Shown here in pieces: positions 1 to 64,000 of a DNA stretch of 64,000 bases. Every line of letters begins with the position of its first letter. The stretch's first letter is position 1. The notes beneath the pieces are model-generated. The model was not told the origin of the DNA and did not search any database. It worked only from the letters and a program-made list of their open reading frames with translations. The stretch comes from Gammaproteobacteria bacterium (GTDB lineage Bacteria; Pseudomonadota; Gammaproteobacteria; Pseudomonadales; Azotimanducaceae): positions 62,001 to 126,000 of the forward strand of contig JAUIED010000001.1 in the NCBI GenBank assembly GCA_030428905.1. The letters are read 5' to 3'. The position numbers were made by a program, and so were the translations under genes.

Positions 1-351
1 ATCGCCGCCCTGGGAATCACAGCCAGCGTCGCCGCGCAGCTGAGTATGGGCGCGTCCTGGCGGGTGGGCGTGGACGATGCAGAACGCACGACGCTTGTCA
101 TCCACGGGCCGTTCCGCTGGGTGCGCAACCCGATTTTTACCAGCATGGGTATCTACCTCGTCGGCTTGCTCCTCGTACTGCCGACGCCGGCGACGATCAT
201 CGCCGTAGCGCTGTTCGCCGTCGGCATCCACCTTCAGGTGCGACACGTCGAGGAGCCCTACCTGCTGCGCACGCACGGCGATACATACCGGCGCTACGCA
301 TCGCGCACCGGCCGTTTTGTGCCTGGACTCGGCAGGCTGCCTTGTTCTTAA
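1..351 (+). CDS. isoprenylcysteine/phospholipid methyltransferase family protein (3' part)
   Basis: The reading frame is open from the first base, so the true start lies outside the window. The visible 116 residues contain a GPFRWVRNPIF segment, a hydrophobic stretch (YLVGLLLVLPTPATIIAVAL) and then EEPYLLRTHGDTYRRYASR. This layout (G-x-Y/F-R-x-x-R-N-P, membrane helix, then E-E-x-L-x-x-x-x-G-x-x-Y-x-x-Y) is typical of the ICMT/PEMT-like integral membrane methyltransferases, which use S-adenosylmethionine. The substrate cannot be told from this fragment. It ends 27 bases before the deformylase start, so the two may be co-transcribed. Confidence 0.75.
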   Translation: MAALGITASVAAQLSMGASWRVGVDDAERTTLVIHGPFRWVRNPIFTSMGIYLVGLLLVLPTPATIIAVALFAVGIHLQVRHVEEPYLLRTHGDTYRRYASRTGRFVPGLGRLPCS

Positions 352-378
352 TGAGTGCGCTACACAGGAGTCCTGCAT

Positions 379-915
379 ATGGCTGTCAGACGCATACTGC
401 GCATGGGGCATCCGCACCTGCGCCAACGCGCCGCCGAGGTGGAGCCCGCATTCCTCGGCACCGAGACCTTCGACCGGCTGCTCACCGCTATGGAAGACAC
501 GCTGCACGACTACGGCGGCATTGGTCTCGCCGCGCCGCAGATCGGCGAGGGTCTGCGGCTCGCGATCATAGAGCTGCCGGGTGGGCCAACCCGCTACGGA
601 GAGATCGAAGCGGTGCCGCTCACGGTGTTCGTCAATCCAGTCATCGAAACGTTGGATGGCCCCACGGCCGGGTACTGGGAAGGCTGCCTTTCCGTTCCAG
701 GGCTGCGCGGCTTCGTCGAGCGTCCACAGCACGTGCTGGTGCGTTACACCGACGCCGAAGGCACCGCACAACAGCTTGAGCTCGAAGGGTTCCCCGCCAC
801 TGTGGTTCAGCACGAGTTCGACCACCTGGATGGCGTGCTCTACATCGACCGCATCACCGACACGCGAAGGCTCACTTTCGAAGAAGAATTCGGCCGCTAC
901 ATCGCCAACGCTTGA
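379..915 (+). CDS. def: peptide deformylase
   Basis: Removes the N-formyl group from nascent proteins in the cytoplasm. All three family motifs are present: GIGLAAPQIG (motif 1), EGCLSVPG (motif 2, with the metal-binding Cys) and HEFDHLDG (motif 3, HExxH-like, with the two metal-binding His and the catalytic acid written here as E-F-D-H). The start at 379 gives 178 residues beginning MAVRRILRMG, matches usual Def N-termini, and is preceded by AGGAG at 366-370; a start further upstream (355) would put the Shine-Dalgarno inside the gene. It converges on ilvA with only 24 bases between the stops. It may be a second deformylase, since no fmt lies next to it. Confidence 0.95.
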   Translation: MAVRRILRMGHPHLRQRAAEVEPAFLGTETFDRLLTAMEDTLHDYGGIGLAAPQIGEGLRLAIIELPGGPTRYGEIEAVPLTVFVNPVIETLDGPTAGYWEGCLSVPGLRGFVERPQHVLVRYTDAEGTAQQLELEGFPATVVQHEFDHLDGVLYIDRITDTRRLTFEEEFGRYIANA

Positions 916-939
916 TGGGACAACGTCGCACCCTGTGCG

Positions 940-2454
940 TCAGGCGAGGAAGAGCCGGTAGGCCGCGTTGCCGCTTTCTTCCCAATAGCGATAACCGATC
1001 TGCTTGAGAAACGCCTCGAGCGCACGCCGCTCTTTGGACTGTCCCCGAAAACCGACCAGAACACGGCCCCAGGCCGCACCGTGGTTACGGTAGTGGAACA
1101 GGGTGATGTCCCAGCGGCTGCCCAGCCCGTTGAGAAACCCCATCAGCGCACCTGGGCGCTCCGGAAACTCGAAACGGTACAACAGCTCCGGCGTGTCGCT
1201 GCCGCTGCGCCCGCCGACCATGTGCCGCACATGCAGCTTGGCCGTCTCATTGAGCGTCATGTCTTCCACTGCGTATCCGACACCACGCAAACGCTCGATG
1301 AGCGAGCGTCCGTCCGCCGGCGTGTCCACCTGAGCACCAACGTAAACGTGTGCATCCTGTGCATCGGCCCTGCGGTAGTTGAACTCCGTCACCGAGCGTT
1401 TGCCGAGGGTGCGGCAGAAGCGTTTGAAGCTGCCGGGCCTCTCCGGAATCGTGACGCCCAGCACCACCTCGCGATGCTCGCCCACCTCCGCGCGTTCAGA
1501 GATATGCCGAAGCCGATCGAAATTGACGTTGGCGCCGCTGACTACCGCAACGCTCGGCCCCTGCGGACCACGCGCCTCCACCACTTTCTTGAGCCCGGCG
1601 ACACTCAGTGCCCCGGCGGGCTCGGCAATGGAGCGCATGTCGTCATAGAGATCCTTGATCGCCGCGCAGATCTCGTCTGTGCTCACGGTGATCACTTCAT
1701 CGACATAACGGCGACAGATCTTGAAGGTTTCCCGACCAATCTGCGCGACGGAAACGCCGTCGGCAAACAGATCCAGCGTTTCATACGGCAAGCGTACGCG
1801 TCTGCCGGCAGCCATTGCCGCTGCCAGACAGGCAGACCCTTCCGCTTCCACCCCAACGATGCGTACGTTCGGGCGCAGATACTTCACATAGGCTGCAATG
1901 CCAGATATGAGCCCGCCGCCGCCAACCGGCACGTACACGGCTTGGAGATCGCCGCCGTGCTGATTGAGAATTTCCATACCTACGGTTCCCTGCCCGGCGA
2001 TCACCTCAGGATCATCGTACGGGTGGACATAGGCCAGGCCCTTCTCCTGGGCCATCTGATGGGCATGCGCCGACGCATCGTTGTAGGTGTCGCCGTGCAG
2101 TACGATTTGCGCGCCGTGGCGCTTCACGGCGTTCACCTTGATACTCGGCGTGTTGCGCCCCATGACGATGGTCGCACGGCAACCGAGGGTCTTCGCCGCC
2201 AGCGCCACCCCCTGCGCATGGTTTCCGGCCGACGCCGTGATCACACCCCGCGACCGCTCCGCTGCATCGAGATGCGCCATCTTGTTATAGGCGCCGCGCA
2301 ACTTGAAGGAGAACACGGGTTGCAGATCCTCACGCTTGGCAAGCACTGGCGAGCCCAGCCGCTCAGACAACACGTCCAACGGTTGTAGTGGGGTGGTGCG
2401 CGCCACGTCATACACGCGCGCCGCAAGAATTTTCTTGACGTAGCGTTCAAGCAT
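940..2454 (-). CDS. ilvA: biosynthetic threonine ammonia-lyase
   Basis: PLP enzyme that converts threonine to 2-oxobutanoate, the first step of isoleucine synthesis. The PLP lysine is K51 in [11 protein letters not shown], and the glycine-rich phosphate loop is [10 protein letters not shown] near residues 176-186. The C-terminal third (from about residue 325) carries two ACT-like regulatory repeats ([18 protein letters not shown] and [18 protein letters not shown]), as expected of the full-length, isoleucine-inhibited biosynthetic form; 504 residues is the normal length. It is transcribed divergently from rpiA with 32 bases between the two start codons, the ilvA-rpiA arrangement familiar from Pseudomonas. 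Confidence 0.97.
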
Positions 2455-2486
2455 CTGATTTTGTGCTCACCGGAGGCGCGCGCAGT

Positions 2487-3164
2487 ATGAACCAAGACGA
2501 ACTAAAACGCAGGGTGGCCGACGCCGCCCTTGCACATATCGAGCCCTTGCTGAAGCCCGACACCATCGTCGGCGTAGGCACAGGCTCCACGGCCAACTTC
2601 TTCATCGATGGCCTCGCTGCCATACGCCACAAATTCGATGCAGCCGTGGCCAGCTCCGAAGTGTCGAGTGCCCGCCTGCAGGCGGGCGGCGTGCCGGTGC
2701 TCGCCCTCACCGCGGCACCGGAGGTGGCGGTGTATGTGGACGGCGCGGACGAGGTGAACGCGGCGGGCGAAATGATCAAAGGCGGCGGCGGCGCGCTCAC
2801 CCGTGAGAAGATCGTCGCCAGCGCCGCAGACACATTCGTGTGCATCGTCGACGAAAGCAAGCAGGTAGACGTGCTCGGCAACTACCCGCTGCCCGTAGAA
2901 GTGATCCCGATGGCCCGTTCTGTGGTGGCACGTGCTTTGGTAGCGCTCGGCGGCGCGCCGGAACTGCGCGAAGGGTTCACCACCGACAACGGCAACCTCA
3001 TTCTCGACGTGCACGGCCTGCACATCAGCGAGCCGCGGGCACTGGAGCGGGAAATCAACGATATCGCCGGTGTCGTGTGCTGCGGCATCTTCGCCCGTCA
3101 CAAAGCCAACACTGTGATCATCGCCGAAAGCTCCGGCAACATCGTCGTCAGGAACACTCCATGA
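2487..3164 (+). CDS. rpiA: ribose-5-phosphate isomerase A
   Basis: Interconverts ribose 5-phosphate and ribulose 5-phosphate in the pentose phosphate pathway. The sequence shows the phosphate-binding [11 protein letters not shown], the active-site DGADEVN and [11 protein letters not shown] motifs, which hold the Asp, Lys and Glu residues used in catalysis. The ATG at 2487 is chosen because GGAGG lies at 2472-2476 and the protein then starts [15 protein letters not shown] like other RpiA (225 residues); a GTG 24 bases upstream would include the Shine-Dalgarno. The stop overlaps the next gene's start in an ATGA. Confidence 0.96.
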
Positions 3165-4261
3165 AAAAAGCCGCACAGTACCTATGCGCCACACTCATCA
3201 CCCTGGTCGCCGGATGCGCGCAGGAACCGAGAATCGGCAGCCTTGCCGACGGCTGGAACGAATTCTCTCCCGGGGGGGCGACAAGTTGCTCCGACGGCTC
3301 CCCCTACCGCTTCTACGTACGCCCGGGTGATACGGACAAGTTGATGGTCTATCTGCAGGGAGGAGGCGCGTGCTGGTTCCGGCAGAACTGCGACCCGGCG
3401 ATAAAGCCCACCTACACGATCAACCTCGACGGCCGGCATCCTGAGCAGGCGGATGGCGTGTTCAACTTCACGCGCGCAGACAACCCTTTGCGTAATCACA
3501 CCGTAGTGTATGCACCCTACTGCTCGGGCGATGTGCACCTTGGTGCGCGGGACACGAACTACCCGCCCGTGGACGGCGCCACCGGGCCACTGACGGTGCG
3601 CCACCGCGGATTTGCCAATGTGCAGGCGGTGCTCGACTGGACGTTTGCCAACATCAAGCGCCCCGAACGTATCGTCGTCGCGGGTTCGTCGGCCGGCTCC
3701 ATCCCGTCACCCTACTACGCCACACTGGTAGCGCAGCACTACAACGACGCATACGTCGTGCAACTCGGCGATGGCTCCGGCGGCTATCGACGTGAGGTGA
3801 GCAACAACTTTCCCTACGAAAGCTGGAACACGCTGGCGGGTCTGAAACGCACCCCGGCCTTTGCACATCTCGACGATGACTCCTTCAGCTATGAAGCGCT
3901 CTACGTTGGCGCTGCTGCGGCAACGCCACGGGTACGTTTTGCTGCCTACGACGCGGCAGAAGACGACGTGCAGAAGCAGTTCCTCGCGTTGACCGGAGCG
4001 CAAGGGATTTCCCTGTTGGAACTGATTCGCCTGAACCAGGCCGACATACGCGCCGGCACACCCGGATTCCGCTCTTTCATCGCCGGCGGCGACAGCCACA
4101 CCATCCTCGGCAGGGACTACTTCTACACTTTTAAGGTGGGCGACCGAGCGTTCAGAGACTGGTTTGCCGATCTGGTGAACGGCGCTCCGGTGGAAGATGT
4201 AGCGTGCAGTCAATGCGAGGAAGCGGAAACGACAGGTGCCACCACGGCTCCTCGACGCTGA
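3161..4261 (+). CDS. pectinacetylesterase/Notum-family lipoprotein hydrolase
   Basis: Probable secreted serine esterase of 366 residues. The N-terminus is a lipoprotein signal ([15 protein letters not shown] followed by V-A-G-C, lipid-bearing Cys19; Ala at +2 suggests the outer membrane). Family marks of pectinacetylesterase/Notum carboxylesterases are [13 protein letters not shown] (oxyanion loop with conserved Cys), the [11 protein letters not shown] segment, the nucleophile elbow GSSAGS (Ser177) and a late Asp-Ser-His with His313 as probable catalytic histidine. The natural substrate is unknown: plant-type pectin, other O-acetylated polysaccharides, or lipidated targets are all possible. 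It is translationally coupled to rpiA (ATGA overlap) but is not part of the usual rpiA neighbourhood. Confidence 0.8.
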
Positions 4262-4412
4262 AACGTTCCGCATCATTCATCACGACCCCAAGCGCCTCGA
4301 CACCGAAAGAATGGGGGGACGAAGCGCAGGCGCCGCTTCTCTACCCGCGGAATGGAGACACGAAGTGGATAGCACCGCGCGGTAGCGGGCATCATTGGCA
4401 AGGCGCTTCAGG

Positions 4413-5780
4413 CTACAGCAGCTTGCCCGGGTTCATGATGCCGTCCGGATCGAACACTGCCTTCACGCCGCGCATGGCTTCGATCTCCTCCTCCGAGCGG
4501 CTGTAGCGCAGGAAATCCCGCTTCAGGAGACCGACACCGTGTTCCGCCGACACGCTACCATTTCTGGCCTGCACCAGCTCGAACAACGCAGGGCTGATCG
4601 CGTGGCACTGTTCATAGAACTGCGCGTCGCTCAAATCAGCCGGCTTGAGAATATTGAGGTGCAGATTGCCGTCGCCAATATGGCCATACCAGCACACTTC
4701 AAAGTGTGGATAGGCGCTATTAACAAGCTCGCTCACATCATCGAGAAACTCCGGCACATCCTCAATGCACACCGAAACGTCATTCTTGTAAGGGTGCTCC
4801 GGCGCCAGGCTCTCGGAGATGGCTTCACGTAGGTACCACAGCGACCGCGCCTGGGCACGCGATTGGCTGAGCACACCGTCCAGAGCCAGGCCCTGTGCGC
4901 AAAGCGCCTCAAAAGCCTCGAACACCTGCGCTTGCGCGCTCTGATCGAACTCCACCAGCGCATAGAATGGCGCCGCCTCCGACAGCGGCCGTTGCACCGC
5001 CTTGTGAGCAATGACCTTCCGCAGGCAGAGTTCAGAGAAGAATTCAAAGGCGCTGAGATCCACCGCGGCGCGCAGACGCGCCAGCGCGCTGAGCACATCG
5101 GCAAGGGTGCGCACCCCCATTACCAGCACACTTTGCTCGGCTGGCGCGGTGGTCAGGCGCATCTGCGCCTCGACGATGACACCGAGCGTGCCTTCGGACC
5201 CGATGAACAGATGCCGAAAGTCGTAACCCGTGTTGTTCTTCACCAGGCCGCCGTTCAGGTGCATCAGCGCACCTGTACCTGCGACCACGGACAACCCGGC
5301 CACCCAATCACGGGTCATGCCGTAGCGAATGACCTTGATGCCACCCGCATTGGTGGCGATGTTGCCGCCGATGTGACTCGATCCAGCGCTGGCAAATTCC
5401 ACCGGATAGCACAACCCGCGCGCCTGCGCGTACTCCTGCAGATTCTGTGTGATTACGCCCGCCTGACAGGTCACCAGACGGTCCGTGGGGTTGAAACCAA
5501 GAATGTGGTTCATCCGGTCAAGTGAAAGCACCACCTCGCCGTGGCCAGCGACTGCGCCGCCGGATAATCCAGTGCGGCCACCGGATGGCACGATACCCAG
5601 ACCATGCGCCCGCGCCGCACGCACGATCGCCTGAACCTCCGACACACTCTCAGGAAACGCGATACACCCCGGCGCCACGCCGAAGCTGCTGGTGCGATCC
5701 GTACCCCAGGTAGCCAGCGCGTCAGCATCGAATCGCAGCCGATGTTCTGGCAGCAACGCGCTGAGCGGGTGCCCCGTCAC
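4413..5780 (-). CDS. FAD-binding oxidase, D-2-hydroxyglutarate dehydrogenase-like
   Basis: Flavoenzyme of the GlcD/D-lactate dehydrogenase family. The N-terminal PCMH-type FAD domain shows PSGGRTGLSGGAV and the SAGSSHIGGNIATNAGG segment; the C-terminal domain ends with the metal-site motifs WYGHIGDGNLHLN and SAEHGVGLLKRD. The overall pattern, with VIRYGMTRDWVAGL after the second glycine loop, fits D-2-hydroxyglutarate dehydrogenases, which recycle the by-product of SerA; the ilvA-rpiA neighbourhood is where Pseudomonas keeps that gene, although serA is not in this window. I place the start at the GTG at 5780, which forms a GTGA overlap with the upstream hydrolase stop; a GTG 30 bases earlier (5810) is also open. 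Confidence 0.8.
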   Translation of the reverse strand: MTGHPLSALLPEHRLRFDADALATWGTDRTSSFGVAPGCIAFPESVSEVQAIVRAARAHGLGIVPSGGRTGLSGGAVAGHGEVVLSLDRMNHILGFNPTDRLVTCQAGVITQNLQEYAQARGLCYPVEFASAGSSHIGGNIATNAGGIKVIRYGMTRDWVAGLSVVAGTGALMHLNGGLVKNNTGYDFRHLFIGSEGTLGVIVEAQMRLTTAPAEQSVLVMGVRTLADVLSALARLRAAVDLSAFEFFSELCLRKVIAHKAVQRPLSEAAPFYALVEFDQSAQAQVFEAFEALCAQGLALDGVLSQSRAQARSLWYLREAISESLAPEHPYKNDVSVCIEDVPEFLDDVSELVNSAYPHFEVCWYGHIGDGNLHLNILKPADLSDAQFYEQCHAISPALFELVQARNGSVSAEHGVGLLKRDFLRYSRSEEEIEAMRGVKAVFDPDGIMNPGKLL

Positions 5781-6721
5781 CAGCCGCAACGCTCGTCGAG
5801 CCAGCCCCACATGCGCGCTCTGATGTCTTCAGATTCGTTAACAAGGTGATGCCGCGCCTCGTCGATCTCCAGAATTTCCGGGCTGTAGCGGCGGCGCAAC
5901 ACGCGCAAGGTATGCTGCCAATCGATGGTGCGGTCGGCATGGCCAAGCACCACATTGGGTGTCAGATCGGGGCGCGCCGGGTATCGCTCAAACCGGTTTT
6001 TCCATCGCACCATCGCACTCACCCAAGCCACCGGCAGCACATGCGCCTGCAGTGGGTCGACATGCTGAAAGGCAATGAACTCCGCATTGTCCGCGTTGTC
6101 GGTAATGGTGCGTTTGCGCGTTTTGATCAGTCCGCGCACAGCATAAAAGTAGATGCGCAACAGCCGCCATCCCCAGGGCCGCACCAGGGGTGCAAGCAGT
6201 ATCACCTGGTCGAAGCGAACCTCCGCATGCTGCTCGAGGTACTCCAGCAGCACCGAGCCGCCGAGGCTCTGCCCGATGATCTGGCTTGGCGGCGGACAGA
6301 GCGCGCCTGCCTGCACCGTCTCCAGGGCGAGCACGTGCTCCACGGCACGCACGTAATCATCGAAGTCGTCGATGGTTGCCCGCTCGCCGGATGACAAACC
6401 GTGGCCGGGGAGGTCGACGCTGAGCACCGCCAACCCGCGGGAGAGCAGGTGCTCAATCAGATAAACATACAGCCCCGTGTGGTCGTAGTACCCGTGGCAG
6501 ACGAAAACCGTCGCTTTCGGTTCAGGAGGCACGAAGGCCTGCACGCAGATCCAGTGGCGCCCGTTATCGGTGCGCCCGATGTAGTGATCGACGTCACTGT
6601 GAAAGCCATAGAACGCGCGGTAGGCGGCGAGCTCCGCGGGTGCGGATGCACCCGGCGTCAATTGGAAGACACCCAGCTCGGAAACGAGCCGGGACGCGTT
6701 GAAATCTGCCTCCCCGCGCAT
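5777..6721 (-). CDS. alpha/beta hydrolase, monoacylglycerol lipase-like
   Basis: A 314-residue serine hydrolase with the oxyanion segment VFVCHGYYDHTGLY, the DLPGHGLSSGER strand and the nucleophile elbow GQSLGGS (Ser152). The C-terminal part has VVLGHADRTIDW (acid) and EARHHLVNE (His). The HGYYDHTGLY and DLPGHGLS pattern is that of lysophospholipase/monoacylglycerol lipase (PldB-type, Hydrolase_4) proteins. There is no signal peptide, so it is probably cytoplasmic. It sits 12 bases after fbaA and is coupled to the FAD oxidase by a four-base overlap. The substrate is not known. Confidence 0.8.
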   Translation of the reverse strand: MRGEADFNASRLVSELGVFQLTPGASAPAELAAYRAFYGFHSDVDHYIGRTDNGRHWICVQAFVPPEPKATVFVCHGYYDHTGLYVYLIEHLLSRGLAVLSVDLPGHGLSSGERATIDDFDDYVRAVEHVLALETVQAGALCPPPSQIIGQSLGGSVLLEYLEQHAEVRFDQVILLAPLVRPWGWRLLRIYFYAVRGLIKTRKRTITDNADNAEFIAFQHVDPLQAHVLPVAWVSAMVRWKNRFERYPARPDLTPNVVLGHADRTIDWQHTLRVLRRRYSPEILEIDEARHHLVNESEDIRARMWGWLDERCGW

Positions 6722-6733
6722 GCCGTGCGCCGG

Positions 6734-7798
6734 CTAGTTAACCACCGGATCGAGCTTGCCGGCCGCGTACTCCTGAAACATGGTTTCCAGGGAAGTAGGC
6801 CGGATTTTCTCCGCCTGCCCCGCGGTGCCAAACGCTTCGTAACGCTCGATTACTACACGCTTCATGGCCTTCTGGCTGTCGGCGAGATATTTACGCGGGT
6901 CGAACTCACTGCGATTCTGAGCCATGTGCTGGCGTATTGCCGCCGTAGCAGCCAGACGCAGATCGGTGTCGATGTTGACCTTGCGCACCCCATGCTTGAT
7001 GCCCTGCTGAATCTCTTCCAGCGGCACGCCGTAGGTCTCCGGTATCTCGCCGCCGAACTCGTTGATGATCTTCAGGAGATCCTGCGGTACTGACGAGGAG
7101 CCGTGCATGACCAGATGGGTGTTGGGAATGCGCGCGTTGATCTGCTTGATGCGCTCGATGGCGAGTATGTCGCCAGTGGGCGGGCGGGAAAACTTGTATG
7201 CGCCGTGGCTCGTGCCAATGGCGATAGCCAAGGCATCCACGCCGGTGGCCTTGACGAAATCCGCTGCCTGCTCGGGGTCGGTGAGAAGCTGATCCATGCT
7301 CAGCACGCCTTCGGCGCCTACGCCGTCTTCTTCGCCTGCTTCACCGGTCTCGAGCGAACCCAGGCAGCCGAGCTCACCCTCCACGGACACGCCGCACGCA
7401 TGCGCCATGTCTACCACCCGTTTGGTGACATCAACGTTGTACTCGTACTCAGCCGGCGTCTTCTGATCTTCGAGGAGCGAGCCGTCCATCATCACGGAGG
7501 TGAACCCGAGCTGGATGGAACGCTGGCAGGCTGCCGGAGAAGCGCCATGATCCTGGTGCATCACCAGGGGAATGTGCGGGAACTCCTCCGCCGCGGCGAG
7601 GATGAGATGGCGCAGAAAATTGGGCCCAGCGTACTTTCGGGCGCCAGCCGAAGCCTGCACGATCACCGGGCTGGACGTTTCGTCTGCTCCCTCCATGATC
7701 GCGCGCATCTGCTCTAAGTTGTTGACGTTGAACGCCGGCACGCCATAACCGTTCTCCGCCGCGTGATCCAGCAATTGCCGCATGCTTACCAGTGCCAT
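6734..7798 (-). CDS. fbaA: fructose-bisphosphate aldolase, class II
   Basis: Zinc-dependent aldolase that cleaves or forms fructose 1,6-bisphosphate. The protein (354 residues) starts [19 protein letters not shown] and carries the zinc-site strand VMHQDHGAS, the VEGELGCLG motif, GTSHGAYKF and VMHGSSSVP. These are the marks of the class IIA, Calvin-cycle-type subgroup also used by Pseudomonas in gluconeogenesis. A strong Shine-Dalgarno (AAGGAGG, 6-base spacing) precedes the ATG. It follows pgk by 29 bases in the same direction and probably belongs to the tkt-pgk-fbaA unit. Confidence 0.96.
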
Positions 7799-7827
7799 GC
7801 CAAGCCTCCTTGTCTCTTGTTAACCAG

Positions 7828-8985
7828 TTAGCTCGCGCGCGCTTCTAGCGCCGCGACCGCCGGTAGCGTCTTACCTTCCACAAACTCGAGGAAAGCTCCG
7901 CCGCCGGTGGATATATAGGAAATTCCGTCGCGCACGCCGTACTTGTCGATAGCGGCCAGCGTATCGCCGCCCCCAGCGATAGAGAACCCGTTACTGGCAG
8001 CAATCGCCTCTGCCAGCAGTCGCGTACCCTCGCCAAACTGATCGAACTCGAACACGCCCACCGGGCCGTTCCAGAGAATGGTCGCGGCGCTGCCGAGACC
8101 TTGCGCCCAGTCGCGCGCGGTCTTCGGGCCGATATCGAGTATCTTGTCGGTGCCACTGACCGCGTCTACGGCCTTTACCGTTGCTACCGCATCTTCGCTG
8201 AGCGCATCCGCCACCACCACATCCACAGGTAGCGGTACGTCCACCTGGTCGGCAATACGCTTGGCAACGTCGAGCAGATCCGGCTCGTACAGCGACTCCC
8301 CCACATCGTATCCGGCAGCGGCAATGAAGGTGTTGGCGATGCCGCCACCGACGATGATGCTGTCGGCGATCTTTGCAAGCGACTCGAGCACCTCGAGCTT
8401 CGTGGACACCTTGGCGCCACCAACGATGGCAACCATGGGGCTCGCCGGCTGCTTCAGGGCACGGCCAAGCGCGTCGAGCTCCATCGCCAGCAGCGGCCCT
8501 GCGCACGCCACCGGCGCGAATCGCGCCACTCCGTGGGTCGATGCCTGGGCCCGGTGCGCGGTGGCGAAGGCATCCATCACGTAGATATCACACAAGCCTG
8601 CCAGGCGCCGCGACAACCCTTCGTCATCGGCCTTTTCACCTTCGAGGAAGCGCACGTTTTCCATGAGCGCCAACGACCCCGGCGCCACGTTCATCGCATC
8701 CTCCGGCGTTGCCAGCAGCGCAACTTTGGTACCGAGCAACACGCCTAATCTCTCCGCCACCGGCGCGAGGGAAAACTGCGCATCAAACTCACCTTCCACA
8801 GGCCGTCCAAGATGCGACATGACGACAACTGCGGCGCCAGCATCCAGCGCGTGGCGCAGGGTCGGCAGTGCGGCTTCGATGCGCGCATCGCTCGTCACCT
8901 CGCCGTTCTTGATGGGCACATTCAGATCTTCGCGTACGAGCAACCGCTTCCCGCGGAGCTCAAGATCACGCATCAGCAAAGACAT
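7828..8985 (-). CDS. pgk: phosphoglycerate kinase
   Basis: Interconverts 1,3-bisphosphoglycerate and 3-phosphoglycerate with ADP/ATP. Recognised from the N-terminal [14 protein letters not shown] substrate motif, [13 protein letters not shown], the hinge and nucleotide part [41 protein letters not shown] and the terminal [13 protein letters not shown] and [14 protein letters not shown]. Length 385 is normal. The start at 8985 has AAGGAG seven bases upstream. In most relatives a glyceraldehyde- or erythrose-4-phosphate dehydrogenase gene lies between tkt and pgk; here only 69 bases separate them. Confidence 0.97.
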
Positions 8986-9054
8986 CCTTCGTCTCCTTTC
9001 CGCTCTACACAGCTTCCTGTTGCTTTACTACAGCGGGCTCCCAAGAAACCGCTG

Positions 9055-11028
9055 TCAGGCCTTGAGTGTTTCCTGCACCGCCCGGACGACATTTTCCACC
9101 GTCATGCCGCACTCCGCGAGCGCCACATCTCCGGGGGCCGACATTCCGAATCCGTCTATGCCTATTACCCGACCATCGAGTCCGACAATGCGGTACCAGA
9201 TATCCGGATGCCCAGCCTCCACCGCCACTCTGGCGCGCACCTCGTCCGGCAGCACCGAGACGCGGTACTCGGCGTCCTGGGCCTGAAAAACCTCAACGCA
9301 AGGCATGGAGACTACCCGAACACCTACGCCATCTGCCGTGAGTTGGTTGGCAGCTTCCAGCGCCAGTCCCACTTCCGAACCCGTAGCAATGATGACCGCC
9401 TGCAGCCCACCGACTTCGCGGCGCAGGACGTAGCCACCCCTGGCGATACCACGTACCGTTTCGCCGTCGTGCGCCAGGGCCTTCGTTTTCTGGCGGGTGA
9501 ATACCAGCGCGCTCGGGCGTGAGCGCGAGGCGATGGCGCTGCGCCAGGCCACCGCCGATTCCACAGTGTCACAGGGCCGCCAGGTATCGAGGCCTGGGGT
9601 TGTCCGCAGGCTGGTGAGCTGCTCAATCGGCTGGTGGGTGGGGCCGTCTTCGCCAACCGCCACCGAGTCGTGGGTGTAAACGAAGATGTTGTTGATGCCC
9701 ATCAGCGATGCCAGCCGCACGGCGTTACGTGCGTACTCCATGAACACGAGGAACGTGCCGGAATACGGTCTGAAGCCCCCATGCAGGAGCATCCCGTTCG
9801 TGACGGCGGTCATGCCGAATTCCCGCACTCCGTAGCTCATGTGCCGGTCTCCTGCGTCCGGCCAGCGGGTGCCATTGGAGCCAGTGAGGTCCGCGGAGCC
9901 GCCAAACAGTTCCGGCAGGTTCGGGGCGATGGCACCGATGCAGCGCTGCGACGACACGCGCGTGGCGATGCTTTCGGGCGCCGCGATCTGGGCTTCGATA
10001 AAGGCGTCGAGTTCATCATCCCAGCCCACCGGCAGGCGCCCGTTCATGCGCCGTTCCAGCTCCCGCGCAAGTTCCGGGTGCGCCGCCTCATAGGCCTGCC
10101 AGCGTTGCTGCCACGCACCGAAGGCGTCTGCGCCGCGCGGGCGACAGTCCCACTCCTCATAGACGTGCTCGGGAATGTGAAACGGCGGGTGACCCCAGTT
10201 GAGCTGCAAACGTGTGGCTGCCACCTCATCTGCACCAAGAGCGGCCCCATGCACCCCTGCAGTTCCCTGCTTGCCTGGGGCACCGAACCCGATCACCGTC
10301 CGGCAACAGACCAGCGTAGGCCGCCCATCGGACTGCAAAGCCGAACGAAAGGCCGCGCTGATTTCATCGGCGTCGTGGCCGTCGACATTGCGGATCACGC
10401 GCCAGCCGTAGGCTTCAAATCTCTGGGGAACATCTTCGCTGAACCAGCTCTGCACTTCCCCATCGATGGATATCCCGTTGTCGTCGTACACGCAGATCAG
10501 CTTGCCGAGAGCCAACGTGCCTGCAAGCGAAGCGGCTTCGTGGGATATGCCTTCCATCAGACAGCCGTCGCCCACGAACACCCAGGTGTTGTGGTCTACA
10601 ACCGTGTGGTCTTCACGGTTGAACTCTGCCGCGAGCCGCGACTCGGCAAGTGCCATGCCTACAGCGTTGGCGAGCCCCTGGCCCAACGGGCCAGTGGTGG
10701 TTTCAACCCCCACGCACTCGCCAAACTCCGGATGGCCCGCCGTAGGTGCATGCAGCTGGCGAAAGTTCTTTAGCGCGTCGATATCCAGGTCGTATCCCGA
10801 CAGGTGCAGAACCGAGTACAGCAACATGGAGCCGTGCCCATTCGACAGCACGAAACGGTCCCGATCCCACCATTGCGGGTGCGCCGGGTCGTGCTTGAGA
10901 TTGTCGTGCCAAAGCACTTCGGCAACATCCGCCATACCCATCGGCGCCCCAGGGTGGCCGGAGTTGGCCCGTTCAACCGCATCTACCGCCAGCATTCGAA
11001 TGGCATTGGCGCGCTCTGTTCTAGACAA
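9055..11028 (-). CDS. tkt: transketolase
   Basis: Thiamine-diphosphate enzyme of the pentose phosphate pathway, moving two-carbon units between sugar phosphates. Visible motifs are [11 protein letters not shown], the ThDP-binding [15 protein letters not shown], the pyrimidine-domain [10 protein letters not shown] and [17 protein letters not shown]. The frame is open to 11157, but homologues begin near residues [12 protein letters not shown], so I choose the TTG at 11028, which has AAGGA at a good distance upstream and yields 657 residues (E. coli TktA is 663). It is divergent from metK and leads the tkt-pgk-fbaA block. Confidence 0.95.
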
Positions 11029-11106
11029 GTGACCGTCCTTTTTAATCCCCGGCGGCCATTGTCCTTGAGTGTGCGTTCTGGAGCAATTTTGCCGCCGCAA
11101 TTTCGT

Positions 11107-11112
11107 TACAAT
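11107..11112 (+). promoter_or_regulatory. possible -10 box of the metK promoter
   Basis: TACAAT, five of six matches to the sigma-70 -10 consensus, lies 84 bases before the metK ATG in the 167-base tkt-metK divergent gap. No good -35 hexamer sits at 16-18 bases, so this is a weak call. Just downstream, GGAAC (11120-11124) and GTTCC (11131-11135) could form a small hairpin in the leader. No SAM or SAH riboswitch could be recognised by eye. Confidence 0.3.
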
Positions 11113-11195
11113 GTCACGCGGAACGGGCGAGTTCCCGTGTTCTAATGCTCGCTGCATCGTTCAGTACCCCAAACCCCAGTTATAGGAGCCCGAAC

Positions 11196-12344
11196 ATGGC
11201 TGAATATTCCGTCTTTACCTCCGAATCTGTCTCCGAGGGGCATCCCGACAAGGTGGCGGATCAGGTTTCAGACGCCATCGTCGACGCCATGCTTGCCCAG
11301 GATCCGGAAAGTCGGGTGGCCTGTGAAACCATGATCAAGACCGGCATTGTCATCGTCGCCGGCGAGGTGCGCTCCAACGCCGATTTCGATATCGACAAGC
11401 TGGTTCGCAAGGTCGTGGCGGAGATTGGCTACGACAACGAAGCGGTGGGCTTCGACGCCAGCTCCTGCACCGTGATCAATGCGCTGGGCCAGCAGTCCGC
11501 CGACATCGCCATGGGGGTGGATGAAACCTCTGATCACGAGCAGGGCGCGGGCGACCAGGGCCTCATGTTCGGCTATGCAACCAACGAAACCGAGGTGCTC
11601 ATGCCAGCACCCATCACGTATGCGCATCTGTTGGTAGCGCAGCAGGCGGCAAAGCGGCGCAGCAGCTTGAAGTGGCTGCGGCCTGACGCCAAATCCCAGG
11701 TCACGTTCCGCTATGGTGATGATGGCAAACCATCCGCTATCGAGGCCGTGGTTCTGTCCACTCAGCACGACCCCGACATCAGCCAGAAAGACCTGCGCGA
11801 AGCGGTGATGGAAGAAGTCATCAAACCCGTGCTGCCTGCAAACTGGCTCTCTGCGGAGACCAAGTACTTCATCAACCCCACCGGCAACTTCGTCATTGGC
11901 GGGCCCGTAGGTGATTGCGGGCTCACCGGCCGCAAGATCATCGTCGACACCTACGGCGGCATGGCCCGCCACGGCGGCGGCGCCTTTTCAGGCAAGGACC
12001 CGTCCAAGGTAGACCGAAGCGCCGCCTATGCCGGCCGCTACGTAGCCAAGAACATTGTTGCTGCCGGCCTCGCCGAGCGGTGCGAAATTCAGGTGAGCTA
12101 TGCCATTGGCGTGGCAGAGCCTACGAGCATCAGCATCAATACCTTCGGCACCGGCACCATGCCGGACGAGAAAATCGTTCAACTGGTACGTGAACACTTC
12201 GATTTGCGGCCCAGAGGACTCGTAGCCATGCTGGATCTCAAGCGGCCCATCTATCGCGATACCGCTGCTTATGGGCACTTCGGCCGTACAGAGTCGCAGT
12301 TCACCTGGGAGCAGACCGACCGCGCAGAACGGCTGAAGTCCTAA
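11196..12344 (+). CDS. metK: S-adenosylmethionine synthetase
   Basis: Makes S-adenosylmethionine from methionine and ATP. The N-terminal [13 protein letters not shown], the [12 protein letters not shown] loop and the [16 protein letters not shown] phosphate motif identify it. The ATG at 11196 is chosen over an upstream in-frame start at 11145 because TAGGAG lies at 11183-11188 and [12 protein letters not shown] is the family N-terminus; this gives 382 residues. metF follows after 18 bases. In many proteobacteria ahcY sits between or beside these genes to complete the methyl cycle; it is not present in this window. Confidence 0.97.
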
Positions 12345-12362
12345 CCAGCAGCAGGGCCACTC

Positions 12363-13190
12363 ATGACGCGCGTCAGCTTCGAGTTTTTCCCACCACGGGA
12401 AGAGAAATCGCTGGCGACATTGGTAGACAATGTCGCCGGCCACCTCGGCCAGAACAAGCCGGAATACTTCTCTGTAACCTACGGTGCCGGCGGCTCCACC
12501 CGCGACGGCACCTTCGAAACCGTCTCCAAGCTCATCGGCGCCGGCTTCGATGCCACGCCGCACCTGTCCATCGGCGCCGACAGCGACGAGACCATTTGCG
12601 ATCTCGTCAAACGCTACAAAGACATTGGTGTGAAGCGCATTGTCACCTTGCGGGGCGACGTGCCATCCGGCGCAGGTGCGCCGCGTATAACGTCCAACGC
12701 TGAATCTCTGGTGACCCTGCTGCGCAAGAACTTCGATGACGCCTTCGAGCTTCTGGTTGCCGCGTATCCTGAAGTGCACCCGGACGCCGCCAACGCGAAT
12801 GACGATCTGGACTTCTTCGAACGCAAAGTGAAGGCTGGCGCCGACGCGGCGATCACACAATACTTCTACAACCCCTACGCCTATCTGGACTTTCTCGAGC
12901 GATGCCGAGCACGCGGTATCGACATCCCTGTTTACGTGGGCATCATGCCCATCACCAATTTCGATAGCATCGTCCGCTTCTCAGCAAAAGCCGGCGCCGA
13001 CATCCCTAGGTGGATGTTGAAAAAGCTCGAGGCCATGCAGCACGATGATCGTGCAATACGCGACTTCGGCATCGAAGTGTGCAGTCGACTGTGCGAAGAC
13101 CTGATTCAACAGGGAGTGCCGGGATTCCACTTCTATACGCTGAACCGCTGGGGCGCCACGCAGCGCATCCTGGACAACCTGGGTTTGTGA
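12363..13190 (+). CDS. metF: methylenetetrahydrofolate reductase
   Basis: FAD-dependent reductase that makes 5-methyltetrahydrofolate for methionine synthesis. The N-terminal VSFEFFPPREEKS holds the catalytic Glu, followed by SVTYGAGGSTRDGT, TLRGDVPSG, TQYFYNPYAYLDF and a C-terminal GVPGFHFYTLNR. The 275-residue length is standard for bacterial MetF. Co-transcription with metK looks certain from the 18-base gap, and its stop overlaps the rsmE start by four bases (GTGA). Confidence 0.97.
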   Translation: MTRVSFEFFPPREEKSLATLVDNVAGHLGQNKPEYFSVTYGAGGSTRDGTFETVSKLIGAGFDATPHLSIGADSDETICDLVKRYKDIGVKRIVTLRGDVPSGAGAPRITSNAESLVTLLRKNFDDAFELLVAAYPEVHPDAANANDDLDFFERKVKAGADAAITQYFYNPYAYLDFLERCRARGIDIPVYVGIMPITNFDSIVRFSAKAGADIPRWMLKKLEAMQHDDRAIRDFGIEVCSRLCEDLIQQGVPGFHFYTLNRWGATQRILDNLGL

Positions 13191-13891
13191 CGACCGTGCG
13201 TCTGTTCGTCGAGGAACTTGCCGACACACAGACGCTCACCCTGGACAAAGAACGCTCCCACTACCTCTGCCGCGTAAGGCGCGTGCAAGCGGGTGCCAGC
13301 GTGGAGCTGTTCAACGGCGCAGGCAGCGTTATCCATGCCAACGTTCTAGAGGCGGACAAGCGCGCGACCAAACTGGCCGTGATCGATCGGCACGAAGTAC
13401 CGCCACCGGACGTGCAACTTGTTGTGCTGCTCAGCCTGATAAAAGGTGACGCGGCCGACCGGGCGGTGCAGAAAAGCGTCGAACTGGGCGCGAGTGGCAT
13501 CAAAATTCTCAACAGCGCGCGATCGAACGTGCAACACACGAACAAACGTTTGGAGCATCTGCGTCGCGTTGCCATTTCAGCATCGGAGCAGTGTGGCCAG
13601 AATCACGTGCCAGACGTGGTGGCTTGCACAAGCCTCGGCCAAGCGATGACCCTTGCCGGCCCGATGCAGGTACTCTGCCTGCAACCTGGCCATGCGCCGC
13701 TACCCAACCAGCTACCTCGACGCGACACGCTTCTGGCTATCGGCCCGGAAGGTGGTTGGACGGAAAGCGAGTTGCATACGTTCGAACGTGCGGGTGCCGA
13801 GCTGTTCAGCCTGGGGAACCTTATACTGAGGGCCGAAACGGCACCCCTTGCAGCTCTGGCTGCCATTCGCTCTGCCTGGGGATGGCGCTGA
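13187..13891 (+). CDS. rsmE: 16S rRNA (uracil1498-N3)-methyltransferase
   Basis: SPOUT-class enzyme that methylates U1498 of 16S rRNA. Recognised by the N-terminal PUA-like part (HYLCRVRRVQAGASVELFNG), LSLIKGDAADRAVQKSVELG, SASEQCGQNHVPDV and the knotted SAM site AIGPEGGWTESEL followed by LGNLILRAETAPLAALAAI. The GTG at 13187 forms a GTGA overlap with metF (234 residues); a second GTG at 13196 would give MRLFVEEL and is an equally good N-terminus. Placing rsmE after metF may tie rRNA methylation to SAM supply, but that is inference. Confidence 0.95.
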   Translation: MTTVRLFVEELADTQTLTLDKERSHYLCRVRRVQAGASVELFNGAGSVIHANVLEADKRATKLAVIDRHEVPPPDVQLVVLLSLIKGDAADRAVQKSVELGASGIKILNSARSNVQHTNKRLEHLRRVAISASEQCGQNHVPDVVACTSLGQAMTLAGPMQVLCLQPGHAPLPNQLPRRDTLLAIGPEGGWTESELHTFERAGAELFSLGNLILRAETAPLAALAAIRSAWGWR

Positions 13892-13919
13892 CGACGTTGA
13901 CAGGCCGCCGTAGCCGGAC

Positions 13920-14450
13920 TCAGAGGATCTGTTTGACCTGCTCTTCCAGATATCCGAAATCGGCTATGAGGGCCTCTTCCGTGCCAACCGCTACCCGCAT
14001 CGCCACCGCTGAATGCGCCACCGCAGAATGCGCCTCCGCAGAGTGCGCCTCCGCAGTATGCGTCTCCTCAGCCTGCTCATCGCCCGCACCGCTTGGACCC
14101 AACTCCTGCTCGCCGACGTGGACCAGCCGAGGCAGGCCCGCAGCAGCCACTGCATAGAATGCTGAGCCTTCCCACGTTCCTGTTTTCTTCAGCACAACCA
14201 TCGCGCGGTGTGGTGCATTCGTCTGTTTCCCGCTGACAATGGCTTCGTAGTCCAGCACGACAACGCTTTCACCCCGCCAGCCGAGCACACCGAGACACCA
14301 CGGCGGTACGCCCGCGAGTTGCTTCGAGCGGCGCCAGGGCAATACTTCTGCAACGCAGGCGTTGGGAATGAGCAAAGTGTGTTGGTGCAGCGGCACCAGA
14401 ACGCAGGTGACTTCAGCAGCAGCGTTGGTTTCAGCAGCCTGGGCACTCAT
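13920..14450 (-). CDS. chpC: CheW-like protein, ChpC of the Pil-Chp system
   Basis: A 176-residue CheW-fold coupling protein. The CheW core starts around residue 14 (TCVLVPLHQHTLLIPNACVAEVL) and includes WCLGVLGWRGESVVVLDYE; it is the only gene after chpA and is joined to it by an ATGA overlap, which matches the ChpC position in Pseudomonas. An alanine/histidine-rich insert of about 20 residues (pentads such as AEAHS), encoded by a 15-base tandem repeat, interrupts the domain before its final strand. It probably helps couple a receptor to the ChpA kinase. Confidence 0.8.
   Translation of the reverse strand: MSAQAAETNAAAEVTCVLVPLHQHTLLIPNACVAEVLPWRRSKQLAGVPPWCLGVLGWRGESVVVLDYEAIVSGKQTNAPHRAMVVLKKTGTWEGSAFYAVAAAGLPRLVHVGEQELGPSGAGDEQAEETHTAEAHSAEAHSAVAHSAVAMRVAVGTEEALIADFGYLEEQVKQIL
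14011..14070. repeat. four-copy 15-base tandem repeat inside chpC
   Basis: Units on the plus strand begin GAATGCGCCACCGCA, GAATGCGCCTCCGCA, GAGTGCGCCTCCGCA and end with a diverged GTATGCGTCTCCTCA. The period is 15 bases, so the repeat encodes five-residue units (A-E-A-H-S and variants) and changes in copy number would keep the frame. Confidence 0.9.
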
Positions 14451-17400
14451 GCGTTCACCTGCCCGACCAGTTCTTCAATCGCGCCGAGCAGTTCATTTTC
14501 CTGGAACGGTTTGCCGAGAAAACGGTCGACGCCAAGCTCCTTAGCGTGCTCGGTGTGCTTGCTGCCGGTGCGCGAGCTGATCATGATGATGGGCAGTTGT
14601 GCCAGCCCATCATCGTGCCGCACCTGCCGCGCCACTTCGAAGCCATCCATGCGGGGCATCTCAATATCCAGCAGCATGACATCCGGCCGCCGCTCCTGCA
14701 GCAAAGCCACAGCCTCAACCCCATCCTTGGCAACAATCACGTCCATACCCTGCCGCTCCAACAGTCGCGCCGTCACCTTTCGCACCGTGACGGAATCGTC
14801 CACAACCATCACGCATGGATTCGGTCGGGCGAGCTCGGCGTGCCCTGCCGAAGCAACGATACCTTCGCGCCCGACCGCACGGATCAGCGCCAGCAGATCC
14901 AGAATAACCACAACACTGCCATCACCCAGGATGGTGGCACCCGAGATCCCGCCAACGCCGGCAAACTGCGGGCCCAGGCTTTTCACGACGATCTCACGGC
15001 TACCTTGAACGGTGTCCACATGTACCGCGATCGCCTGATCTCCAGCACGCACCAGCACTACGGGAACGCTACCGTTGCCCTGGACCCCACTATAGGTTCG
15101 ACCAATGAAGTGGCCCAGGTAGCGCACCCGGTACGCGACACCGGCGTACTCGAATGTCTTGTCAGCAGATTTGTAAAGGGTGTCCAGGTGCTCCGGGTCG
15201 AGCAGGACAATGCCCTCGATGGTGTTCAACGGGATGGCATAGTGGTCGTCTCCAACCCCTACCATCAGCGCGCGATTGACGCTCACCGTAAAAGGCACGC
15301 GCACCGTGAAGCGTGTGCCTTTGCCCGGCGTAGAGGAGATAGACACGCTGCCACCGAGCTGCTTGACCTCGCTGTTAACCACGTCGAGGCCAACCCCGCG
15401 GCCGGAGATTTGCGTAACGGATTTCGCGGTACTGAAGCCCGGCGCCAAAACGTATTCGAGCACCTCTTCATCGCTGAGCTCCGCCTGTGGGTGCATGAGC
15501 CCCTTCTCGGCGGCCTTGCTGCGCACGGCTTCTACATCGATTCCCGCGCCGTCATCCGCGATTTCGATAACGATGTCGCCGCCCTCACGTGACAGCCGAA
15601 GGTCTATCCTGCCGTTTGGCGCTTTACCGAAGTTACGCCGTACATCGCCGGCCTCGATGCCATGGTCTACAGCGTTGCGCAGCATGTGCTCCAGGGGTGG
15701 AATCATGCGCTCCAGCAGGTTCCGATCGAGCTCGCCCTCAGCGTTGTAGGCATGAAAATCTACGGTCTTACCCAACTCGACACTGATTTGACGAACGATC
15801 CGCCGCAGTCGGGGTAGCAGGCGGCTGAAAGGCACCATGCGGGTGCGCATCAACCCCTCCTGCAACTCCGTGTTCACCCGCGCCTGCTGCAGAAGCAGCG
15901 TTTCCGATTCCCGGGCTTTGAACAGCAGCGTGTCTTTCAGGTCCAGCATGTCCGATGCGCTTTCCGAGAGCGCACGGGTGAGCTGCTGGAGTTTCGAGTA
16001 GCGATCCATCTCCAGAGGGTCGAAGCTCTCATAGTGCGCATCCAGGTGCTCCTGGCGGTACACGATCTGCGCCTCGGTTTCGATTTCCAGGCGGCGCACC
16101 TGTTCCTTCGTTCGATTGATGGTCGTTTCCATCTCATCGAGCGCGGCCGCGAAATCACCCATGCCCTGCTCGATGCGGGCTCGCAGAATGCTGTTTTCCC
16201 CCGCAAGGTTGACCAGACCTTCCAGCAACGCAGAACGTACACGAACCATTTCCTGGCCCGTGCGCGGCTCTGTTGGCGGCGGCGTCTGCTCGGCAGCACG
16301 CGGGGGTTGTTTGGCCACGAGCGCGGGCGGCGCCTCACTGGCCGACGGTTTCGGTGCCGGCACAATTGCAGGCGCTGGCGTTGCAACCGCGGGTTCATCC
16401 GACTGACCCAGGGCGTTCTGCGTTAGTGCCAGCAGAGCTGCGACAGCTTCGAACTGATGTTCGGAGCGGGCGAACAATGCATCGTCAACAGGGATTTCCT
16501 GGTTCTGCGCATCAATCAGGAAAGACTCGAACTGGTGCACTTCGTCGCCGGTCCGCGCTAGACCCGCAAGGCGCGCGCTGCCTTTGAGCGTATGCAACAC
16601 GCGCAGGAGGTTTTCCAGGTGCAGTCGATTGTCTCGCTCATCGCTCCAGTGGTTGAGGGTCGCCTCCAGAGCCTCCATCAGCTCCTCGGCTTCCTCGAAG
16701 AACACTTCAGCGAGCTCCGGGTCCACATCGCGATCCGGCTCAATCATTACCGCCGCAGGCGCGGCCGCAACCGGAGAAGGTGCCTGGATTTGCGGAGCCG
16801 GAGACTCGATTGCCCACCGATCTTCGAAGAGCTGCGGGCGTGCCAGGGGCTCCGGCTTGATACCAGCAGCAAGGTCTGCCAGTGCAGTGACCATATCATC
16901 TACGCGGGGTAGCGCCTGATCCGCTGCAATGGCATCAACCGTCGCAAGAAGGCGTTCACACCCCAGTTTCAACACACCAGCTCTGTCTGCATCCAGGGCC
17001 GCATCTGCGTCCTGCGCTTCCAGTGCATGCGCCAACGAACGCGCGAGATCGGTTACCTGCGGGCGGAACGTCGCCCCGATGATGGCCTGCAGGGCACCAC
17101 GTAACTCGTCTATGAACGGCGCGGCATCCTCGCCTTGCGACCACCGGTCAAAACGGTTGCCTGCATTCATGACCACATCGAGCTGTGCCAGGCCCACTAA
17201 CATCTCTTCGGCCGGCGTGTCGTCAGCACTGGCGAGCATCTGTTGTGCGCGTTCAACCAGCTCAACGCTGGACGCAACATCCTGCCGCTTGTCTAGCTGA
17301 CTGGCAGTGATTTCGAGATAGTCCAGGGCATCCTGAAACAGGCGGGCAATTTCCACCTCGGTGTTCGGGCCACGCAGCGCCTCCGCCTGAAATGCGCGGG

Positions 17401-20092
17401 CGGTTTCGTACATTGCATCGCCAAGACGCTCGATCTCCGGCTGCTGCACCAGGCTTGCGCTGCCCACGAGCGTATGCAGTGCGATCATCACGTCGTCATC
17501 CAGCTGCACGCGCCGCCGGCCGGTGCGGGACTTGAGCACCTCTACGATCTGACGAACCTCTTCAACGAATATCGACAGCTCTTCCGACAGCTCTTCAGCC
17601 TCTGCGTCGCCCGCGAGGCTACCGCCAGAGGCAAGAACATCCGCATTCTCAACCAGCTGATCAGCGTCATCTTCAGGCGCCACCGTGCCATGGCGAAAGG
17701 CACTCATCAGATCGGGCACCAGCGCTCGGGCCCGTGCGGCGACCGAGAAGATGTCATCGGTGACCACCACGGTGCCATCGATGACACGATTGAGCATGTT
17801 TTCAACCGACCACGCCACTTCACCCAGCCGGTTCGCGCCCACCAGGCGCCCGCTGCCTTTCAGCGTATGAAACGCGCGCCGCACATCGGCCCGCGCATCG
17901 ACGTTTTGCGTTTCCTGCCGCCAGGCTTCCAGAGACGCATCAATGGTCTCCAGAACTTCGTCGACTTCTTCGATGAACACTTCGAGGATGTCAGCATCGA
18001 CGGCAGGCGTCGCTGCTTGCTCTGGCTCAACTAACGAATCGGCGCTGTCCAGCCCATCGAAGTCCATGGCGGCAAGATCGAACTCGCTTCTTGGGGCGCT
18101 TTCGGTCGCCGACAGTTCCAGACCATCCGTGCCAGGCTCTGTGCTCAGGCCGAGCTCCGGCGCCTGACCGGCGTCCGGCTCCGCCTCAGGCGGTGTGTCC
18201 GGTGTTGCCTCTAAGCCCGGCTCTGGAGCCAACTCCGTCGTTGCCTCTGCAGAAAACTGCGGCTGAGCGTTGGAATCCAGCTCCATGCCTGGATCGAACA
18301 GCGCCGTTTCGGGGGGCTGCTCCTCTTCTACATTCGCGTGCGGCGCAACATCGTTCTGGGGTGCCAGGTCTGGCTCCAGCTCGGCCTGTGTGTCTGCCTC
18401 CCACGCCTGCTGCTCATCAGCGCTGTGCACCACCGTTTCCGCTGGCGATTCAAGCTCAGCCAGGGGCGCATCGAACATCTCATGGCCGAGGTCCAGAACG
18501 CCATCGGTCTGCACGCTTGCGCCGGACTCGGCGGCTTCGAGCACCGACGCATCATCGGCGGTGTTTTCGTCCGCTCCAATGGTCCATTCGCCAGCGGCCT
18601 GGTCGACATCATCAGCCTGAATGCCGTCATCGTCGATTGCATCTGATGTCTCAAACGCCGACAACCCGCCATCAGCCAAGACAACCTCTGGTGCGGTTTC
18701 TTGCAGGTCTTCTTGCAGGACGTCTTGCGGGTCGTCCTGCACATCTACTTGTGCGTCTTGTTGTATGTTTTCTTGTGCGTCTTCTTGTGCCTCTTCTTGT
18801 GACAACGCCTCGACCGCCGGAGACAGTTCCGTTCCAGCAGGCGATACAGGGACGTCGTCGTCCTGGGCTGAGGGTGCCATCGGCATGGCCCTGGGCACAC
18901 CCAGATCTGCTCCGCGCCCCTCATATCCAAGACTGCGCAAACTGCGCTCGACAACCTGTATGACGTCTTCGGCAGCCGCCTCACTTTCTTCACCCAGGCG
19001 TTCCAGGTAGTAGTCAATGCCACTGATACAGTCAGCAAAGCGATCGAGCCGCTCCCAGTTCATCGCGCTTGGAGCACCCGCATAGCCCAGCAGCTCCTCC
19101 TCGATGAACGCCCGACAATCTTTCAGCGCTGCCACGGGTCGGTGCAACTCGGCCATGTTCAAAGCGCCGCACACAGCAAAGATCTGCATGGGCGCCCCTT
19201 CGAGGTGTTCCGGCTCAAACTCCGAGCTGACGAAGTCCACAATCGCCTGCTTGACGGTTTCGAGTCCCGTGCGCGACTCAGCAAGAACCTGCCGCTCCGC
19301 ATCGCTCTGCAAACGCTCAAGATCGGTGCTGTTGGCGGTTTTGCTCATGCCTGCAAGGTTGTCTTCCACCTGCACCAGCGACGCGGCGACGTTCAGCAGC
19401 GGCTGTACGCCCTCCCCGTCTTCACGGGCGATCCGCTCAAGCTCGTCCACCAGGTCGAGCAGAATGCTGCGAGAGCTTTCGAGGCCGAGGACCGAACAGG
19501 AAGAAGCAACCTTGCGCAGCGGCGCGATAACACCCTGCAGAGCTTCGGGCTGCCTGTCACTTGCGCGCACATACAGGTCGAGTTCGTCCTTGATATGCAA
19601 CAGGTCTTCCCGCAGCGCGGCGGTAGCTGACACCAGGGCCTCGCGGCCGGAAAGACTCACCTCATCGATGGCAGGGCCAAATTCAGCCCGCTCACGCAGC
19701 TTCTGCGATTGCGCGTCGGACGCCCTACGCATTTCCGCCGCGTCCAGGAGCTGCTGAATCAGTGCTTTGTGCACGGGCGCCAGAAAAGCCTCCGCCCCAT
19801 CGCGGGCGAAGCGCCGAATCTCCGCGTCCACGCGGCGCAGCATCTTCACCACCTCTGCCGGTAGAGGCCGCTCGATGCCCGAAAGGCTCTCCACGAACAC
19901 TTCAAAGGCCTGCCACTGCGCTTCGGCCGGGGCGCCAGCACAGATACGCACCAGGCCCACCGCGACCTTTCTGAGCGTGTCTATCGACCGGGCTTCTTCC
20001 TCGCCCTTGAGAATCGACAATAAAACGTTCTGATAGGCAGCACGGATGCGCCGAATCTTGCCGGCACCGTCAATTCGCTCGAAACGTTCCAA
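14447..20092 (-). CDS. chpA: ChpA-type hybrid histidine kinase, main part (N-terminus in a separate frame)
   Basis: CheA-family kinase of the type IV pilus chemosensory system, 1881 residues in this frame. Three histidine-phosphotransfer motifs of the H-T-L-x-G-S kind occur at His742 (AFHTLKGSGRL), His873 (ALHTLVGSASL) and His1167 (LHTLKGSARL). The kinase core has the N-box LEHMLRNAVDHGIEAG (Asn1473) and glycine boxes DDGAGIDVEAV and GRGVGLDVV, then a CheW-like domain, then a receiver with phospho-acceptor Asp1809 (VMLLDIEMPRMDG). Residues about 400-690 are acidic and Gln/Glu/Asp-rich. The given start is a TTG; homology of the upstream frame (19981-20526) to the ChpA N-terminus indicates that the gene is split by a frameshift near 20100-20134. 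It overlaps chpC by ATGA. Confidence 0.9.
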   Translation of the reverse strand: MERFERIDGAGKIRRIRAAYQNVLLSILKGEEEARSIDTLRKVAVGLVRICAGAPAEAQWQAFEVFVESLSGIERPLPAEVVKMLRRVDAEIRRFARDGAEAFLAPVHKALIQQLLDAAEMRRASDAQSQKLRERAEFGPAIDEVSLSGREALVSATAALREDLLHIKDELDLYVRASDRQPEALQGVIAPLRKVASSCSVLGLESSRSILLDLVDELERIAREDGEGVQPLLNVAASLVQVEDNLAGMSKTANSTDLERLQSDAERQVLAESRTGLETVKQAIVDFVSSEFEPEHLEGAPMQIFAVCGALNMAELHRPVAALKDCRAFIEEELLGYAGAPSAMNWERLDRFADCISGIDYYLERLGEESEAAAEDVIQVVERSLRSLGYEGRGADLGVPRAMPMAPSAQDDDVPVSPAGTELSPAVEALSQEEAQEDAQENIQQDAQVDVQDDPQDVLQEDLQETAPEVVLADGGLSAFETSDAIDDDGIQADDVDQAAGEWTIGADENTADDASVLEAAESGASVQTDGVLDLGHEMFDAPLAELESPAETVVHSADEQQAWEADTQAELEPDLAPQNDVAPHANVEEEQPPETALFDPGMELDSNAQPQFSAEATTELAPEPGLEATPDTPPEAEPDAGQAPELGLSTEPGTDGLELSATESAPRSEFDLAAMDFDGLDSADSLVEPEQAATPAVDADILEVFIEEVDEVLETIDASLEAWRQETQNVDARADVRRAFHTLKGSGRLVGANRLGEVAWSVENMLNRVIDGTVVVTDDIFSVAARARALVPDLMSAFRHGTVAPEDDADQLVENADVLASGGSLAGDAEAEELSEELSIFVEEVRQIVEVLKSRTGRRRVQLDDDVMIALHTLVGSASLVQQPEIERLGDAMYETARAFQAEALRGPNTEVEIARLFQDALDYLEITASQLDKRQDVASSVELVERAQQMLASADDTPAEEMLVGLAQLDVVMNAGNRFDRWSQGEDAAPFIDELRGALQAIIGATFRPQVTDLARSLAHALEAQDADAALDADRAGVLKLGCERLLATVDAIAADQALPRVDDMVTALADLAAGIKPEPLARPQLFEDRWAIESPAPQIQAPSPVAAAPAAVMIEPDRDVDPELAEVFFEEAEELMEALEATLNHWSDERDNRLHLENLLRVLHTLKGSARLAGLARTGDEVHQFESFLIDAQNQEIPVDDALFARSEHQFEAVAALLALTQNALGQSDEPAVATPAPAIVPAPKPSASEAPPALVAKQPPRAAEQTPPPTEPRTGQEMVRVRSALLEGLVNLAGENSILRARIEQGMGDFAAALDEMETTINRTKEQVRRLEIETEAQIVYRQEHLDAHYESFDPLEMDRYSKLQQLTRALSESASDMLDLKDTLLFKARESETLLLQQARVNTELQEGLMRTRMVPFSRLLPRLRRIVRQISVELGKTVDFHAYNAEGELDRNLLERMIPPLEHMLRNAVDHGIEAGDVRRNFGKAPNGRIDLRLSREGGDIVIEIADDGAGIDVEAVRSKAAEKGLMHPQAELSDEEVLEYVLAPGFSTAKSVTQISGRGVGLDVVNSEVKQLGGSVSISSTPGKGTRFTVRVPFTVSVNRALMVGVGDDHYAIPLNTIEGIVLLDPEHLDTLYKSADKTFEYAGVAYRVRYLGHFIGRTYSGVQGNGSVPVVLVRAGDQAIAVHVDTVQGSREIVVKSLGPQFAGVGGISGATILGDGSVVVILDLLALIRAVGREGIVASAGHAELARPNPCVMVVDDSVTVRKVTARLLERQGMDVIVAKDGVEAVALLQERRPDVMLLDIEMPRMDGFEVARQVRHDDGLAQLPIIMISSRTGSKHTEHAKELGVDRFLGKPFQENELLGAIEELVGQVNA
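18697..18812. repeat. short direct repeats encoding a Gln/Asp-rich linker in chpA
   Basis: The plus strand shows many copies of TCTTGT/TCTTGC spaced by 6 or 12 bases (for example TCTTCTTGTGC twice at 18779-18799). On the coding strand they give runs such as EEAQEDAQENIQQDAQ. The stretch is a probable flexible spacer between the N-terminal region and the first Hpt domain with a conserved His, and it is a likely site for in-frame length variation. Confidence 0.7.
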
Positions 20093-20526
20093 CGCTGCTG
20101 CGCTGACACTTTCGTCGAGCCGGCCAGCACCGGGTCAAGCCCAAGCAGCGCAGCGCTGCGGTTGACCAGGGCGAGCACGGCGTGCTCGCTGTCGTCGCCA
20201 CCGCTCTGAAGATGATCCAGGCGCTGGGGCAACTCGATCATGCCCTGCATGAGCAACTCGCAGGCGTCGTCTACGTTGTTCACCTTGCTGTCGAGCAAGC
20301 CTTGTGCCAGCCGCTCGAGGTAGTCGGCGAGCAGTGCGACGCCCGTGAGCTCCAACATCACCAAGGTGCCGTGTACCTGGTGCATGCGGGTCAGGCAGAC
20401 ACGCATGCGCGTTTCGTCACGGCCTTCCTCCGCATAGGCTTCCAGCGCCTGACGCGCCTCGCCAAGCGTTTCCAGTAGTTCGCCCTTTACCCAATCCAGG
20501 GCGAATAGCTCGCGCCCCTGCGACAT
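19981..20526 (-). pseudogene. chpA: N-terminal fragment of chpA, out of frame with the rest
   Basis: This frame begins MSQGRELFALDWVKGELLETL and continues ARQALEAYAEEGRDETRMR and CLTRMHQVHGTLVMLEL, which matches the start of Pseudomonas-type ChpA (WVKGE, QARQALEAF, HQVQGTL). About 136 residues look genuine; the last 45 (from about STKVSAQQRW) do not. The chpA main frame is open only after a TGA at 20135-20137, and reading it upstream from 20092 gives GRLDESVSAAALERFERIDG, a natural continuation of LGLDPVLAG. One base, or a 4-base GGCC unit, missing in GGCCGGCTC would explain the break. It could be a real mutation, a two-protein ChpA, or a sequence error. Confidence 0.75.
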
Positions 20527-20544
20527 GCGAAGAGTGCCTCTCGG

Positions 20545-21765
20545 TTAGTACTGTTCGGGCAGTTTGAACCCTTCGACGGATTCTTTCATGGCATTGGCCA
20601 TCGACGAAAGGTTGCCGATGGACTGCGCGGTGCGCTCGGAGCTGGTGGCGGTGTTGGCGGTGATCTCCTGGATGACGCTCATCCGGTTAGATACGTGGCC
20701 CGCACTCGCAGCCTGCTGCCGGGCCGCATTCGAAATGTTCTGGATCAGTTCTGCAAGGTTATTCGATACGGATTCGATTTCCTCGAGCGCCACGCCAGCA
20801 TCCTCGGCGCGCTTCGCACCACCGACAACTTCCACGGTGGTCTGTTCCATGGACGTCACCGCCTCGTTGGTGTCGGTCTGGATGGTCTTCACCAGTGCGG
20901 CGATCTGTTTGGTTGCGGCGCTCGAGCGTTCCGCCAGCCGCTGCACCTCGTCGGCGACCACGGCGAAACCCCTGCCCGCATCACCAGCCATCGAAGCCTG
21001 AATGGCGGCGTTAAGCGATAGGATGTTGGTCTGATCCGCAATGTCGTTGATCAAGGAGACGATATCGCCGATCTCCTGGCTGCTCTCGCCAAGACGCTTG
21101 ATCCGCTTGGAGGTCTCCTGGATCTGTCCGCGAATGCTGTCCATACCATGGATCGTGTCGTGCACCACTTGTGAGCCGTTGCCTGCGATCGCCACGGCAC
21201 GCTCGGCTACAGAGGCCGACTCCGAGGCGTTCGCTGAGACCTGGTCGATTGATGCGGCCATCTCGTTGATCGCCTGTGATGCAGCGGTGATCTCGCGTGC
21301 CTGATGTTCCGACGCCGCAACGAGGTCGCTTGCCGTGCTCTGCGTATCGCTGGCGGCGGAAGCAACCTGCACCGACAGATCGTTGATGTTGGCAACCAGG
21401 CCCCGCATCTGATCGATCGCGAAGTTGATCGAGTCAGCAATGGCGCCCGTGAAGTTTTCCGTCACCGAGGCTCGGACAGTCAGGTCGCCCTCCGCAAGGT
21501 CGGCGAGTTCGTCCAGAAGCTGCAGAATGGCTGCTTGATTCCGCTCGTTCTGTGCCGCTTGCTCCCTGAGCTGGCGCTTCGTGTCACCGACCAGCACGGC
21601 GGCAATGGCGCCCATGAGCACCATACCGGCAATGCTGACCATCAGCGGAGTATTGCTCAGTATCGGCGTGTCGCCCGTGGCCGCTACATAGGCGAGCCCG
21701 CCAACCACGCCGACGAGCAGCACGATCAGCGAGACGAGTGTGATCGACATTTTTCCTGAGTTCAT
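20545..21765 (-). CDS. pilJ: PilJ-type methyl-accepting chemotaxis protein lacking the periplasmic domain
   Basis: Receptor of the Pil-Chp system, 406 residues. Two transmembrane helices lie close together (about residues 7-29 and 41-60) with only some ten residues between them, so the large periplasmic PilJ ligand-binding modules of the roughly 680-residue Pseudomonas protein are missing. A HAMP-like segment (LADLAEGDLTVRASVTENFTG) follows, then the coiled-coil signalling hairpin with the PilJ-typical tip NAAIQASMAGDAGRGFAVV and ADEVQRLAERS. It is coupled to pilI by an ATGA overlap and is 18 bases from chpA. The first helix and short cytoplasmic N-terminus look intact, so this appears to be a true short form rather than a truncated gene. 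Confidence 0.85.
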   Translation of the reverse strand: MNSGKMSITLVSLIVLLVGVVGGLAYVAATGDTPILSNTPLMVSIAGMVLMGAIAAVLVGDTKRQLREQAAQNERNQAAILQLLDELADLAEGDLTVRASVTENFTGAIADSINFAIDQMRGLVANINDLSVQVASAASDTQSTASDLVAASEHQAREITAASQAINEMAASIDQVSANASESASVAERAVAIAGNGSQVVHDTIHGMDSIRGQIQETSKRIKRLGESSQEIGDIVSLINDIADQTNILSLNAAIQASMAGDAGRGFAVVADEVQRLAERSSAATKQIAALVKTIQTDTNEAVTSMEQTTVEVVGGAKRAEDAGVALEEIESVSNNLAELIQNISNAARQQAASAGHVSNRMSVIQEITANTATSSERTAQSIGNLSSMANAMKESVEGFKLPEQY

Positions 21766-22367
21766 GGGCGAACCTCGTGTAAATCCATTTGCATATCTGA
21801 TGATTCGTCTTCCTGCGCCGGCGTCTGCGCAACTTCGAAGAAGCGCGGATCCTGCAGGATGGCCTTGAGCTGCAGCTCGTAAAACACACGGCCTCCGTGC
21901 CGGTACACGCCTTTCACATATGGCGCGAGCATCTGCGGCACGTCCGAGCCCGGAGGCTCGAAGCTCGACAGCACGAAGTGCTGAATTCCGAGCGATTGCT
22001 CGACAACGAAACCTGCCGCAACGTCACCGTCTTTCACGACCAGTACGCGCGCATGGCTCGCTGGCAGTGTGGGTGCAAGGCCCAGAAACGTGTGCAGGTC
22101 GATGATGGGGATCAGTTCGCCGCGAATGTTGGAGATGCCCAACACCCACGGTTTAACGCCTGGAAGTGGTGCCAGCCGTGCTGATTGCGAGTTGAGGTGC
22201 ATCAGCTCCCCTACTTCTCCCATCGGCGACACCAGACGCACACCGCCAAGCTGGAAGCCAATGCCCTGCCATGCCGGCTCGGCGCTCTCCTTGCTCGGCA
22301 TGGGAGCAGCGTTCAGTTCGGTGGCGTCCTGAATGTTCTGCAGCAGGCGCAGAGCCGCGGAATTCAT
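21762..22367 (-). CDS. pilI: CheW-like adaptor PilI
   Basis: CheW-domain protein (201 residues) expected to link PilJ to ChpA. The domain runs from about residue 33 to 170: GIGFQLGGVRLVSPMGEV, LPGVKPWVLGISNIRGELIPI and DLHTFLG are the standard CheW strands. The ATG at 22367 is set by a four-base overlap with the pilH stop, in preference to an open frame that runs back to 22448. It precedes pilJ with another ATGA overlap, giving strong translational coupling. Confidence 0.9.
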   Translation of the reverse strand: MNSAALRLLQNIQDATELNAAPMPSKESAEPAWQGIGFQLGGVRLVSPMGEVGELMHLNSQSARLAPLPGVKPWVLGISNIRGELIPIIDLHTFLGLAPTLPASHARVLVVKDGDVAAGFVVEQSLGIQHFVLSSFEPPGSDVPQMLAPYVKGVYRHGGRVFYELQLKAILQDPRFFEVAQTPAQEDESSDMQMDLHEVRP

Positions 22368-22744
22368 ACGGCAGCCGCCCGTGAGCTGAGCACTTCGTTG
22401 ACTCTGGCGATGAGCTCTTTTTCGGCGACCGGCTTCGTGATGTAGCAAGACGCACCTTGCCGCTCACCCCAGACAATATCTGCCGGCTGCCGTTTGGAGG
22501 ACACAATGATCACGGGAATGTGTTTGGTGAGCTGCCCGCGCGTGATCTGCCGGGTTGCCTGAAATCCGTTGATACCCGGCAGCACGACGTCCATGAGGAT
22601 GACATCAGGCTGCTCTGTTTCTGCTACCTCGAGACCCTCTCGGCCAGTAGCTGCTGTAAGCACCTGATGCCCCTGCTGAGCCAGCAGGTTGACGAGTTGA
22701 TGCGCCTCCAGCGGTGAATCTTCCACGACGAGTATGCGCGCCAT
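22364..22744 (-). CDS. pilH: response regulator PilH
   Basis: Stand-alone CheY-like receiver of 126 residues. Acidic pocket and phospho-acceptor are seen in ILVVEDSP and DVILMDVVLPGINGFQATR; the switch residues are VIIVSSKRQ and the conserved Lys in YITKPVAEKELI. By position (after pilG, before pilI) it is PilH, which in Pseudomonas tunes pilus retraction by acting as a phosphate sink or on PilT. The start is 14 bases after the pilG stop. Confidence 0.93.
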   Translation of the reverse strand: MARILVVEDSPLEAHQLVNLLAQQGHQVLTAATGREGLEVAETEQPDVILMDVVLPGINGFQATRQITRGQLTKHIPVIIVSSKRQPADIVWGERQGASCYITKPVAEKELIARVNEVLSSRAAAV

Positions 22745-22758
22745 ACGAACTCTCCTCC

Positions 22759-23139
22759 CTACTGCACGAGCGAGCGGATGGTGCCTACCAACTCGTCCCG
22801 ACTGAACGGCTTGGTGATGTACTGATCCGAGCCGACAATGCGGCCCTTGGCCCGGTCGAAGAGTCCATCCTTAGAGGACAGCATGACCACTGGAGTCGTC
22901 TTGAAGGTGCTGTTGTTTTTGATGAGTGCACAGGTCTGATAGCCATCCAGGCGCGGCATCATGATGTCCATGAAGATGATCGACGGATTTTCATCTGCGA
23001 TTTTGGCGAGCGCGTCGTAACCGTCGGTCGCCGTAATGACGTCGCAACCTTCCTTGGCGAGCAGATTTTCGGCACTGCGGCGGATGGTCTTCGAATCGTC
23101 GATCACCAACACGCGCACACCTTGAAGTTCCTCTTCCAT
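22759..23139 (-). CDS. pilG: response regulator PilG
   Basis: CheY-like receiver (126 residues, MEEELQGVRVLVIDDSKTIR) and first gene of the Pil-Chp operon. Phospho-acceptor is the Asp in IIFMDIMMPRLDGYQT, with VVMLSSKDG and the Lys in YITKPFSRDEL completing the site. The ATG at 23139 has AAGGAAG five bases upstream, although the frame is open to 23478. In Pseudomonas, PilG promotes pilus extension and cAMP signalling. Its promoter should lie in the 200-base gap shared with the divergent gshB gene; no convincing boxes were seen there. Confidence 0.94.
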   Translation of the reverse strand: MEEELQGVRVLVIDDSKTIRRSAENLLAKEGCDVITATDGYDALAKIADENPSIIFMDIMMPRLDGYQTCALIKNNSTFKTTPVVMLSSKDGLFDRAKGRIVGSDQYITKPFSRDELVGTIRSLVQ

Positions 23140-23339
23140 TCGCGCTTCCTTCTCTAGAATTCCTGCGGCTGAAGTGCCGGCGCGGCGCCGATCTAACGGA
23201 GCCGGCTCGATGCAAACGATTTGTAACATGGCCCCTCGAGGCCAACCACAGGCCCACCTCACTGGCGAGAAGCAGTTCGCATTTCGGTTGCTGGACAGTG
23301 CCCATCTCGTAAACTGCGTGTTCCTGACAGGAGTAGACG

Positions 23340-24326
23340 ATGAGCACACTCGAAATCGCCTTTGTGATGGATCCACTGCAGTCGCTGTCGCTGAAGAAGG
23401 ACTCCACACTCGCGATGATTCGCGCCGCCCAACTGCGCGGCCACGCCGTGCACTACCTGCTACAGGAGGACCTGGCACTCATTGACGGTGTCGTGCAAGG
23501 CTGCAGCCGGCCACTGCGCTTACGCGCAGACTTTGCCGAAAGCCTCGACCCGGCCTTGGCAGGCAACAACTGGTTCGAGGCCGGGGAACCGAAGTGGCGC
23601 CCACTGCGCCAGTTCGATCTGATCATGATGCGCAAAGATCCGCCGTTCGACATGGAGTACATCTATTCCACCTACCTGCTCGAGCGCGCATCGGAAGATG
23701 GTGCGATGGTGGTCAATCGGCCCGACTCCCTGCGGGACTGCAACGAGAAGTTTTTCGCAACCAGTTTTCCCGAGTGCTGCCCGCCGTTGGTGGTGAGCCG
23801 CCGCGAAGACGTACTTCGCGCATTTCAGGCGGAGCATGGCAACGTCGTACTCAAGAAGCTGGATGGCATGGGCGGGATGAACGTATTTCGCGTCATGGAG
23901 GGTGACCCGAATCTCGGCGTGATCATCGAGACGCTCACCAACGGCGGCCGCGAGCAGATCATGGGCCAGGTGTACTTGCCCGAAATCGCCCAGGGCGACA
24001 AACGTATCCTGGTGATCGAAGGTCAGCCTGTAGATTATGCGCTCGCGCGGATTCCGAAAACCGGCGAGGCACGGGGCAATCTGGCAGCTGGCGGTACCGG
24101 CGTCGGGCAGCCACTGAGCGACAGGGATCGGCAGATCGCACTCACGATCGGCCCTGAGCTGGTAAAGCGCGGGCTCTCCTTCGTGGGACTCGATGTGATC
24201 GGCGACTATCTCACCGAAGTGAATGTCACCTGCCCCACCTGCATACGTGAACTGGACGCACAGTTTTCGCTGGACATCGCCGGTAGCCTGCTCGAAACGT
24301 TGACGGCAAAGCTGGAGGGTGCCTGA
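23340..24326 (+). CDS. gshB: glutathione synthetase
   Basis: ATP-grasp ligase joining gamma-glutamylcysteine and glycine. It opens MSTLEIAFVMDPLQSLSLKKDST, the usual N-terminus, and shows LIMMRKDPPFDMEYIY, VVNRPDSLRDCNEKFFA, VLKKLDGMGGMNVFR, GDKRILVIEGQPV and the metal-binding end FVGLDVIGDYLTEVNVTCPT. Length 328 is slightly above the E. coli enzyme (316). AGGAG six bases before the ATG supports the start. It leads a plus-strand group with tonB, yqgE and ruvX. Confidence 0.97.
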   Translation: MSTLEIAFVMDPLQSLSLKKDSTLAMIRAAQLRGHAVHYLLQEDLALIDGVVQGCSRPLRLRADFAESLDPALAGNNWFEAGEPKWRPLRQFDLIMMRKDPPFDMEYIYSTYLLERASEDGAMVVNRPDSLRDCNEKFFATSFPECCPPLVVSRREDVLRAFQAEHGNVVLKKLDGMGGMNVFRVMEGDPNLGVIIETLTNGGREQIMGQVYLPEIAQGDKRILVIEGQPVDYALARIPKTGEARGNLAAGGTGVGQPLSDRDRQIALTIGPELVKRGLSFVGLDVIGDYLTEVNVTCPTCIRELDAQFSLDIAGSLLETLTAKLEGA

Positions 24327-24332
24327 TACGCA

Positions 24333-25187
24333 ATGAGCGCCGTTTCCATACAACCTCGCGATCGACTCGGATTCACCCTGTTCCTGGCCGCCAGCCTGCA
24401 CCTGGCAATCATTCTCGGGGTGGGGTTCTCCTCGGACCTGAACTATGAGGCAAGCCCGACCATCGAGGTGACTCTTGCGCTTACGAGCGACGAGCACAAA
24501 CCGGAGCAGGCGGATTTCGTGGCGCAAACCAACCAGCTCGGCAGCGGCGACAATGCCGAGCTGCAGGAGCCAACCACGCGGGAGCGCACACCTTTTCACG
24601 CGAACGAAGTGCAAGATGTACTGAAGCAGGAACAACTTTCCGCCGACCTGCAGAATCAGGACAACCGCGAACTGCTGGCTACCACCGCCCAGTCGACCGA
24701 GCAGACCGCAGCGCAGGAGGAACTGCCGCTGCCGGAAGATCGCTTGCTGAACTCCAACACCACCTACCAGGAGTTGCTGCAGGAAATCGCCAGCCTCGAA
24801 GCCCGCATCGCCCAGGAACAACAAGCATACGCACGCGAGCCCAGGGTGAAGCGGCTGACCAGCGTTTCCGCCAAGAGTGCGGCGGAAGCGGCATACCTCA
24901 ACATGTGGCGTGAGAAGGTGGAGCGCGTAGGCAACGCGAATTTCCCCGCCGGCGGCGTGTTCGGTCGTTTGCGACTCCTTGTCGTGCTCGACGCAGACGG
25001 TTCGCTGTCGCGGGTCAGCATTCTTGAGGCATCTGGCCAGCAATCGCTGGATGAGGCAGCGCTGCGCATCGTTCGTATGGCGGCGCCATACCAGCCATTT
25101 CCCGTAGAGATGCGTAAAAAGTATGACCAGCTCGAGATCATCCGAACCTGGGTGTTTTCCCGAAGCGGCGCAGCGGTGGGCAGGTAG
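24333..25187 (+). CDS. TonB-family energy transducer
   Basis: A 284-residue TonB-like protein. One N-terminal signal anchor (LGFTLFLAASLHLAIILGVGF, spelled here only in part) is followed by a long periplasmic stretch rich in Gln, Glu and Asn, and then a C-terminal TonB domain (GRLRLLVVLDADGSLSRVSI and EAALRIVRMAAPYQPFP). The position between gshB and yqgE is that of tonB3 in Pseudomonas, which has been linked to twitching and pilus assembly rather than iron uptake; that link for this protein is inference from context. No exbB/exbD genes are nearby. Confidence 0.88.
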   Translation: MSAVSIQPRDRLGFTLFLAASLHLAIILGVGFSSDLNYEASPTIEVTLALTSDEHKPEQADFVAQTNQLGSGDNAELQEPTTRERTPFHANEVQDVLKQEQLSADLQNQDNRELLATTAQSTEQTAAQEELPLPEDRLLNSNTTYQELLQEIASLEARIAQEQQAYAREPRVKRLTSVSAKSAAEAAYLNMWREKVERVGNANFPAGGVFGRLRLLVVLDADGSLSRVSILEASGQQSLDEAALRIVRMAAPYQPFPVEMRKKYDQLEIIRTWVFSRSGAAVGR

Positions 25188-25191
25188 CTAC

Positions 25192-25761
25192 TTGGCCGGC
25201 ACCACACAGCCCACCTCTCTTCAGCACCACTTTCTGCTGGCCATGCCGGCTCTGGCTGGAACCTATTTCGGCGGCGCGTTGATCTATCTTTGCGAACATA
25301 ACGAAGAAGGTGCCATGGGCCTGATCATCAACCGACCGGGGCGGTTGGATCTGGCAGAGCTAGCCAAAGAGCTCAATCTGCCAGCACCACCGCCGGGCGC
25401 GCGCACCCTCGTGGTGGAGGGCGGTCCGGTGAGCCCGGAGCAAGGCTTCGTGCTGCATACCGGCGATCAGGCGTTCGAAAGTTCACGGCCGGTGGCTGAC
25501 GACATCGTGCTGTCGAGCTCGGCGGATGCTCTGCGCGCCTTAGCCACTCCGGATGCGCCGCACCATGCCATCATTGCGCTGGGCTACGCCGGATGGGGGC
25601 CGGGCCAGCTGGATGGCGAAATCGAGGACGATGCCTGGCTCACGGTGGAAGCCTCCCGCACCGTGCTGTTCGACACCCCGCTGGATGCGCGCCTGAAACA
25701 GGCAGCCGCAACCATTGGCGTGGACATGCGGCTCATGGCCAGGAACACCGGCAATGCCTGA
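25192..25761 (+). CDS. YqgE/AlgH family protein
   Basis: A 189-residue member of the UPF0301 (YqgE/AlgH) family of unknown biochemical role. Family marks are HHFLLAMPALAG near the start, YLCEHNEEGAMGLIINRP, VVEGGPVSPEQGFVLH and ALGYAGWGPGQLDGEIEDDAW. I choose the TTG at 25192, five bases after the tonB stop, since it gives MAGTTQPTSLQHHFLLAMP; an ATG at 25240 would remove the conserved HHFLLA. It almost always precedes ruvX, and here the two overlap by eight bases. Confidence 0.92.
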   Translation: MAGTTQPTSLQHHFLLAMPALAGTYFGGALIYLCEHNEEGAMGLIINRPGRLDLAELAKELNLPAPPPGARTLVVEGGPVSPEQGFVLHTGDQAFESSRPVADDIVLSSSADALRALATPDAPHHAIIALGYAGWGPGQLDGEIEDDAWLTVEASRTVLFDTPLDARLKQAAATIGVDMRLMARNTGNA

Positions 25762-26158
25762 GGCTGAGGCCGAGTCGGGCTATGTGCTGGCCTTCGATTT
25801 CGGTCTGCGCCACATCGGCACCGCGGTGGGGCAGACCATCACCCGCAGCGCCAGCCCGTTAAAGACGCTTGACGCCCGCGCCGGCGCACCGAAGTGGTCG
25901 CAGGTACGCATGCTGATCGACGCCTGGAAGCCGGTTCGCTTGCTCGTGGGCCTGCCTCTCAACATGGATGGCAGCGACGGAGCAATCTGCGAGCACGCTC
26001 GAGGATTTGCGCTGGAGCTTGAGCGGCGCTTCGGCATACCCGTAACGATGGTGGATGAGCGGCTGACGACGCACGAAGCATTGGCGCAAACCCAGGGCGA
26101 TTACGCCACCGCACATAACATAGCGGCGGTGCTGATTGCCGAGACCTATCTGCGGTAG
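25754..26158 (+). CDS. ruvX: RuvX/YqgF family Holliday junction resolvase-like protein
   Basis: RNase H-fold protein of 134 residues, in other bacteria implicated in processing the 5' end of pre-16S rRNA. The first catalytic strand is VLAFDFGLRHIGTAVG and the Glu motif VDERLTTHEA is intact. The third acidic residue, normally the Asp in a V-D-S-x-A-A context, appears replaced: the matching segment reads ATAHNIAAVLIAETYL. The ATG at 25754 is read inside the end of yqgE. The 3' end overlaps pilU by 13 bases on the other strand. Confidence 0.9.
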   Translation: MPEAEAESGYVLAFDFGLRHIGTAVGQTITRSASPLKTLDARAGAPKWSQVRMLIDAWKPVRLLVGLPLNMDGSDGAICEHARGFALELERRFGIPVTMVDERLTTHEALAQTQGDYATAHNIAAVLIAETYLR

Positions 26159-27291
26159 CTGATCGCGTCCGAGTCGCCGCTCGCTTCGAGCTGCAGCCCG
26201 TCGAGGGAGGCCATCGGGTTGGGGTTGGCATCTGCGCCGAGCTTGATCATCAGACGCAGATCATTCGGCGAGTCCGCATGGGCCAGCGCTGATTCGTACG
26301 TGATCTCGCCGTCGCTGTAGAGTCGATACAGCGCCTGGTCGAACGTCTGCATACCCTGCTCGGTGGACTTGGACATCAGCTCCTTCAACAGGTGCACTTC
26401 GCCCTTGCGTATGTGGTCGGCCACGAGCGGTGTGTTTATGAGCACTTCAATAGCGGCTCGACGCCCCTGGCCGTCCACGGTCGGCAGCAATTGCTGAGCG
26501 ACCATCGCGCGCAGGTTCAGCGACAGATCCATCCACACCTGGGAATGCCGGTCGCTCGGGAAGAAGTGGATGATGCGATCCAGCGCCTGGTTGGCGTTGT
26601 TGGCGTGCAGCGTGCAGAGACAGAGGTGGCCGGTCTCAGCGAACGTGAGTGCGAACTCCATCGTTTCGCGGCTACGCACCTCACCGATCATGATCACATC
26701 CGGCGCCTGGCGCAGAACGTTCTTCAGCGCCACCTCGAACGACTCGGTATCCACGCCCACTTCTCGCTGAGTGATAACGCAGCCTTTGTGCTGGTGGATG
26801 AATTCGATGGGATCCTCGATGCTGACGATGTGACCGTGCGAATGCTCGTTTCGATGGCCGATCATGGAGGCCAGAGAGGTGGATTTACCGGTACCAGTAG
26901 CGCCCACGAAGATGATCAGCCCACGCTTGGTCATGGCGAGCTCTTCGATGACCGGAGGTAACCCGAGCTGTTCGACGCTTGGGATGTTCACTTCAATGCG
27001 CCGCAGCACCATGCCAACCAGGTTGCGCTGATAAAACGCGCTCACACGGAAGCGGCCGAGCCCCCGGGTGTTGATGGCGAAATTGCACTCGTGGCTCTTC
27101 AGAAACTCGTTCTGCTGATCTTTGTTCATGACGCCGAATACGAGGTCCCGCGCCTGCTCCGGCGACAACGCCGTGCGGCCTGCAGGGTGCAGCGCGCCGT
27201 TGATCTTGATCATGGGCGGCTTGCCGGCGGTAACGAACATGTCCGACGCGCCTTTCTCCACCACCAGCTTCAGGAGCTTGTCGAATTCCAT
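26146..27291 (-). CDS. pilU: type IV pilus retraction ATPase PilU
   Basis: Secretion-type hexameric ATPase, 381 residues. It shows the Walker A GATGTGKST (130-138), the Asp box VSIEDPIEFIH, Walker B DVIMIGEVRSRETM and the His box CLCTLHANNANQALDRI. In the C-terminal half the PilT-type A-I-R-N-L-I-R-E motif is replaced by TPLVADHIRKGEVHLLKELM, which is the PilU pattern. PilU acts with PilT in retracting pili under load. It starts within the pilT stop (TGATG, one-base overlap). Confidence 0.95.
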   Translation of the reverse strand: MEFDKLLKLVVEKGASDMFVTAGKPPMIKINGALHPAGRTALSPEQARDLVFGVMNKDQQNEFLKSHECNFAINTRGLGRFRVSAFYQRNLVGMVLRRIEVNIPSVEQLGLPPVIEELAMTKRGLIIFVGATGTGKSTSLASMIGHRNEHSHGHIVSIEDPIEFIHQHKGCVITQREVGVDTESFEVALKNVLRQAPDVIMIGEVRSRETMEFALTFAETGHLCLCTLHANNANQALDRIIHFFPSDRHSQVWMDLSLNLRAMVAQQLLPTVDGQGRRAAIEVLINTPLVADHIRKGEVHLLKELMSKSTEQGMQTFDQALYRLYSDGEITYESALAHADSPNDLRLMIKLGADANPNPMASLDGLQLEASGDSDAISYRR

Positions 27292-28325
27292 CAGAAATTC
27301 TCCGGTACTTTGGCTTTCTCCCGCGCAGTCTCACGGGCGATGATACGTTTGGCCACCAGCTCCTCAAGGCACTGATCGAGGGTCTGCATGCCGTGCGAAT
27401 GACCGGTTTGAATGGCCGAGTACATTTGCGCGATTTTGCCCTCACGAATCAGATTTCGAATCGCCGGCACGCCGATCATGATCTCGTGGGCGGCAACCCG
27501 ACCGCCACCGGCACGCTTCAGCAGCGTCTGAGAGATAACGGCCTGCAGAGACTCCGACAACTGTGAGCGCACCATCTCTTTTTCTTCTGCCGGGAACACG
27601 TCGATCACACGGTCAATGGTCTTTGCCGCCGACGTGGTGTGCAGCGTGCCGAACACCAGGTGCCCGGTTTCCGCCGCTGTCAGCGCCAGGCGAATGGTCT
27701 CCAGGTCACGCAGCTCGCCCACGAGAATGATGTCCGGGTCTTCCCGCAACGCAGATCGCAAAGCCTCGTTGAAGCCGTGCGTATCTCGGTGCACCTCGCG
27801 CTGGTTCACCAGGCACTTCTTGCTCTCGTGTACGAATTCGATCGGGTCTTCGATGGTGAGGATGTGGTCGTAGCGGTTGTCGTTGACGAAGTCCATCATC
27901 GCCGCAAGTGTGGTGCTCTTACCGGAACCCGTCGGGCCGGTCACCAGCACCAAACCTCGGGGTACCATGGAGATGTCTTTGAACACCTGACCCATTCCCA
28001 GGTCATCCATGGTCAGCACCTTGGAAGGAATGGTCCGAAACACCGCGCCCGCACCGCGATTCTGGTTAAAAGCATTCACACGGAAGCGGGCCACACCGGG
28101 CACTTCAAAGGAGAAGTCCGTCTCCAGAAACTCCTCGAAGTCCTTCCGCTGCTTGTCATTCATGATCTCGTAGATCAGCGCGTGCACCTCACGGTGTTCC
28201 AGCGGCGGCAGGTTGATACGCCGAACATCGCCATCCACGCGAATCATCGGCGGCAGGCCGGCGGACAGGTGCAGGTCTGACGCGCCCTGCTTGGCGCTGA
28301 AGGCGAGCAGCTCGGTGATATCCAT
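27291..28325 (-). CDS. pilT: type IV pilus retraction ATPase PilT
   Basis: Motor ATPase that depolymerises type IV pili for twitching. The 344-residue protein starts MDITELLAFSAKQGASDLHLS and carries Walker A GPTGSGKST (130-138), the Asp box LTIEDPIEFVH, Walker B DIILVGELRDLETI, the His box FGTLHTTSAAKTIDRV and the PilT hallmark VPAIRNLIREGK. The ATG at 28325 is taken because it gives the conserved N-terminus; the frame remains open to 28406. It forms an operon with pilU and diverges from yggS across 139 bases. Confidence 0.96.
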   Translation of the reverse strand: MDITELLAFSAKQGASDLHLSAGLPPMIRVDGDVRRINLPPLEHREVHALIYEIMNDKQRKDFEEFLETDFSFEVPGVARFRVNAFNQNRGAGAVFRTIPSKVLTMDDLGMGQVFKDISMVPRGLVLVTGPTGSGKSTTLAAMMDFVNDNRYDHILTIEDPIEFVHESKKCLVNQREVHRDTHGFNEALRSALREDPDIILVGELRDLETIRLALTAAETGHLVFGTLHTTSAAKTIDRVIDVFPAEEKEMVRSQLSESLQAVISQTLLKRAGGGRVAAHEIMIGVPAIRNLIREGKIAQMYSAIQTGHSHGMQTLDQCLEELVAKRIIARETAREKAKVPENF

Positions 28326-28464
28326 GGCTATCCTTGTCGAAGGGACCTGATTCAGCTTCTGTGCGCACCACGCGCACTCGGCCGCTAGTGTATTATCTTG
28401 AATCACCGATCACCACGACACGCCCGGCTGGCCCGGTAGGAATGAGACCCGCGACACAAGCGCC

Positions 28465-29163
28465 ATGTCGAGCTCTGCAACTCCCATCGCCCAGCGCACC
28501 CGAGCCGTTTTGGACCGTGTTCGCTCCGCCTGCGATCAGGCCCACCGGGACACCGACGGCGTCCACGTTATCGCCGTATCCAAAACCCGGTCTGCCGACG
28601 AGGTGCGCGCCGCGTACGAGGCCGGAATGCGACACTTCGGGGAAAATTATCTGCAAGATGCTTTACCGAAGGTTCATGCACTCCACGACCTCGCCCCACA
28701 ATGGCATTTCATCGGTCGTATTCAGGCCAACAAGACGCGCGACATCGCCACGCATTTCGACTGGGTACACACGGTCGACCGGCTGAAAGTTGCCAAGCGC
28801 CTCGATGCCCATCGCCAAGGCATGGGGCTGCCGCTCAACGTGTTGGTGCAGGTGAATGTGGATGCCGACGCCGACAAGGCAGGGGTCGGCACCAATGCAG
28901 AGTTGGACTCGCTCGTGCAAGGCATCGAAGCGCTTCCCAATCTGGCACTGCGCGGTTTGATGACCATACTGTCATCCGACACAGACCCCACCACCGGGTT
29001 CAAGGCGCTGCAGGCGCAGTTCGCGCGCCTGGCAACACATCGCGGAAGCGACTGGAACGCCCTGTCCATGGGCATGTCGAACGACTTCGAAACTGCGATC
29101 GCCTGCGGTGCAACACACGTGCGCATCGGCACAGCGATCTTTGGCCCCAGAGAGACAGGATAA
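28465..29163 (+). CDS. PLP homeostasis protein, YggS family
   Basis: TIM-barrel PLP-binding protein (232 residues) that affects vitamin B6 and amino-acid balance rather than catalysing a known reaction. The PLP lysine lies in VIAVSKTRSADEV; ENYLQDALPK, WHFIGRIQANK, VNVDADADKAG and MGMSNDFETAIACGATHVRIG are the family blocks. It leads the string yggS-proC-yggT-metX-metW-DUF4426-rdgB-hemW, and proC follows after two bases. Confidence 0.95.
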   Translation: MSSSATPIAQRTRAVLDRVRSACDQAHRDTDGVHVIAVSKTRSADEVRAAYEAGMRHFGENYLQDALPKVHALHDLAPQWHFIGRIQANKTRDIATHFDWVHTVDRLKVAKRLDAHRQGMGLPLNVLVQVNVDADADKAGVGTNAELDSLVQGIEALPNLALRGLMTILSSDTDPTTGFKALQAQFARLATHRGSDWNALSMGMSNDFETAIACGATHVRIGTAIFGPRETG

Positions 29164-29165
29164 AG

Positions 29166-29975
29166 ATGGATAAAAAAGTCGCATTCATCGGCGCTGGCAA
29201 CATGGCCAAGGCGCTCATTCACGGGCTTCTAGAAGCGGGTACCAACGCCGCCGACCTATGCGCCGCGGATATCAGCGAATCCCAGCTCACACCACTGGCA
29301 GCGGCGGGCGTGCGCACGAGTCTCGACAATCAGACCGCAATCACCAGTGCAGACGTCATCGTGCTGGCGGTAAAGCCACAGGTTCTGGCGGACACGGTCA
29401 GCGCGCTGCAACTCGATGAATCCCAGCTCGTGGTGTCTATCGCCGCCGGCATCCCCATGGACACCCTGCAGGCGGTTACAGGTCCGACGCAGCCCATCGT
29501 ACGATGCATGCCCAACACGCCGGCGCTGGTGGGCGCCGGTATGGCCGGCCTTTTTGCCAACGCACACGCCAACGCGTCGCACCGGGATGCGGCGCAGACA
29601 CTGTTGGCGGCTGCGGGGGAAGTCGTCTGGGTAGAGCAGGAACATCTGCTTGATTCAGTGACCGCCGTATCCGGCAGCGGTCCCGCATATTTCTTCTATC
29701 TGATGGAAGCCATGATCCGGGCTGGCGAGGAGCTCGGGCTGAGCGAAGCTGCCGCAACCAGTCTGACGCTGCAAACCGCCTACGGCGCAGCGAAGCTCGC
29801 GCAATCATCCAGCGAGGTTCCGGCCCAGCTACGCAGGAACGTGACATCTCCTGGCGGTACCACGGAACGCGCCCTGGACATCATGAACGAAGCCGGTGTG
29901 GCCGATGCTATAGTGCGCGCCTTGCACGGCGCCGCTAAGCGGTCGACGGAGCTGGCAGAGGAGTTCGGACGATGA
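29166..29975 (+). CDS. proC: pyrroline-5-carboxylate reductase
   Basis: Last enzyme of proline synthesis, NAD(P)H-dependent. The Rossmann start VAFIGAGNMAKALIHGL, the VLAVKPQVLADTV strand, CMPNTPALVGAGMAGL, VTAVSGSGPAYFF and the C-terminal VTSPGGTTERALDIM signature are all present. Length 269 is normal. The gene starts two bases after yggS and overlaps yggT by ATGA. Confidence 0.97.
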   Translation: MDKKVAFIGAGNMAKALIHGLLEAGTNAADLCAADISESQLTPLAAAGVRTSLDNQTAITSADVIVLAVKPQVLADTVSALQLDESQLVVSIAAGIPMDTLQAVTGPTQPIVRCMPNTPALVGAGMAGLFANAHANASHRDAAQTLLAAAGEVVWVEQEHLLDSVTAVSGSGPAYFFYLMEAMIRAGEELGLSEAAATSLTLQTAYGAAKLAQSSSEVPAQLRRNVTSPGGTTERALDIMNEAGVADAIVRALHGAAKRSTELAEEFGR

Positions 29976-30538
29976 GCAGCGCAGCGAATTACCTGATCGA
30001 GCTTCTGTTCGACCTGGCAACCCTTCTCTTTCTGGCCCGCTTCGTCATTCAGGCCTGCCGCGTCAACTTCTACAACCCGGTCTCTCAAGGCATCGTCAAA
30101 GTCAGCGACCCGGTACTCAAGCCGCTTCGCTACGTCATGCCGAGCTACCGGAATCTGGACTTCGCCTCCTTTTTTGCGGCGGCCCTCGTCATCTTCATCA
30201 AACTCTACGTGTTGTTCGCCTCCACGAGTCTGGGGCTGCTCATCGGCTACAGCGCCCTGCAGGCGCTCCTGCTGCTGCTGACGTTCTTCAAGTACGCGGT
30301 GTTTGCCGTGGTCATCCTCAGCTTTCTGGTGCTGCTCGGCTTCGTGAATTACAACAACCCGCACCCGCTCATCGTGTTGTTGCATGAAATCACCGAACCG
30401 CTGATGGCGCCCATTCGGCGCATCCTGCCCGACATGGGCGGCATGGATTTCTCACCAATGCTCGTGCTGGTAGGTCTGCACGTGGCAGGGCTCGTGCTGC
30501 AGGATCTGTTCGGCCGACTCGTGGGGGCGCTTGTTTGA
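29972..30538 (+). CDS. YggT family membrane protein
   Basis: Integral membrane protein of 188 residues with two copies of the YGGT module: the first ends [20 protein letters not shown] and PLRYVMPSY; the second has [20 protein letters not shown] and [17 protein letters not shown]. Four or five hydrophobic segments are visible. The biochemical role is unclear; family members have been linked to osmotic stress, cell division and membrane protein handling. Coupled to proC (ATGA) and to metX (TTGA). Confidence 0.92.
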
Positions 30539-31689
30539 GTCGATTCCGCCAGGACTCGGCGAGCGTCGGTGTCGTCACGCCGCAGACGTTCGCGCATGAA
30601 GCGCCTTTCGCGCTGCGCTCTGGTGCGGTGCTGCCACGCTTTGACCTGGTGTATGAGACGTACGGCGAGCTGAACCCGCAGCGCAACAACGCCGTGCTTA
30701 TCTGCCATGCGCTTTCCGGCAGCCACCACGCCGCGGGACGCCACAATGTAGATGATGCCAAACCCGGCTGGTGGGATGCCTGCATCGGTCCAGGCAAAGC
30801 CATCGACACCAACCGCTTCCACGTGGTCGCACTCAACAATCTCGGCGGCTGCCATGGCAGCACCGGACCGTGTTCGGAAAATCCCGCCGGCGGTACCTAC
30901 GGCCCCGATTTCCCTACCGTTACCGTGTCCGACTGGGTGCGCAGCCAGGCGCTCTTGGCAGACCACCTGGGCATCGAGCGCTTCGCCGCGGTCATCGGCG
31001 GCAGCCTGGGCGGCATGCAGGCCCTGCAGTGGAGCATCGACTACCCGGAGCGCGTGCGTAGTGCGGTTCTGATCGCCAGCGCCGCAAAGCTCACCGCTCA
31101 GAACATCGCGTTCAACGAGATTGCCCGGCATGCCATCACCAGCGATCCGCACTTTCACAATGGCCGCTACCGCGAGCAGGGACACAATCCCGATGTTGGA
31201 TTGGCACTGGCGCGCATGATCGGCCACGTCACCTACCTCTCGGACTACGGTATGGGGCGACGCTTCGGCCGCGACCTCAAATCCGGCGACCTGACCTCCG
31301 GAAAAGGGGTGGAGTTTCAGGTAGAGAGCTACCTGCGGTATCAGGGCCAATCGTTCTCCCGTCGTTTCGATGCCAACACCTACATTCTCATGACCAGGGC
31401 ATTGGATTATTTCGATCCGGCGGCAGACTACGGAGATGACCTTGGCGAAGCGTTGCGCCGTGTAACGGCGGAGTTTCTGGTGGTGTCATTTACCACCGAC
31501 TGGCGCTTCGCGGTACAACGCTCGCAGGAACTGGTACACGCCCTGGTCCGTGCAGACAAACGGGTAACCGGCGCCATTATCGACTCCGAGCACGGACACG
31601 ATTCGTTCCTGCTGCCGTTGCCCCGCTACCTCGATGTGCTCGGCACTTACATGACGCGATTGCACGAGGAGCATTGCGGTGCGCGCTGA
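30535..31689 (+). CDS. metX: homoserine O-acyltransferase MetX
   Basis: Alpha/beta-hydrolase-fold acyltransferase that activates homoserine for methionine synthesis (384 residues). The nucleophile is Ser157 in [14 protein letters not shown], the acid is probably the Asp in FTTDWRF and the His is His355 in [26 protein letters not shown] and [18 protein letters not shown] are also characteristic. Acyl donor: many gammaproteobacterial MetX proteins paired with MetW use succinyl-CoA, so it may be a succinyltransferase; I cannot decide from sequence alone. The TTG at 30535 overlaps the yggT stop. Confidence 0.93.
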
Positions 31690-32275
31690 CCTGGCAATCA
31701 TCAGCGAGCTCATCAATGACGGCGCCCGGGTGTTGGACCTGGGCTGTGGGGAAGGTGAGCTCCTCGCCCATCTGCAGAGCACCAAGCAGGTCTACGGCTA
31801 CGGCCTGGACATGGACGCGGACAACATCACCACCTGCATCAGCAAGGGGGTCAATGTCATCGAGCACGACCTCGATGACGGCCTGCACGACTTCGCCGAC
31901 GACGCCTTCGACATGGTGGTAATGACAGAGACGTTGCAAAGCGTGCGCCACCCGGATTCGCTGCTCAGCGAGATGCTGCGCATCGGCAAGGAATGCATCG
32001 TCACGTTTCCCAATTTCGGGCACTGGCGCTGTCGGGTACACCTGGGCCTGCACGGCCGGATGCCGGTAGCCTCGCATCTACCGCACAGCTGGTACGACAC
32101 GCCCAACATCCATCTCTTCACGTTCGACGACTTTGAGCTGCTGTGTCGCAGCCGTGGGTACCGCACCATCCAGCGCTTCGTGGTGGGTGAGGACTATCGC
32201 AATAGAACGCTGGCCAACCGGCTACCCAACCTGTTCGGCGCCATCGCCTTTTACCGACTCGGGAGGCCCACGTGA
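31679..32275 (+). CDS. metW: methionine biosynthesis protein MetW
   Basis: SAM-dependent methyltransferase-fold protein, 198 residues, found next to metX and thought to act as its partner. The SAM motif is [16 protein letters not shown]; the family segments [26 protein letters not shown] and [17 protein letters not shown] are clear. The GTG at 31679 starts inside the end of metX (11-base overlap). The stop overlaps the next gene by GTGA. Confidence 0.94.
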
Positions 32276-32697
32276 GATACGCACTCGCGGCTATTGGCTT
32301 GTTGATCTGCGCAGCGACGGCGAGCGCCGAACAGAAACAGTCCTTCGGCGTGTACGACGCCCACTACATCATCATTCCGACGGCCATACTGAAGCCGGAG
32401 ATCGCGGCGCAATACGGAATCGTGCGCTCACCGACACAGGCGCTGGTAAACATCTCCCTGATCGAACGGGACGGGCTGCCCGTGCCAACTGAGGTGTCCG
32501 GCAGCTATCGCAATCTTCTAGAACAGACGCAGCCCCTGACCTTTCGCGAGGTGCGCGAGGGCGAAGCGATCTACTACCTCGCCACTTTGCGGTACACCGA
32601 TCGCGATGTGTTGCGTTTCACCTTCAACGTCAGACTACCCGATGGCACTGACGGCGTGATCGAGCATCAGCAACGCATGCACCGCGAGGACACTTAA
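32272..32697 (+). CDS. DUF4426 family periplasmic protein
   Basis: Small exported protein, 141 residues. A signal peptide ([18 protein letters not shown], cleavage before EQKQ) is followed by a mature region of about 120 residues with the family features FGVYDAHYIIIPTAILKPEI, AQYGIVRSPTQALVNISL and a beta-rich end. DUF4426 members occupy this slot between metW and rdgB in many gammaproteobacteria; the function is not known. GTG start, coupled to metW. Confidence 0.88.
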   Translation: MRYALAAIGLLICAATASAEQKQSFGVYDAHYIIIPTAILKPEIAAQYGIVRSPTQALVNISLIERDGLPVPTEVSGSYRNLLEQTQPLTFREVREGEAIYYLATLRYTDRDVLRFTFNVRLPDGTDGVIEHQQRMHREDT

Positions 32698-32700
32698 GCG

Positions 32701-33282
32701 ATGCGTGTCGTGCTCGCCACCCGCAACGACGGCAAGCTCAAAGAGATGCAGCGGTTGTTTGCACCCTGCGGTTGGGAGCTGGTCAGCCAGGCAACCCTGG
32801 CGATCGATTCCGCTGACGAAGTCCGTGCCACCTTCGTCGAAAACGCCATCGACAAGGCGCGGCACGTGGCAAGGGCTTCCGGCACGCCGAGCATTGCCGA
32901 CGACTCGGGGCTCGTAGTGGACAGCCTCGACGGCGCACCCGGCATCTACTCCGCTCGCTTTGCTGGCCCTGAGCGCAGCGATGCCGACAATAACGCCGAA
33001 CTGATCCGGCGGTTGCAGGGAGAGCCCAATCGCGACGCGCATTTCTACTGCGCTATGGTCTACCTTGAACACGCAGATCACCCAGCGCCGCTGATCGCAA
33101 CGGCTGGCTGGCGCGGAACGATCATCGATACGCCGCGAGGCGACAACGGTTTCGGCTACGATCCGCACTTCCTCGTGCAAGGCATGGAGAAGACCGCCGC
33201 GGAGCTCGACGCGCAAACGAAAAATCGTTTGAGCCACCGTGGTCAGGCGGCAGCGCTGCTGCTTGAGCTGTTGCGGGGATGA
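32701..33282 (+). CDS. rdgB: XTP/dITP diphosphatase (HAM1 family)
   Basis: House-cleaning pyrophosphatase that removes non-canonical purine nucleotides (193 residues). VLATRNDGKLKEMQ, the metal-site DDSGLVVDSLDGAPGIYSAR, GWRGTIIDTPRGDNGFGYDP and KNRLSHRGQA identify it. It starts three bases after the DUF4426 gene and overlaps hemW by ATGA. Confidence 0.97.
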   Translation: MRVVLATRNDGKLKEMQRLFAPCGWELVSQATLAIDSADEVRATFVENAIDKARHVARASGTPSIADDSGLVVDSLDGAPGIYSARFAGPERSDADNNAELIRRLQGEPNRDAHFYCAMVYLEHADHPAPLIATAGWRGTIIDTPRGDNGFGYDPHFLVQGMEKTAAELDAQTKNRLSHRGQAAALLLELLRG

Positions 33283-34364
33283 CCTCCCTGTACGCGCACT
33301 TTCCCTGGTGCGTTAAAAAGTGTCCCTACTGCGACTTCAATTCACACCCACTTGGCGGCTCCCTCGACAATGACCGCTATATCGATGCGCTGATTCTCGA
33401 TCTGAACGATCAGCGCGCCAAGCACAACGTTGCGCGTTTCAACACCGTGTTTTTCGGCGGCGGCACACCGAGTCTGTTCGATCCAGCGGACTTCGAGCGG
33501 TTGCTGATCGCCATATCCTGCGAAGGAGAGGTGACCATGGAGGCAAATCCCGGCACCACGGAGCACGCCGACTTCGCCGCGTACGCCCGTGCCGGAATCA
33601 ACCGGTTGTCTCTCGGCGTGCAGAGCTTCGACGCCGGCATGTTGCAGCGGTTGGGTCGCATCCACAGCGCGCGCGAGACCGAACACGCCTTTGCAGCCGC
33701 CCGCCGCGGCGGCTTCGACAACATCAACCTGGACATAATGTACGGGCTACCGGAACAGTCCGTAGATCAGGCACTAGAGGATCTGCGGCACGCTATCGCC
33801 CTGGCGCCAGAACACCTCAGCTGGTACCAGCTCACCATCGAGCCGAAGACGGCCTTTCACAGCGCACCGCCCCCGTTGCCTGATGAGACGCTGATCGCTG
33901 ACATGGAGGAGCACGGCTGGATGCTGCTGCGTGAGGCGGGCTACCGACGTTACGAGGTATCGGCGTGGTCGCAAACCGGGCATGAATGTCAGCACAACCT
34001 CAACTACTGGCGGTTCGGTGACTACCTGGGCATTGGTGCCGGCGCGCATGGCAAAGTGGGCAGACAGCGAACAGACAAAGCCAAGGCGCCGAGCCGCTAT
34101 CTCAGCGCGCCACTAGAAACAAACATGCGCACGTTACGCGATGGCGATCTCCGTTTCGAATACCTGCTCAACGCGCTGCGCCTCGTGGAGGGAACGAGCT
34201 GGAACACCTTCTCCGAACGCACGGGGATACCGCCGCTGGCAGACGAACCGATCTGGAAACGGGGTTGTGAACTCGGCCTGCTGCGAACGGATCGCGTCGC
34301 TACAACGCAGATGGGCTACCGGCACCTCGACAGCGTACTCACGATGTTTCTGGGCGACGGGTAA
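33279..34364 (+). CDS. hemW: heme chaperone HemW (radical SAM)
   Basis: Radical-SAM protein of the HemN-like subgroup. The cluster motif is C11-x3-C15-x2-C18 in FPWCVKKCPYCDFNSH, lacking the extra Cys of true coproporphyrinogen oxidase HemN, so the heme-chaperone role is likely. Further marks are VFFGGGTPSLF, MEANPGTTEHADF, RLSLGVQSFDAGML and NINLDIMYGLPEQS. Length 361. Its 3' end overlaps trmB by 26 bases on the opposite strand. Confidence 0.94.
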   Translation: MTSLYAHFPWCVKKCPYCDFNSHPLGGSLDNDRYIDALILDLNDQRAKHNVARFNTVFFGGGTPSLFDPADFERLLIAISCEGEVTMEANPGTTEHADFAAYARAGINRLSLGVQSFDAGMLQRLGRIHSARETEHAFAAARRGGFDNINLDIMYGLPEQSVDQALEDLRHAIALAPEHLSWYQLTIEPKTAFHSAPPPLPDETLIADMEEHGWMLLREAGYRRYEVSAWSQTGHECQHNLNYWRFGDYLGIGAGAHGKVGRQRTDKAKAPSRYLSAPLETNMRTLRDGDLRFEYLLNALRLVEGTSWNTFSERTGIPPLADEPIWKRGCELGLLRTDRVATTQMGYRHLDSVLTMFLGDG

Positions 34365-34971
34365 AACACAGATCAAAGATGTCGTGCCCCAAGCGCTTCC
34401 CGCGCGCTTCGAATTTGGTGACCAACCGACGGTCATCACGGGCACTGAAGCCGTGGGAAGTGTTGACCAGCAGCGGTTCAGCCGAGAGATTTTCCAACGC
34501 CCACTCCGCGTAGGGCGCCCAGTCCGTTGCGACATAGAGCGCTCCACCCGGCTCCAGCCGATGCGCCAGCATTGAGATGAAGGCAGGCTGTAAAAGCCGG
34601 CGTTTGTGATGACGTTTCTTGGGCCATGGGTCGGGAAACAGCACCCTGAACTCGCGCACCGAGCTCGGTGCCAGTCGCTCTTCGAGCACTACCTCCGCCC
34701 GTTCCACCGCAACACGCACGTTTTCAAAGCCCGCTTGCTCCAACCTGTTGAGTAGAGCGCCAACGCCCGAAGGGTAGATTTCTATACCAAGCAGATTCCA
34801 ATCCGGTTGCGCGAGCGCCCACTGCTCCAGCGCCTCTCCCATGCCGAAGCCGATCTCCACGCCGAGCGGGGCCGGTCGCGGGTATGGCGTGGCACGCTGC
34901 TCATAGGAAGGTAACAAAGTATCCAATGCGCGACGCTGAGCGCGCGTGAGGCGGCCTCTCTGCGTACTCAC
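34339..34971 (-). CDS. trmB: tRNA (guanine-N7)-methyltransferase
   Basis: Methylates G46 of tRNA with SAM. The SAM loop is VEIGFGMGEALEQWA and the catalytic region FPDPWPKKRHHKRRLLQP; the C-terminal TKFEARGKRLGHDIFDLCF is also typical. I choose the GTG at 34971 since it forms a GTGA overlap with the upstream DUF423 gene and gives 210 residues starting MSTQRGRLTRAQ; the frame is open to 35082 but that part would lie within the neighbour. Confidence 0.94.
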   Translation of the reverse strand: MSTQRGRLTRAQRRALDTLLPSYEQRATPYPRPAPLGVEIGFGMGEALEQWALAQPDWNLLGIEIYPSGVGALLNRLEQAGFENVRVAVERAEVVLEERLAPSSVREFRVLFPDPWPKKRHHKRRLLQPAFISMLAHRLEPGGALYVATDWAPYAEWALENLSAEPLLVNTSHGFSARDDRRLVTKFEARGKRLGHDIFDLCFTRRPETS

Positions 34972-35318
34972 GGCGCTCTGCCGAAACGTAGCGCAGCGAC
35001 GATAAGAAGCACCCAAGCGAGAATCATGGCCACGCCGCCCAGCGGCGTTACCGGCCCCAACCATCGTGGCGCGTCGAAACAAAGCAGATAGATACTGCCG
35101 GAAAACAGTAACACACCAACACCCAACGCTACGGCGGCCGCTCGAATCAGCCTGTCCGGCGCTACCGCGTGCCAGACGCTGAGGGCGATGAGAAGCACCC
35201 CGTGGAGTAGCTGGTACAGCACTGCGGTGTCCCAGGCATCCAGTTGCCGCTCACTCAATACCGACTGAAGGCCGTGCGCACCGAGAGCACCGAGCAGGAC
35301 GCCAGAAGCACCGTACAC
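34968..35318 (-). CDS. DUF423 family membrane protein
   Basis: Small integral membrane protein, 116 residues, four predicted helices, with the family motif LGALGAHGLQSVL, the WDTAVLYQLLHGVLLI helix and the terminal PLGGVAMILAWVLL. Function unknown (E. coli YgdD relatives). The GTG at 35318 gives a slightly short first helix; in-frame codons upstream read GIALVGAV, so translation may begin a few codons earlier from a rare start such as ATT, but no ATG, GTG or TTG is available before the rpoH stop. Confidence 0.85.
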   Translation of the reverse strand: MYGASGVLLGALGAHGLQSVLSERQLDAWDTAVLYQLLHGVLLIALSVWHAVAPDRLIRAAAVALGVGVLLFSGSIYLLCFDAPRWLGPVTPLGGVAMILAWVLLIVAALRFGRAP

Positions 35319-35355
35319 GGCACCGACCAGGGCAATGCCAGAGCTGGTATCAACC

Positions 35356-36207
35356 TTAGGCAGCGATGGCAGCCTTGAGCTTTTTCATCGCACCCTTCTC
35401 GATCTGCCGGATGCGCTCTGCCGACACACCGTACTCATCCGCCAGCTCCTGCAGCGTCGACTTGTCATCCGCAAGCCACCGGCGCGCGATGATATCGCGC
35501 GAGCGCTCATCCAGCGCCGTCAGCGCCTGCTCCAGACGGCTGGTAGACGTCTCATACTCGTCTTCGTCGATGACGAGATCTGCAGGGTCGGCATGGGCTT
35601 GTGCGAGGAACGCTGCCGGCGCCATGGGTGCGTCGTCGTCATCCGCATCGGCACCGTCGAACGCCATGTCCATCGCCGCAAGGCGACCTTCCATTCGCGT
35701 CACTTCAGCTTCTGGAACGCCGAGATCGCGGGCCACCGCGCGGGTTTCTTCGTGGCTTAGCCAGCCAAGCTGCTTTTTGGCGCCACGCAAATTGAAGAAC
35801 AGCTTGCGCTGCGCCTTGGTGGTCGCCACTTTGACGATCCGCCAGTTGCGCAGGATGAACTCGTGAATCTCTGCCTTGATCCAGTGGACAGCGAACGATA
35901 CGAGCCGTACACCAACTTCCGGATTAAACCGCTTTACGGCCTTCATGAGGCCAACGTTACCCTCCTGGATCAGGTCCCCCTGGGGAAGCCCGTAGCCTTG
36001 ATAGCCCCTCGCTATGTGCACCACGAAACGCAGGTGACTCAAGACCAGCTGGCGAGCAGCTTCCAGGTCCTGCTCATGGTAGAAACGCTCTGCAAGCGCC
36101 TTTTCTTCTTCCGCTGACAAAACCGGGATCGCACCTACGGTCTGCACGTACGCATCCAGATCCTTGCCAGGCGACAAACTTGCCAGGTTCATGACATCAG
36201 TCGACAT
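35356..36207 (-). CDS. rpoH: heat-shock sigma factor RpoH (sigma-32)
   Basis: Alternative sigma factor for heat-shock genes, 283 residues. The N-terminal region 1.2/2.1 includes [21 protein letters not shown], region 2.2-2.4 [17 protein letters not shown] and [20 protein letters not shown], the RpoH-specific stretch [14 protein letters not shown], and region 4.2 [26 protein letters not shown] precedes the ATG. It follows ftsY-ftsE-ftsX, the classical order, but has its own 132-base leader with a CIRCE operator, so it is probably under HrcA control as well as read through from ftsX. Confidence 0.98.
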
Positions 36208-36238
36208 GTGATACCTCCGGTAACACTTGAACAGGTCA

Positions 36239-36268
36239 ATATTAGCACTCCTCCTTGGAGAGTGCTAA
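36239..36268 (-). promoter_or_regulatory. possible sigma-70 promoter of rpoH overlapping CIRCE
   Basis: On the minus strand TTAGCA (36268-36263) and TAATAT (36244-36239) are separated by 18 bases; each matches the sigma-70 consensus in four positions. The -35 box lies in the left half of the CIRCE repeat and the spacer covers the rest, so a bound repressor would block RNA polymerase. The boxes are weak and the call rests partly on their placement relative to CIRCE. Confidence 0.4.
36242..36268. promoter_or_regulatory. CIRCE operator (HrcA binding site) upstream of rpoH
   Basis: Perfect inverted repeat TTAGCACTC - nine bases - GAGTGCTAA, identical to the CIRCE consensus in both nine-base arms with the canonical nine-base spacer. 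It lies 35-61 bases before the rpoH ATG. CIRCE is the operator of the heat-shock repressor HrcA, usually found at groESL or dnaK operons; here it would place rpoH under HrcA. hrcA itself is not in the window. Confidence 0.93.
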
Positions 36269-36339
36269 CCGGTTTTGGTTCCCCAGGCGTGATCAACTTC
36301 TTGAATTCAGGCGGTTTTCCAAGCTCTACGGGAGCAGTG

Positions 36340-37296
36340 TCAGAGCACTTCCAGGTCGTGCAAGCGCTGACGTGCCGCTACCAGGGCCCCAGCAACACCA
36401 AGCCCGGCACCGGTGCAGAGCATCACCAACAGAAACGCCGGATCAAAGCCCGTAAACTCCAGTGTAGCGCCATAACTCCCGGCGAGTCGGGACAGCGGCG
36501 TTTCCACCACCAGCAGGGTCATGCTGAGGAGCATGAGCGCAACCAACGCACCACCAGCACCGTAGATGGCGCCAAAATAGAGAAAGGGGCGGCGCAGTTG
36601 CCGCTCCGTGGCGCCAACCAAGGTCTGTACCTTGAGCTCCTCCAGGCGCGCTTCAATGGCTAGCCGCACCGAGGTGGCGGTGACCAGCAAGGCACCAACG
36701 CCAAAGAGCACTGCCAGCACGCCGCTCAGCCGGCTCACCACCGTCGTGATGTCTGACACGCGCTCGAGCCAGGTCTTCTCAACCACCACCTCCTGCACGC
36801 CCGAGGCTTTGCCGGCGATGGCCGCAAGACGCTCGAGGTCAGGCACCGTGGCACCGGACACCAGCATGGCGCGCAGGGAGGCCGGCAGTGGATTTTCCTC
36901 CAGAAGCTCCAGCGCATCGCTCAAGCCGGTATGGGCGTGAAACGCCGCTAGTGCCTGGGTGGAGCTCGTTTCTTCAACCTCCTGCACCTGCGGCTCTGCC
37001 CTGAGCTGCTGCGCCAGCGCGCGTAACTCGGCTTCCGGGGTGTCGACCTTGAAGTACACCGATAGGCCGGGCCTGCCATCCCAATCGGAACCAACATCTG
37101 CCAGGTTGAGCTGCAGCAGGTACAACCCTGCCGGTAACGCGAGCGCTATTCCCACCAGCAACCAGACGATGAGGCTGGTTGCCAATCGCGCACTGATATG
37201 GTGCATGGCCTCGCGCACCACCCGGCCGTGGTCGCGGCCCCACCCGACCAAGCCGCTGCGGCCTTCCTGCGCGAATGGATCGTCCTTACGCGACAT
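36340..37296 (-). CDS. ftsX: cell division protein FtsX
   Basis: Permease-like partner of FtsE that activates periplasmic amidases at the septum. The 318-residue protein has a cytoplasmic N-terminus, a first helix around LIVWLLVGIALALPAGLYLL, a periplasmic domain (DWDGRPGLSVYFKVDTPEAE to VVEKTWLERVSD) and three C-terminal helices. NPLPASLRAML and the ARLEELKVQTLVGATERQLRRPFL loop are typical of FtsX. Its start overlaps the end of ftsE by 11 bases. Confidence 0.95.
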   Translation of the reverse strand: MSRKDDPFAQEGRSGLVGWGRDHGRVVREAMHHISARLATSLIVWLLVGIALALPAGLYLLQLNLADVGSDWDGRPGLSVYFKVDTPEAELRALAQQLRAEPQVQEVEETSSTQALAAFHAHTGLSDALELLEENPLPASLRAMLVSGATVPDLERLAAIAGKASGVQEVVVEKTWLERVSDITTVVSRLSGVLAVLFGVGALLVTATSVRLAIEARLEELKVQTLVGATERQLRRPFLYFGAIYGAGGALVALMLLSMTLLVVETPLSRLAGSYGATLEFTGFDPAFLLVMLCTGAGLGVAGALVAARQRLHDLEVL

Positions 37297-38011
37297 CGCT
37301 ACCCATCAGATCTGCAGACTCGTCGAGCAGTACCTCGCTTTCGAGCAGACGATCGCGCACCACGCGACCTCCCGACAGCTCGATGATGCGCTTGCCCATA
37401 CCTTCGATAAGCTCCCGGTCGTGGCTTGCGACAATCACCGTGGTGCCCACCTGATTGAACTGCTCGAACAGCGCCATGATGTCTCGGGAAAGCTCCGGAT
37501 CGAGATTTCCGGTGGGTTCATCCGCGAGCAGGATCTTTGGCCGGTTCACCACCGCGCGGGCAATGCCCACTCGTTGCTGCTCGCCCGTCGACAGGTGCGC
37601 AGGCAGCAGACGCTCTTTTTCCAGCAGAGACACGCGAGACAACGCCGCTCGCACGCGTCGGCCGACGTCGCGCTCACGCATACCGATGACCCGCAAAGGG
37701 ACGGCTACGTTGTCGAATACGCTACGGCCCGCCAGCAGGTGATGATCCTGAAAGACTGCGCCGATGTTGCGGCGATAGAAGGGCAAACGGGATTTTTTCA
37801 GGTTGGTGACGTTCTTGCCGTTCACCAGTATCTGCCCGCGGGTCGGCGTGTCGAGACGTAGCAGCAACTTGAGGAAGGTGCTCTTCCCCGCGCCAGAATG
37901 ACCGGTCAGGAAGCACATGGAACCCGCCTCGAACGACACGTCCACCTCTTTGAGCGCTTCCTGCCCGCTGGAGAAGCGCTTGGTGACGCCGTGCATCTCG
38001 ATATGGCCCAT
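37286..38011 (-). CDS. ftsE: cell division ATP-binding protein FtsE
   Basis: ABC-type ATPase of the FtsEX complex, 241 residues. Walker A is TGHSGAGKSTFLKLL, the Q-loop lies in IGAVFQDHHLL, the signature is HLSTGEQQRVGIARA and Walker B is PKILLADEPTGNLDPE. The C-terminal tail (about 20 residues after GGRVVRDRL) is longer than in E. coli FtsE (222 residues) and acidic. Lies three bases after ftsY. Confidence 0.96.
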   Translation of the reverse strand: MGHIEMHGVTKRFSSGQEALKEVDVSFEAGSMCFLTGHSGAGKSTFLKLLLRLDTPTRGQILVNGKNVTNLKKSRLPFYRRNIGAVFQDHHLLAGRSVFDNVAVPLRVIGMRERDVGRRVRAALSRVSLLEKERLLPAHLSTGEQQRVGIARAVVNRPKILLADEPTGNLDPELSRDIMALFEQFNQVGTTVIVASHDRELIEGMGKRIIELSGGRVVRDRLLESEVLLDESADLMGSDVA

Positions 38012-38014
38012 GGG

Positions 38015-38989
38015 TTAGCCGTTTTCCTCCGTTGCCTGAGCGAGCAGCGCCTCGACGAAAGGCTCCGCCTCGAACGGCCGCAGGTCTTCGACTCCTTCGC
38101 CAACACCGATGAAATAGATGGGCAGATCGGTCTGCTGAGCTACGGCGAACAGCACACCAGCCTTGGCCGTGCCATCGAGCTTGGTAACCACAAGACCGGT
38201 AAGCGGTACTGCAGCATCAAATTCTTTCACCTGACTCAGCGCATTCTGACCAACGCCCGCATCAAGCACGAGCAGCACTTCATGAGGCGCGCTTTCGTCG
38301 AAACGTGATACCACACGGCTGATCTTGCGCAGCTCTTCCATCAGGTTGGTTTTGGCCTGCAGGCGACCTGCCGTATCCGCCAGCAGCACGTCCGCACCAC
38401 GGGCAGCTGCGGCCTGCACGGCATCGTAGACAACAGAGGCGGAGTCTGAGCCCTGGCTTTGAGCAATCACAGGCACACCATTGCGTTCACCCCAGGCCTG
38501 TAGCTGCTCCACCGCCGCAGCGCGAAAGGTATCCCCGGCGGCCAGCATGACGCTCAGCCCTTCACCCTGAAGCCGCTTCGCAAGCTTGCCGATCGTCGTG
38601 GTCTTGCCCACTCCGTTCACGCCAACAAAAAAGATCACGAAAGGCTTCGCCTGACGGTCGACCTGAAACGGCTTCACATGGGCCTGCAGCCGCTGCGTGA
38701 GCAGCCGCCCCAGCGCACCGTGCAGCGCCCGGGTATTGTTCAGCTCCCGCCGCTGTACCCTCGCAGCCAGGTCGTCCATGATGTCGGTGGTTGCTTCAAC
38801 ACCAACGTCGGTCAGAAGAAGGGCGGTTTCAAGATCTTCCAGCACCTCTTCATCAATCTCCTTCTCTCCGAGCAGAAGATTGCCCACGCCGGTGCCCAGG
38901 GCATCCCGCGTCTTGGACAGCCCGGAGCGCAAGCGCTTCCAGAAGCCGCCCTCGTTTTTTACTTCTCCTTCACTCACTATTTCGTGCAT
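38015..38989 (-). CDS. ftsY: signal recognition particle receptor FtsY
   Basis: SRP GTPase that docks translating ribosomes at the membrane. The G domain shows FVGVNGVGKTTTIGKLAKRL (G1), DTFRAAAVEQL, LLADTAGRLQAKTNLMEEL (G3), VVTKLDGTAKAG (G4) and YFIGVGEGVEDLRPF. The 324-residue form starting MHEIVSEGEVKNEGGFWKRL has almost no acidic A domain, so it is a short FtsY. The chosen ATG at 38989 overlaps the divergent rsmD start by two bases; a GTG four codons later (38977) is an alternative. Confidence 0.93.
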   Translation of the reverse strand: MHEIVSEGEVKNEGGFWKRLRSGLSKTRDALGTGVGNLLLGEKEIDEEVLEDLETALLLTDVGVEATTDIMDDLAARVQRRELNNTRALHGALGRLLTQRLQAHVKPFQVDRQAKPFVIFFVGVNGVGKTTTIGKLAKRLQGEGLSVMLAAGDTFRAAAVEQLQAWGERNGVPVIAQSQGSDSASVVYDAVQAAAARGADVLLADTAGRLQAKTNLMEELRKISRVVSRFDESAPHEVLLVLDAGVGQNALSQVKEFDAAVPLTGLVVTKLDGTAKAGVLFAVAQQTDLPIYFIGVGEGVEDLRPFEAEPFVEALLAQATEENG

Positions 38990-39533
38990 GGCCAAAAACG
39001 AGTTGCGCATTATCAGCGGTAAGTGGAGAGGGCGAAAGCTCCGCTTCACAGAGCGGCCGCAACTTCGGCCCACCCTCGGCCGCGCGCGAGAGACGTTGTT
39101 CAATTGGCTCGGCACCGATCTTGGTGGCCAGAGGTGCCTGGACCTCTTCGCCGGCAGCGGCGCACTGGGGTTTGAAGCCGCATCGAGGGGCGCTGATTTC
39201 GTGCAATTCGTGGAGAAAGACCGCCTCGCCTGCAACGCCTTGCGCGCCAACGCCGCGCAACTCGGTGCAACGAATGCCCGCGTGACCTGCAGCGAGGCCA
39301 GCCGTTTTCTGCGAAGTGAGCGCTCACTATGGAATCTGGTCTTTCTCGACCCACCATTCCGCTCGTCACTGCTTGAGAGGACCTTGGCGGTACTCATGCC
39401 ACATCTGGCTGCAGATGCCACCTTGTACTGGGAGGCACACGAGCCGCCAGCGCTACCGAAGGGGCTCGTTGCCCACAAACAGCAGCGCGCCGGCGACACA
39501 TGGTTCGGGCTCGCGTATTTGGAATCGGGCTAG
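38988..39533 (+). CDS. rsmD: 16S rRNA (guanine966-N2)-methyltransferase
   Basis: Methylates G966 of 16S rRNA (181 residues). It opens MAKNELRIISGKWRGRKLRF, then RPTLGRARETLFNWLG, the SAM loop CLDLFAGSGALGFEAASRGA and the catalytic NPPY-like motif LVFLDPPF. The ATG at 38988 matches the family start and shares CATG with the ftsY start on the other strand. The divergent ftsY/rsmD pair is common, but a two-base overlap leaves no separate promoter region. Confidence 0.94.
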   Translation: MAKNELRIISGKWRGRKLRFTERPQLRPTLGRARETLFNWLGTDLGGQRCLDLFAGSGALGFEAASRGADFVQFVEKDRLACNALRANAAQLGATNARVTCSEASRFLRSERSLWNLVFLDPPFRSSLLERTLAVLMPHLAADATLYWEAHEPPALPKGLVAHKQQRAGDTWFGLAYLESG

Positions 39534-39548
39534 TTTCTGCACTACTAT
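39519..39548 (+). promoter_or_regulatory. possible promoter of coaD
   Basis: TTGGAA (39519-39524), an 18-base spacer and TACTAT (39543-39548) resemble sigma-70 -35 and -10 boxes (four and five matches of six). They straddle the end of rsmD and lie 37 bases before the coaD ATG. Read-through from rsmD is also possible. Confidence 0.4.
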
Positions 39549-39584
39549 CCGCCTCCCTTTCCGTAAAAGGCAGCACGAACACCC

Positions 39585-40061
39585 ATGCGCACGGTCGTGT
39601 ACCCAGGATCCTTCAATCCCATCACCAACGGCCACACAGACCTGGTGCGGCGGGCGCTGAGCTTGTTTGACCACGTGATCGTCGCGATCGGTACTTCCGC
39701 CGCGAAAGATCCGAAGGTTGATCTGGCAGACCGCGTGGCCATGTGCGAAGAAGTGCTGGCAGAGTATGGGGACCGCGTGTCGGTGGAAGGGTTCAACACC
39801 CTACTGGTCGACTACGTGCGCAGTAAAAACGCGCGGTTCATCCTCCGCGGCCTGCGCAACATGATGGATTTCGACTACGAGTTTCAGATGGCTGAAATGA
39901 ACCAGTCACTCGACCCCGAAATCGAATATGTGTTTTTACCCACATCTACACACACCAGCTTCATCTCGAGCTCACTGGTGCGCGAAATCGCAGCCCTCGG
40001 AGGCGACATCGCGAAATTCGTGCACCCATCAGTAGCTGAAGCTTATCGGTCCGGGTCCTGA
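39585..40061 (+). CDS. coaD: phosphopantetheine adenylyltransferase
   Basis: Fourth step of coenzyme A synthesis, transferring AMP to 4'-phosphopantetheine. The nucleotidyltransferase motif is [19 protein letters not shown] (with T-N-G-H), followed by [35 protein letters not shown] and the [15 protein letters not shown] signature. Length 158 is normal. The stop overlaps the end of the convergent small gene by 19 bases. Confidence 0.97.
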
Positions 40062-40360
40062 TAGCGACCGATCGAAGTACAACCCAGGCACCGCACGAAC
40101 GTCGTTTTGGCTGGCTTGATTACCAAGTGCTCGGCGGCCTTGCTCACGTTGCCGCCGGCCGCGCTGAACGGCAGGCTTACTACGAATGCGGCAGCTCCCA
40201 GGGTCGTCAAAATGATACCGCCCGGACGGGCAATCAAGAGGTCTCCCGCCATGGCCATCGCCGTGGGCTCGTCCTCATCGGCCGCATAGGCAGGCGTTAT
40301 CAGGAGAAAACCAAGAATTGCGCCAAGCGTTAGCGCGCGACAGGATCTGGAGAGGTCCAT
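40043..40360 (-). CDS. small exported protein of unknown function
   Basis: A 105-residue protein with a signal peptide ([20 protein letters not shown] and a cleavage site after P-A-Y-A), a short acidic segment (ADEDEPT), a hydrophobic helix rich in Gly and Ala ([17 protein letters not shown]) and a C-terminal [13 protein letters not shown] with a C-x2-C pair. I do not recognise a characterised family. The clear signal peptide and good coding pattern suggest a real gene. It is followed by mutM upstream on the same strand after 36 bases. Confidence 0.65.
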
Positions 40361-40396
40361 GGCTCCGTACTCCGTGTTGAAGTCTTTTGAAGATTA

Positions 40397-41230
40397 TCAC
40401 GAAATTCGCCTAAATCCCTGTGAACGTTGGCATTTAGGACAGTAGAAAGTGCTGCGCCCCCCAAGAACCAGGGACTTGATCGGCGTGCCGCAGTCGCGGC
40501 AGGGCGCACCTGTACGCCCGTATACGGCAAGTTCCTGGGCAAAGTATCCCGGCTGACCGTCCGGGTCGAGAAAATCGCGCAGTGTCGTGCCTCCACGGTT
40601 GACCGCATATGCCAGTACCTCGCGCACCGTTTGGGCCAACCGGTCATAGGCGTGCCCTGGTATGCGCCTTGCGGCGACGGCGGGCCGGATGCCCGCCCGG
40701 AACAGCGCCTCACTTGCGTAGATATTCCCCACACCCACTACCACACGACCGTCCATGAGCAGATTTTTCACCACGACACGCCGGCCGCGCGCTGCAGCGT
40801 GCAGGACGGCGCCGGAAAACTCATTGCCAAGCGGCTCCACTCCCAGGTTGCGCAACAGCTTGTGTTCTGACGCATCACCCGGTTGGAACAGCACACAGCC
40901 GAAGCGCCGAGGGTCGTTAAGCCGCAAGCTGCGACCAGACGACAGGCTGATAACCACATGGTCATGGGTGCGATAGTCGGCGCCCTCCTCAGTCAGTCGG
41001 AGGCTGCCGGACATGCCGAGGTGAATAATGAGCGTGCCGGACTGGAACTCCAGCAACAGGTATTTCGCGCGTCGGCCAACACCGAGCACCTCGCTCCCGG
41101 CCAGATGCTCAGGAATCTCCACTGGCCAGCGCAACGACGGGTTGCGCACCACCCAGCTGTTGATACGGGCACCCCGTAACCAAGGCTCTATGCCCCGGCG
41201 CGTGGTTTCTACTTCAGGGAGTTCGGGCAG
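40397..41230 (-). CDS. mutM: formamidopyrimidine-DNA glycosylase, apparent CTG start
   Basis: Base-excision enzyme that removes 8-oxoguanine. The N-terminus reads x-PELPEVETTRRGIEPWL, where the catalytic Pro follows the initiator directly; that initiator codon is CTG here. The only codons between it and the in-frame TAG of rpmG are CGG CCT TCC GAC, so no ATG, GTG or TTG can supply the conserved start; the first ATG/GTG-type start downstream would lose the active site. Other marks are IIHLGMSGSL, DPRRFG, VGVGNIYASEALF and the zinc finger C-x2-C-x16-C-x2-C (CRDCGTPIK to FYCPKCQ). 277 residues from the CTG. Confidence 0.92.
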   Translation of the reverse strand: MPELPEVETTRRGIEPWLRGARINSWVVRNPSLRWPVEIPEHLAGSEVLGVGRRAKYLLLEFQSGTLIIHLGMSGSLRLTEEGADYRTHDHVVISLSSGRSLRLNDPRRFGCVLFQPGDASEHKLLRNLGVEPLGNEFSGAVLHAAARGRRVVVKNLLMDGRVVVGVGNIYASEALFRAGIRPAVAARRIPGHAYDRLAQTVREVLAYAVNRGGTTLRDFLDPDGQPGYFAQELAVYGRTGAPCRDCGTPIKSLVLGGRSTFYCPKCQRSQGFRRIS

Positions 41231-41242
41231 GTCGGAAGGCCG

Positions 41243-41398
41243 CTACTTGATCTTCGCTTCCGTATAGAGCACGTGCTTACGCACCACCGGGTCGTACTTC
41301 TTCATCTGCAGCTTGTCAGGAGTCGTACGCTTGTTCTTGTTGGTGGTGTAGTAGTGCCCAGTACCGGCACTGGAAACCAGCTTGATCTTGTCACGCAC
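41243..41398 (-). CDS. rpmG: 50S ribosomal protein L33
   Basis: A 51-residue protein, [20 protein letters not shown] continuing with [17 protein letters not shown] and ending VLYTEAKIK. It is L33 of the zinc-free (C-minus) type, with no Cys residues. The GTG start has AAGGAG seven bases upstream. It lies 11 bases after rpmB, the usual pair, and its stop TAG is in the same frame as mutM, only 12 bases before the mutM CTG. Confidence 0.96.
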
Positions 41399-41409
41399 TT
41401 TTAGGCTCC

Positions 41410-41646
41410 TTATACCTTGGTGCCGCGCGCGCGCAGCTCCGCGAGCACGGTTTCGATACCTTTCTTATCGATGATGCGCATGCCTTTCGCTGAAACGCGC
41501 AGCTTGACGAAACGGCGTTCGGAATCCACCCAGAAGCGCTTGCTATGCAGATTGGGCGAGAAACGCCTGCGCGTCTTGTTCTGAGCGTGGCTCACGTTGT
41601 TGCCCGACATCGGGCGCTTTCCGGTGACTTGGCAAACCTGAGACAT
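41410..41646 (-). CDS. rpmB: 50S ribosomal protein L28
   Basis: A 78-residue ribosomal protein starting [20 protein letters not shown], with [18 protein letters not shown] and [16 protein letters not shown], all standard for bacterial L28. First gene of rpmB-rpmG-mutM, driven by a clear promoter just upstream. Confidence 0.98.
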
Positions 41647-41674
41647 CGGCTGGGCCTGAGAAAAATGGAGCGCG

Positions 41675-41703
41675 TTTATACACTAGCGATGTGCGCAGGT
41701 CAA
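41675..41703 (-). promoter_or_regulatory. sigma-70 promoter of rpmB-rpmG-mutM
   Basis: On the minus strand, TTGACC (41703-41698), a 17-base spacer and TATAAA (41680-41675): five of six matches in both boxes with ideal spacing. It sits 29 bases before the rpmB ATG. This is the strongest promoter-like sequence in the window, as expected for ribosomal protein genes. Confidence 0.8.
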
Positions 41704-41716
41704 AATCGGGGCCTCC

Positions 41717-41788
41717 CACCTGCCCCTCTCACGTCACCTGCCCCTCTCACGTCACCTGCCCCTCTCACGTCACCTGCCCCCACTCACG
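41717..41788. repeat. 18-base tandem repeat between radC and rpmB
   Basis: Three perfect copies of CACCTGCCCCTCTCACGT (41717-41734, 41735-41752, 41753-41770) and a fourth, diverged copy that runs into the radC stop. The repeat lies just upstream of the rpmB promoter and downstream of radC. On the radC strand each unit contains GAGAGG-like purine tracts. There are no spacers, so it is not a CRISPR. Confidence 0.9.
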
Positions 41789-42539
41789 GCTGAATAAGCC
41801 CCCGCGCAGCCATCGATACCTCCTGCCCCCGGCCAACCACCAGATGATCCAGCAAACGCACACCAACCTCTCGCAGCAGCGGCTGCAGCCGCTCGGTCAG
41901 TGCGATATCGGACAGGCTCGGCTCGGCCACACCAGAGGGGTGGTTGTGCGCCAGAATCACCGCAGCGGCGTTGGTTTCCAGGCATCGGCGAATCAGTTCC
42001 CGGGGGTGCACGCTGGCACTGTCGATCGTGCCCTGAAAAAGCACCTCAAAGCGCAACAGCCGATGCCGCGTATCCAGCAGCAGGCATGCAAACACCTCCC
42101 GCGTGAGCGGTGCGAGCTTAACCCGCAGAAACCGTTGCACCGCGAGGGATGTCGAGAACACCGGGGCGTCCGACAACTCCTCCGCCACCACCCGCTCGGC
42201 GATGGCCATCACCGCTTTGAGGGCCGCCACTTTGGCTTCGCCAAGCCCCGGCTCGGCCAACAGCACGGCTTCAGGCGCCTGCAGCACCTGGCGCAGAGAA
42301 CCAAATCGCCGCATGAGCCTGCGCGCGAGCTCTGAAACCCCGACACCGCGGTGGCCGGTGCGCAGGCACACGGCGAGTAGGTCAACATCGCTGAGGCCCG
42401 AAGTATCACCCTGCAACAGCCACTCACGAGGGCCGGATTCCTGTGACCCGCTCGCTTTAGACCACCCGTAACGAGTGGTATCTTCGCGGCATCCGCCACG
42501 ACTGGCGTTGCGTACAGGCACATTCGAACCAGATGGCAT
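41784..42539 (-). CDS. radC: RadC family JAB-domain protein
   Basis: A 251-residue RadC-like protein. A helix-hairpin-helix-like N-terminal part (LSDVDLLAVCLRTGHRGVGV, LLAEPGLGEAKVAALKA) precedes the JAB/MPN domain with metal motif ILAHNHPSGVAEPSLSD and VRLLDHLVVG. Despite the name, a DNA-repair role is doubtful; the biochemical function is unknown. The start at 42539 overlaps the divergent coaBC start, and translation may begin later, as the first 30 residues (SGSNVPVRNASRGG) are not family-like. Its stop lies in the fourth copy of an 18-base repeat. Confidence 0.88.
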   Translation of the reverse strand: MPSGSNVPVRNASRGGCREDTTRYGWSKASGSQESGPREWLLQGDTSGLSDVDLLAVCLRTGHRGVGVSELARRLMRRFGSLRQVLQAPEAVLLAEPGLGEAKVAALKAVMAIAERVVAEELSDAPVFSTSLAVQRFLRVKLAPLTREVFACLLLDTRHRLLRFEVLFQGTIDSASVHPRELIRRCLETNAAAVILAHNHPSGVAEPSLSDIALTERLQPLLREVGVRLLDHLVVGRGQEVSMAARGLIQP

Positions 42540-43768
42540 TGGCAGGGAAAAACATCCTACTGGGAATCAGCGGCGGTATAGCAGCCTATAAGACGCCACT
42601 GCTCGTGCGCCAACTCGTACAGGCCGGCGCGCAGGTGCAGACCGTACTTACCCGCAGCGCCCTTGAGTTCGTCACGCCCACAACGCTGGCTGCGCTGAGC
42701 GGCCGCCAGCCGCGCTTGGAGACCTTTGATATCGAGGCCGAAGCCGCCATGGGCCACATCGAGCTGGCCCGCTGGGCAGACGCGCTGGTCGTTGCTCCGG
42801 CTACAGCACACACCCTTGCGCGACTGGCAACGGGGTTGGCGGACGATCTCCTGACGACTCTGGCGCTGGCCACTCCAGCCCCCCTCTTCCTGGCCCCCGC
42901 AATGAATCAGCAGATGTGGGCACACCCTTCAGTGCACCGCAACCTGGCCCAGCTCATCGACACCGGGTGTCACGTCATCGGCCCGGAAAGCGGCGAGCAG
43001 GCGTGCGGTGACGTCGGTGAAGGACGCATGTCTGAGCCCGAAGCAATCGTGCGGAGCCTCGCCGAGCACTTTTCGCCCCAAAGACTTGCCGGCCGAAGGG
43101 TCGTCGTCACGGCGGGTCCAACGCGGGAAGCCATCGACCCAGTGCGCTACATCTCCAACCACAGCTCGGGGAAACAGGGCTATGCCATTGCCACCGCCGC
43201 CCGAGACGCAGGTGCGGCGGTGGTACTCATCAGCGGCCCCACAGCGCTCGCCAAGCCGCCCGGCGTGGAATTCGTAGCCGTGGAAAGCGCACAACAAATG
43301 CATGCAGCGAGCCTGGCCGCCGCTCCGGCCAGCGACGTATTTATCGGTGTTGCCGCCGTCGCAGATTATCGACCGGCACAGCAGCATGACCGCAAGATCA
43401 AACGCGAAAAAACCGGCGACATGCGCATCGACATGCGGATGAACCCGGACATCATCCACAGCGTGGCGCACAGCGACCCGAGACCTCAATTGGTGGTGGG
43501 GTTCGCGGCAGAAACCAACGATGCGCTACAGCACGCCCGAGACAAAAGATTACGCAAAGGCCTGGACCTGATCGTAGTCAACGACGTATCGCTGCCCGGC
43601 ATTGGCTTCAACAGCGACGACAATGCAGCCACGATCATCTCGGCTCACGAAGAGGTCACTCTGAACAAGCAGGGCAAAGACGCTCTGGCGCGCGCATTGA
43701 TCTCGGCCATCGCCGACCTGTTGGATAGTCAGTTAGCACCCACAAACCCCGAAAGTGCGTCTCAGTAG
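42533..43768 (+). CDS. coaBC: bifunctional phosphopantothenoylcysteine decarboxylase/synthetase
   Basis: Two-domain enzyme of coenzyme A synthesis, 411 residues. The FMN-dependent CoaC half has NILLGISGGIAAYKTPLLVR, the active-site His in GHIELARWAD, APAMNQQMW and the Cys in ACGDVGEGRMSEP; the CoaB half has VTAGPTREAIDPVRYISNHS, GKQGYAIA, AVADYRPA and the FAAET strand. It diverges from radC, with the two start codons inside seven bases. In Pseudomonas dut follows; here the next gene is algC, 104 bases on. Confidence 0.96.
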   Translation: MALAGKNILLGISGGIAAYKTPLLVRQLVQAGAQVQTVLTRSALEFVTPTTLAALSGRQPRLETFDIEAEAAMGHIELARWADALVVAPATAHTLARLATGLADDLLTTLALATPAPLFLAPAMNQQMWAHPSVHRNLAQLIDTGCHVIGPESGEQACGDVGEGRMSEPEAIVRSLAEHFSPQRLAGRRVVVTAGPTREAIDPVRYISNHSSGKQGYAIATAARDAGAAVVLISGPTALAKPPGVEFVAVESAQQMHAASLAAAPASDVFIGVAAVADYRPAQQHDRKIKREKTGDMRIDMRMNPDIIHSVAHSDPRPQLVVGFAAETNDALQHARDKRLRKGLDLIVVNDVSLPGIGFNSDDNAATIISAHEEVTLNKQGKDALARALISAIADLLDSQLAPTNPESASQ

Positions 43769-43872
43769 GTAGCATGGCGCTCAGACCGCCGATACCATAG
43801 GCTGCATTCAAGGCAGGGACTCGAAGCGCTCGGCGCCGCGGTTCCAGAAGAACGACACTCCATTTCAAGGAC

Positions 43873-46431
43873 ATGAAGTTGGCCGATTCAGCTCCCGACG
43901 GCGGTGCTGCCGCGAACCGCGACCTTCTCCCAAACGCGATGCTCTCAGGCGGCCTGGCACTCGTAGGCGTAATCATCGCGTTTGCGGTCGTCGCCTGGTC
44001 GCTGGGCATCCAGCCTGGCGAGCGGCAGCGCGACGCCGTCATCAACGCAAACCACGAAGCACTGGTGGCAATGTTCGACGGCCGCATCCGCGACCTTGCC
44101 GCACAACTGCAGCAAATGGCGTCTGCGAAGGACACCGTGCAGGCGCTGCTGAGCGAAGATGCCGAATTGATCAGCGCCAGCGAGGCGCGGCTGTTATCCC
44201 ACATGGCCGGCGCCCGGCGCGTGGCGCTCTTCCGCAAGGGTTTCGCTGAAGTGGACCTGTCTGCCGAGGTGCCCATCACCTTCGCAGCACTCGAGGTTGT
44301 CCGAGCCGCCGAATCGAGCCCTTTTTCAGGCCCAGAAGCCTCTGTGAGTCAGCGCACGCTGCTCTATGCAGCTGCCCCCGTAACGAGTCAGGGTCGCGTA
44401 GTCGGCGTGCTGTTCGCCGTGCTCGACCAGGCGTACTTTCTCGACGGGTTGGAGTCGCTGTCGCCAGGTGTCGGTCGCATGGAAGTCGAACAGCGCTTTG
44501 CTGGCTCCGAAGCTTCCACCGTCCTCACGTGGGGAGCCAACGGCGCGGCTGAACACCGAAAAAGTACCGCACTCGCCGCCCCGCATTGGACACTGCACTA
44601 CGACCCGAACCCCGACGCACTCCCGGAGCTGATCAGCGTCGCAGGCTTGCTGACGCCTTTTGCCGTTTGCATCGTTGTGGTGCTCGCCAGCATCTACCTT
44701 GGCTTTTCGCGTCTGTTCCGCAAGCTCAACGAAGATCTGAACGCCCTCGGACAGTTCGCAGCCAAACGCATACGGGGCCGAAAAGCCCAGCTCGAGAGGT
44801 ACTCCCTGGACAGCGTGCAACGCATCGCCGTGGAGCTTTCACGCACGGAGACGGCGGCACCAGAGCCGACACAGACAACCGCAGCGCCCGCGCCCGCACC
44901 CAGAACCAAGGCAAAACCCACAGCAGCCGCACAGCCGGTTGTCGATGAAGAACTGGAGGTAGACGATGACTTTCTCGACGTGCAGCCAAGCAAAGCCGCA
45001 CCACCTAAAGACGACAACTTCGGCATCGAAGTTCACGAGAACGTCGGCCCGGTGGAGCTTGGTTTGAAACTCGACCCGAACATCTTCCGCGCCTACGACA
45101 TTCGCGGCATCACCGATACGAATCTCACCGAGGAAGTCGTTTACTGGATTGGCCGCGCATTCGCAGCACAGGCACTGTCCGAAAACCAGCCTCGCGTTGC
45201 CATCGGTCGCGACGGTCGCCTATCCAGCCCGGGTTTGCGCGATGCGCTCGTACGCGGCCTGAACGAAGGCGGTGCCGACACCATCGACATTGGCCAGGTG
45301 CCAACACCGCTTCTCTACTACGCCACCTACGAGCTTGATACCGGAACAGGCATCATGATCACAGGTAGCCACAACCCGCCCGAATACAACGGCCTGAAAA
45401 TGATGATCGGCGGTGTAACGCTCGCCGAGGAACGCATCCAGCAGCTCTACCGACGACTATTAGACAACGACCTTTCCGAGGGCGAAGGCTCTGCTGACAC
45501 CGTACCCATTGATGAGCGCTACGTAGAACGAATTGTCACAGACGTAGCACTGGCCCAGCCGCTGAAAGTCGTCATCGACTGCGGCAACGGCGTAGCTGGC
45601 GCCATCGCTCCCCGACTCATAGAAGAGCTGGGCTGCGAGGTGATACCTCTCTACTGCGACGTGGACGGTACTTTCCCGAACCATCACCCCGATCCTGCGG
45701 AGCCGCATAACCTCGAGGACCTGATCACGGTTGTACAGGCCGAGCATGCGGATCTCGGGCTCGCATTCGATGGTGATGGCGACCGGCTGGGCGTGGTCAC
45801 CAATCAGGGCGAAATCATATGGCCCGACAAGCTGATGATGCTGTTCAGCCAGGACATCGTCGGCCGCAACCCCGGCGCCGACATCATCTACGACGTGAAG
45901 TGTTCGCGTCATCTGAACACGCTCATCAGCGAGTACGGTGGCCGGCCCATCATGTGGAAGACGGGGCACTCCCACATCAAAGCCAAGATGAAGGAAACCG
46001 GCGCGCTGCTCGGCGGCGAGTTCAGTGGCCACATCTGTTTCGGCGAACGCTGGTATGGCTTCGACGATGCGCTTTACTCCGCTGCACGGCTGCTTGAGAT
46101 CATCAGTGCCGAGAGTCAGCGTGTAGACGATCTGTTCGCGCAGTTCCCGGTCACCTTCACAACGCCGGAACTGAAGATCAACACCACGGAAGAGCGCAAG
46201 TTCGAGGTGATGCGCGAGCTTGCGCAATCTGCGGACTTCGGCGACGGCACGCTCACAACCATAGATGGACTGCGCGTGGACTATGCCGACGGCTGGGGTC
46301 TCATTCGGCCCTCCAACACCAGTCCAGTGCTGAGCCTGCGTTTCGAAGCAGACGGACAGACCGCGCTGGCCCGCATCCAGGACGTCTTTAAACAGCAACT
46401 TTCCAACATAGATAACAACCTGAAGTTTTAA
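43873..46431 (+). CDS. algC: phosphomannomutase/phosphoglucomutase AlgC with membrane-anchored N-terminal domain
   Basis: An 852-residue protein. The C-terminal half (from about 400) is the alpha-D-phosphohexomutase: FRAYDIRGITD, phosphoserine loop IMITGSHNPPEYNG (Ser499), metal loop AFDGDGDRLGVV, sugar loop GGEFSGHICF and phosphate loop RPSNTSPVLSLRFEA. It interconverts hexose 6- and 1-phosphates for exopolysaccharide and LPS precursors. The N-terminal half has a helix at about 22-45, an extracytoplasmic region of some 200 residues, a second helix at about 253-280 (LLTPFAVCIVVVLASIYL) and an Ala/Pro/Lys linker. Long AlgC forms of this kind are known in relatives; the role of the outer domain is not. 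argB follows after three bases. Confidence 0.92.
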   Translation: MKLADSAPDGGAAANRDLLPNAMLSGGLALVGVIIAFAVVAWSLGIQPGERQRDAVINANHEALVAMFDGRIRDLAAQLQQMASAKDTVQALLSEDAELISASEARLLSHMAGARRVALFRKGFAEVDLSAEVPITFAALEVVRAAESSPFSGPEASVSQRTLLYAAAPVTSQGRVVGVLFAVLDQAYFLDGLESLSPGVGRMEVEQRFAGSEASTVLTWGANGAAEHRKSTALAAPHWTLHYDPNPDALPELISVAGLLTPFAVCIVVVLASIYLGFSRLFRKLNEDLNALGQFAAKRIRGRKAQLERYSLDSVQRIAVELSRTETAAPEPTQTTAAPAPAPRTKAKPTAAAQPVVDEELEVDDDFLDVQPSKAAPPKDDNFGIEVHENVGPVELGLKLDPNIFRAYDIRGITDTNLTEEVVYWIGRAFAAQALSENQPRVAIGRDGRLSSPGLRDALVRGLNEGGADTIDIGQVPTPLLYYATYELDTGTGIMITGSHNPPEYNGLKMMIGGVTLAEERIQQLYRRLLDNDLSEGEGSADTVPIDERYVERIVTDVALAQPLKVVIDCGNGVAGAIAPRLIEELGCEVIPLYCDVDGTFPNHHPDPAEPHNLEDLITVVQAEHADLGLAFDGDGDRLGVVTNQGEIIWPDKLMMLFSQDIVGRNPGADIIYDVKCSRHLNTLISEYGGRPIMWKTGHSHIKAKMKETGALLGGEFSGHICFGERWYGFDDALYSAARLLEIISAESQRVDDLFAQFPVTFTTPELKINTTEERKFEVMRELAQSADFGDGTLTTIDGLRVDYADGWGLIRPSNTSPVLSLRFEADGQTALARIQDVFKQQLSNIDNNLKF

Positions 46432-47324
<893 letters not shown>

Positions 47325-47325
<1 letters not shown>

Positions 47326-47912
47326 TGAGACCTCGTTCCAACCGCAAGCAGCAGATCCTCGAGGCGTTCGCGCTGATGCTCGAAACGCAGCCCGGTTCGC
47401 GCATCACCACCGCCAAGCTGGCCGAGCACGTGGGCGTTTCAGAAGCGGCGTTGTACCGGCACTTCCCCAGCAAAGCGAAGATGATCGAAGCGCTCATAGA
47501 GTTCGTGGAAGAGAGCCTGTTCACACGGATCAATCGCATCCAGAAAGGCGAGGGTGCCGGAGCCCCCATGCAGCAGTGCAGATCCATCCTGCTCCTGCTC
47601 CTGTCGTTCGCCGAGCACAACCCCGGTTTCGCACGACTATTCGTCGGAGACGCACTGCAGGGTGAATCTGAGAAATTACGGGCCCGTATGCGCCAGGTCT
47701 TCGATCGCCTGGAAACGCACCTGCGGCAATCGCTGAGGGATCATCAGGCCCAGCGTTCTGAGATTCCCCGCGTGCCCGCAGGGCCGGGCGCCAACCTGTT
47801 GATGGCCGCGGCAGAAGGACGCATTAATCAGTTCGTACGCAGCGAATTCAAAACGCCACCCACTGCAGATTGGGACGCACAGTGGGACGTGCTGGCGCGG
47901 GGCTTGTTCTAG
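47325..47912 (+). CDS. slmA: nucleoid occlusion factor SlmA (TetR family)
   Basis: DNA-binding inhibitor of FtsZ ring assembly over the nucleoid, 195 residues. The N-terminal helix-turn-helix reads SRITTAKLAEHVGVSEAALY and RHFPSKAKMIEALIEF; downstream ILLLLLSFAEHNPGFARLF and the C-terminal INQFVRSEFKTPPT match SlmA. The ATG at 47325 lies in the argB stop. The argB-slmA-pyrE neighbourhood is typical for SlmA. Confidence 0.94.
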
Positions 47913-47932
47913 CGGACAGGCCGAAGCGTCCG
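47913..47932. terminator. possible bidirectional hairpin between slmA and the DUF4124 gene
   Basis: CGGAC (47913-47917) and GTCCG (47928-47932) can pair with a ten-base loop in the 24-base gap between two convergent stops. There is no run of T on either side, so intrinsic termination is uncertain. Confidence 0.3.
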
Positions 47933-47936
47933 GTCA

Positions 47937-48530
47937 CTAACTGCAGCTACCCTGCAGAAAGATCTGCCGTTCCTCTTCAAAGCGACGGTCAATGTCTGCC
48001 TGCTCGCCCGAGCGTTGCTTGATGTTTTCTTCAAGCACCCTTACCTGCGCCGCCGCACGTTCGATGTTCTGAATGACCACCGATGAGAGCGAGCTACCTG
48101 ATCGCTCCATACGGGCGGCCTGCTGCAGAAGCTCGGCATGCTGGCTGCGCACGTGGGCGAGGTTAGCGCGCTCGTTATCGATCGCCACGGCCAACGCATC
48201 CAGCGCTTTCAACTTCGCGTGGTCGATCTCTGATTCGTATTGGTACAAAGCCTGCACCCGCCGTAGCGCATCCTCACAGGCCTTGAGCTGCGCCTGTTCG
48301 ACCCGTTTACGTTCCTGCGCTTCGGGCGAGAGCTCCGGCGCGACCCGCCGGATGACGCGCCCGCTGGTGTCGATCACATCGTAACCGTGGACCACCCTGT
48401 CATTAGGAATAGCGCTGGCGATTTCTGTCTTTCCTTCTGCGTTGGTGAAGCGGTACAAATACGCCGAGTGCACGCCGCCCGCTGCCAGAAGCAGTGCGAT
48501 CAGAACGATTGCAGCGCACACTCTAGACAT
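47937..48530 (-). CDS. DUF4124 domain-containing exported protein
   Basis: A 197-residue protein with an N-terminal signal (AAIVLIALLLAAGGVHSA), a DUF4124-type segment (YLYRFTNAEGKTEIASAIPN then VVHGYDVIDTSGRVIRRV) and a long helical, probably coiled-coil region from residue 70 to about 190 (ERKRVEQAQLKACEDALRRV onward). Cys residues at 84 (KACED) and near the C-terminus (GSCS) could form a disulfide. Members of the family are common beside pyrE in gammaproteobacteria; the function is unknown. It follows pyrE after three bases. Confidence 0.82.
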   Translation of the reverse strand: MSRVCAAIVLIALLLAAGGVHSAYLYRFTNAEGKTEIASAIPNDRVVHGYDVIDTSGRVIRRVAPELSPEAQERKRVEQAQLKACEDALRRVQALYQYESEIDHAKLKALDALAVAIDNERANLAHVRSQHAELLQQAARMERSGSSLSSVVIQNIERAAAQVRVLEENIKQRSGEQADIDRRFEEERQIFLQGSCS

Positions 48531-48533
48531 GTT

Positions 48534-49181
48534 TCAGACTACGCAATACCGTTGACGATAGGCGCGGATGTCATCAATGACGTCGGCCCGATCTTCAGCA
48601 GCGTCGCCACTCGAGTCAAGGTACTCAATCACGTCTTCGAGCTCGACGATGCTGACAACCTCAATATCAAATTCGCTTCGCATACGCTGCACGGCGGTTA
48701 GCTCGCTGCCATCCACCCTTTCCTTGCGATCCAAGGCGATGACGACACCCGCGACCTCGGCACCCGCGTCTTCGATCATGCCTTTGGCTTCGAGCACCGC
48801 CGTGCCCGCGGTGAGCACATCATCGACGATCAGTACACGACCGCGGACCGGGGCGCCGATGAACCGGCCACCCTCTCCGTGAGCCTTCGCCTCTTTACGG
48901 TTGAAGGCGACGGGCACGTCGCGGCCGAGGGCCACCGCAGTGGCGGTGGCAATGGGTATGCCTTTGTAAGCTGGCCCAAACAGCATGTCGAAGGACGGCG
49001 CCCGGGCTTCAATAGCGGTGGCATAGGCCTGGCCGAGCCGCCGGAAGGCCGCGCCGCTGGCGATGTTGCCGAGATTGAAGAAGTAGGGGCTCTCACGGCC
49101 GGATTTGAGGGTAAAGCGGCCGAACTGAAGCACACCCTGCTCCAGCATCAACGCAATGAAAGCACCCTTGTCTTCGGTCAC
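48534..49181 (-). CDS. pyrE: orotate phosphoribosyltransferase
   Basis: Forms orotidine 5'-phosphate in pyrimidine synthesis, 215 residues. It shows [48 protein letters not shown] and the PRPP-binding motif [17 protein letters not shown]. It overlaps rph by ATGA, the usual rph-pyrE pair. pyrB and pyrC, present between ruvX and pilT in Pseudomonas, are missing from this window. Confidence 0.97.
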
Positions 49182-49903
49182 CTCAGCTCCTTTGACACCG
49201 CTTCACGCTGACGGCTGATCAGCTGGTTGATGCCGTCTCGGGCCAATCCGAGCATCTGATCGAGCTCGACCTGCGAAAACGTGCCGGCTTCACCGGTACC
49301 CTGCACCTCGGCGTATCCTCCGGACTCCAGCATCACCACGTTCATATCGGTTTCAGCGGTACTGTCCTCTGCATAATCCAGATCCAGCACAGCGGCTCCG
49401 CGCCAGACACCCACGGATATTGATGCCACAAACTCGCTGAACGCGGCCTGAAGGGAGAGGCTCGCCAGCGCATCGTAGAGCGCCACGGCACCGCCGGTGA
49501 TGGAGGCAGTACGCGTGCCACCATCTGCCTGCAGTACGTCACAATCCACCCGGATGGTGCGTTCACCCATCGCCGATAGATCCACCGCCGCACGCAGGCT
49601 CCTGCCGATCAGCCGCTGGATCTCCAGGGTGCGCCCGCTCTGCTTGCCCCTGGCGGCTTCGCGGTCTCCGCGGGTATGGGTAGCGCCGGGGAGCATGCCG
49701 TATTCAGCGGTTACCCAGCCCTGCCCCTTGCCTTTGAGGAAGCGAGGCACGTTTTCCTCTACAAAAGCAGTGCACAGCACCTTGGTGTCGCCAAAGGCGA
49801 CGAGAACCGAGCCTTCAGCGTGTTTGGTAAACCCACGCGTGATGCTCACTTCTCGCGCTTCGTCGGGCCGGCGTCCGCTCGGCCGCTGTAGTTGGGAATT
49901 CAT
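49178..49903 (-). CDS. rph: ribonuclease PH
   Basis: Phosphorolytic exoribonuclease that trims tRNA 3' ends, 241 residues. Blocks seen: [88 protein letters not shown] and [19 protein letters not shown]. The ATG at 49903 gives the family start [11 protein letters not shown]; the frame is open to 49924. pyrE is coupled to its 3' end. Confidence 0.96.
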
Positions 49904-49935
49904 TCTTGGATGGATCGCTTGCAAAACAGCGGGCC

Positions 49936-49941
49936 ATTATA
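49936..49941 (-). promoter_or_regulatory. possible -10 box for rph-pyrE
   Basis: A perfect TATAAT on the minus strand, 32 bases before the rph ATG in the 85-base rph-yicC divergent gap. No good -35 box is present at 16-19 bases, so activity may need an activator or be weak. Confidence 0.4.
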
Positions 49942-49988
49942 ACCGGCTGCCCTATGCCAGCGGGAAAGGCGGGGGTTAGAATCCCTTC

Positions 49989-50852
49989 ATGCTTCACAGT
50001 ATGACAGCCTTCGCCCGTAGTCAGGGGCACCACGAGCGCTACCACCTGGTGTGGGAGCTGCGGTCCGTCAATCACCGTTATCTGGAGGCGCAGTTTCGCG
50101 TGCCGGACCTCTTCCGTGGCCTGGAACCAGTGCTGCGCGAAGCCGTCCGCAAGCACCTCAAGCGCGGCAAGGTGGACGCCACACTACGCGTGGACAAAGC
50201 CGCGGCAACCGGCGCGTTCGAAGTCAACCGGCCGCTGCTGCTGCAACTGATGGCAACCCTCGAACAGGTACGCAGGGACGCCCCTGACATCGGCAGCGTG
50301 AGCGCATTGGAGCTGATGAAGTGGCCGGGGGTGCTAATGGATCAGGGTGAGGCGGACGAAGCCCTGCTCGGGGCTGCAGAATCGCTCTTCGAGATGGCGC
50401 TCACCGATCTCATTGGCCACCGCGCAAGAGAGGGCGAAGCCATTACCGACGTGCTCATCGACCGCCTGACCGCGATCGAGTCGCAAGTGGCCACGGTCCA
50501 ACACCAGGCCGACAACATCGTGCGCACGCTTCAGGAACGTCTGAGAAGCCGCGTTGCGGATCTGCAGGCAAACGTCGATCCAACCAGACTGGAAGCCGAA
50601 ATCGCGCTGCTCGCGCAGAAGGCAGATATCGCCGAGGAGCTGGACCGCCTCACCATTCACGTCAAAGAAGCGCGCGCAGCCTTGCGCGGCGCCGGTCCCC
50701 ACGGCCGACGGCTGGACTTTCTCACCCAGGAGTTGAATCGCGAAGCGAACACTCTCGGTGCCAAGTCGATCCAGGCGGAAACGGCGCAAAGGGCCGTGGA
50801 TCTGAAAGTCATCATCGAACAGATCCGCGAGCAAGTTCAGAACATCGAATGA
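49989..50852 (+). CDS. YicC family endoribonuclease-like protein
   Basis: A 287-residue YicC-family protein. It starts MLHSMTAFARSQGHHERYHL, then WELRSVNHRYLEAQFRVPD, RGKVDATLRVDK, and in the C-terminal half AEIALLAQKADIAEELDRLT, RRLDFLTQELNREANTLGAK and [18 protein letters not shown], all family-specific. E. coli YicC has been described as an RNase acting on small RNAs. It precedes gmk with an ATGA overlap, the usual order. Confidence 0.95.
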   Translation: MLHSMTAFARSQGHHERYHLVWELRSVNHRYLEAQFRVPDLFRGLEPVLREAVRKHLKRGKVDATLRVDKAAATGAFEVNRPLLLQLMATLEQVRRDAPDIGSVSALELMKWPGVLMDQGEADEALLGAAESLFEMALTDLIGHRAREGEAITDVLIDRLTAIESQVATVQHQADNIVRTLQERLRSRVADLQANVDPTRLEAEIALLAQKADIAEELDRLTIHVKEARAALRGAGPHGRRLDFLTQELNREANTLGAKSIQAETAQRAVDLKVIIEQIREQVQNIE

Positions 50853-51490
50853 CGAATCCGCGCCACGGCCTGTTGTTTGTGATCTCCGCCCCATCCGGGG
50901 CGGGTAAGACCTCACTGGTAAGCGCACTCATCGATCGCGTCGATGGGCTTGGCGTGTGCGTATCGCACACCACCCGGCCCAGGCGGAGCAAAGAGACTGA
51001 CGCAATAAACTACCATTTCGTGAGCACCGAAACATTCGAGGAGATGATTCGGAACGACGCCTTCCTCGAGCATGCGGACGTGTTCGGAAACTACTATGGA
51101 ACGGCCCTCGCCACCGTCGAGCAGGCGCGACGCCAAGGCCAGGACCTCATCCTCGAGATCGACTGGCAAGGTGCGGCACAGGTACGACGATTAATCGGCG
51201 ACGCCATTTCCGTGTTCATCCTGCCGCCAAGCCGCGCGGCTCTTGAGGAACGGCTGAGGGGACGCGGCCAGGACGCCCCGGATATCATCGAACGACGCTT
51301 ATCCCAAGCGGTGGAGGAGATGTCACACCACGGTGACTTCGACTACCTGGTGGTAAACGACGTGTTTGACACGGCTCTCGATGACCTCACTGCGATCGTG
51401 CGAGCCGAGCGGCTGCGCCGTCGCCCGCAGCAGCAGGCGCTAGGTGCCCGGCTCGAGGACCTGCTGGACACCGCAGGGACGTTTCAATAA
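50849..51490 (+). CDS. gmk: guanylate kinase
   Basis: Phosphorylates GMP to GDP, 213 residues. The P-loop is [17 protein letters not shown], the GMP-binding part [20 protein letters not shown] and [15 protein letters not shown], and [16 protein letters not shown] and [15 protein letters not shown] complete the fold. Supplies the GDP/GTP pool next to spoT. rpoZ follows after 37 bases. Confidence 0.97.
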
Positions 51491-51527
51491 ACTCGCCGGC
51501 CGCTTACCGCACCTAGAGTCTTTTCCT

Positions 51528-51800
51528 ATGGCCCGAGTAACCGTCGAAGATTGCCTTGACCACGTCGACAACCGCTTCGAGCTCGTCATGCTGGCAACCC
51601 GGCGCGCCCGCATGCTGCGCACATTCGGAGCTGAGCCCATGGTGGCAGAGGAAAACGACAAGCCAACGGTGATTGCATTGCGCGAGATCGCCGAGGGCCT
51701 GATCTCCCATAGAAGGCTTGACGAGCTGGATTTCACCACCGACGATGAAGAGTTGGAAGTTTCGTTCGGTGTAGGAGATGACGAAACCCGCGACGTCTGA
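51528..51800 (+). CDS. rpoZ: RNA polymerase omega subunit
   Basis: A 90-residue subunit: [47 protein letters not shown]. The ATG at 51528 matches the invariant N-terminus. Omega is needed for the polymerase response to ppGpp in E. coli, which suits its place before spoT. The last 23 bases overlap the spoT start. Confidence 0.97.
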
Positions 51801-54072
51801 CCCGACGCGCCCCACGTCCGAGAAGAATACCCAGAAGAGCGTTCGCAAAACGAAGAAGAAGCGCTCCGTTTCCGCACGCAAGCATACTGGCGATTCATTT
51901 TTCGTCGCTCAGCTTGCCAGCCGCGCCCGACGTGACAAGGTAGCCGCGCCTACATCATTTGCGCAGCTCAAGGCCACCCTGCTGAAAGACTACCTGGACG
52001 AAGCGCAGATCGTTGAGGTGGAGCGCGCATTCAACTACGCAAAAGCCGCGCACAAGGGACAGTATCGCCGCACGGGCCACCCCTACATCACGCATCCGCT
52101 GGCTGTCGCACAGATTCTCGCCAGTATGCGTATGGACCATCAGTCGTTGATGGCAGCGATACTGCACGACGTCATCGAGGATACCGGTGTTGCCAAGCAA
52201 ACGCTCGGCAGCGAGTTTGGCCAGGACGTCGCCGAACTCGTCGACGGCGTTTCCAAGCTTTCCAAGATCTTCAAAACGCGCGCTGAAGCGCAAGCCGAGA
52301 ACTTTCAGAAGATGGCTTTGGCCATGGCGCGGGATATCCGCGTGATCATGGTGAAGATGGCCGACCGGCTGCACAACATGCGCACCATCGGCGTCATGGG
52401 CCGGGATCAGCGCAAACGCATCGCCCGCGAAACGCTGGACTTCTACGCGCCGATCGCCAACCGCCTTGGCATACATCACATGAAGGTAGAGCTCGAAGAG
52501 CTCGGTTTTCAGGCCCTCTACCCGCTGCGCGCAGACCGCATCAGCCGGGCGGTGGCTGCCGCCAAAGGCAATCGCAAGGTGCTGATGGACGAGGTGCGGC
52601 GTTCGATTTCCCGTTCGCTGATGCAGGAAGGCATCAGCGCGAGCGTCGTGGCGCGCGAGAAGCACGTGTACTCGATTTATCGAAAGATGAAAGCGCAGCA
52701 CAAGTCCTTTGAAGAAATCATGGACGTTTTTGGTTTCCGCGTCGTCGTTTCACAGGCCGATGAGTGCTACCGGGCGCTGGGCATCATCCACAACCTGTAC
52801 AAGCCCATGGCGGGCCGCTTCAAAGACTACATCGCCATACCGAAGGCAAATGGCTACCAATCGCTGCATACCACCCTGTTCAGCATGCATGGCATTCCCA
52901 TCGAGGTGCAGATCCGTACCAAGCATATGGACGCGGTGGCGGAAAACGGCATTGCCGGCCATTGGCTTTATAAGACATCCAACGAAGCAGACTTCGACTC
53001 GAGCCAACAGAGAGCGCGGGAATGGGTGCGTGACCTGCTGGAGCTGCAGCAGCGTGCCGGTAATCCGCTGGAGTTCATCGAGAGCCTGAAGATCGACCTG
53101 TTTCCGGACGAGGTGTATGTGTTTACCCCGAGCGGCGACATTATGGAACTGCCCCGCGGGGCGTCACCGGTGGATTTTGCCTACGCGGTGCATACCGATA
53201 TCGGTAACCGGTGCACCGGTGCACGCGTGGATGGCAACCTCGCGCCGCTTTCTACCCAGCTGCAGAGCGGTCAGTACGTCGAGATCGTAACGTCCCCCGG
53301 CGCCAAGCCGAAAGCAGAGTGGCTCACCTTCGTGGTCACAGGAAAAGCCCGGTCCGGCATTCGCCACGCCCTGAAATCGCAACAACAGTCCGAAGCGGTG
53401 GAGCTCGGCGGCAAGCTCCTCGACCGTTCGCTGGCGTCGTCCAACAAGAGCATCGACAACCTGGACTTCCGGCGCTTGCGCCGTGTGTTCAAGGAGTTCG
53501 GCGTGCGCAAACTCGACGAGCTGCTCGCCGCAATCGGCAACGGCGACCAGATGGCCTACGTGGTTGCCCAGCGCCTGCTCGCAGTTGACGACCCGAACTA
53601 CGAAGCGGTTTCCATCGAGCACGACGGCCCGGTGCATCTGCATGGCGGCGAAGGTCTCGTGGTGAAGTATGCGCGTTGCTGCGGACCGGTACCTGGAGAT
53701 GCCATCGTCGGCCACATGACCCCAGGCAAAGGTTTCGTAGTGCACATAGAAACCTGCGCGAACATGACCGAAATCCGCCGTCGCAAACCCAGCGAGATCA
53801 TTCCCGCGCGCTGGTCTGCAACTACCCGTGCCGAGTTCTTTACCTCGCTGCGCATCGACCTGAATCGCAGGAAGGGCATCATCGCCGAGCTTGCAACCAC
53901 GCTCACCGACGCTGACGCAAACATCGAGAACATCAACGTCGAGGAGCGCAGCGCCGAAGTTACCAGTGTTGTCGTCACCATCGGCGTGCGCGACCGCACC
54001 CACCTCGCCCGCATCATGCGCCGCGTGCGCGCGATCGGGGCGACCATTTCCATTGTGAGAACCAGCTCCTGA
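51778..54072 (+). CDS. spoT: bifunctional (p)ppGpp synthetase/hydrolase SpoT
   Basis: Stringent-response enzyme of 764 residues. The hydrolase domain has [13 protein letters not shown] and the HDxxED motif in [13 protein letters not shown] (His130-Asp131); the synthetase has [14 protein letters not shown] and the RFKD motif of Rel/SpoT types in [24 protein letters not shown] domain ([20 protein letters not shown]), a helical/zinc-finger-like region ([18 protein letters not shown]) and a C-terminal ACT domain follow. The first 60 residues are a Lys/Arg/Ser-rich extension ([12 protein letters not shown]) not found in E. coli SpoT (702 residues). Overlaps rpoZ by 23 bases and ridA by one. Confidence 0.96.
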
Positions 54073-54455
54073 TGCCCAGAACCATCATCTCCACCGACCA
54101 GGCGCCCGGCGCCATAGGCACCTACAACCAGGCCGTGCTTACCGGCGACACGCTGTACATATCAGGGCAGATCCCCCTGGATCCGGCCACCGGAGAGGTG
54201 GTTGAGGGAGATTTCCGCGCCCGCGCGGCCCGCGTGTTCGCGAACCTCGCAGCCATCGCCACAGCAGCGGGATTCTCTCTCGACGATGCGGTTAAGGTGA
54301 CGATCTTCCTCACCGATCTCAGCGAATTCGCGGCGGTAAACGAAGTGATGGCAGAGCACTTCAGCGAACCCTACCCCGCCCGGGCGGCGGTGCAGGTCGC
54401 CGCCTTGCCCAAAGGCGTGGATGTGGAAGCCGACGCCATACTGGTGCGCGGTTGA
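54072..54455 (+). CDS. ridA: 2-iminobutanoate/2-iminopropanoate deaminase RidA
   Basis: Hydrolyses reactive enamine/imine intermediates produced by PLP enzymes such as IlvA, 127 residues. It shows APGAIGTYNQAVLTGDTLYI, SGQIPLDPATGEVV, VKVTIFLTDLSEFAAVNEVM and the family end YPARAAVQVAALPKGVDVEA with the key Arg. The threonine ammonia-lyase whose product it detoxifies is encoded 52 kb upstream in this window. Coupled to both spoT (TGATG) and recG (TTGA). Confidence 0.96.
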   Translation: MPRTIISTDQAPGAIGTYNQAVLTGDTLYISGQIPLDPATGEVVEGDFRARAARVFANLAAIATAAGFSLDDAVKVTIFLTDLSEFAAVNEVMAEHFSEPYPARAAVQVAALPKGVDVEADAILVRG

Positions 54456-56455
54456 CGGAAGCGGACCCGGCACACCGCAGCGTACAAACCCTCAAGGGCG
54501 TCGGCCCGAGCATTCGCGCGCAGCTCGAACGCCTGGACATTCACACCCTGGAAGACCTGCTGCTGCATCTGCCGATGCGCTACGAGGACCGCACACAGAT
54601 CGTACCGCTGGCTGCGGTGCGGCCCGGCGAGGCGATCCAATTCGCCGGGCGCATCGCAAGCTCCGGCGTTCAGTTCGGCAAGCGCCGTAGCCTTACGGTA
54701 ACCATCGAAGACGAAACCGGCTTCCTGGTTTTGCGCTTCTATCACTTCAACAGTCGCCAGCAGGCCACCTTTCGCGAGGGTCGCTACCTGCGGGGGTACG
54801 GCGAGGCGCGCTTCATCGGCAACCGCGTGGAGGTCGCCCACCCGGATTATCAGCTGCACGACGGCGAGCCGCCGGAGGCTGAAGGAGCCCTCACACCGGT
54901 CTACCCAACCGCCAAGGGCTTGAGCCAGAAGCTATGGCGCCGGCTGATCGGGCAAGTGTTGCCTCTCGGCTGGGCGGACACCTATGCTCCCCTCTGTTTT
55001 CTTCACGCCCCGCCCGCCCACACGACGCCGGAGCAGATAGCGCAAGCGCGAGAAAGCGTGGCGCTCGACGAGCTCACCGCCTACTACATCGTCATGAAAC
55101 ATCGAGCCCGCGAACGTTTGAACTATCGCGCCACCGCGCTTCCGCGCGGGCCGCAGTGGGGGCGCACACTGCTTGCGAACCTCGGCTTCGAGCTCACCGG
55201 CGCGCAGCGACGGGTGGTGAAGGACATACTCACGGACCTCGAGAAACGGGTACCGATGTTGCGCCTCGTGCAGGGCGATGTTGGATCCGGCAAGACCGTG
55301 GTAGCCGCCTTTGCCGCCATACGTGCCGCAGAGCGGGACTGCCAGACAGCCATTATGGCGCCCACGGAGATCCTTGCAGAGCAGCACTACCTCAATTTCT
55401 CCAATTGGCTGGAACCGTTGGGCATTCGCACCGTACTGCTCACGGGAGGTCTGCCCGCAGCGGAGCGGCGCGAGCGGCTGGCGGCCATCGAGCAAGGCGA
55501 AGCGCTGGTTGCCATCGGCACGCATGCGCTCTTTCAGAACCAGGTGCAGTTCGCCAACCTCGCTCTGGCCATCATCGATGAGCAGCACCGGTTCGGGGTG
55601 TACCAGCGCATGGCCCTGCGCGGCAAAGGGGTGGAGCCGCACCAGCTCATCATGACCGCCACGTCCATACCCCGCACGCTGACCATGGCGCTTTACGCCG
55701 ACATGGACCTGTCCATCATCGACGAGCTGCCGAAGGGCCGCCAGCCTATCGATACCCGGGTGATGGCACCATCCCAGCGCCAGCAGCTCATCGACTGGCT
55801 GAAGCATCTGCTCGCTACCGGACGGCAGGGTTATTGGGTATGCACGCTGATCGAGCCGTCCGATGATATCGACGCCGCAAGCGCAACCGAGGTGGCAGCG
55901 GAGCTCACTGCACGCCTCGACAGCGCCCGTGTCGGCCTGCTCCACGGACGTATGAGCACCGCAGAGAAGGCCGACGTGATGAGCCGATTCAAAGCTCACG
56001 AGCTGGACCTGCTGGTGGCCACCACCGTCATCGAGGTGGGAGTCGATGTGCCCAATGCCACGGCGATGATCATCGAGAACCCGGAGCGCCTGGGGCTTGC
56101 ACAGCTGCACCAGCTGCGCGGGCGCGTCGGCCGGGGCAGCAACGCGAGCCAGTGCGTTCTTCTGCACGGCGGTAAACCGAGCGCGAACGCCCGGGCGCGG
56201 TTGAAGGTCATGCGCGAAAGCTCAGACGGCTTCTTCATCGCCGAGCAGGACCTCAAGCTCCGCGGCCCGGGTGAGATTCTTGGCGCACGACAGACTGGTG
56301 AGCAGGATTTCCGCGTGGCCGACCTCGCTGCCCATCAGCACCTGGTCCCGCAGGCAGTCGCGCGCGGCGACGAGTTGATGGAAAACGACCCCAGCAAAGT
56401 GGCGGCACTACTACGCGCCTGGACTCCGGGAAGCAGCGAGACGCTGGCCGTGTAA
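54452..56455 (+). CDS. recG: ATP-dependent DNA helicase RecG
   Basis: Branch-migrating helicase for stalled forks and Holliday junctions, 667 residues. N-terminal wedge/OB region (VQTLKGVGPSIRAQLERL, LLLHLPMRYEDRTQIVPL, LRFYHFNSRQQATFREG) then helicase motifs: Walker A QGDVGSGKTVVAAFAA, MAPTEILAEQHY, ATHALFQ-like GTHALFQNQVQFANL, Walker B IIDEQHRFGV, MTATSIPRTLTM, ATTVIEVGVDVPNA and QLRGRVGRGSNAS; a TRG-like end LKLRGPGEILGARQTG. The start is a TTG in the ridA stop. Slightly shorter than E. coli RecG (693). Confidence 0.97.
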   Translation: MTEADPAHRSVQTLKGVGPSIRAQLERLDIHTLEDLLLHLPMRYEDRTQIVPLAAVRPGEAIQFAGRIASSGVQFGKRRSLTVTIEDETGFLVLRFYHFNSRQQATFREGRYLRGYGEARFIGNRVEVAHPDYQLHDGEPPEAEGALTPVYPTAKGLSQKLWRRLIGQVLPLGWADTYAPLCFLHAPPAHTTPEQIAQARESVALDELTAYYIVMKHRARERLNYRATALPRGPQWGRTLLANLGFELTGAQRRVVKDILTDLEKRVPMLRLVQGDVGSGKTVVAAFAAIRAAERDCQTAIMAPTEILAEQHYLNFSNWLEPLGIRTVLLTGGLPAAERRERLAAIEQGEALVAIGTHALFQNQVQFANLALAIIDEQHRFGVYQRMALRGKGVEPHQLIMTATSIPRTLTMALYADMDLSIIDELPKGRQPIDTRVMAPSQRQQLIDWLKHLLATGRQGYWVCTLIEPSDDIDAASATEVAAELTARLDSARVGLLHGRMSTAEKADVMSRFKAHELDLLVATTVIEVGVDVPNATAMIIENPERLGLAQLHQLRGRVGRGSNASQCVLLHGGKPSANARARLKVMRESSDGFFIAEQDLKLRGPGEILGARQTGEQDFRVADLAAHQHLVPQAVARGDELMENDPSKVAALLRAWTPGSSETLAV

Positions 56456-56512
56456 CAGACACCGCACAATCGCCAGCGGTTTCTATACTCACGAGAGAGC
56501 AACCGCCCGCGA

Positions 56513-57751
56513 GTGAGCATGGACCACACCGAGCCTGTCGTACGGATTACCCACCTGGCCGCGCAGAGCAGCGACGCTGAGCTGTGGCTGGCACACCCAC
56601 ACAAAGCGCTGCTCGACATCTGTGAGTTCAACGCGGCACAGGGCGCCGAGTTCCGGCCGATACCCCCATCGCACCGTCATGGCGAGGCGCTCAACGAAGC
56701 GCTGGACTTCTCGCGCGTGTTGCTCGATCAAAGCCTGATGAGCCATACGAAGGTCCAGGCCTGGTTGGGCGACCACTTCGCAAGCGTACCCATAGAAGCG
56801 TTCGCCGGTGCGGCGGGCGTGCAGTGCTGCGTCTCAGTCAGGTCGACCGACGACGACCGGTCCGACCAGGCGCGCATCCATGATGCGGTTACCAGCTTTA
56901 CGACGCTGCGCATCCAGCAGCGCCTCGATGAAACGCTGGACATCCCGCCGCTGCCAGACGCCGCTCGTCGCATCGTCGCACTGCAGGCCAACCCCAACTT
57001 CGACTTAAGCGAGCTGGTGGCCGTTGTCGAAACTGACGCGGCCATTGCTGCAAAGATCATGAGCTGGGCGAATTCAGCGTTCTACGCCGCTGACCCATCG
57101 GCGCGATCGCTGGATGACGCGATCATGCGTATTCTCGGCTTCGACCTGGTGATGAACCTGGCGCTCGGACTGGTACTCTCCGGCACCCTGAAGCTGCCGG
57201 AGCACGAGGTGCGGGGTGCAGCACCCCTATGGCTGAAGTCCGTATTCACCGCGGCAGCCATGGAAGCCATTGCCAAACGGCTACCCGCTGACTCCACACT
57301 TACCCCCGGAAGCTGCTATCTCACCGGCCTTCTGAGCAACTTCGGCACGCTGGTGCTGGGGCACGTTTTCCCTCCTCAGTACGGCACCATATGTCGCCTG
57401 CAGGAAGCCAACCCGCACTTACCGACCAACCTGATCGACGAACACGTGATGAACCTTCCAAGGGAAGTGCTGGCTTCAACCCTCTTCGAACAGTGGCAAC
57501 TGCCCGATGAACTGGTGACCGCCGTTCGCCATCAGCATACGCTGGACTATACCGGCCCTCATGCGACGTGGGTAAACCTGTTGCAGGTGGCGAGCCAGAT
57601 GCTGGACGACGATCTGGAAGGGGGCGACTGGCAGATCAGCAACGAAGCCCTGGCAAAAATCGGGCTCGACACGCTGGATCTGGAGGCCGTTGCGCGAATT
57701 TTGCAAGATTCTCGAACGGAGCTGGAAGGGCTCGCCCGGGCGGTGGCCTGA
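56513..57751 (+). CDS. HDOD domain signalling protein
   Basis: A 412-residue protein. Residues about 134-330 form an HDOD domain: LDIPPLPDAARRIVALQANP, ETDAAIAAKIMSWANSAFYA, SLDDAIMRILGFDLVMNLAL and CYLTGLLSNFGTLVLGHVFP; HDOD proteins lack the catalytic His-Asp of true HD phosphohydrolases and act in signalling. The first 125 residues are distinct; in related proteins this position holds a YbaK-like aminoacyl-tRNA deacylase domain, and this one may be a degenerate copy, but I cannot confirm it. GTG at 56513 or ATG at 56519 are both possible starts. It ends three bases from the convergent symporter gene. Confidence 0.85.
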   Translation: MSMDHTEPVVRITHLAAQSSDAELWLAHPHKALLDICEFNAAQGAEFRPIPPSHRHGEALNEALDFSRVLLDQSLMSHTKVQAWLGDHFASVPIEAFAGAAGVQCCVSVRSTDDDRSDQARIHDAVTSFTTLRIQQRLDETLDIPPLPDAARRIVALQANPNFDLSELVAVVETDAAIAAKIMSWANSAFYAADPSARSLDDAIMRILGFDLVMNLALGLVLSGTLKLPEHEVRGAAPLWLKSVFTAAAMEAIAKRLPADSTLTPGSCYLTGLLSNFGTLVLGHVFPPQYGTICRLQEANPHLPTNLIDEHVMNLPREVLASTLFEQWQLPDELVTAVRHQHTLDYTGPHATWVNLLQVASQMLDDDLEGGDWQISNEALAKIGLDTLDLEAVARILQDSRTELEGLARAVA

Positions 57752-57754
57752 CGC

Positions 57755-59017
57755 TCAGTCGATGACCCGACCGGCCTCAGGGTCGGCAAACACTGCTTCG
57801 TCGAGCTGGCCTTCACTGCGTGCAACGATCGTCGCCACCGCTCCGTCGCCGGTAATGTTCACAGCCGTGCGCATCATGTCCAGCAGTCGGTCGACGCCGA
57901 TGATGAGACCAATGCCTTCGACAGGAAGGCCCACCTGCGTGAGCACCATCGTCAGCATGACGAGCCCAACGCCGGGCACGGCGGCGGTACCGATCGATGC
58001 GAGGGTAGCCGTGACCACCACCATCAGATACTGCGAGGCGGTGAGGTCGATACCGTAGAACTGAGCGATGAACACCGTCGCCACGCCTTGCATGATGGCG
58101 GTGCCGTCCATGTTGATGGTGGCACCCAGCGGAATCACAAACGAAGCGACTTCGTTCTTTACGCCAACCCGCCGCTCAACCGTACGCAGAGTAACCGGCA
58201 AAGTCGCACCGCTGGACGAGGTGGAGAACGCCACCATCATCGGCTCGCGCATCTTCTTGAAGTACGTGAGTGGGTTGACCCTGGCCAGCAGCACCAGCAG
58301 CGCCGAATACACCAGCGCGAAGTGCAGCACCAGCGTGCCAGCAACCGTCAGGAAGTAGGCGAGCAGTTTGCCAATCTCCTCAAAGCCCACCGTCGCAAAG
58401 AGCTTCGCCATGAGGAAAAACACCCCATAGGGCGCCACCTGAATGAGCATACGGATCAACGCCATGAGCACATCGTTGATGGCCTCGAATGCGCTGCGCA
58501 CCCGCTCTCCAGCAGCCCCCGCGCGGCTGATCGCAACCCCGAGCAGGAGCGCAAAGACGATAATCTGCAGCATTTTCCCTTCCGCCATCGCCATCACGGG
58601 GTTCGTAGGAAAGATGTCCACGAGCGTGTCTTTGATGCTCGGGGGCTGCTTTGCTTCGTACACGACCTTCACGGCGGGCTCCGCCGCGCCTTCCCCTGGG
58701 CTGACAATCAGCGCCACGCCGATGGCGAGCGTCACCGCCATGGCAGTGGTCAGCAGGTAGAGGCCAATGGTTTTACCGCCCAATGCACCGATACGGCCTG
58801 TGGCACCCAGACTCGCAGCGCCACACACTAAAGACACCAACACGAGAGGAACGACCATGACTTTCAGGCTGGCGAGGAACAGCTTGCCACCTGCGTCGAA
58901 CAGTTCTTCCACCAGAAACTGGTAAACCGCCGAGTCGGCGTCGAAGCCGACATGGAACACCGTGCCTACCAGGAGGCCCGCGACCATGCCGATGAGAATG
59001 CGTACCGTGAGGTTCAA
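57755..59017 (-). CDS. dicarboxylate/amino acid:cation symporter
   Basis: Transporter of the DAACS family (GltP/DctA-like) with about eight hydrophobic helices and two re-entrant loops. The substrate-site motifs are SSSGATLPVTLRTVE (serine-rich hairpin), PLGATINMDGTAIMQGVATV and GTAAVPGVGLVMLTMVL; the N-terminal part is LNLTVRILIGMVAGLLVG. It takes up glutamate, aspartate or C4-dicarboxylates with protons or sodium. The TTG at 59017 is chosen (420 residues) for its fit to family starts with GGAGG upstream; the frame is open to 59095. Confidence 0.9.
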   Translation of the reverse strand: MNLTVRILIGMVAGLLVGTVFHVGFDADSAVYQFLVEELFDAGGKLFLASLKVMVVPLVLVSLVCGAASLGATGRIGALGGKTIGLYLLTTAMAVTLAIGVALIVSPGEGAAEPAVKVVYEAKQPPSIKDTLVDIFPTNPVMAMAEGKMLQIIVFALLLGVAISRAGAAGERVRSAFEAINDVLMALIRMLIQVAPYGVFFLMAKLFATVGFEEIGKLLAYFLTVAGTLVLHFALVYSALLVLLARVNPLTYFKKMREPMMVAFSTSSSGATLPVTLRTVERRVGVKNEVASFVIPLGATINMDGTAIMQGVATVFIAQFYGIDLTASQYLMVVVTATLASIGTAAVPGVGLVMLTMVLTQVGLPVEGIGLIIGVDRLLDMMRTAVNITGDGAVATIVARSEGQLDEAVFADPEAGRVID

Positions 59018-59049
59018 GGATTGGTGCCCTCCACGGCTAGTTGGTTCGG

Positions 59050-59217
59050 TCAGCCGATCTCGATCATCTCGAAGTCTTCTTTGCTTACCCCGCACTCGGG
59101 GCAGACAAAGTCATCAGGAACATCTTCCCACGCCGTACCCGGGGCAATGCCCTCTTCTTCACAACCCTCGGCTTCGTCATAGATCCAGCCGCATACGATG
59201 CACTGCCACTTACGCAT
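59050..59217 (-). CDS. rubA: rubredoxin
   Basis: A 55-residue iron protein: MRKWQCIVCGWIYDEAEGCE with C-x2-C, and FVCPECGVSKEDFEMIEIG with the second C-x2-C, plus the conserved aromatic and acidic residues between. It carries electrons to alkane hydroxylases or other oxygenases/reductases. Its neighbourhood next to ubiA is as in Pseudomonas. It lies 32 bases upstream of the symporter start on the same strand. Confidence 0.96.
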   Translation of the reverse strand: MRKWQCIVCGWIYDEAEGCEEEGIAPGTAWEDVPDDFVCPECGVSKEDFEMIEIG

Positions 59218-59324
59218 GGAAAACCCGGCGTCCTTCGGCTCACTCTAGGAGGCGCGCTACGTTAACGGCGGGCCTTGAAAAAAGCAAACCAGGCGCCTTG
59301 CAACCGGCGGTGCATTCGGGGTTA

Positions 59325-60233
59325 ATGGCCGCGGTCTTTCAGCGGGAAATGGTTCTGGCTCACACTGCGCCTGCACCGGTGGATTGGCGCGCCTATCTGC
59401 GCCTCATGCGGCTGGATCGCCCGGTCGGCACTCTACTGTTGCTATGGCCAACCCTCGCGGCGCTGTTTCTCGCGGCAGACGGCATGCCCGCCACAGAACT
59501 GCTCGTCGTCTTCACGCTGGGCACATTCCTCATGCGCAGTGCTGGCTGCGTCATCAACGACTACTTCGATCGTGGCTTCGATGGTAGCGTCAAGCGCACC
59601 CGCAACCGACCGCTCGCCACCGGCGAACTCCGCGGCCGCCAGGCGCTGCTCCTGTTCGGTGTGCTGGTAGCACTGTCAGGCGTACTGCTGCTGTTCCTGA
59701 ATCGATTCACCCAGTTTCTCGCTGTCGGCGGTCTGGCCATCGCCGCTGCTTACCCGCTCATGAAGCGCCATACATATCTGCCTCAGGTAGTGCTGGGAGC
59801 TGCTTTTTCCTGGGGAATGGTGATGGCGTACGGTGCCGTGCAGGCAGCCCTGCCGCCGGAGGCGTGGCTGCTGTTTCTCGGCAGCCTGTTCTGGATCGTT
59901 GCCTACGACACGCTGTACGCGATGGTCGACCGCGACGACGATGTACGTATCGGTATCAAGTCCACCGCGATCCTGTTCGGCCACTACGACCGGCATATGG
60001 TAGCCGCGCTGCAAGGCCTGACACTCCTCGTGCTCATACTGTTCGGCGTACGCGCGCAGGTGGGGCTCGGCTTCTACCTGGGTCTGGCCGGCATGGCCGG
60101 ACTGTTCGTCTATCAGCAGTACCTCATTCGCGGACGACAGCGAGACGCCTGCTTCGCTGCGTTTGCCAACAACATCTGGGCGGGTTTCAGCATCTTTCTC
60201 GGCACGGTAATCGATCTCTTTGTCTTTTCCTGA
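59325..60233 (+). CDS. ubiA: 4-hydroxybenzoate octaprenyltransferase
   Basis: Membrane prenyltransferase of ubiquinone synthesis, about 302 residues and eight or nine helices. The two Asp-rich motifs are present: INDYFDRGFDGSVKRTRNRP and YDTLYAMVDRDDDVRIGIKS. The N-terminal RLMRLDRPVGTLLLLWPTL is also typical. The start could be the ATG at 59325 or the one at 59349. ubiC, which makes its substrate and usually precedes it, is not present; rubredoxin lies in that place on the other strand. Confidence 0.94.
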   Translation: MAAVFQREMVLAHTAPAPVDWRAYLRLMRLDRPVGTLLLLWPTLAALFLAADGMPATELLVVFTLGTFLMRSAGCVINDYFDRGFDGSVKRTRNRPLATGELRGRQALLLFGVLVALSGVLLLFLNRFTQFLAVGGLAIAAAYPLMKRHTYLPQVVLGAAFSWGMVMAYGAVQAALPPEAWLLFLGSLFWIVAYDTLYAMVDRDDDVRIGIKSTAILFGHYDRHMVAALQGLTLLVLILFGVRAQVGLGFYLGLAGMAGLFVYQQYLIRGRQRDACFAAFANNIWAGFSIFLGTVIDLFVFS

Positions 60234-60711
60234 ACCCATCGACCGACTCTGTGATTGGCTGGGACGCACCGTCGCCTGGTTCACCGCGTTTATGGCGGCG
60301 GTCACCGTCGTGGTGGTGCTGCTGCGCTACGCCTTTGATGAAGGCACCATCCTGCTGCAGGAAGGCATCATGTACCTGCACGCGTTCGCCTTCATGCTGG
60401 CCATTCCCTACGCGTTGAAGGAGCAGGCGCACGTGAGGGTGGATCTGCTGTATGCACGTATGAGCCCACAGCGGCAGGGTATGGTGGACTTCTTCGGGCA
60501 CCTGCTGTTTCTGCTCCCGGTGAGCATCTTCATCCTGGTAACCAGCCTCCCGTACGTGCAGGCATCCTGGCGTGTGCTGGAGGGCTCGAGCGAAGTGGGC
60601 GGAATACCGGCGGTCTTTGTTCTGAAGACCCTGATTCCCGTAACGGCAGCTCTGCTGTTCCTACAGGGTACAGCGGAAGCACTGCGTGCCTACAAGGCCT
60701 GGCGCGCATGA
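60220..60711 (+). CDS. TRAP transporter small permease (DctQ-type)
   Basis: Four-helix membrane subunit of a TRAP transporter, 163 residues. The first helix ends with the family motif VVVVLLRYAFDEG, followed by LLQEGIMYLHAFAFMLAIPY, and EQAHVRVDLLYARMSPQRQG, the loop typical of DctQ. The TTG start lies 14 bases inside the end of ubiA, and the stop overlaps the large permease by ATGA. Its periplasmic binding protein is not encoded in the window. Confidence 0.88.
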   Translation: MSFPEPIDRLCDWLGRTVAWFTAFMAAVTVVVVLLRYAFDEGTILLQEGIMYLHAFAFMLAIPYALKEQAHVRVDLLYARMSPQRQGMVDFFGHLLFLLPVSIFILVTSLPYVQASWRVLEGSSEVGGIPAVFVLKTLIPVTAALLFLQGTAEALRAYKAWRA

Positions 60712-62081
60712 TTGAGCTCATTCCCCTGTTGCTGTTCGCGTGCGTGTTTCTCGTGCTGTTGAGCGGTTACCCCGTGGCGATTTCGCTGGCGGGCACGGCG
60801 CTGTTGTTCGCGGCAGCGGGCATCATTACCGGCACGTTTGATGCCAGCGACCTCGGCTTCATGCCCAACCGCCTGTTCGGCATCATCGGCAATCAAACGC
60901 TGATCGCCGTACCTCTGTTCGTTTTCATGGGGGTGATGCTCGAGAAAACGGATATCGCCAGGCAGCTGCTTGCGGACATGTCCTCGGTGCTGCGCGGTGT
61001 GCGCGGCGGTCTCGGGCTGACGGTCATTATCGTCGGTATGCTGCTGGCCGCCAGCACCGGCATTGTCGGCGCGACGGTGGTCACCATGGGCCTCATGTCA
61101 CTGCCCAGCATGCTCGAAGATCGATACGACCCAGCGCTGGCCACAGGCACCATCAGTGCCACCGGCACGCTCGGGCAGATCATCCCGCCGAGCATCGCGC
61201 TGGTGCTGCTTGGCGACGTGCTGTCCAACGCCTACCAGCAGGCGCAGTTGAGCCAGGGCGTGTTCTCACCGAAGACCGTGAGCGTGGGCGACCTGTTCGC
61301 CGGTGCCATCGTGCCGGGATTCGTGCTGGTGGGTCTGTACGTGATCTACCTGCTTTCCGTCGCCCGGCTGCAACCGGAGCGGGTGGGCGGCAACACGCCC
61401 AAGCCCGCGGCGAAAACCTCCGCGCTGTCCCTCATGCGCACACTGCTCGCGCCTCTGGCGCTCATTACTGCGGTGCTTGGCTCCATACTCGGCGGCCTGG
61501 CCACACCCACCGAAGCGGCAGGCGTTGGCGCAGCTGGTGCCGTGCTTCTGGCCATCGCCGGGGGAAAGCTAAGCGTGCAGGTGCTACGCGAAGCCGCGCA
61601 GGCAACGGTCAAGACCACCGCCATGGTGTTTTTCATACTCATTGGTGCGTCAGTGTTTTCACTGGTATTTCGCGGCTTCGGCGGCGAAGAGCTGATTCAT
61701 GAGATGTTTGCCGCGCTGCCGGGCGGCATGTGGGGCGCGCTGCTGATCGTCATGCTGGTCATCTTCCTGCTGGGGTTCGTGCTCGATTTCATCGAGATTA
61801 CCTTCGTAGTGGTGCCCATCGTCGGCCCGGTGCTGCTCGCCATGGGTGCCGACCCGGTGTGGCTCGGCGTGCTCATCGCCGTCAATCTGCAGACTTCGTT
61901 TCTCACGCCGCCCTTCGGCTTCTCGCTCTTCTACCTGCGCGGTGTAACCCCGGCCAGCGTCAGCACCGGACAGATGTACCGCGGCGTGGTGCCGTTCGTG
62001 GTGCTGCAACTGTTACTGCTCATCGGCCTGTGCATCTGGCCGCAACTCGCTACCTGGCTGCCTGAGATGCTCAAGGGATGA
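60708..62081 (+). CDS. TRAP transporter large permease (DctM-type)
   Basis: Membrane subunit with about twelve helices, 457 residues. PLFVFMGVMLEKTDIARQLL, GLTVIIVGMLLAASTGIVGA, ISATGTLGQIIPPSIALVLLGD and LATPTEAAGVGAAGAV are strong DctM marks; the second half has DFIEITFVVVPIVGPVLLAMG and NLQTSFLTPPFGFSLFYLRG. It imports an organic acid or similar anion with sodium. The ATGA overlaps on both sides join it to the small permease and to a HAD hydrolase. Confidence 0.93.
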   Translation: MIELIPLLLFACVFLVLLSGYPVAISLAGTALLFAAAGIITGTFDASDLGFMPNRLFGIIGNQTLIAVPLFVFMGVMLEKTDIARQLLADMSSVLRGVRGGLGLTVIIVGMLLAASTGIVGATVVTMGLMSLPSMLEDRYDPALATGTISATGTLGQIIPPSIALVLLGDVLSNAYQQAQLSQGVFSPKTVSVGDLFAGAIVPGFVLVGLYVIYLLSVARLQPERVGGNTPKPAAKTSALSLMRTLLAPLALITAVLGSILGGLATPTEAAGVGAAGAVLLAIAGGKLSVQVLREAAQATVKTTAMVFFILIGASVFSLVFRGFGGEELIHEMFAALPGGMWGALLIVMLVIFLLGFVLDFIEITFVVVPIVGPVLLAMGADPVWLGVLIAVNLQTSFLTPPFGFSLFYLRGVTPASVSTGQMYRGVVPFVVLQLLLLIGLCIWPQLATWLPEMLKG

Positions 62082-62686
62082 GCCGGATCGACGTACTGCT
62101 GCTCGACGCTGACGGCGTAATCCAGCGGCCGGCCGACGGCTGGCTGGATTCCATAACAGCGCTCACCGACCAAAACGGAGACGCCCTGCTGGCTGACATT
62201 TTCGCCGCAGAGCGCCCCTGTCTCACTGGCTCCGCTGATTTTCGCAGCGCACTGCAAGGGGTGCTGGACAGTTGGGCTATTGCCGCACCCGTCGACGAGG
62301 CCCTGGCCGCCTGGACCCGTATCGAACCCATCGAGGAAGTGCTTCGGCATACAAAGCGGCTGCAAGCAGCCGGCATCAAGGTCGCACTCGCCTCCAACCA
62401 GCAGACACATCGGGCTCGCTTCATGCGCGAGGCACTGGGCTACGAACAGCGCTTCGATCACCTGTATTTCTCCTGCGATCTCGGGGTGGCGAAGCCCGAT
62501 GCCGAGTATTTCGAGGTGGTCGTTCAGCGATTGTCGTGCCCCGCCGCGCGCATTCTGTTTCTTGACGATCATGCGGACAATGTTGCCGCAGCGGCCGCCG
62601 TCGGGCTGCAGGCGCAACTGTTTCGAGCAGATGATCACGCCTGTGAGATCAGCGACATCCTCGCGTCCTACGGGCTGCAATCATGA
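62078..62686 (+). CDS. HAD-superfamily hydrolase
   Basis: A 202-residue subfamily-IA HAD phosphatase-like protein. Motif I is VLLLDADGVIQ (nucleophile Asp10, acid Asp12), motif II ALASNQQ, and motifs III/IV GVAKPDAEYFE and ILFLDDHADNVAAAAAVG. The cap is a small helical insert (residues 20-90). Substrate unknown; the coupling to the TRAP permease and the amidohydrolase suggests a shared pathway, but it could be a general phosphate-removal enzyme. Confidence 0.88.
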   Translation: MSRIDVLLLDADGVIQRPADGWLDSITALTDQNGDALLADIFAAERPCLTGSADFRSALQGVLDSWAIAAPVDEALAAWTRIEPIEEVLRHTKRLQAAGIKVALASNQQTHRARFMREALGYEQRFDHLYFSCDLGVAKPDAEYFEVVVQRLSCPAARILFLDDHADNVAAAAAVGLQAQLFRADDHACEISDILASYGLQS

Positions 62687-63852
62687 CTGTTTGCCTCACC
62701 GGTCTGCGCATATGGGATGGTGACGAGTACGTTGATGCCGATGCCCTGACCATCGACGGTGGCCGCATCGGCGCCATCGGCGACGCCGCGGAGCTCGCTC
62801 AGAACGCACAAACCATCCACTGTGCCGGAGCGACACTCATCCCTGGTCTTATGGATGCCCACGTGCACCTGGAGTTGAACCCGGAACACAGCGCAGCACC
62901 CACCGGCACAAGCGATGATGCCTATGAGCGCATGGCGGAACGGGCACTGGGCATGGTGCGCGCCGGCATCACCACGGCCCGCGACCTTGGCGGCGGCGCC
63001 TGGCATGAGCTGCGCTTGCGCGACGACATCGCACGCGGGGCGCGCGTGGGTCCGCGGCTGATCTGCGCCGGCCAGCCGATCACCTGCGTGGGCGGACACT
63101 GTCATTTCTGGGGAGGCGAGGCGGCAACGCTGACGGAGGCGAAGGCGGTGCTGCACCGTCAGCTCGATCACGATGTAGACCTGATCAAAGTCATGGCAAC
63201 CGGCGGCCGTATGACGCGCGGGTCGGATCCGCGCAAGCCGCAGTTCAGCACCGATACGCTGCGCGAAATCGTCGCAACAGCACACGCCCACCAGCGTCCG
63301 GTGGCCGCTCATTGCCACGGCACCCCTGGCATCGAAGCCGCCGCACTTGCCGGTGTGGATACCATCGAACACTGCAGCTGGGTGGGCGAAGCCGGCTGGG
63401 CCAGCGACTATCAGGCGCCCATTGCCGAGCTGATTCTGGAGCGCGGTATCTGGGTATCTCCCACCGTCAACCGCGGTTGGCAGCGCATGCTCGACAGCGC
63501 CACCGGCACCGTGCTGGGCCGCGTGCGCAGCGCCTACCGGAAGATGCTGGACTTGGGCATTCCTTTCGTTGCGTCCACCGACGCCGGTATTCCAGGCGTT
63601 TTCCATGCAGACCTGCCGCACGCGCTGGTGGTCTTCGCCAGGATCGCCGAGCTCAGCAACGCATCTGCGCTACGCTGCGCCACCTCGGATGCGGCGCGCG
63701 CCCTCGGCATCGAAGGAAAAACCGGGCGCCTGCGACCAGGTCTGGCTGCCGATCTCCTGCTGCTGGATGGCGACCCGCTCACGGATCTGGCGGCGGTGAC
63801 GCGACCCGTTGGGGTATGGGCGCGCGGCCGGCCTGTTATCCTTCCCAATTAG
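62683..63852 (+). CDS. metal-dependent amidohydrolase family protein
   Basis: A 389-residue TIM-barrel amidohydrolase without a signal peptide. Metal-site motifs: MDAHVHLELN (His60, His62), the probable carboxylated lysine in DLIKVMATGGRM, AHCHGTPGIEAAALAG, DTIEHCSWVG and the Asp in VASTDAGIPG. The pattern matches the imidazolonepropionase-like/Xaa-Pro and aminoacyl-amide hydrolase branch rather than ureases or dihydroorotases. Joined to the HAD gene by ATGA; the end overlaps the enoyl-CoA hydratase stop on the other strand by 17 bases. Confidence 0.9.
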   Translation: MTVCLTGLRIWDGDEYVDADALTIDGGRIGAIGDAAELAQNAQTIHCAGATLIPGLMDAHVHLELNPEHSAAPTGTSDDAYERMAERALGMVRAGITTARDLGGGAWHELRLRDDIARGARVGPRLICAGQPITCVGGHCHFWGGEAATLTEAKAVLHRQLDHDVDLIKVMATGGRMTRGSDPRKPQFSTDTLREIVATAHAHQRPVAAHCHGTPGIEAAALAGVDTIEHCSWVGEAGWASDYQAPIAELILERGIWVSPTVNRGWQRMLDSATGTVLGRVRSAYRKMLDLGIPFVASTDAGIPGVFHADLPHALVVFARIAELSNASALRCATSDAARALGIEGKTGRLRPGLAADLLLLDGDPLTDLAAVTRPVGVWARGRPVILPN

Positions 63853-64000
63853 GTTTGCGTTTCTCGACAAAGGCGGCGACCCCCTCCCGGTAATCGGGCT
63901 CGCGCATCATCTGGTTGAGCAGCGCCTCCGACTCGATCACCGAGCTCGCAACGTCGCGATGCAGATCGCGGTACACCTGCCAGCGGGTGGTGCGCAGGGC
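63836..64000 (-). CDS. enoyl-CoA hydratase/isomerase family protein (3' part)
   Basis: The C-terminal 54 residues of a crotonase-family protein, cut by the window edge. The tail ESEALLNQMMREPDYREG followed by VAAFVEKRKPNW is the normal ending of short-chain enoyl-CoA hydratases. The TAA lies inside the 3' end of the amidohydrolase gene. Nothing about substrate range can be said from this part. Confidence 0.85.
   Translation of the reverse strand, partial: ALRTTRWQVYRDLHRDVASSVIESEALLNQMMREPDYREGVAAFVEKRKPNWEG

Follow-up and report, generated by a model that had tools for sequence, protein, structure and literature searches.

Why should an operator for HrcA stand in front of the gene for sigma-32? 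Textbook accounts of gammaproteobacterial heat-shock control are modelled on Escherichia coli, in which control of rpoH acts chiefly through translation and turnover. In a 64,000-nt stretch of a gammaproteobacterial genome (hereafter, the window), a preliminary description had pointed to a perfect CIRCE, the operator bound by HrcA, 35–61 bp upstream of the rpoH start. We examined this site in the window, in the genome that contains it, and in relatives.

A CIRCE operator lies directly upstream of rpoH

The site is exactly where it had been described. In full it reads TTAGCACTC-CTCCTTGGA-GAGTGCTAA, with 0 mismatches to the operator of the HrcA/CIRCE regulon, and the distance of 35–61 bp to the rpoH ATG holds, given the rpoH coordinates below. 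With up to 3 mismatches allowed, the window holds no other CIRCE match; 0 of 100 shuffled controls contained a match, and the chance expectation was 0. The site and its surrounding genes are as follows.

36242-36268, no strand assigned: CIRCE operator, perfect TTAGCACTC-N9-GAGTGCTAA, conserved 5' of rpoH in relatives
35356-36207, minus strand: rpoH, sigma-32, 283 aa (profile search: TIGR02392 rpoH_proteo, 409 bits, above the cut-off of 323)
36213-36218, minus strand: Shine-Dalgarno sequence GGAGGT of rpoH, from the sequence
36340-37296, minus strand: ftsX, 5' of rpoH (best match TIGR00439 FtsX_Gneg, 239 bits, slightly below the cut-off of 255)
37286-38011, minus strand: ftsE (TIGR02673, above cut-off)

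CIRCE thus falls between ftsX and rpoH. Because the order ftsE-ftsX-CIRCE-rpoH is co-directional, rpoH is the sole candidate target of the operator.

The preliminary description had staked its reading on an hrcA gene in the same genome, an assembly of 5.2 Mb in 357 contigs. The gene (PF01628) is present, in two pieces at contig ends: its N-terminal part closes contig C185, beside a gene that we take from its sequence to be recN, and its C-terminal part opens contig C295, followed by grpE and dnaK. The HrcA DNA-binding domain scores 19.7, slightly below the Pfam cut-off of 21, in this gene split by a contig break; hrcA is unbroken in sister genomes. The search for other CIRCE sites added one, so that the genome-wide total at up to 3 mismatches is two, at rpoH and at groES (contig C347). 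The second site, upstream of groES (MKIRPLHDRVVVRR...), sits downstream of a sigma-32-type promoter, CTTGAAA-N12-CCCCTATTA. The same scan found no CIRCE 5' of hrcA, and HrcA feedback would therefore take its route via rpoH and GroEL and not act on hrcA directly. Several other families of the class, unlike the window's genome, have a third CIRCE near hrcA.

The rpoH operator tracks hrcA across Gammaproteobacteria

We scanned the rpoH upstream regions of relatives for CIRCE, a check that the preliminary description had suggested, and found it in step with hrcA. In a near sample of 38 genomes, comprising the window's own and relatives, CIRCE precedes rpoH in the majority of the genomes of the window's own family, and several further families of the order have it there too. 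It was present in 24/29 hrcA-positive genomes and 1/9 hrcA-negative genomes, the single exception (G026) being a genome that is 75% complete. Several genomes of the window's family encode two RpoH paralogues (G005, G012, G018 and G024, as well as G006 and G027). Genomes of the family with two copies mostly lack CIRCE at rpoH despite the presence of hrcA; in G006 and G027, one of the copies has it.

A class-wide survey, with about one genome per gammaproteobacterial family, yielded 129 rpoH upstream regions, many from fragmented genomes, which were searched for CIRCE at up to 4 mismatches. The operator was found at rpoH in 89/97 hrcA-positive and 5/32 hrcA-negative genomes (Fisher p 7e-16, in a test made without a tree). 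The effect is large and spread over many families, which makes simple relatedness an unlikely cause of the link between site and hrcA. Retention at the same gene and co-occurrence with hrcA are features of the HrcA/CIRCE regulon, and both are seen here. The preliminary description, which had placed CIRCE normally at groESL or dnaK, accordingly understated its range: rpoH is routinely among its targets in Gammaproteobacteria that carry hrcA. Eight hrcA-positive families have no CIRCE at rpoH, nor do five genomes of the window's own family, which indicates that the wiring is dispensable. Positive genomes carry 1–4 CIRCE each, and a reversed control pattern was almost absent.

Named genomes with CIRCE at rpoH include Alcanivorax jadensis, Parahaliea mediterranea, Haliea, Halioglobus, Luminiphilus, Ketobacter and Pleionea sediminis, and the site also occurs in Woeseiaceae, Kangiellaceae and K189A genomes; the loci examined in Pseudomonas, Acinetobacter, Halomonas and enterobacteria have none. 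Four genomes (G051, G118, G148 and G155) have a perfect or near-perfect CIRCE at rpoH and no hrcA that we could find, which may reflect missing sequence or another repressor. One locus (L190, genome G045) has a tandem pair of CIRCE-like palindromes 5' of rpoH, the outer being TTAGCAGTC-N9-GAGTGCTAA.

Outside the class, in a thin phylum-level sample, most genomes beyond one family have zero CIRCE or one remote from rpoH. In that family of the same phylum, f162, the pairing recurs: CIRCE lies directly 5' of rpoH in seven genomes (G183, G191, G194, G198, G214, G222 and G230). G222 holds four CIRCE, two of them near each other on contig C138.

The operator shares bases with conserved promoter elements

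The preliminary description had noted, in part rightly, weak -35/-10-like boxes overlapping the operator. A simple scan of the region for sigma-70 promoters and terminators returned nothing, and the sigma-70-type assignment made below therefore comes from conservation only. What relatives reveal there is a promoter of the sigma-E type, together with an extended sigma-70 -10; both share operator bases.

To define these elements we aligned 116 rpoH sites on CIRCE and compared them with 37 groES CIRCE sites. Across the rpoH sites, the CIRCE arms are conserved and the spacer and outer flanks vary. A sigma-E-type -35, GGAACTT, stands at a fixed distance 5' of CIRCE; its GAAC occurs there in 70/116 rpoH sites, against 0.7 in shuffles. 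The matching -10, TCTnA, is made of the final two left-arm bases and the start of the spacer and follows the -35 by 16 nt in 61 rpoH sites, so that the strict sigma-E pattern is present in 61/116 rpoH sites and 0/37 groES sites. The right CIRCE arm and three flanking bases form an extended sigma-70 -10, TGCTAAAAT; scored as TGnTA..T, it is found in 104/116 rpoH sites and 0/37 groES sites. At groES the promoter lies upstream, with CIRCE after its -10, and neither the GGAACTT -35 nor the extended -10 occurs in any of the 37. Since both elements are missing from the groES sites, the rpoH arrangement is no copy of that at groES.

The corresponding candidate elements in the window are listed here.

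36276-36281, minus strand: sigma-E-type -35, GAACCA within GGGGAACC, supported by the fixed-distance GAAC of relatives and placed 16 nt before the -10
36255-36259, minus strand: sigma-E-type -10, TCCAA, in the CIRCE spacer
36239-36247, minus strand: extended sigma-70 -10, TGCTAATAT, overlapping the right CIRCE arm, supported by TGnTA..T conservation
36263-36268, minus strand: -35-like TTAGCA for the extended sigma-70 -10

A sigma-E promoter has a GGAACTT-like -35 and a TCnnA-like -10 separated by 15–17 nt, and the window provides GAACCA-N16-TCCAA. These elements are imperfect, and their register is shifted by two bases with the N16 spacing kept; a sister genome (G003) reads GAACCA-N16-TCTAA. 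RpoE itself is encoded in the window's genome (TIGR02939, 298.6 bits; cut-off 236). Judged by sequence, the conserved promoter under the operator is sigma-E-like, resembling E. coli P3, with an overlapping extended sigma-70 -10. Among rpoH upstream regions that lack CIRCE, the sigma-E pattern was found in 3/35, against 0.9 in shuffles; as this is no clear enrichment, we do not claim universal sigma-E control after the loss of hrcA.

A proposed HrcA-rpoH circuit and its alternatives

We consider it very probable, on these comparative grounds, that the CIRCE at rpoH is a functional HrcA operator, repressing rpoH by way of nested sigma-E and sigma-70 promoters within a GroEL-titrated feed-forward loop to groESL. 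With GroEL sustaining its activity, HrcA would sit on CIRCE and cover both the sigma-E-type promoter and the overlapping extended -10 promoter. In other bacteria, HrcA activity or binding is stimulated by GroE (PMC6032397, PMC8533110). Heat or unfolded protein would titrate GroEL, or HrcA might be inactivated directly by heat, and the operator would be vacated. The empty operators would derepress rpoH and groESL together; newly made sigma-32 would then activate groESL further, through the sigma-32-type promoter 5' of its CIRCE, along with the remaining regulon. Once GroEL was restored, HrcA would become active again and close the loop, giving a coherent feed-forward loop with chaperonin feedback.

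Could the palindrome instead work as RNA, the rpoH leader folding into a hairpin that serves mRNA stability or thermosensing, and not as a DNA operator? E. coli rpoH mRNA is a thermosensor, and a strong leader hairpin is predicted here if the site is transcribed through. However, there are 75 cases in which one arm alone has changed, 34 of them with pairing lost, against only 4 in which both arms have, and on this covariation record we rejected a hairpin as the main role. The conserved promoters, moreover, would begin transcripts within or past the palindrome, and the region has no match in Rfam. One-sided variation of the arms, together with the tracking of hrcA by CIRCE at rpoH, is what is expected of a protein-binding site, and we give the RNA explanation very little weight; the palindrome may have an auxiliary role of this kind, with a leader hairpin possible on read-through from upstream. 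We find it scarcely credible that HrcA no longer governs rpoH here, whether because the operator is a relic or because its binding has no effect. A few hrcA-negative genomes do retain sites, one of which (in G102) has decayed to 3 mismatches, but where hrcA is kept the arms are perfect or near-perfect over class-level divergence, sites are mostly lost where hrcA is lost, and the operator overlaps conserved promoter elements.

A different doubt concerns the promoter. HrcA may bind as we propose while sigma-70 is the only factor that uses the promoter, GGAACTT being recognised by a different ECF sigma factor or having some other role, with no link to envelope stress. The genome holds ten additional, weaker RpoE-like matches, which are other ECF-type candidates; GAAC is missing from its fixed place in 40% of rpoH CIRCE sites; and rpoH regions without CIRCE are not clearly enriched in the pattern. 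Against this, both elements and their spacing of 16 agree with E. coli rpoH P3, and the genome encodes a true RpoE. We regard sigma-70-only transcription as possible, albeit unlikely.

If most families that have kept hrcA place HrcA above sigma-32, the E. coli scheme would be a special case, and HrcA/CIRCE repression and sigma-32 activation would form one hierarchical network. The nested geometry would bring envelope stress and the load on the cytosolic chaperonin together on one stretch of about 45 bp.

Comparison with known systems

HrcA/CIRCE control of groESL in Bacillus subtilis, Campylobacter jejuni, Helicobacter pylori and other bacteria uses the same operator sequence, with HrcA activity raised by GroE (PMC6032397, PMC8533110). 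Here, by contrast, the gene targeted encodes a sigma factor, and the operator lies nested within a different, sigma-E-like promoter rather than directly 3' of a groES-type promoter.

A CIRCE at rpoH is of a kind already known. In Geobacter sulfurreducens, a perfect CIRCE was predicted about 50 bp 5' of rpoH and another at groESL (Rodionov et al. 2004, PMC545781, Table 8), in a genome that, like the window's, carries both hrcA and rpoH. Geobacter also has CIRCE at hrcA-grpE-dnaK-dnaJ, which the window's genome does not (PMC545781). That prediction, the only report of CIRCE at rpoH found in the literature searched, covers one species of another phylum and includes neither promoter geometry nor a class-wide survey. 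The class-wide prevalence of the site, its co-loss with hrcA, and its nesting in a P3-like sigma-E promoter appear new within the literature searched.

In Agrobacterium tumefaciens, HrcA and sigma-32 are both present and both act on groESL, as we propose here. Going by its title, the 1999 work of Nakahigashi et al. (cited in PMC11764788) reportedly ascribes to RpoH and HrcA of this organism differential and independent roles, and not control of rpoH by HrcA.

The closest likeness and the sharpest difference are both with E. coli. The gene order ftsX-rpoH is shared, and rpoH P3, GAACTT-N16-TCTGA, has the N16 spacing of the window's GAACCA-N16-TCCAA; E. coli P3 depends on sigma-E. E. coli, however, has neither CIRCE nor hrcA, and the window's genome has both; lacking hrcA, it looks like an exception, or derived case, among Gammaproteobacteria. 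We see the arguments as evenly poised on whether control of rpoH by HrcA, by way of a CIRCE nested in a sigma-E promoter, is the ancestral gammaproteobacterial wiring, a term that we draw from the distribution of sites rather than from a reconstruction. In that event, the ancestral circuit would have joined envelope stress to chaperonin load, and the E. coli mode, in which sigma-32 is set by mRNA translation and turnover, would have been derived after hrcA was lost.
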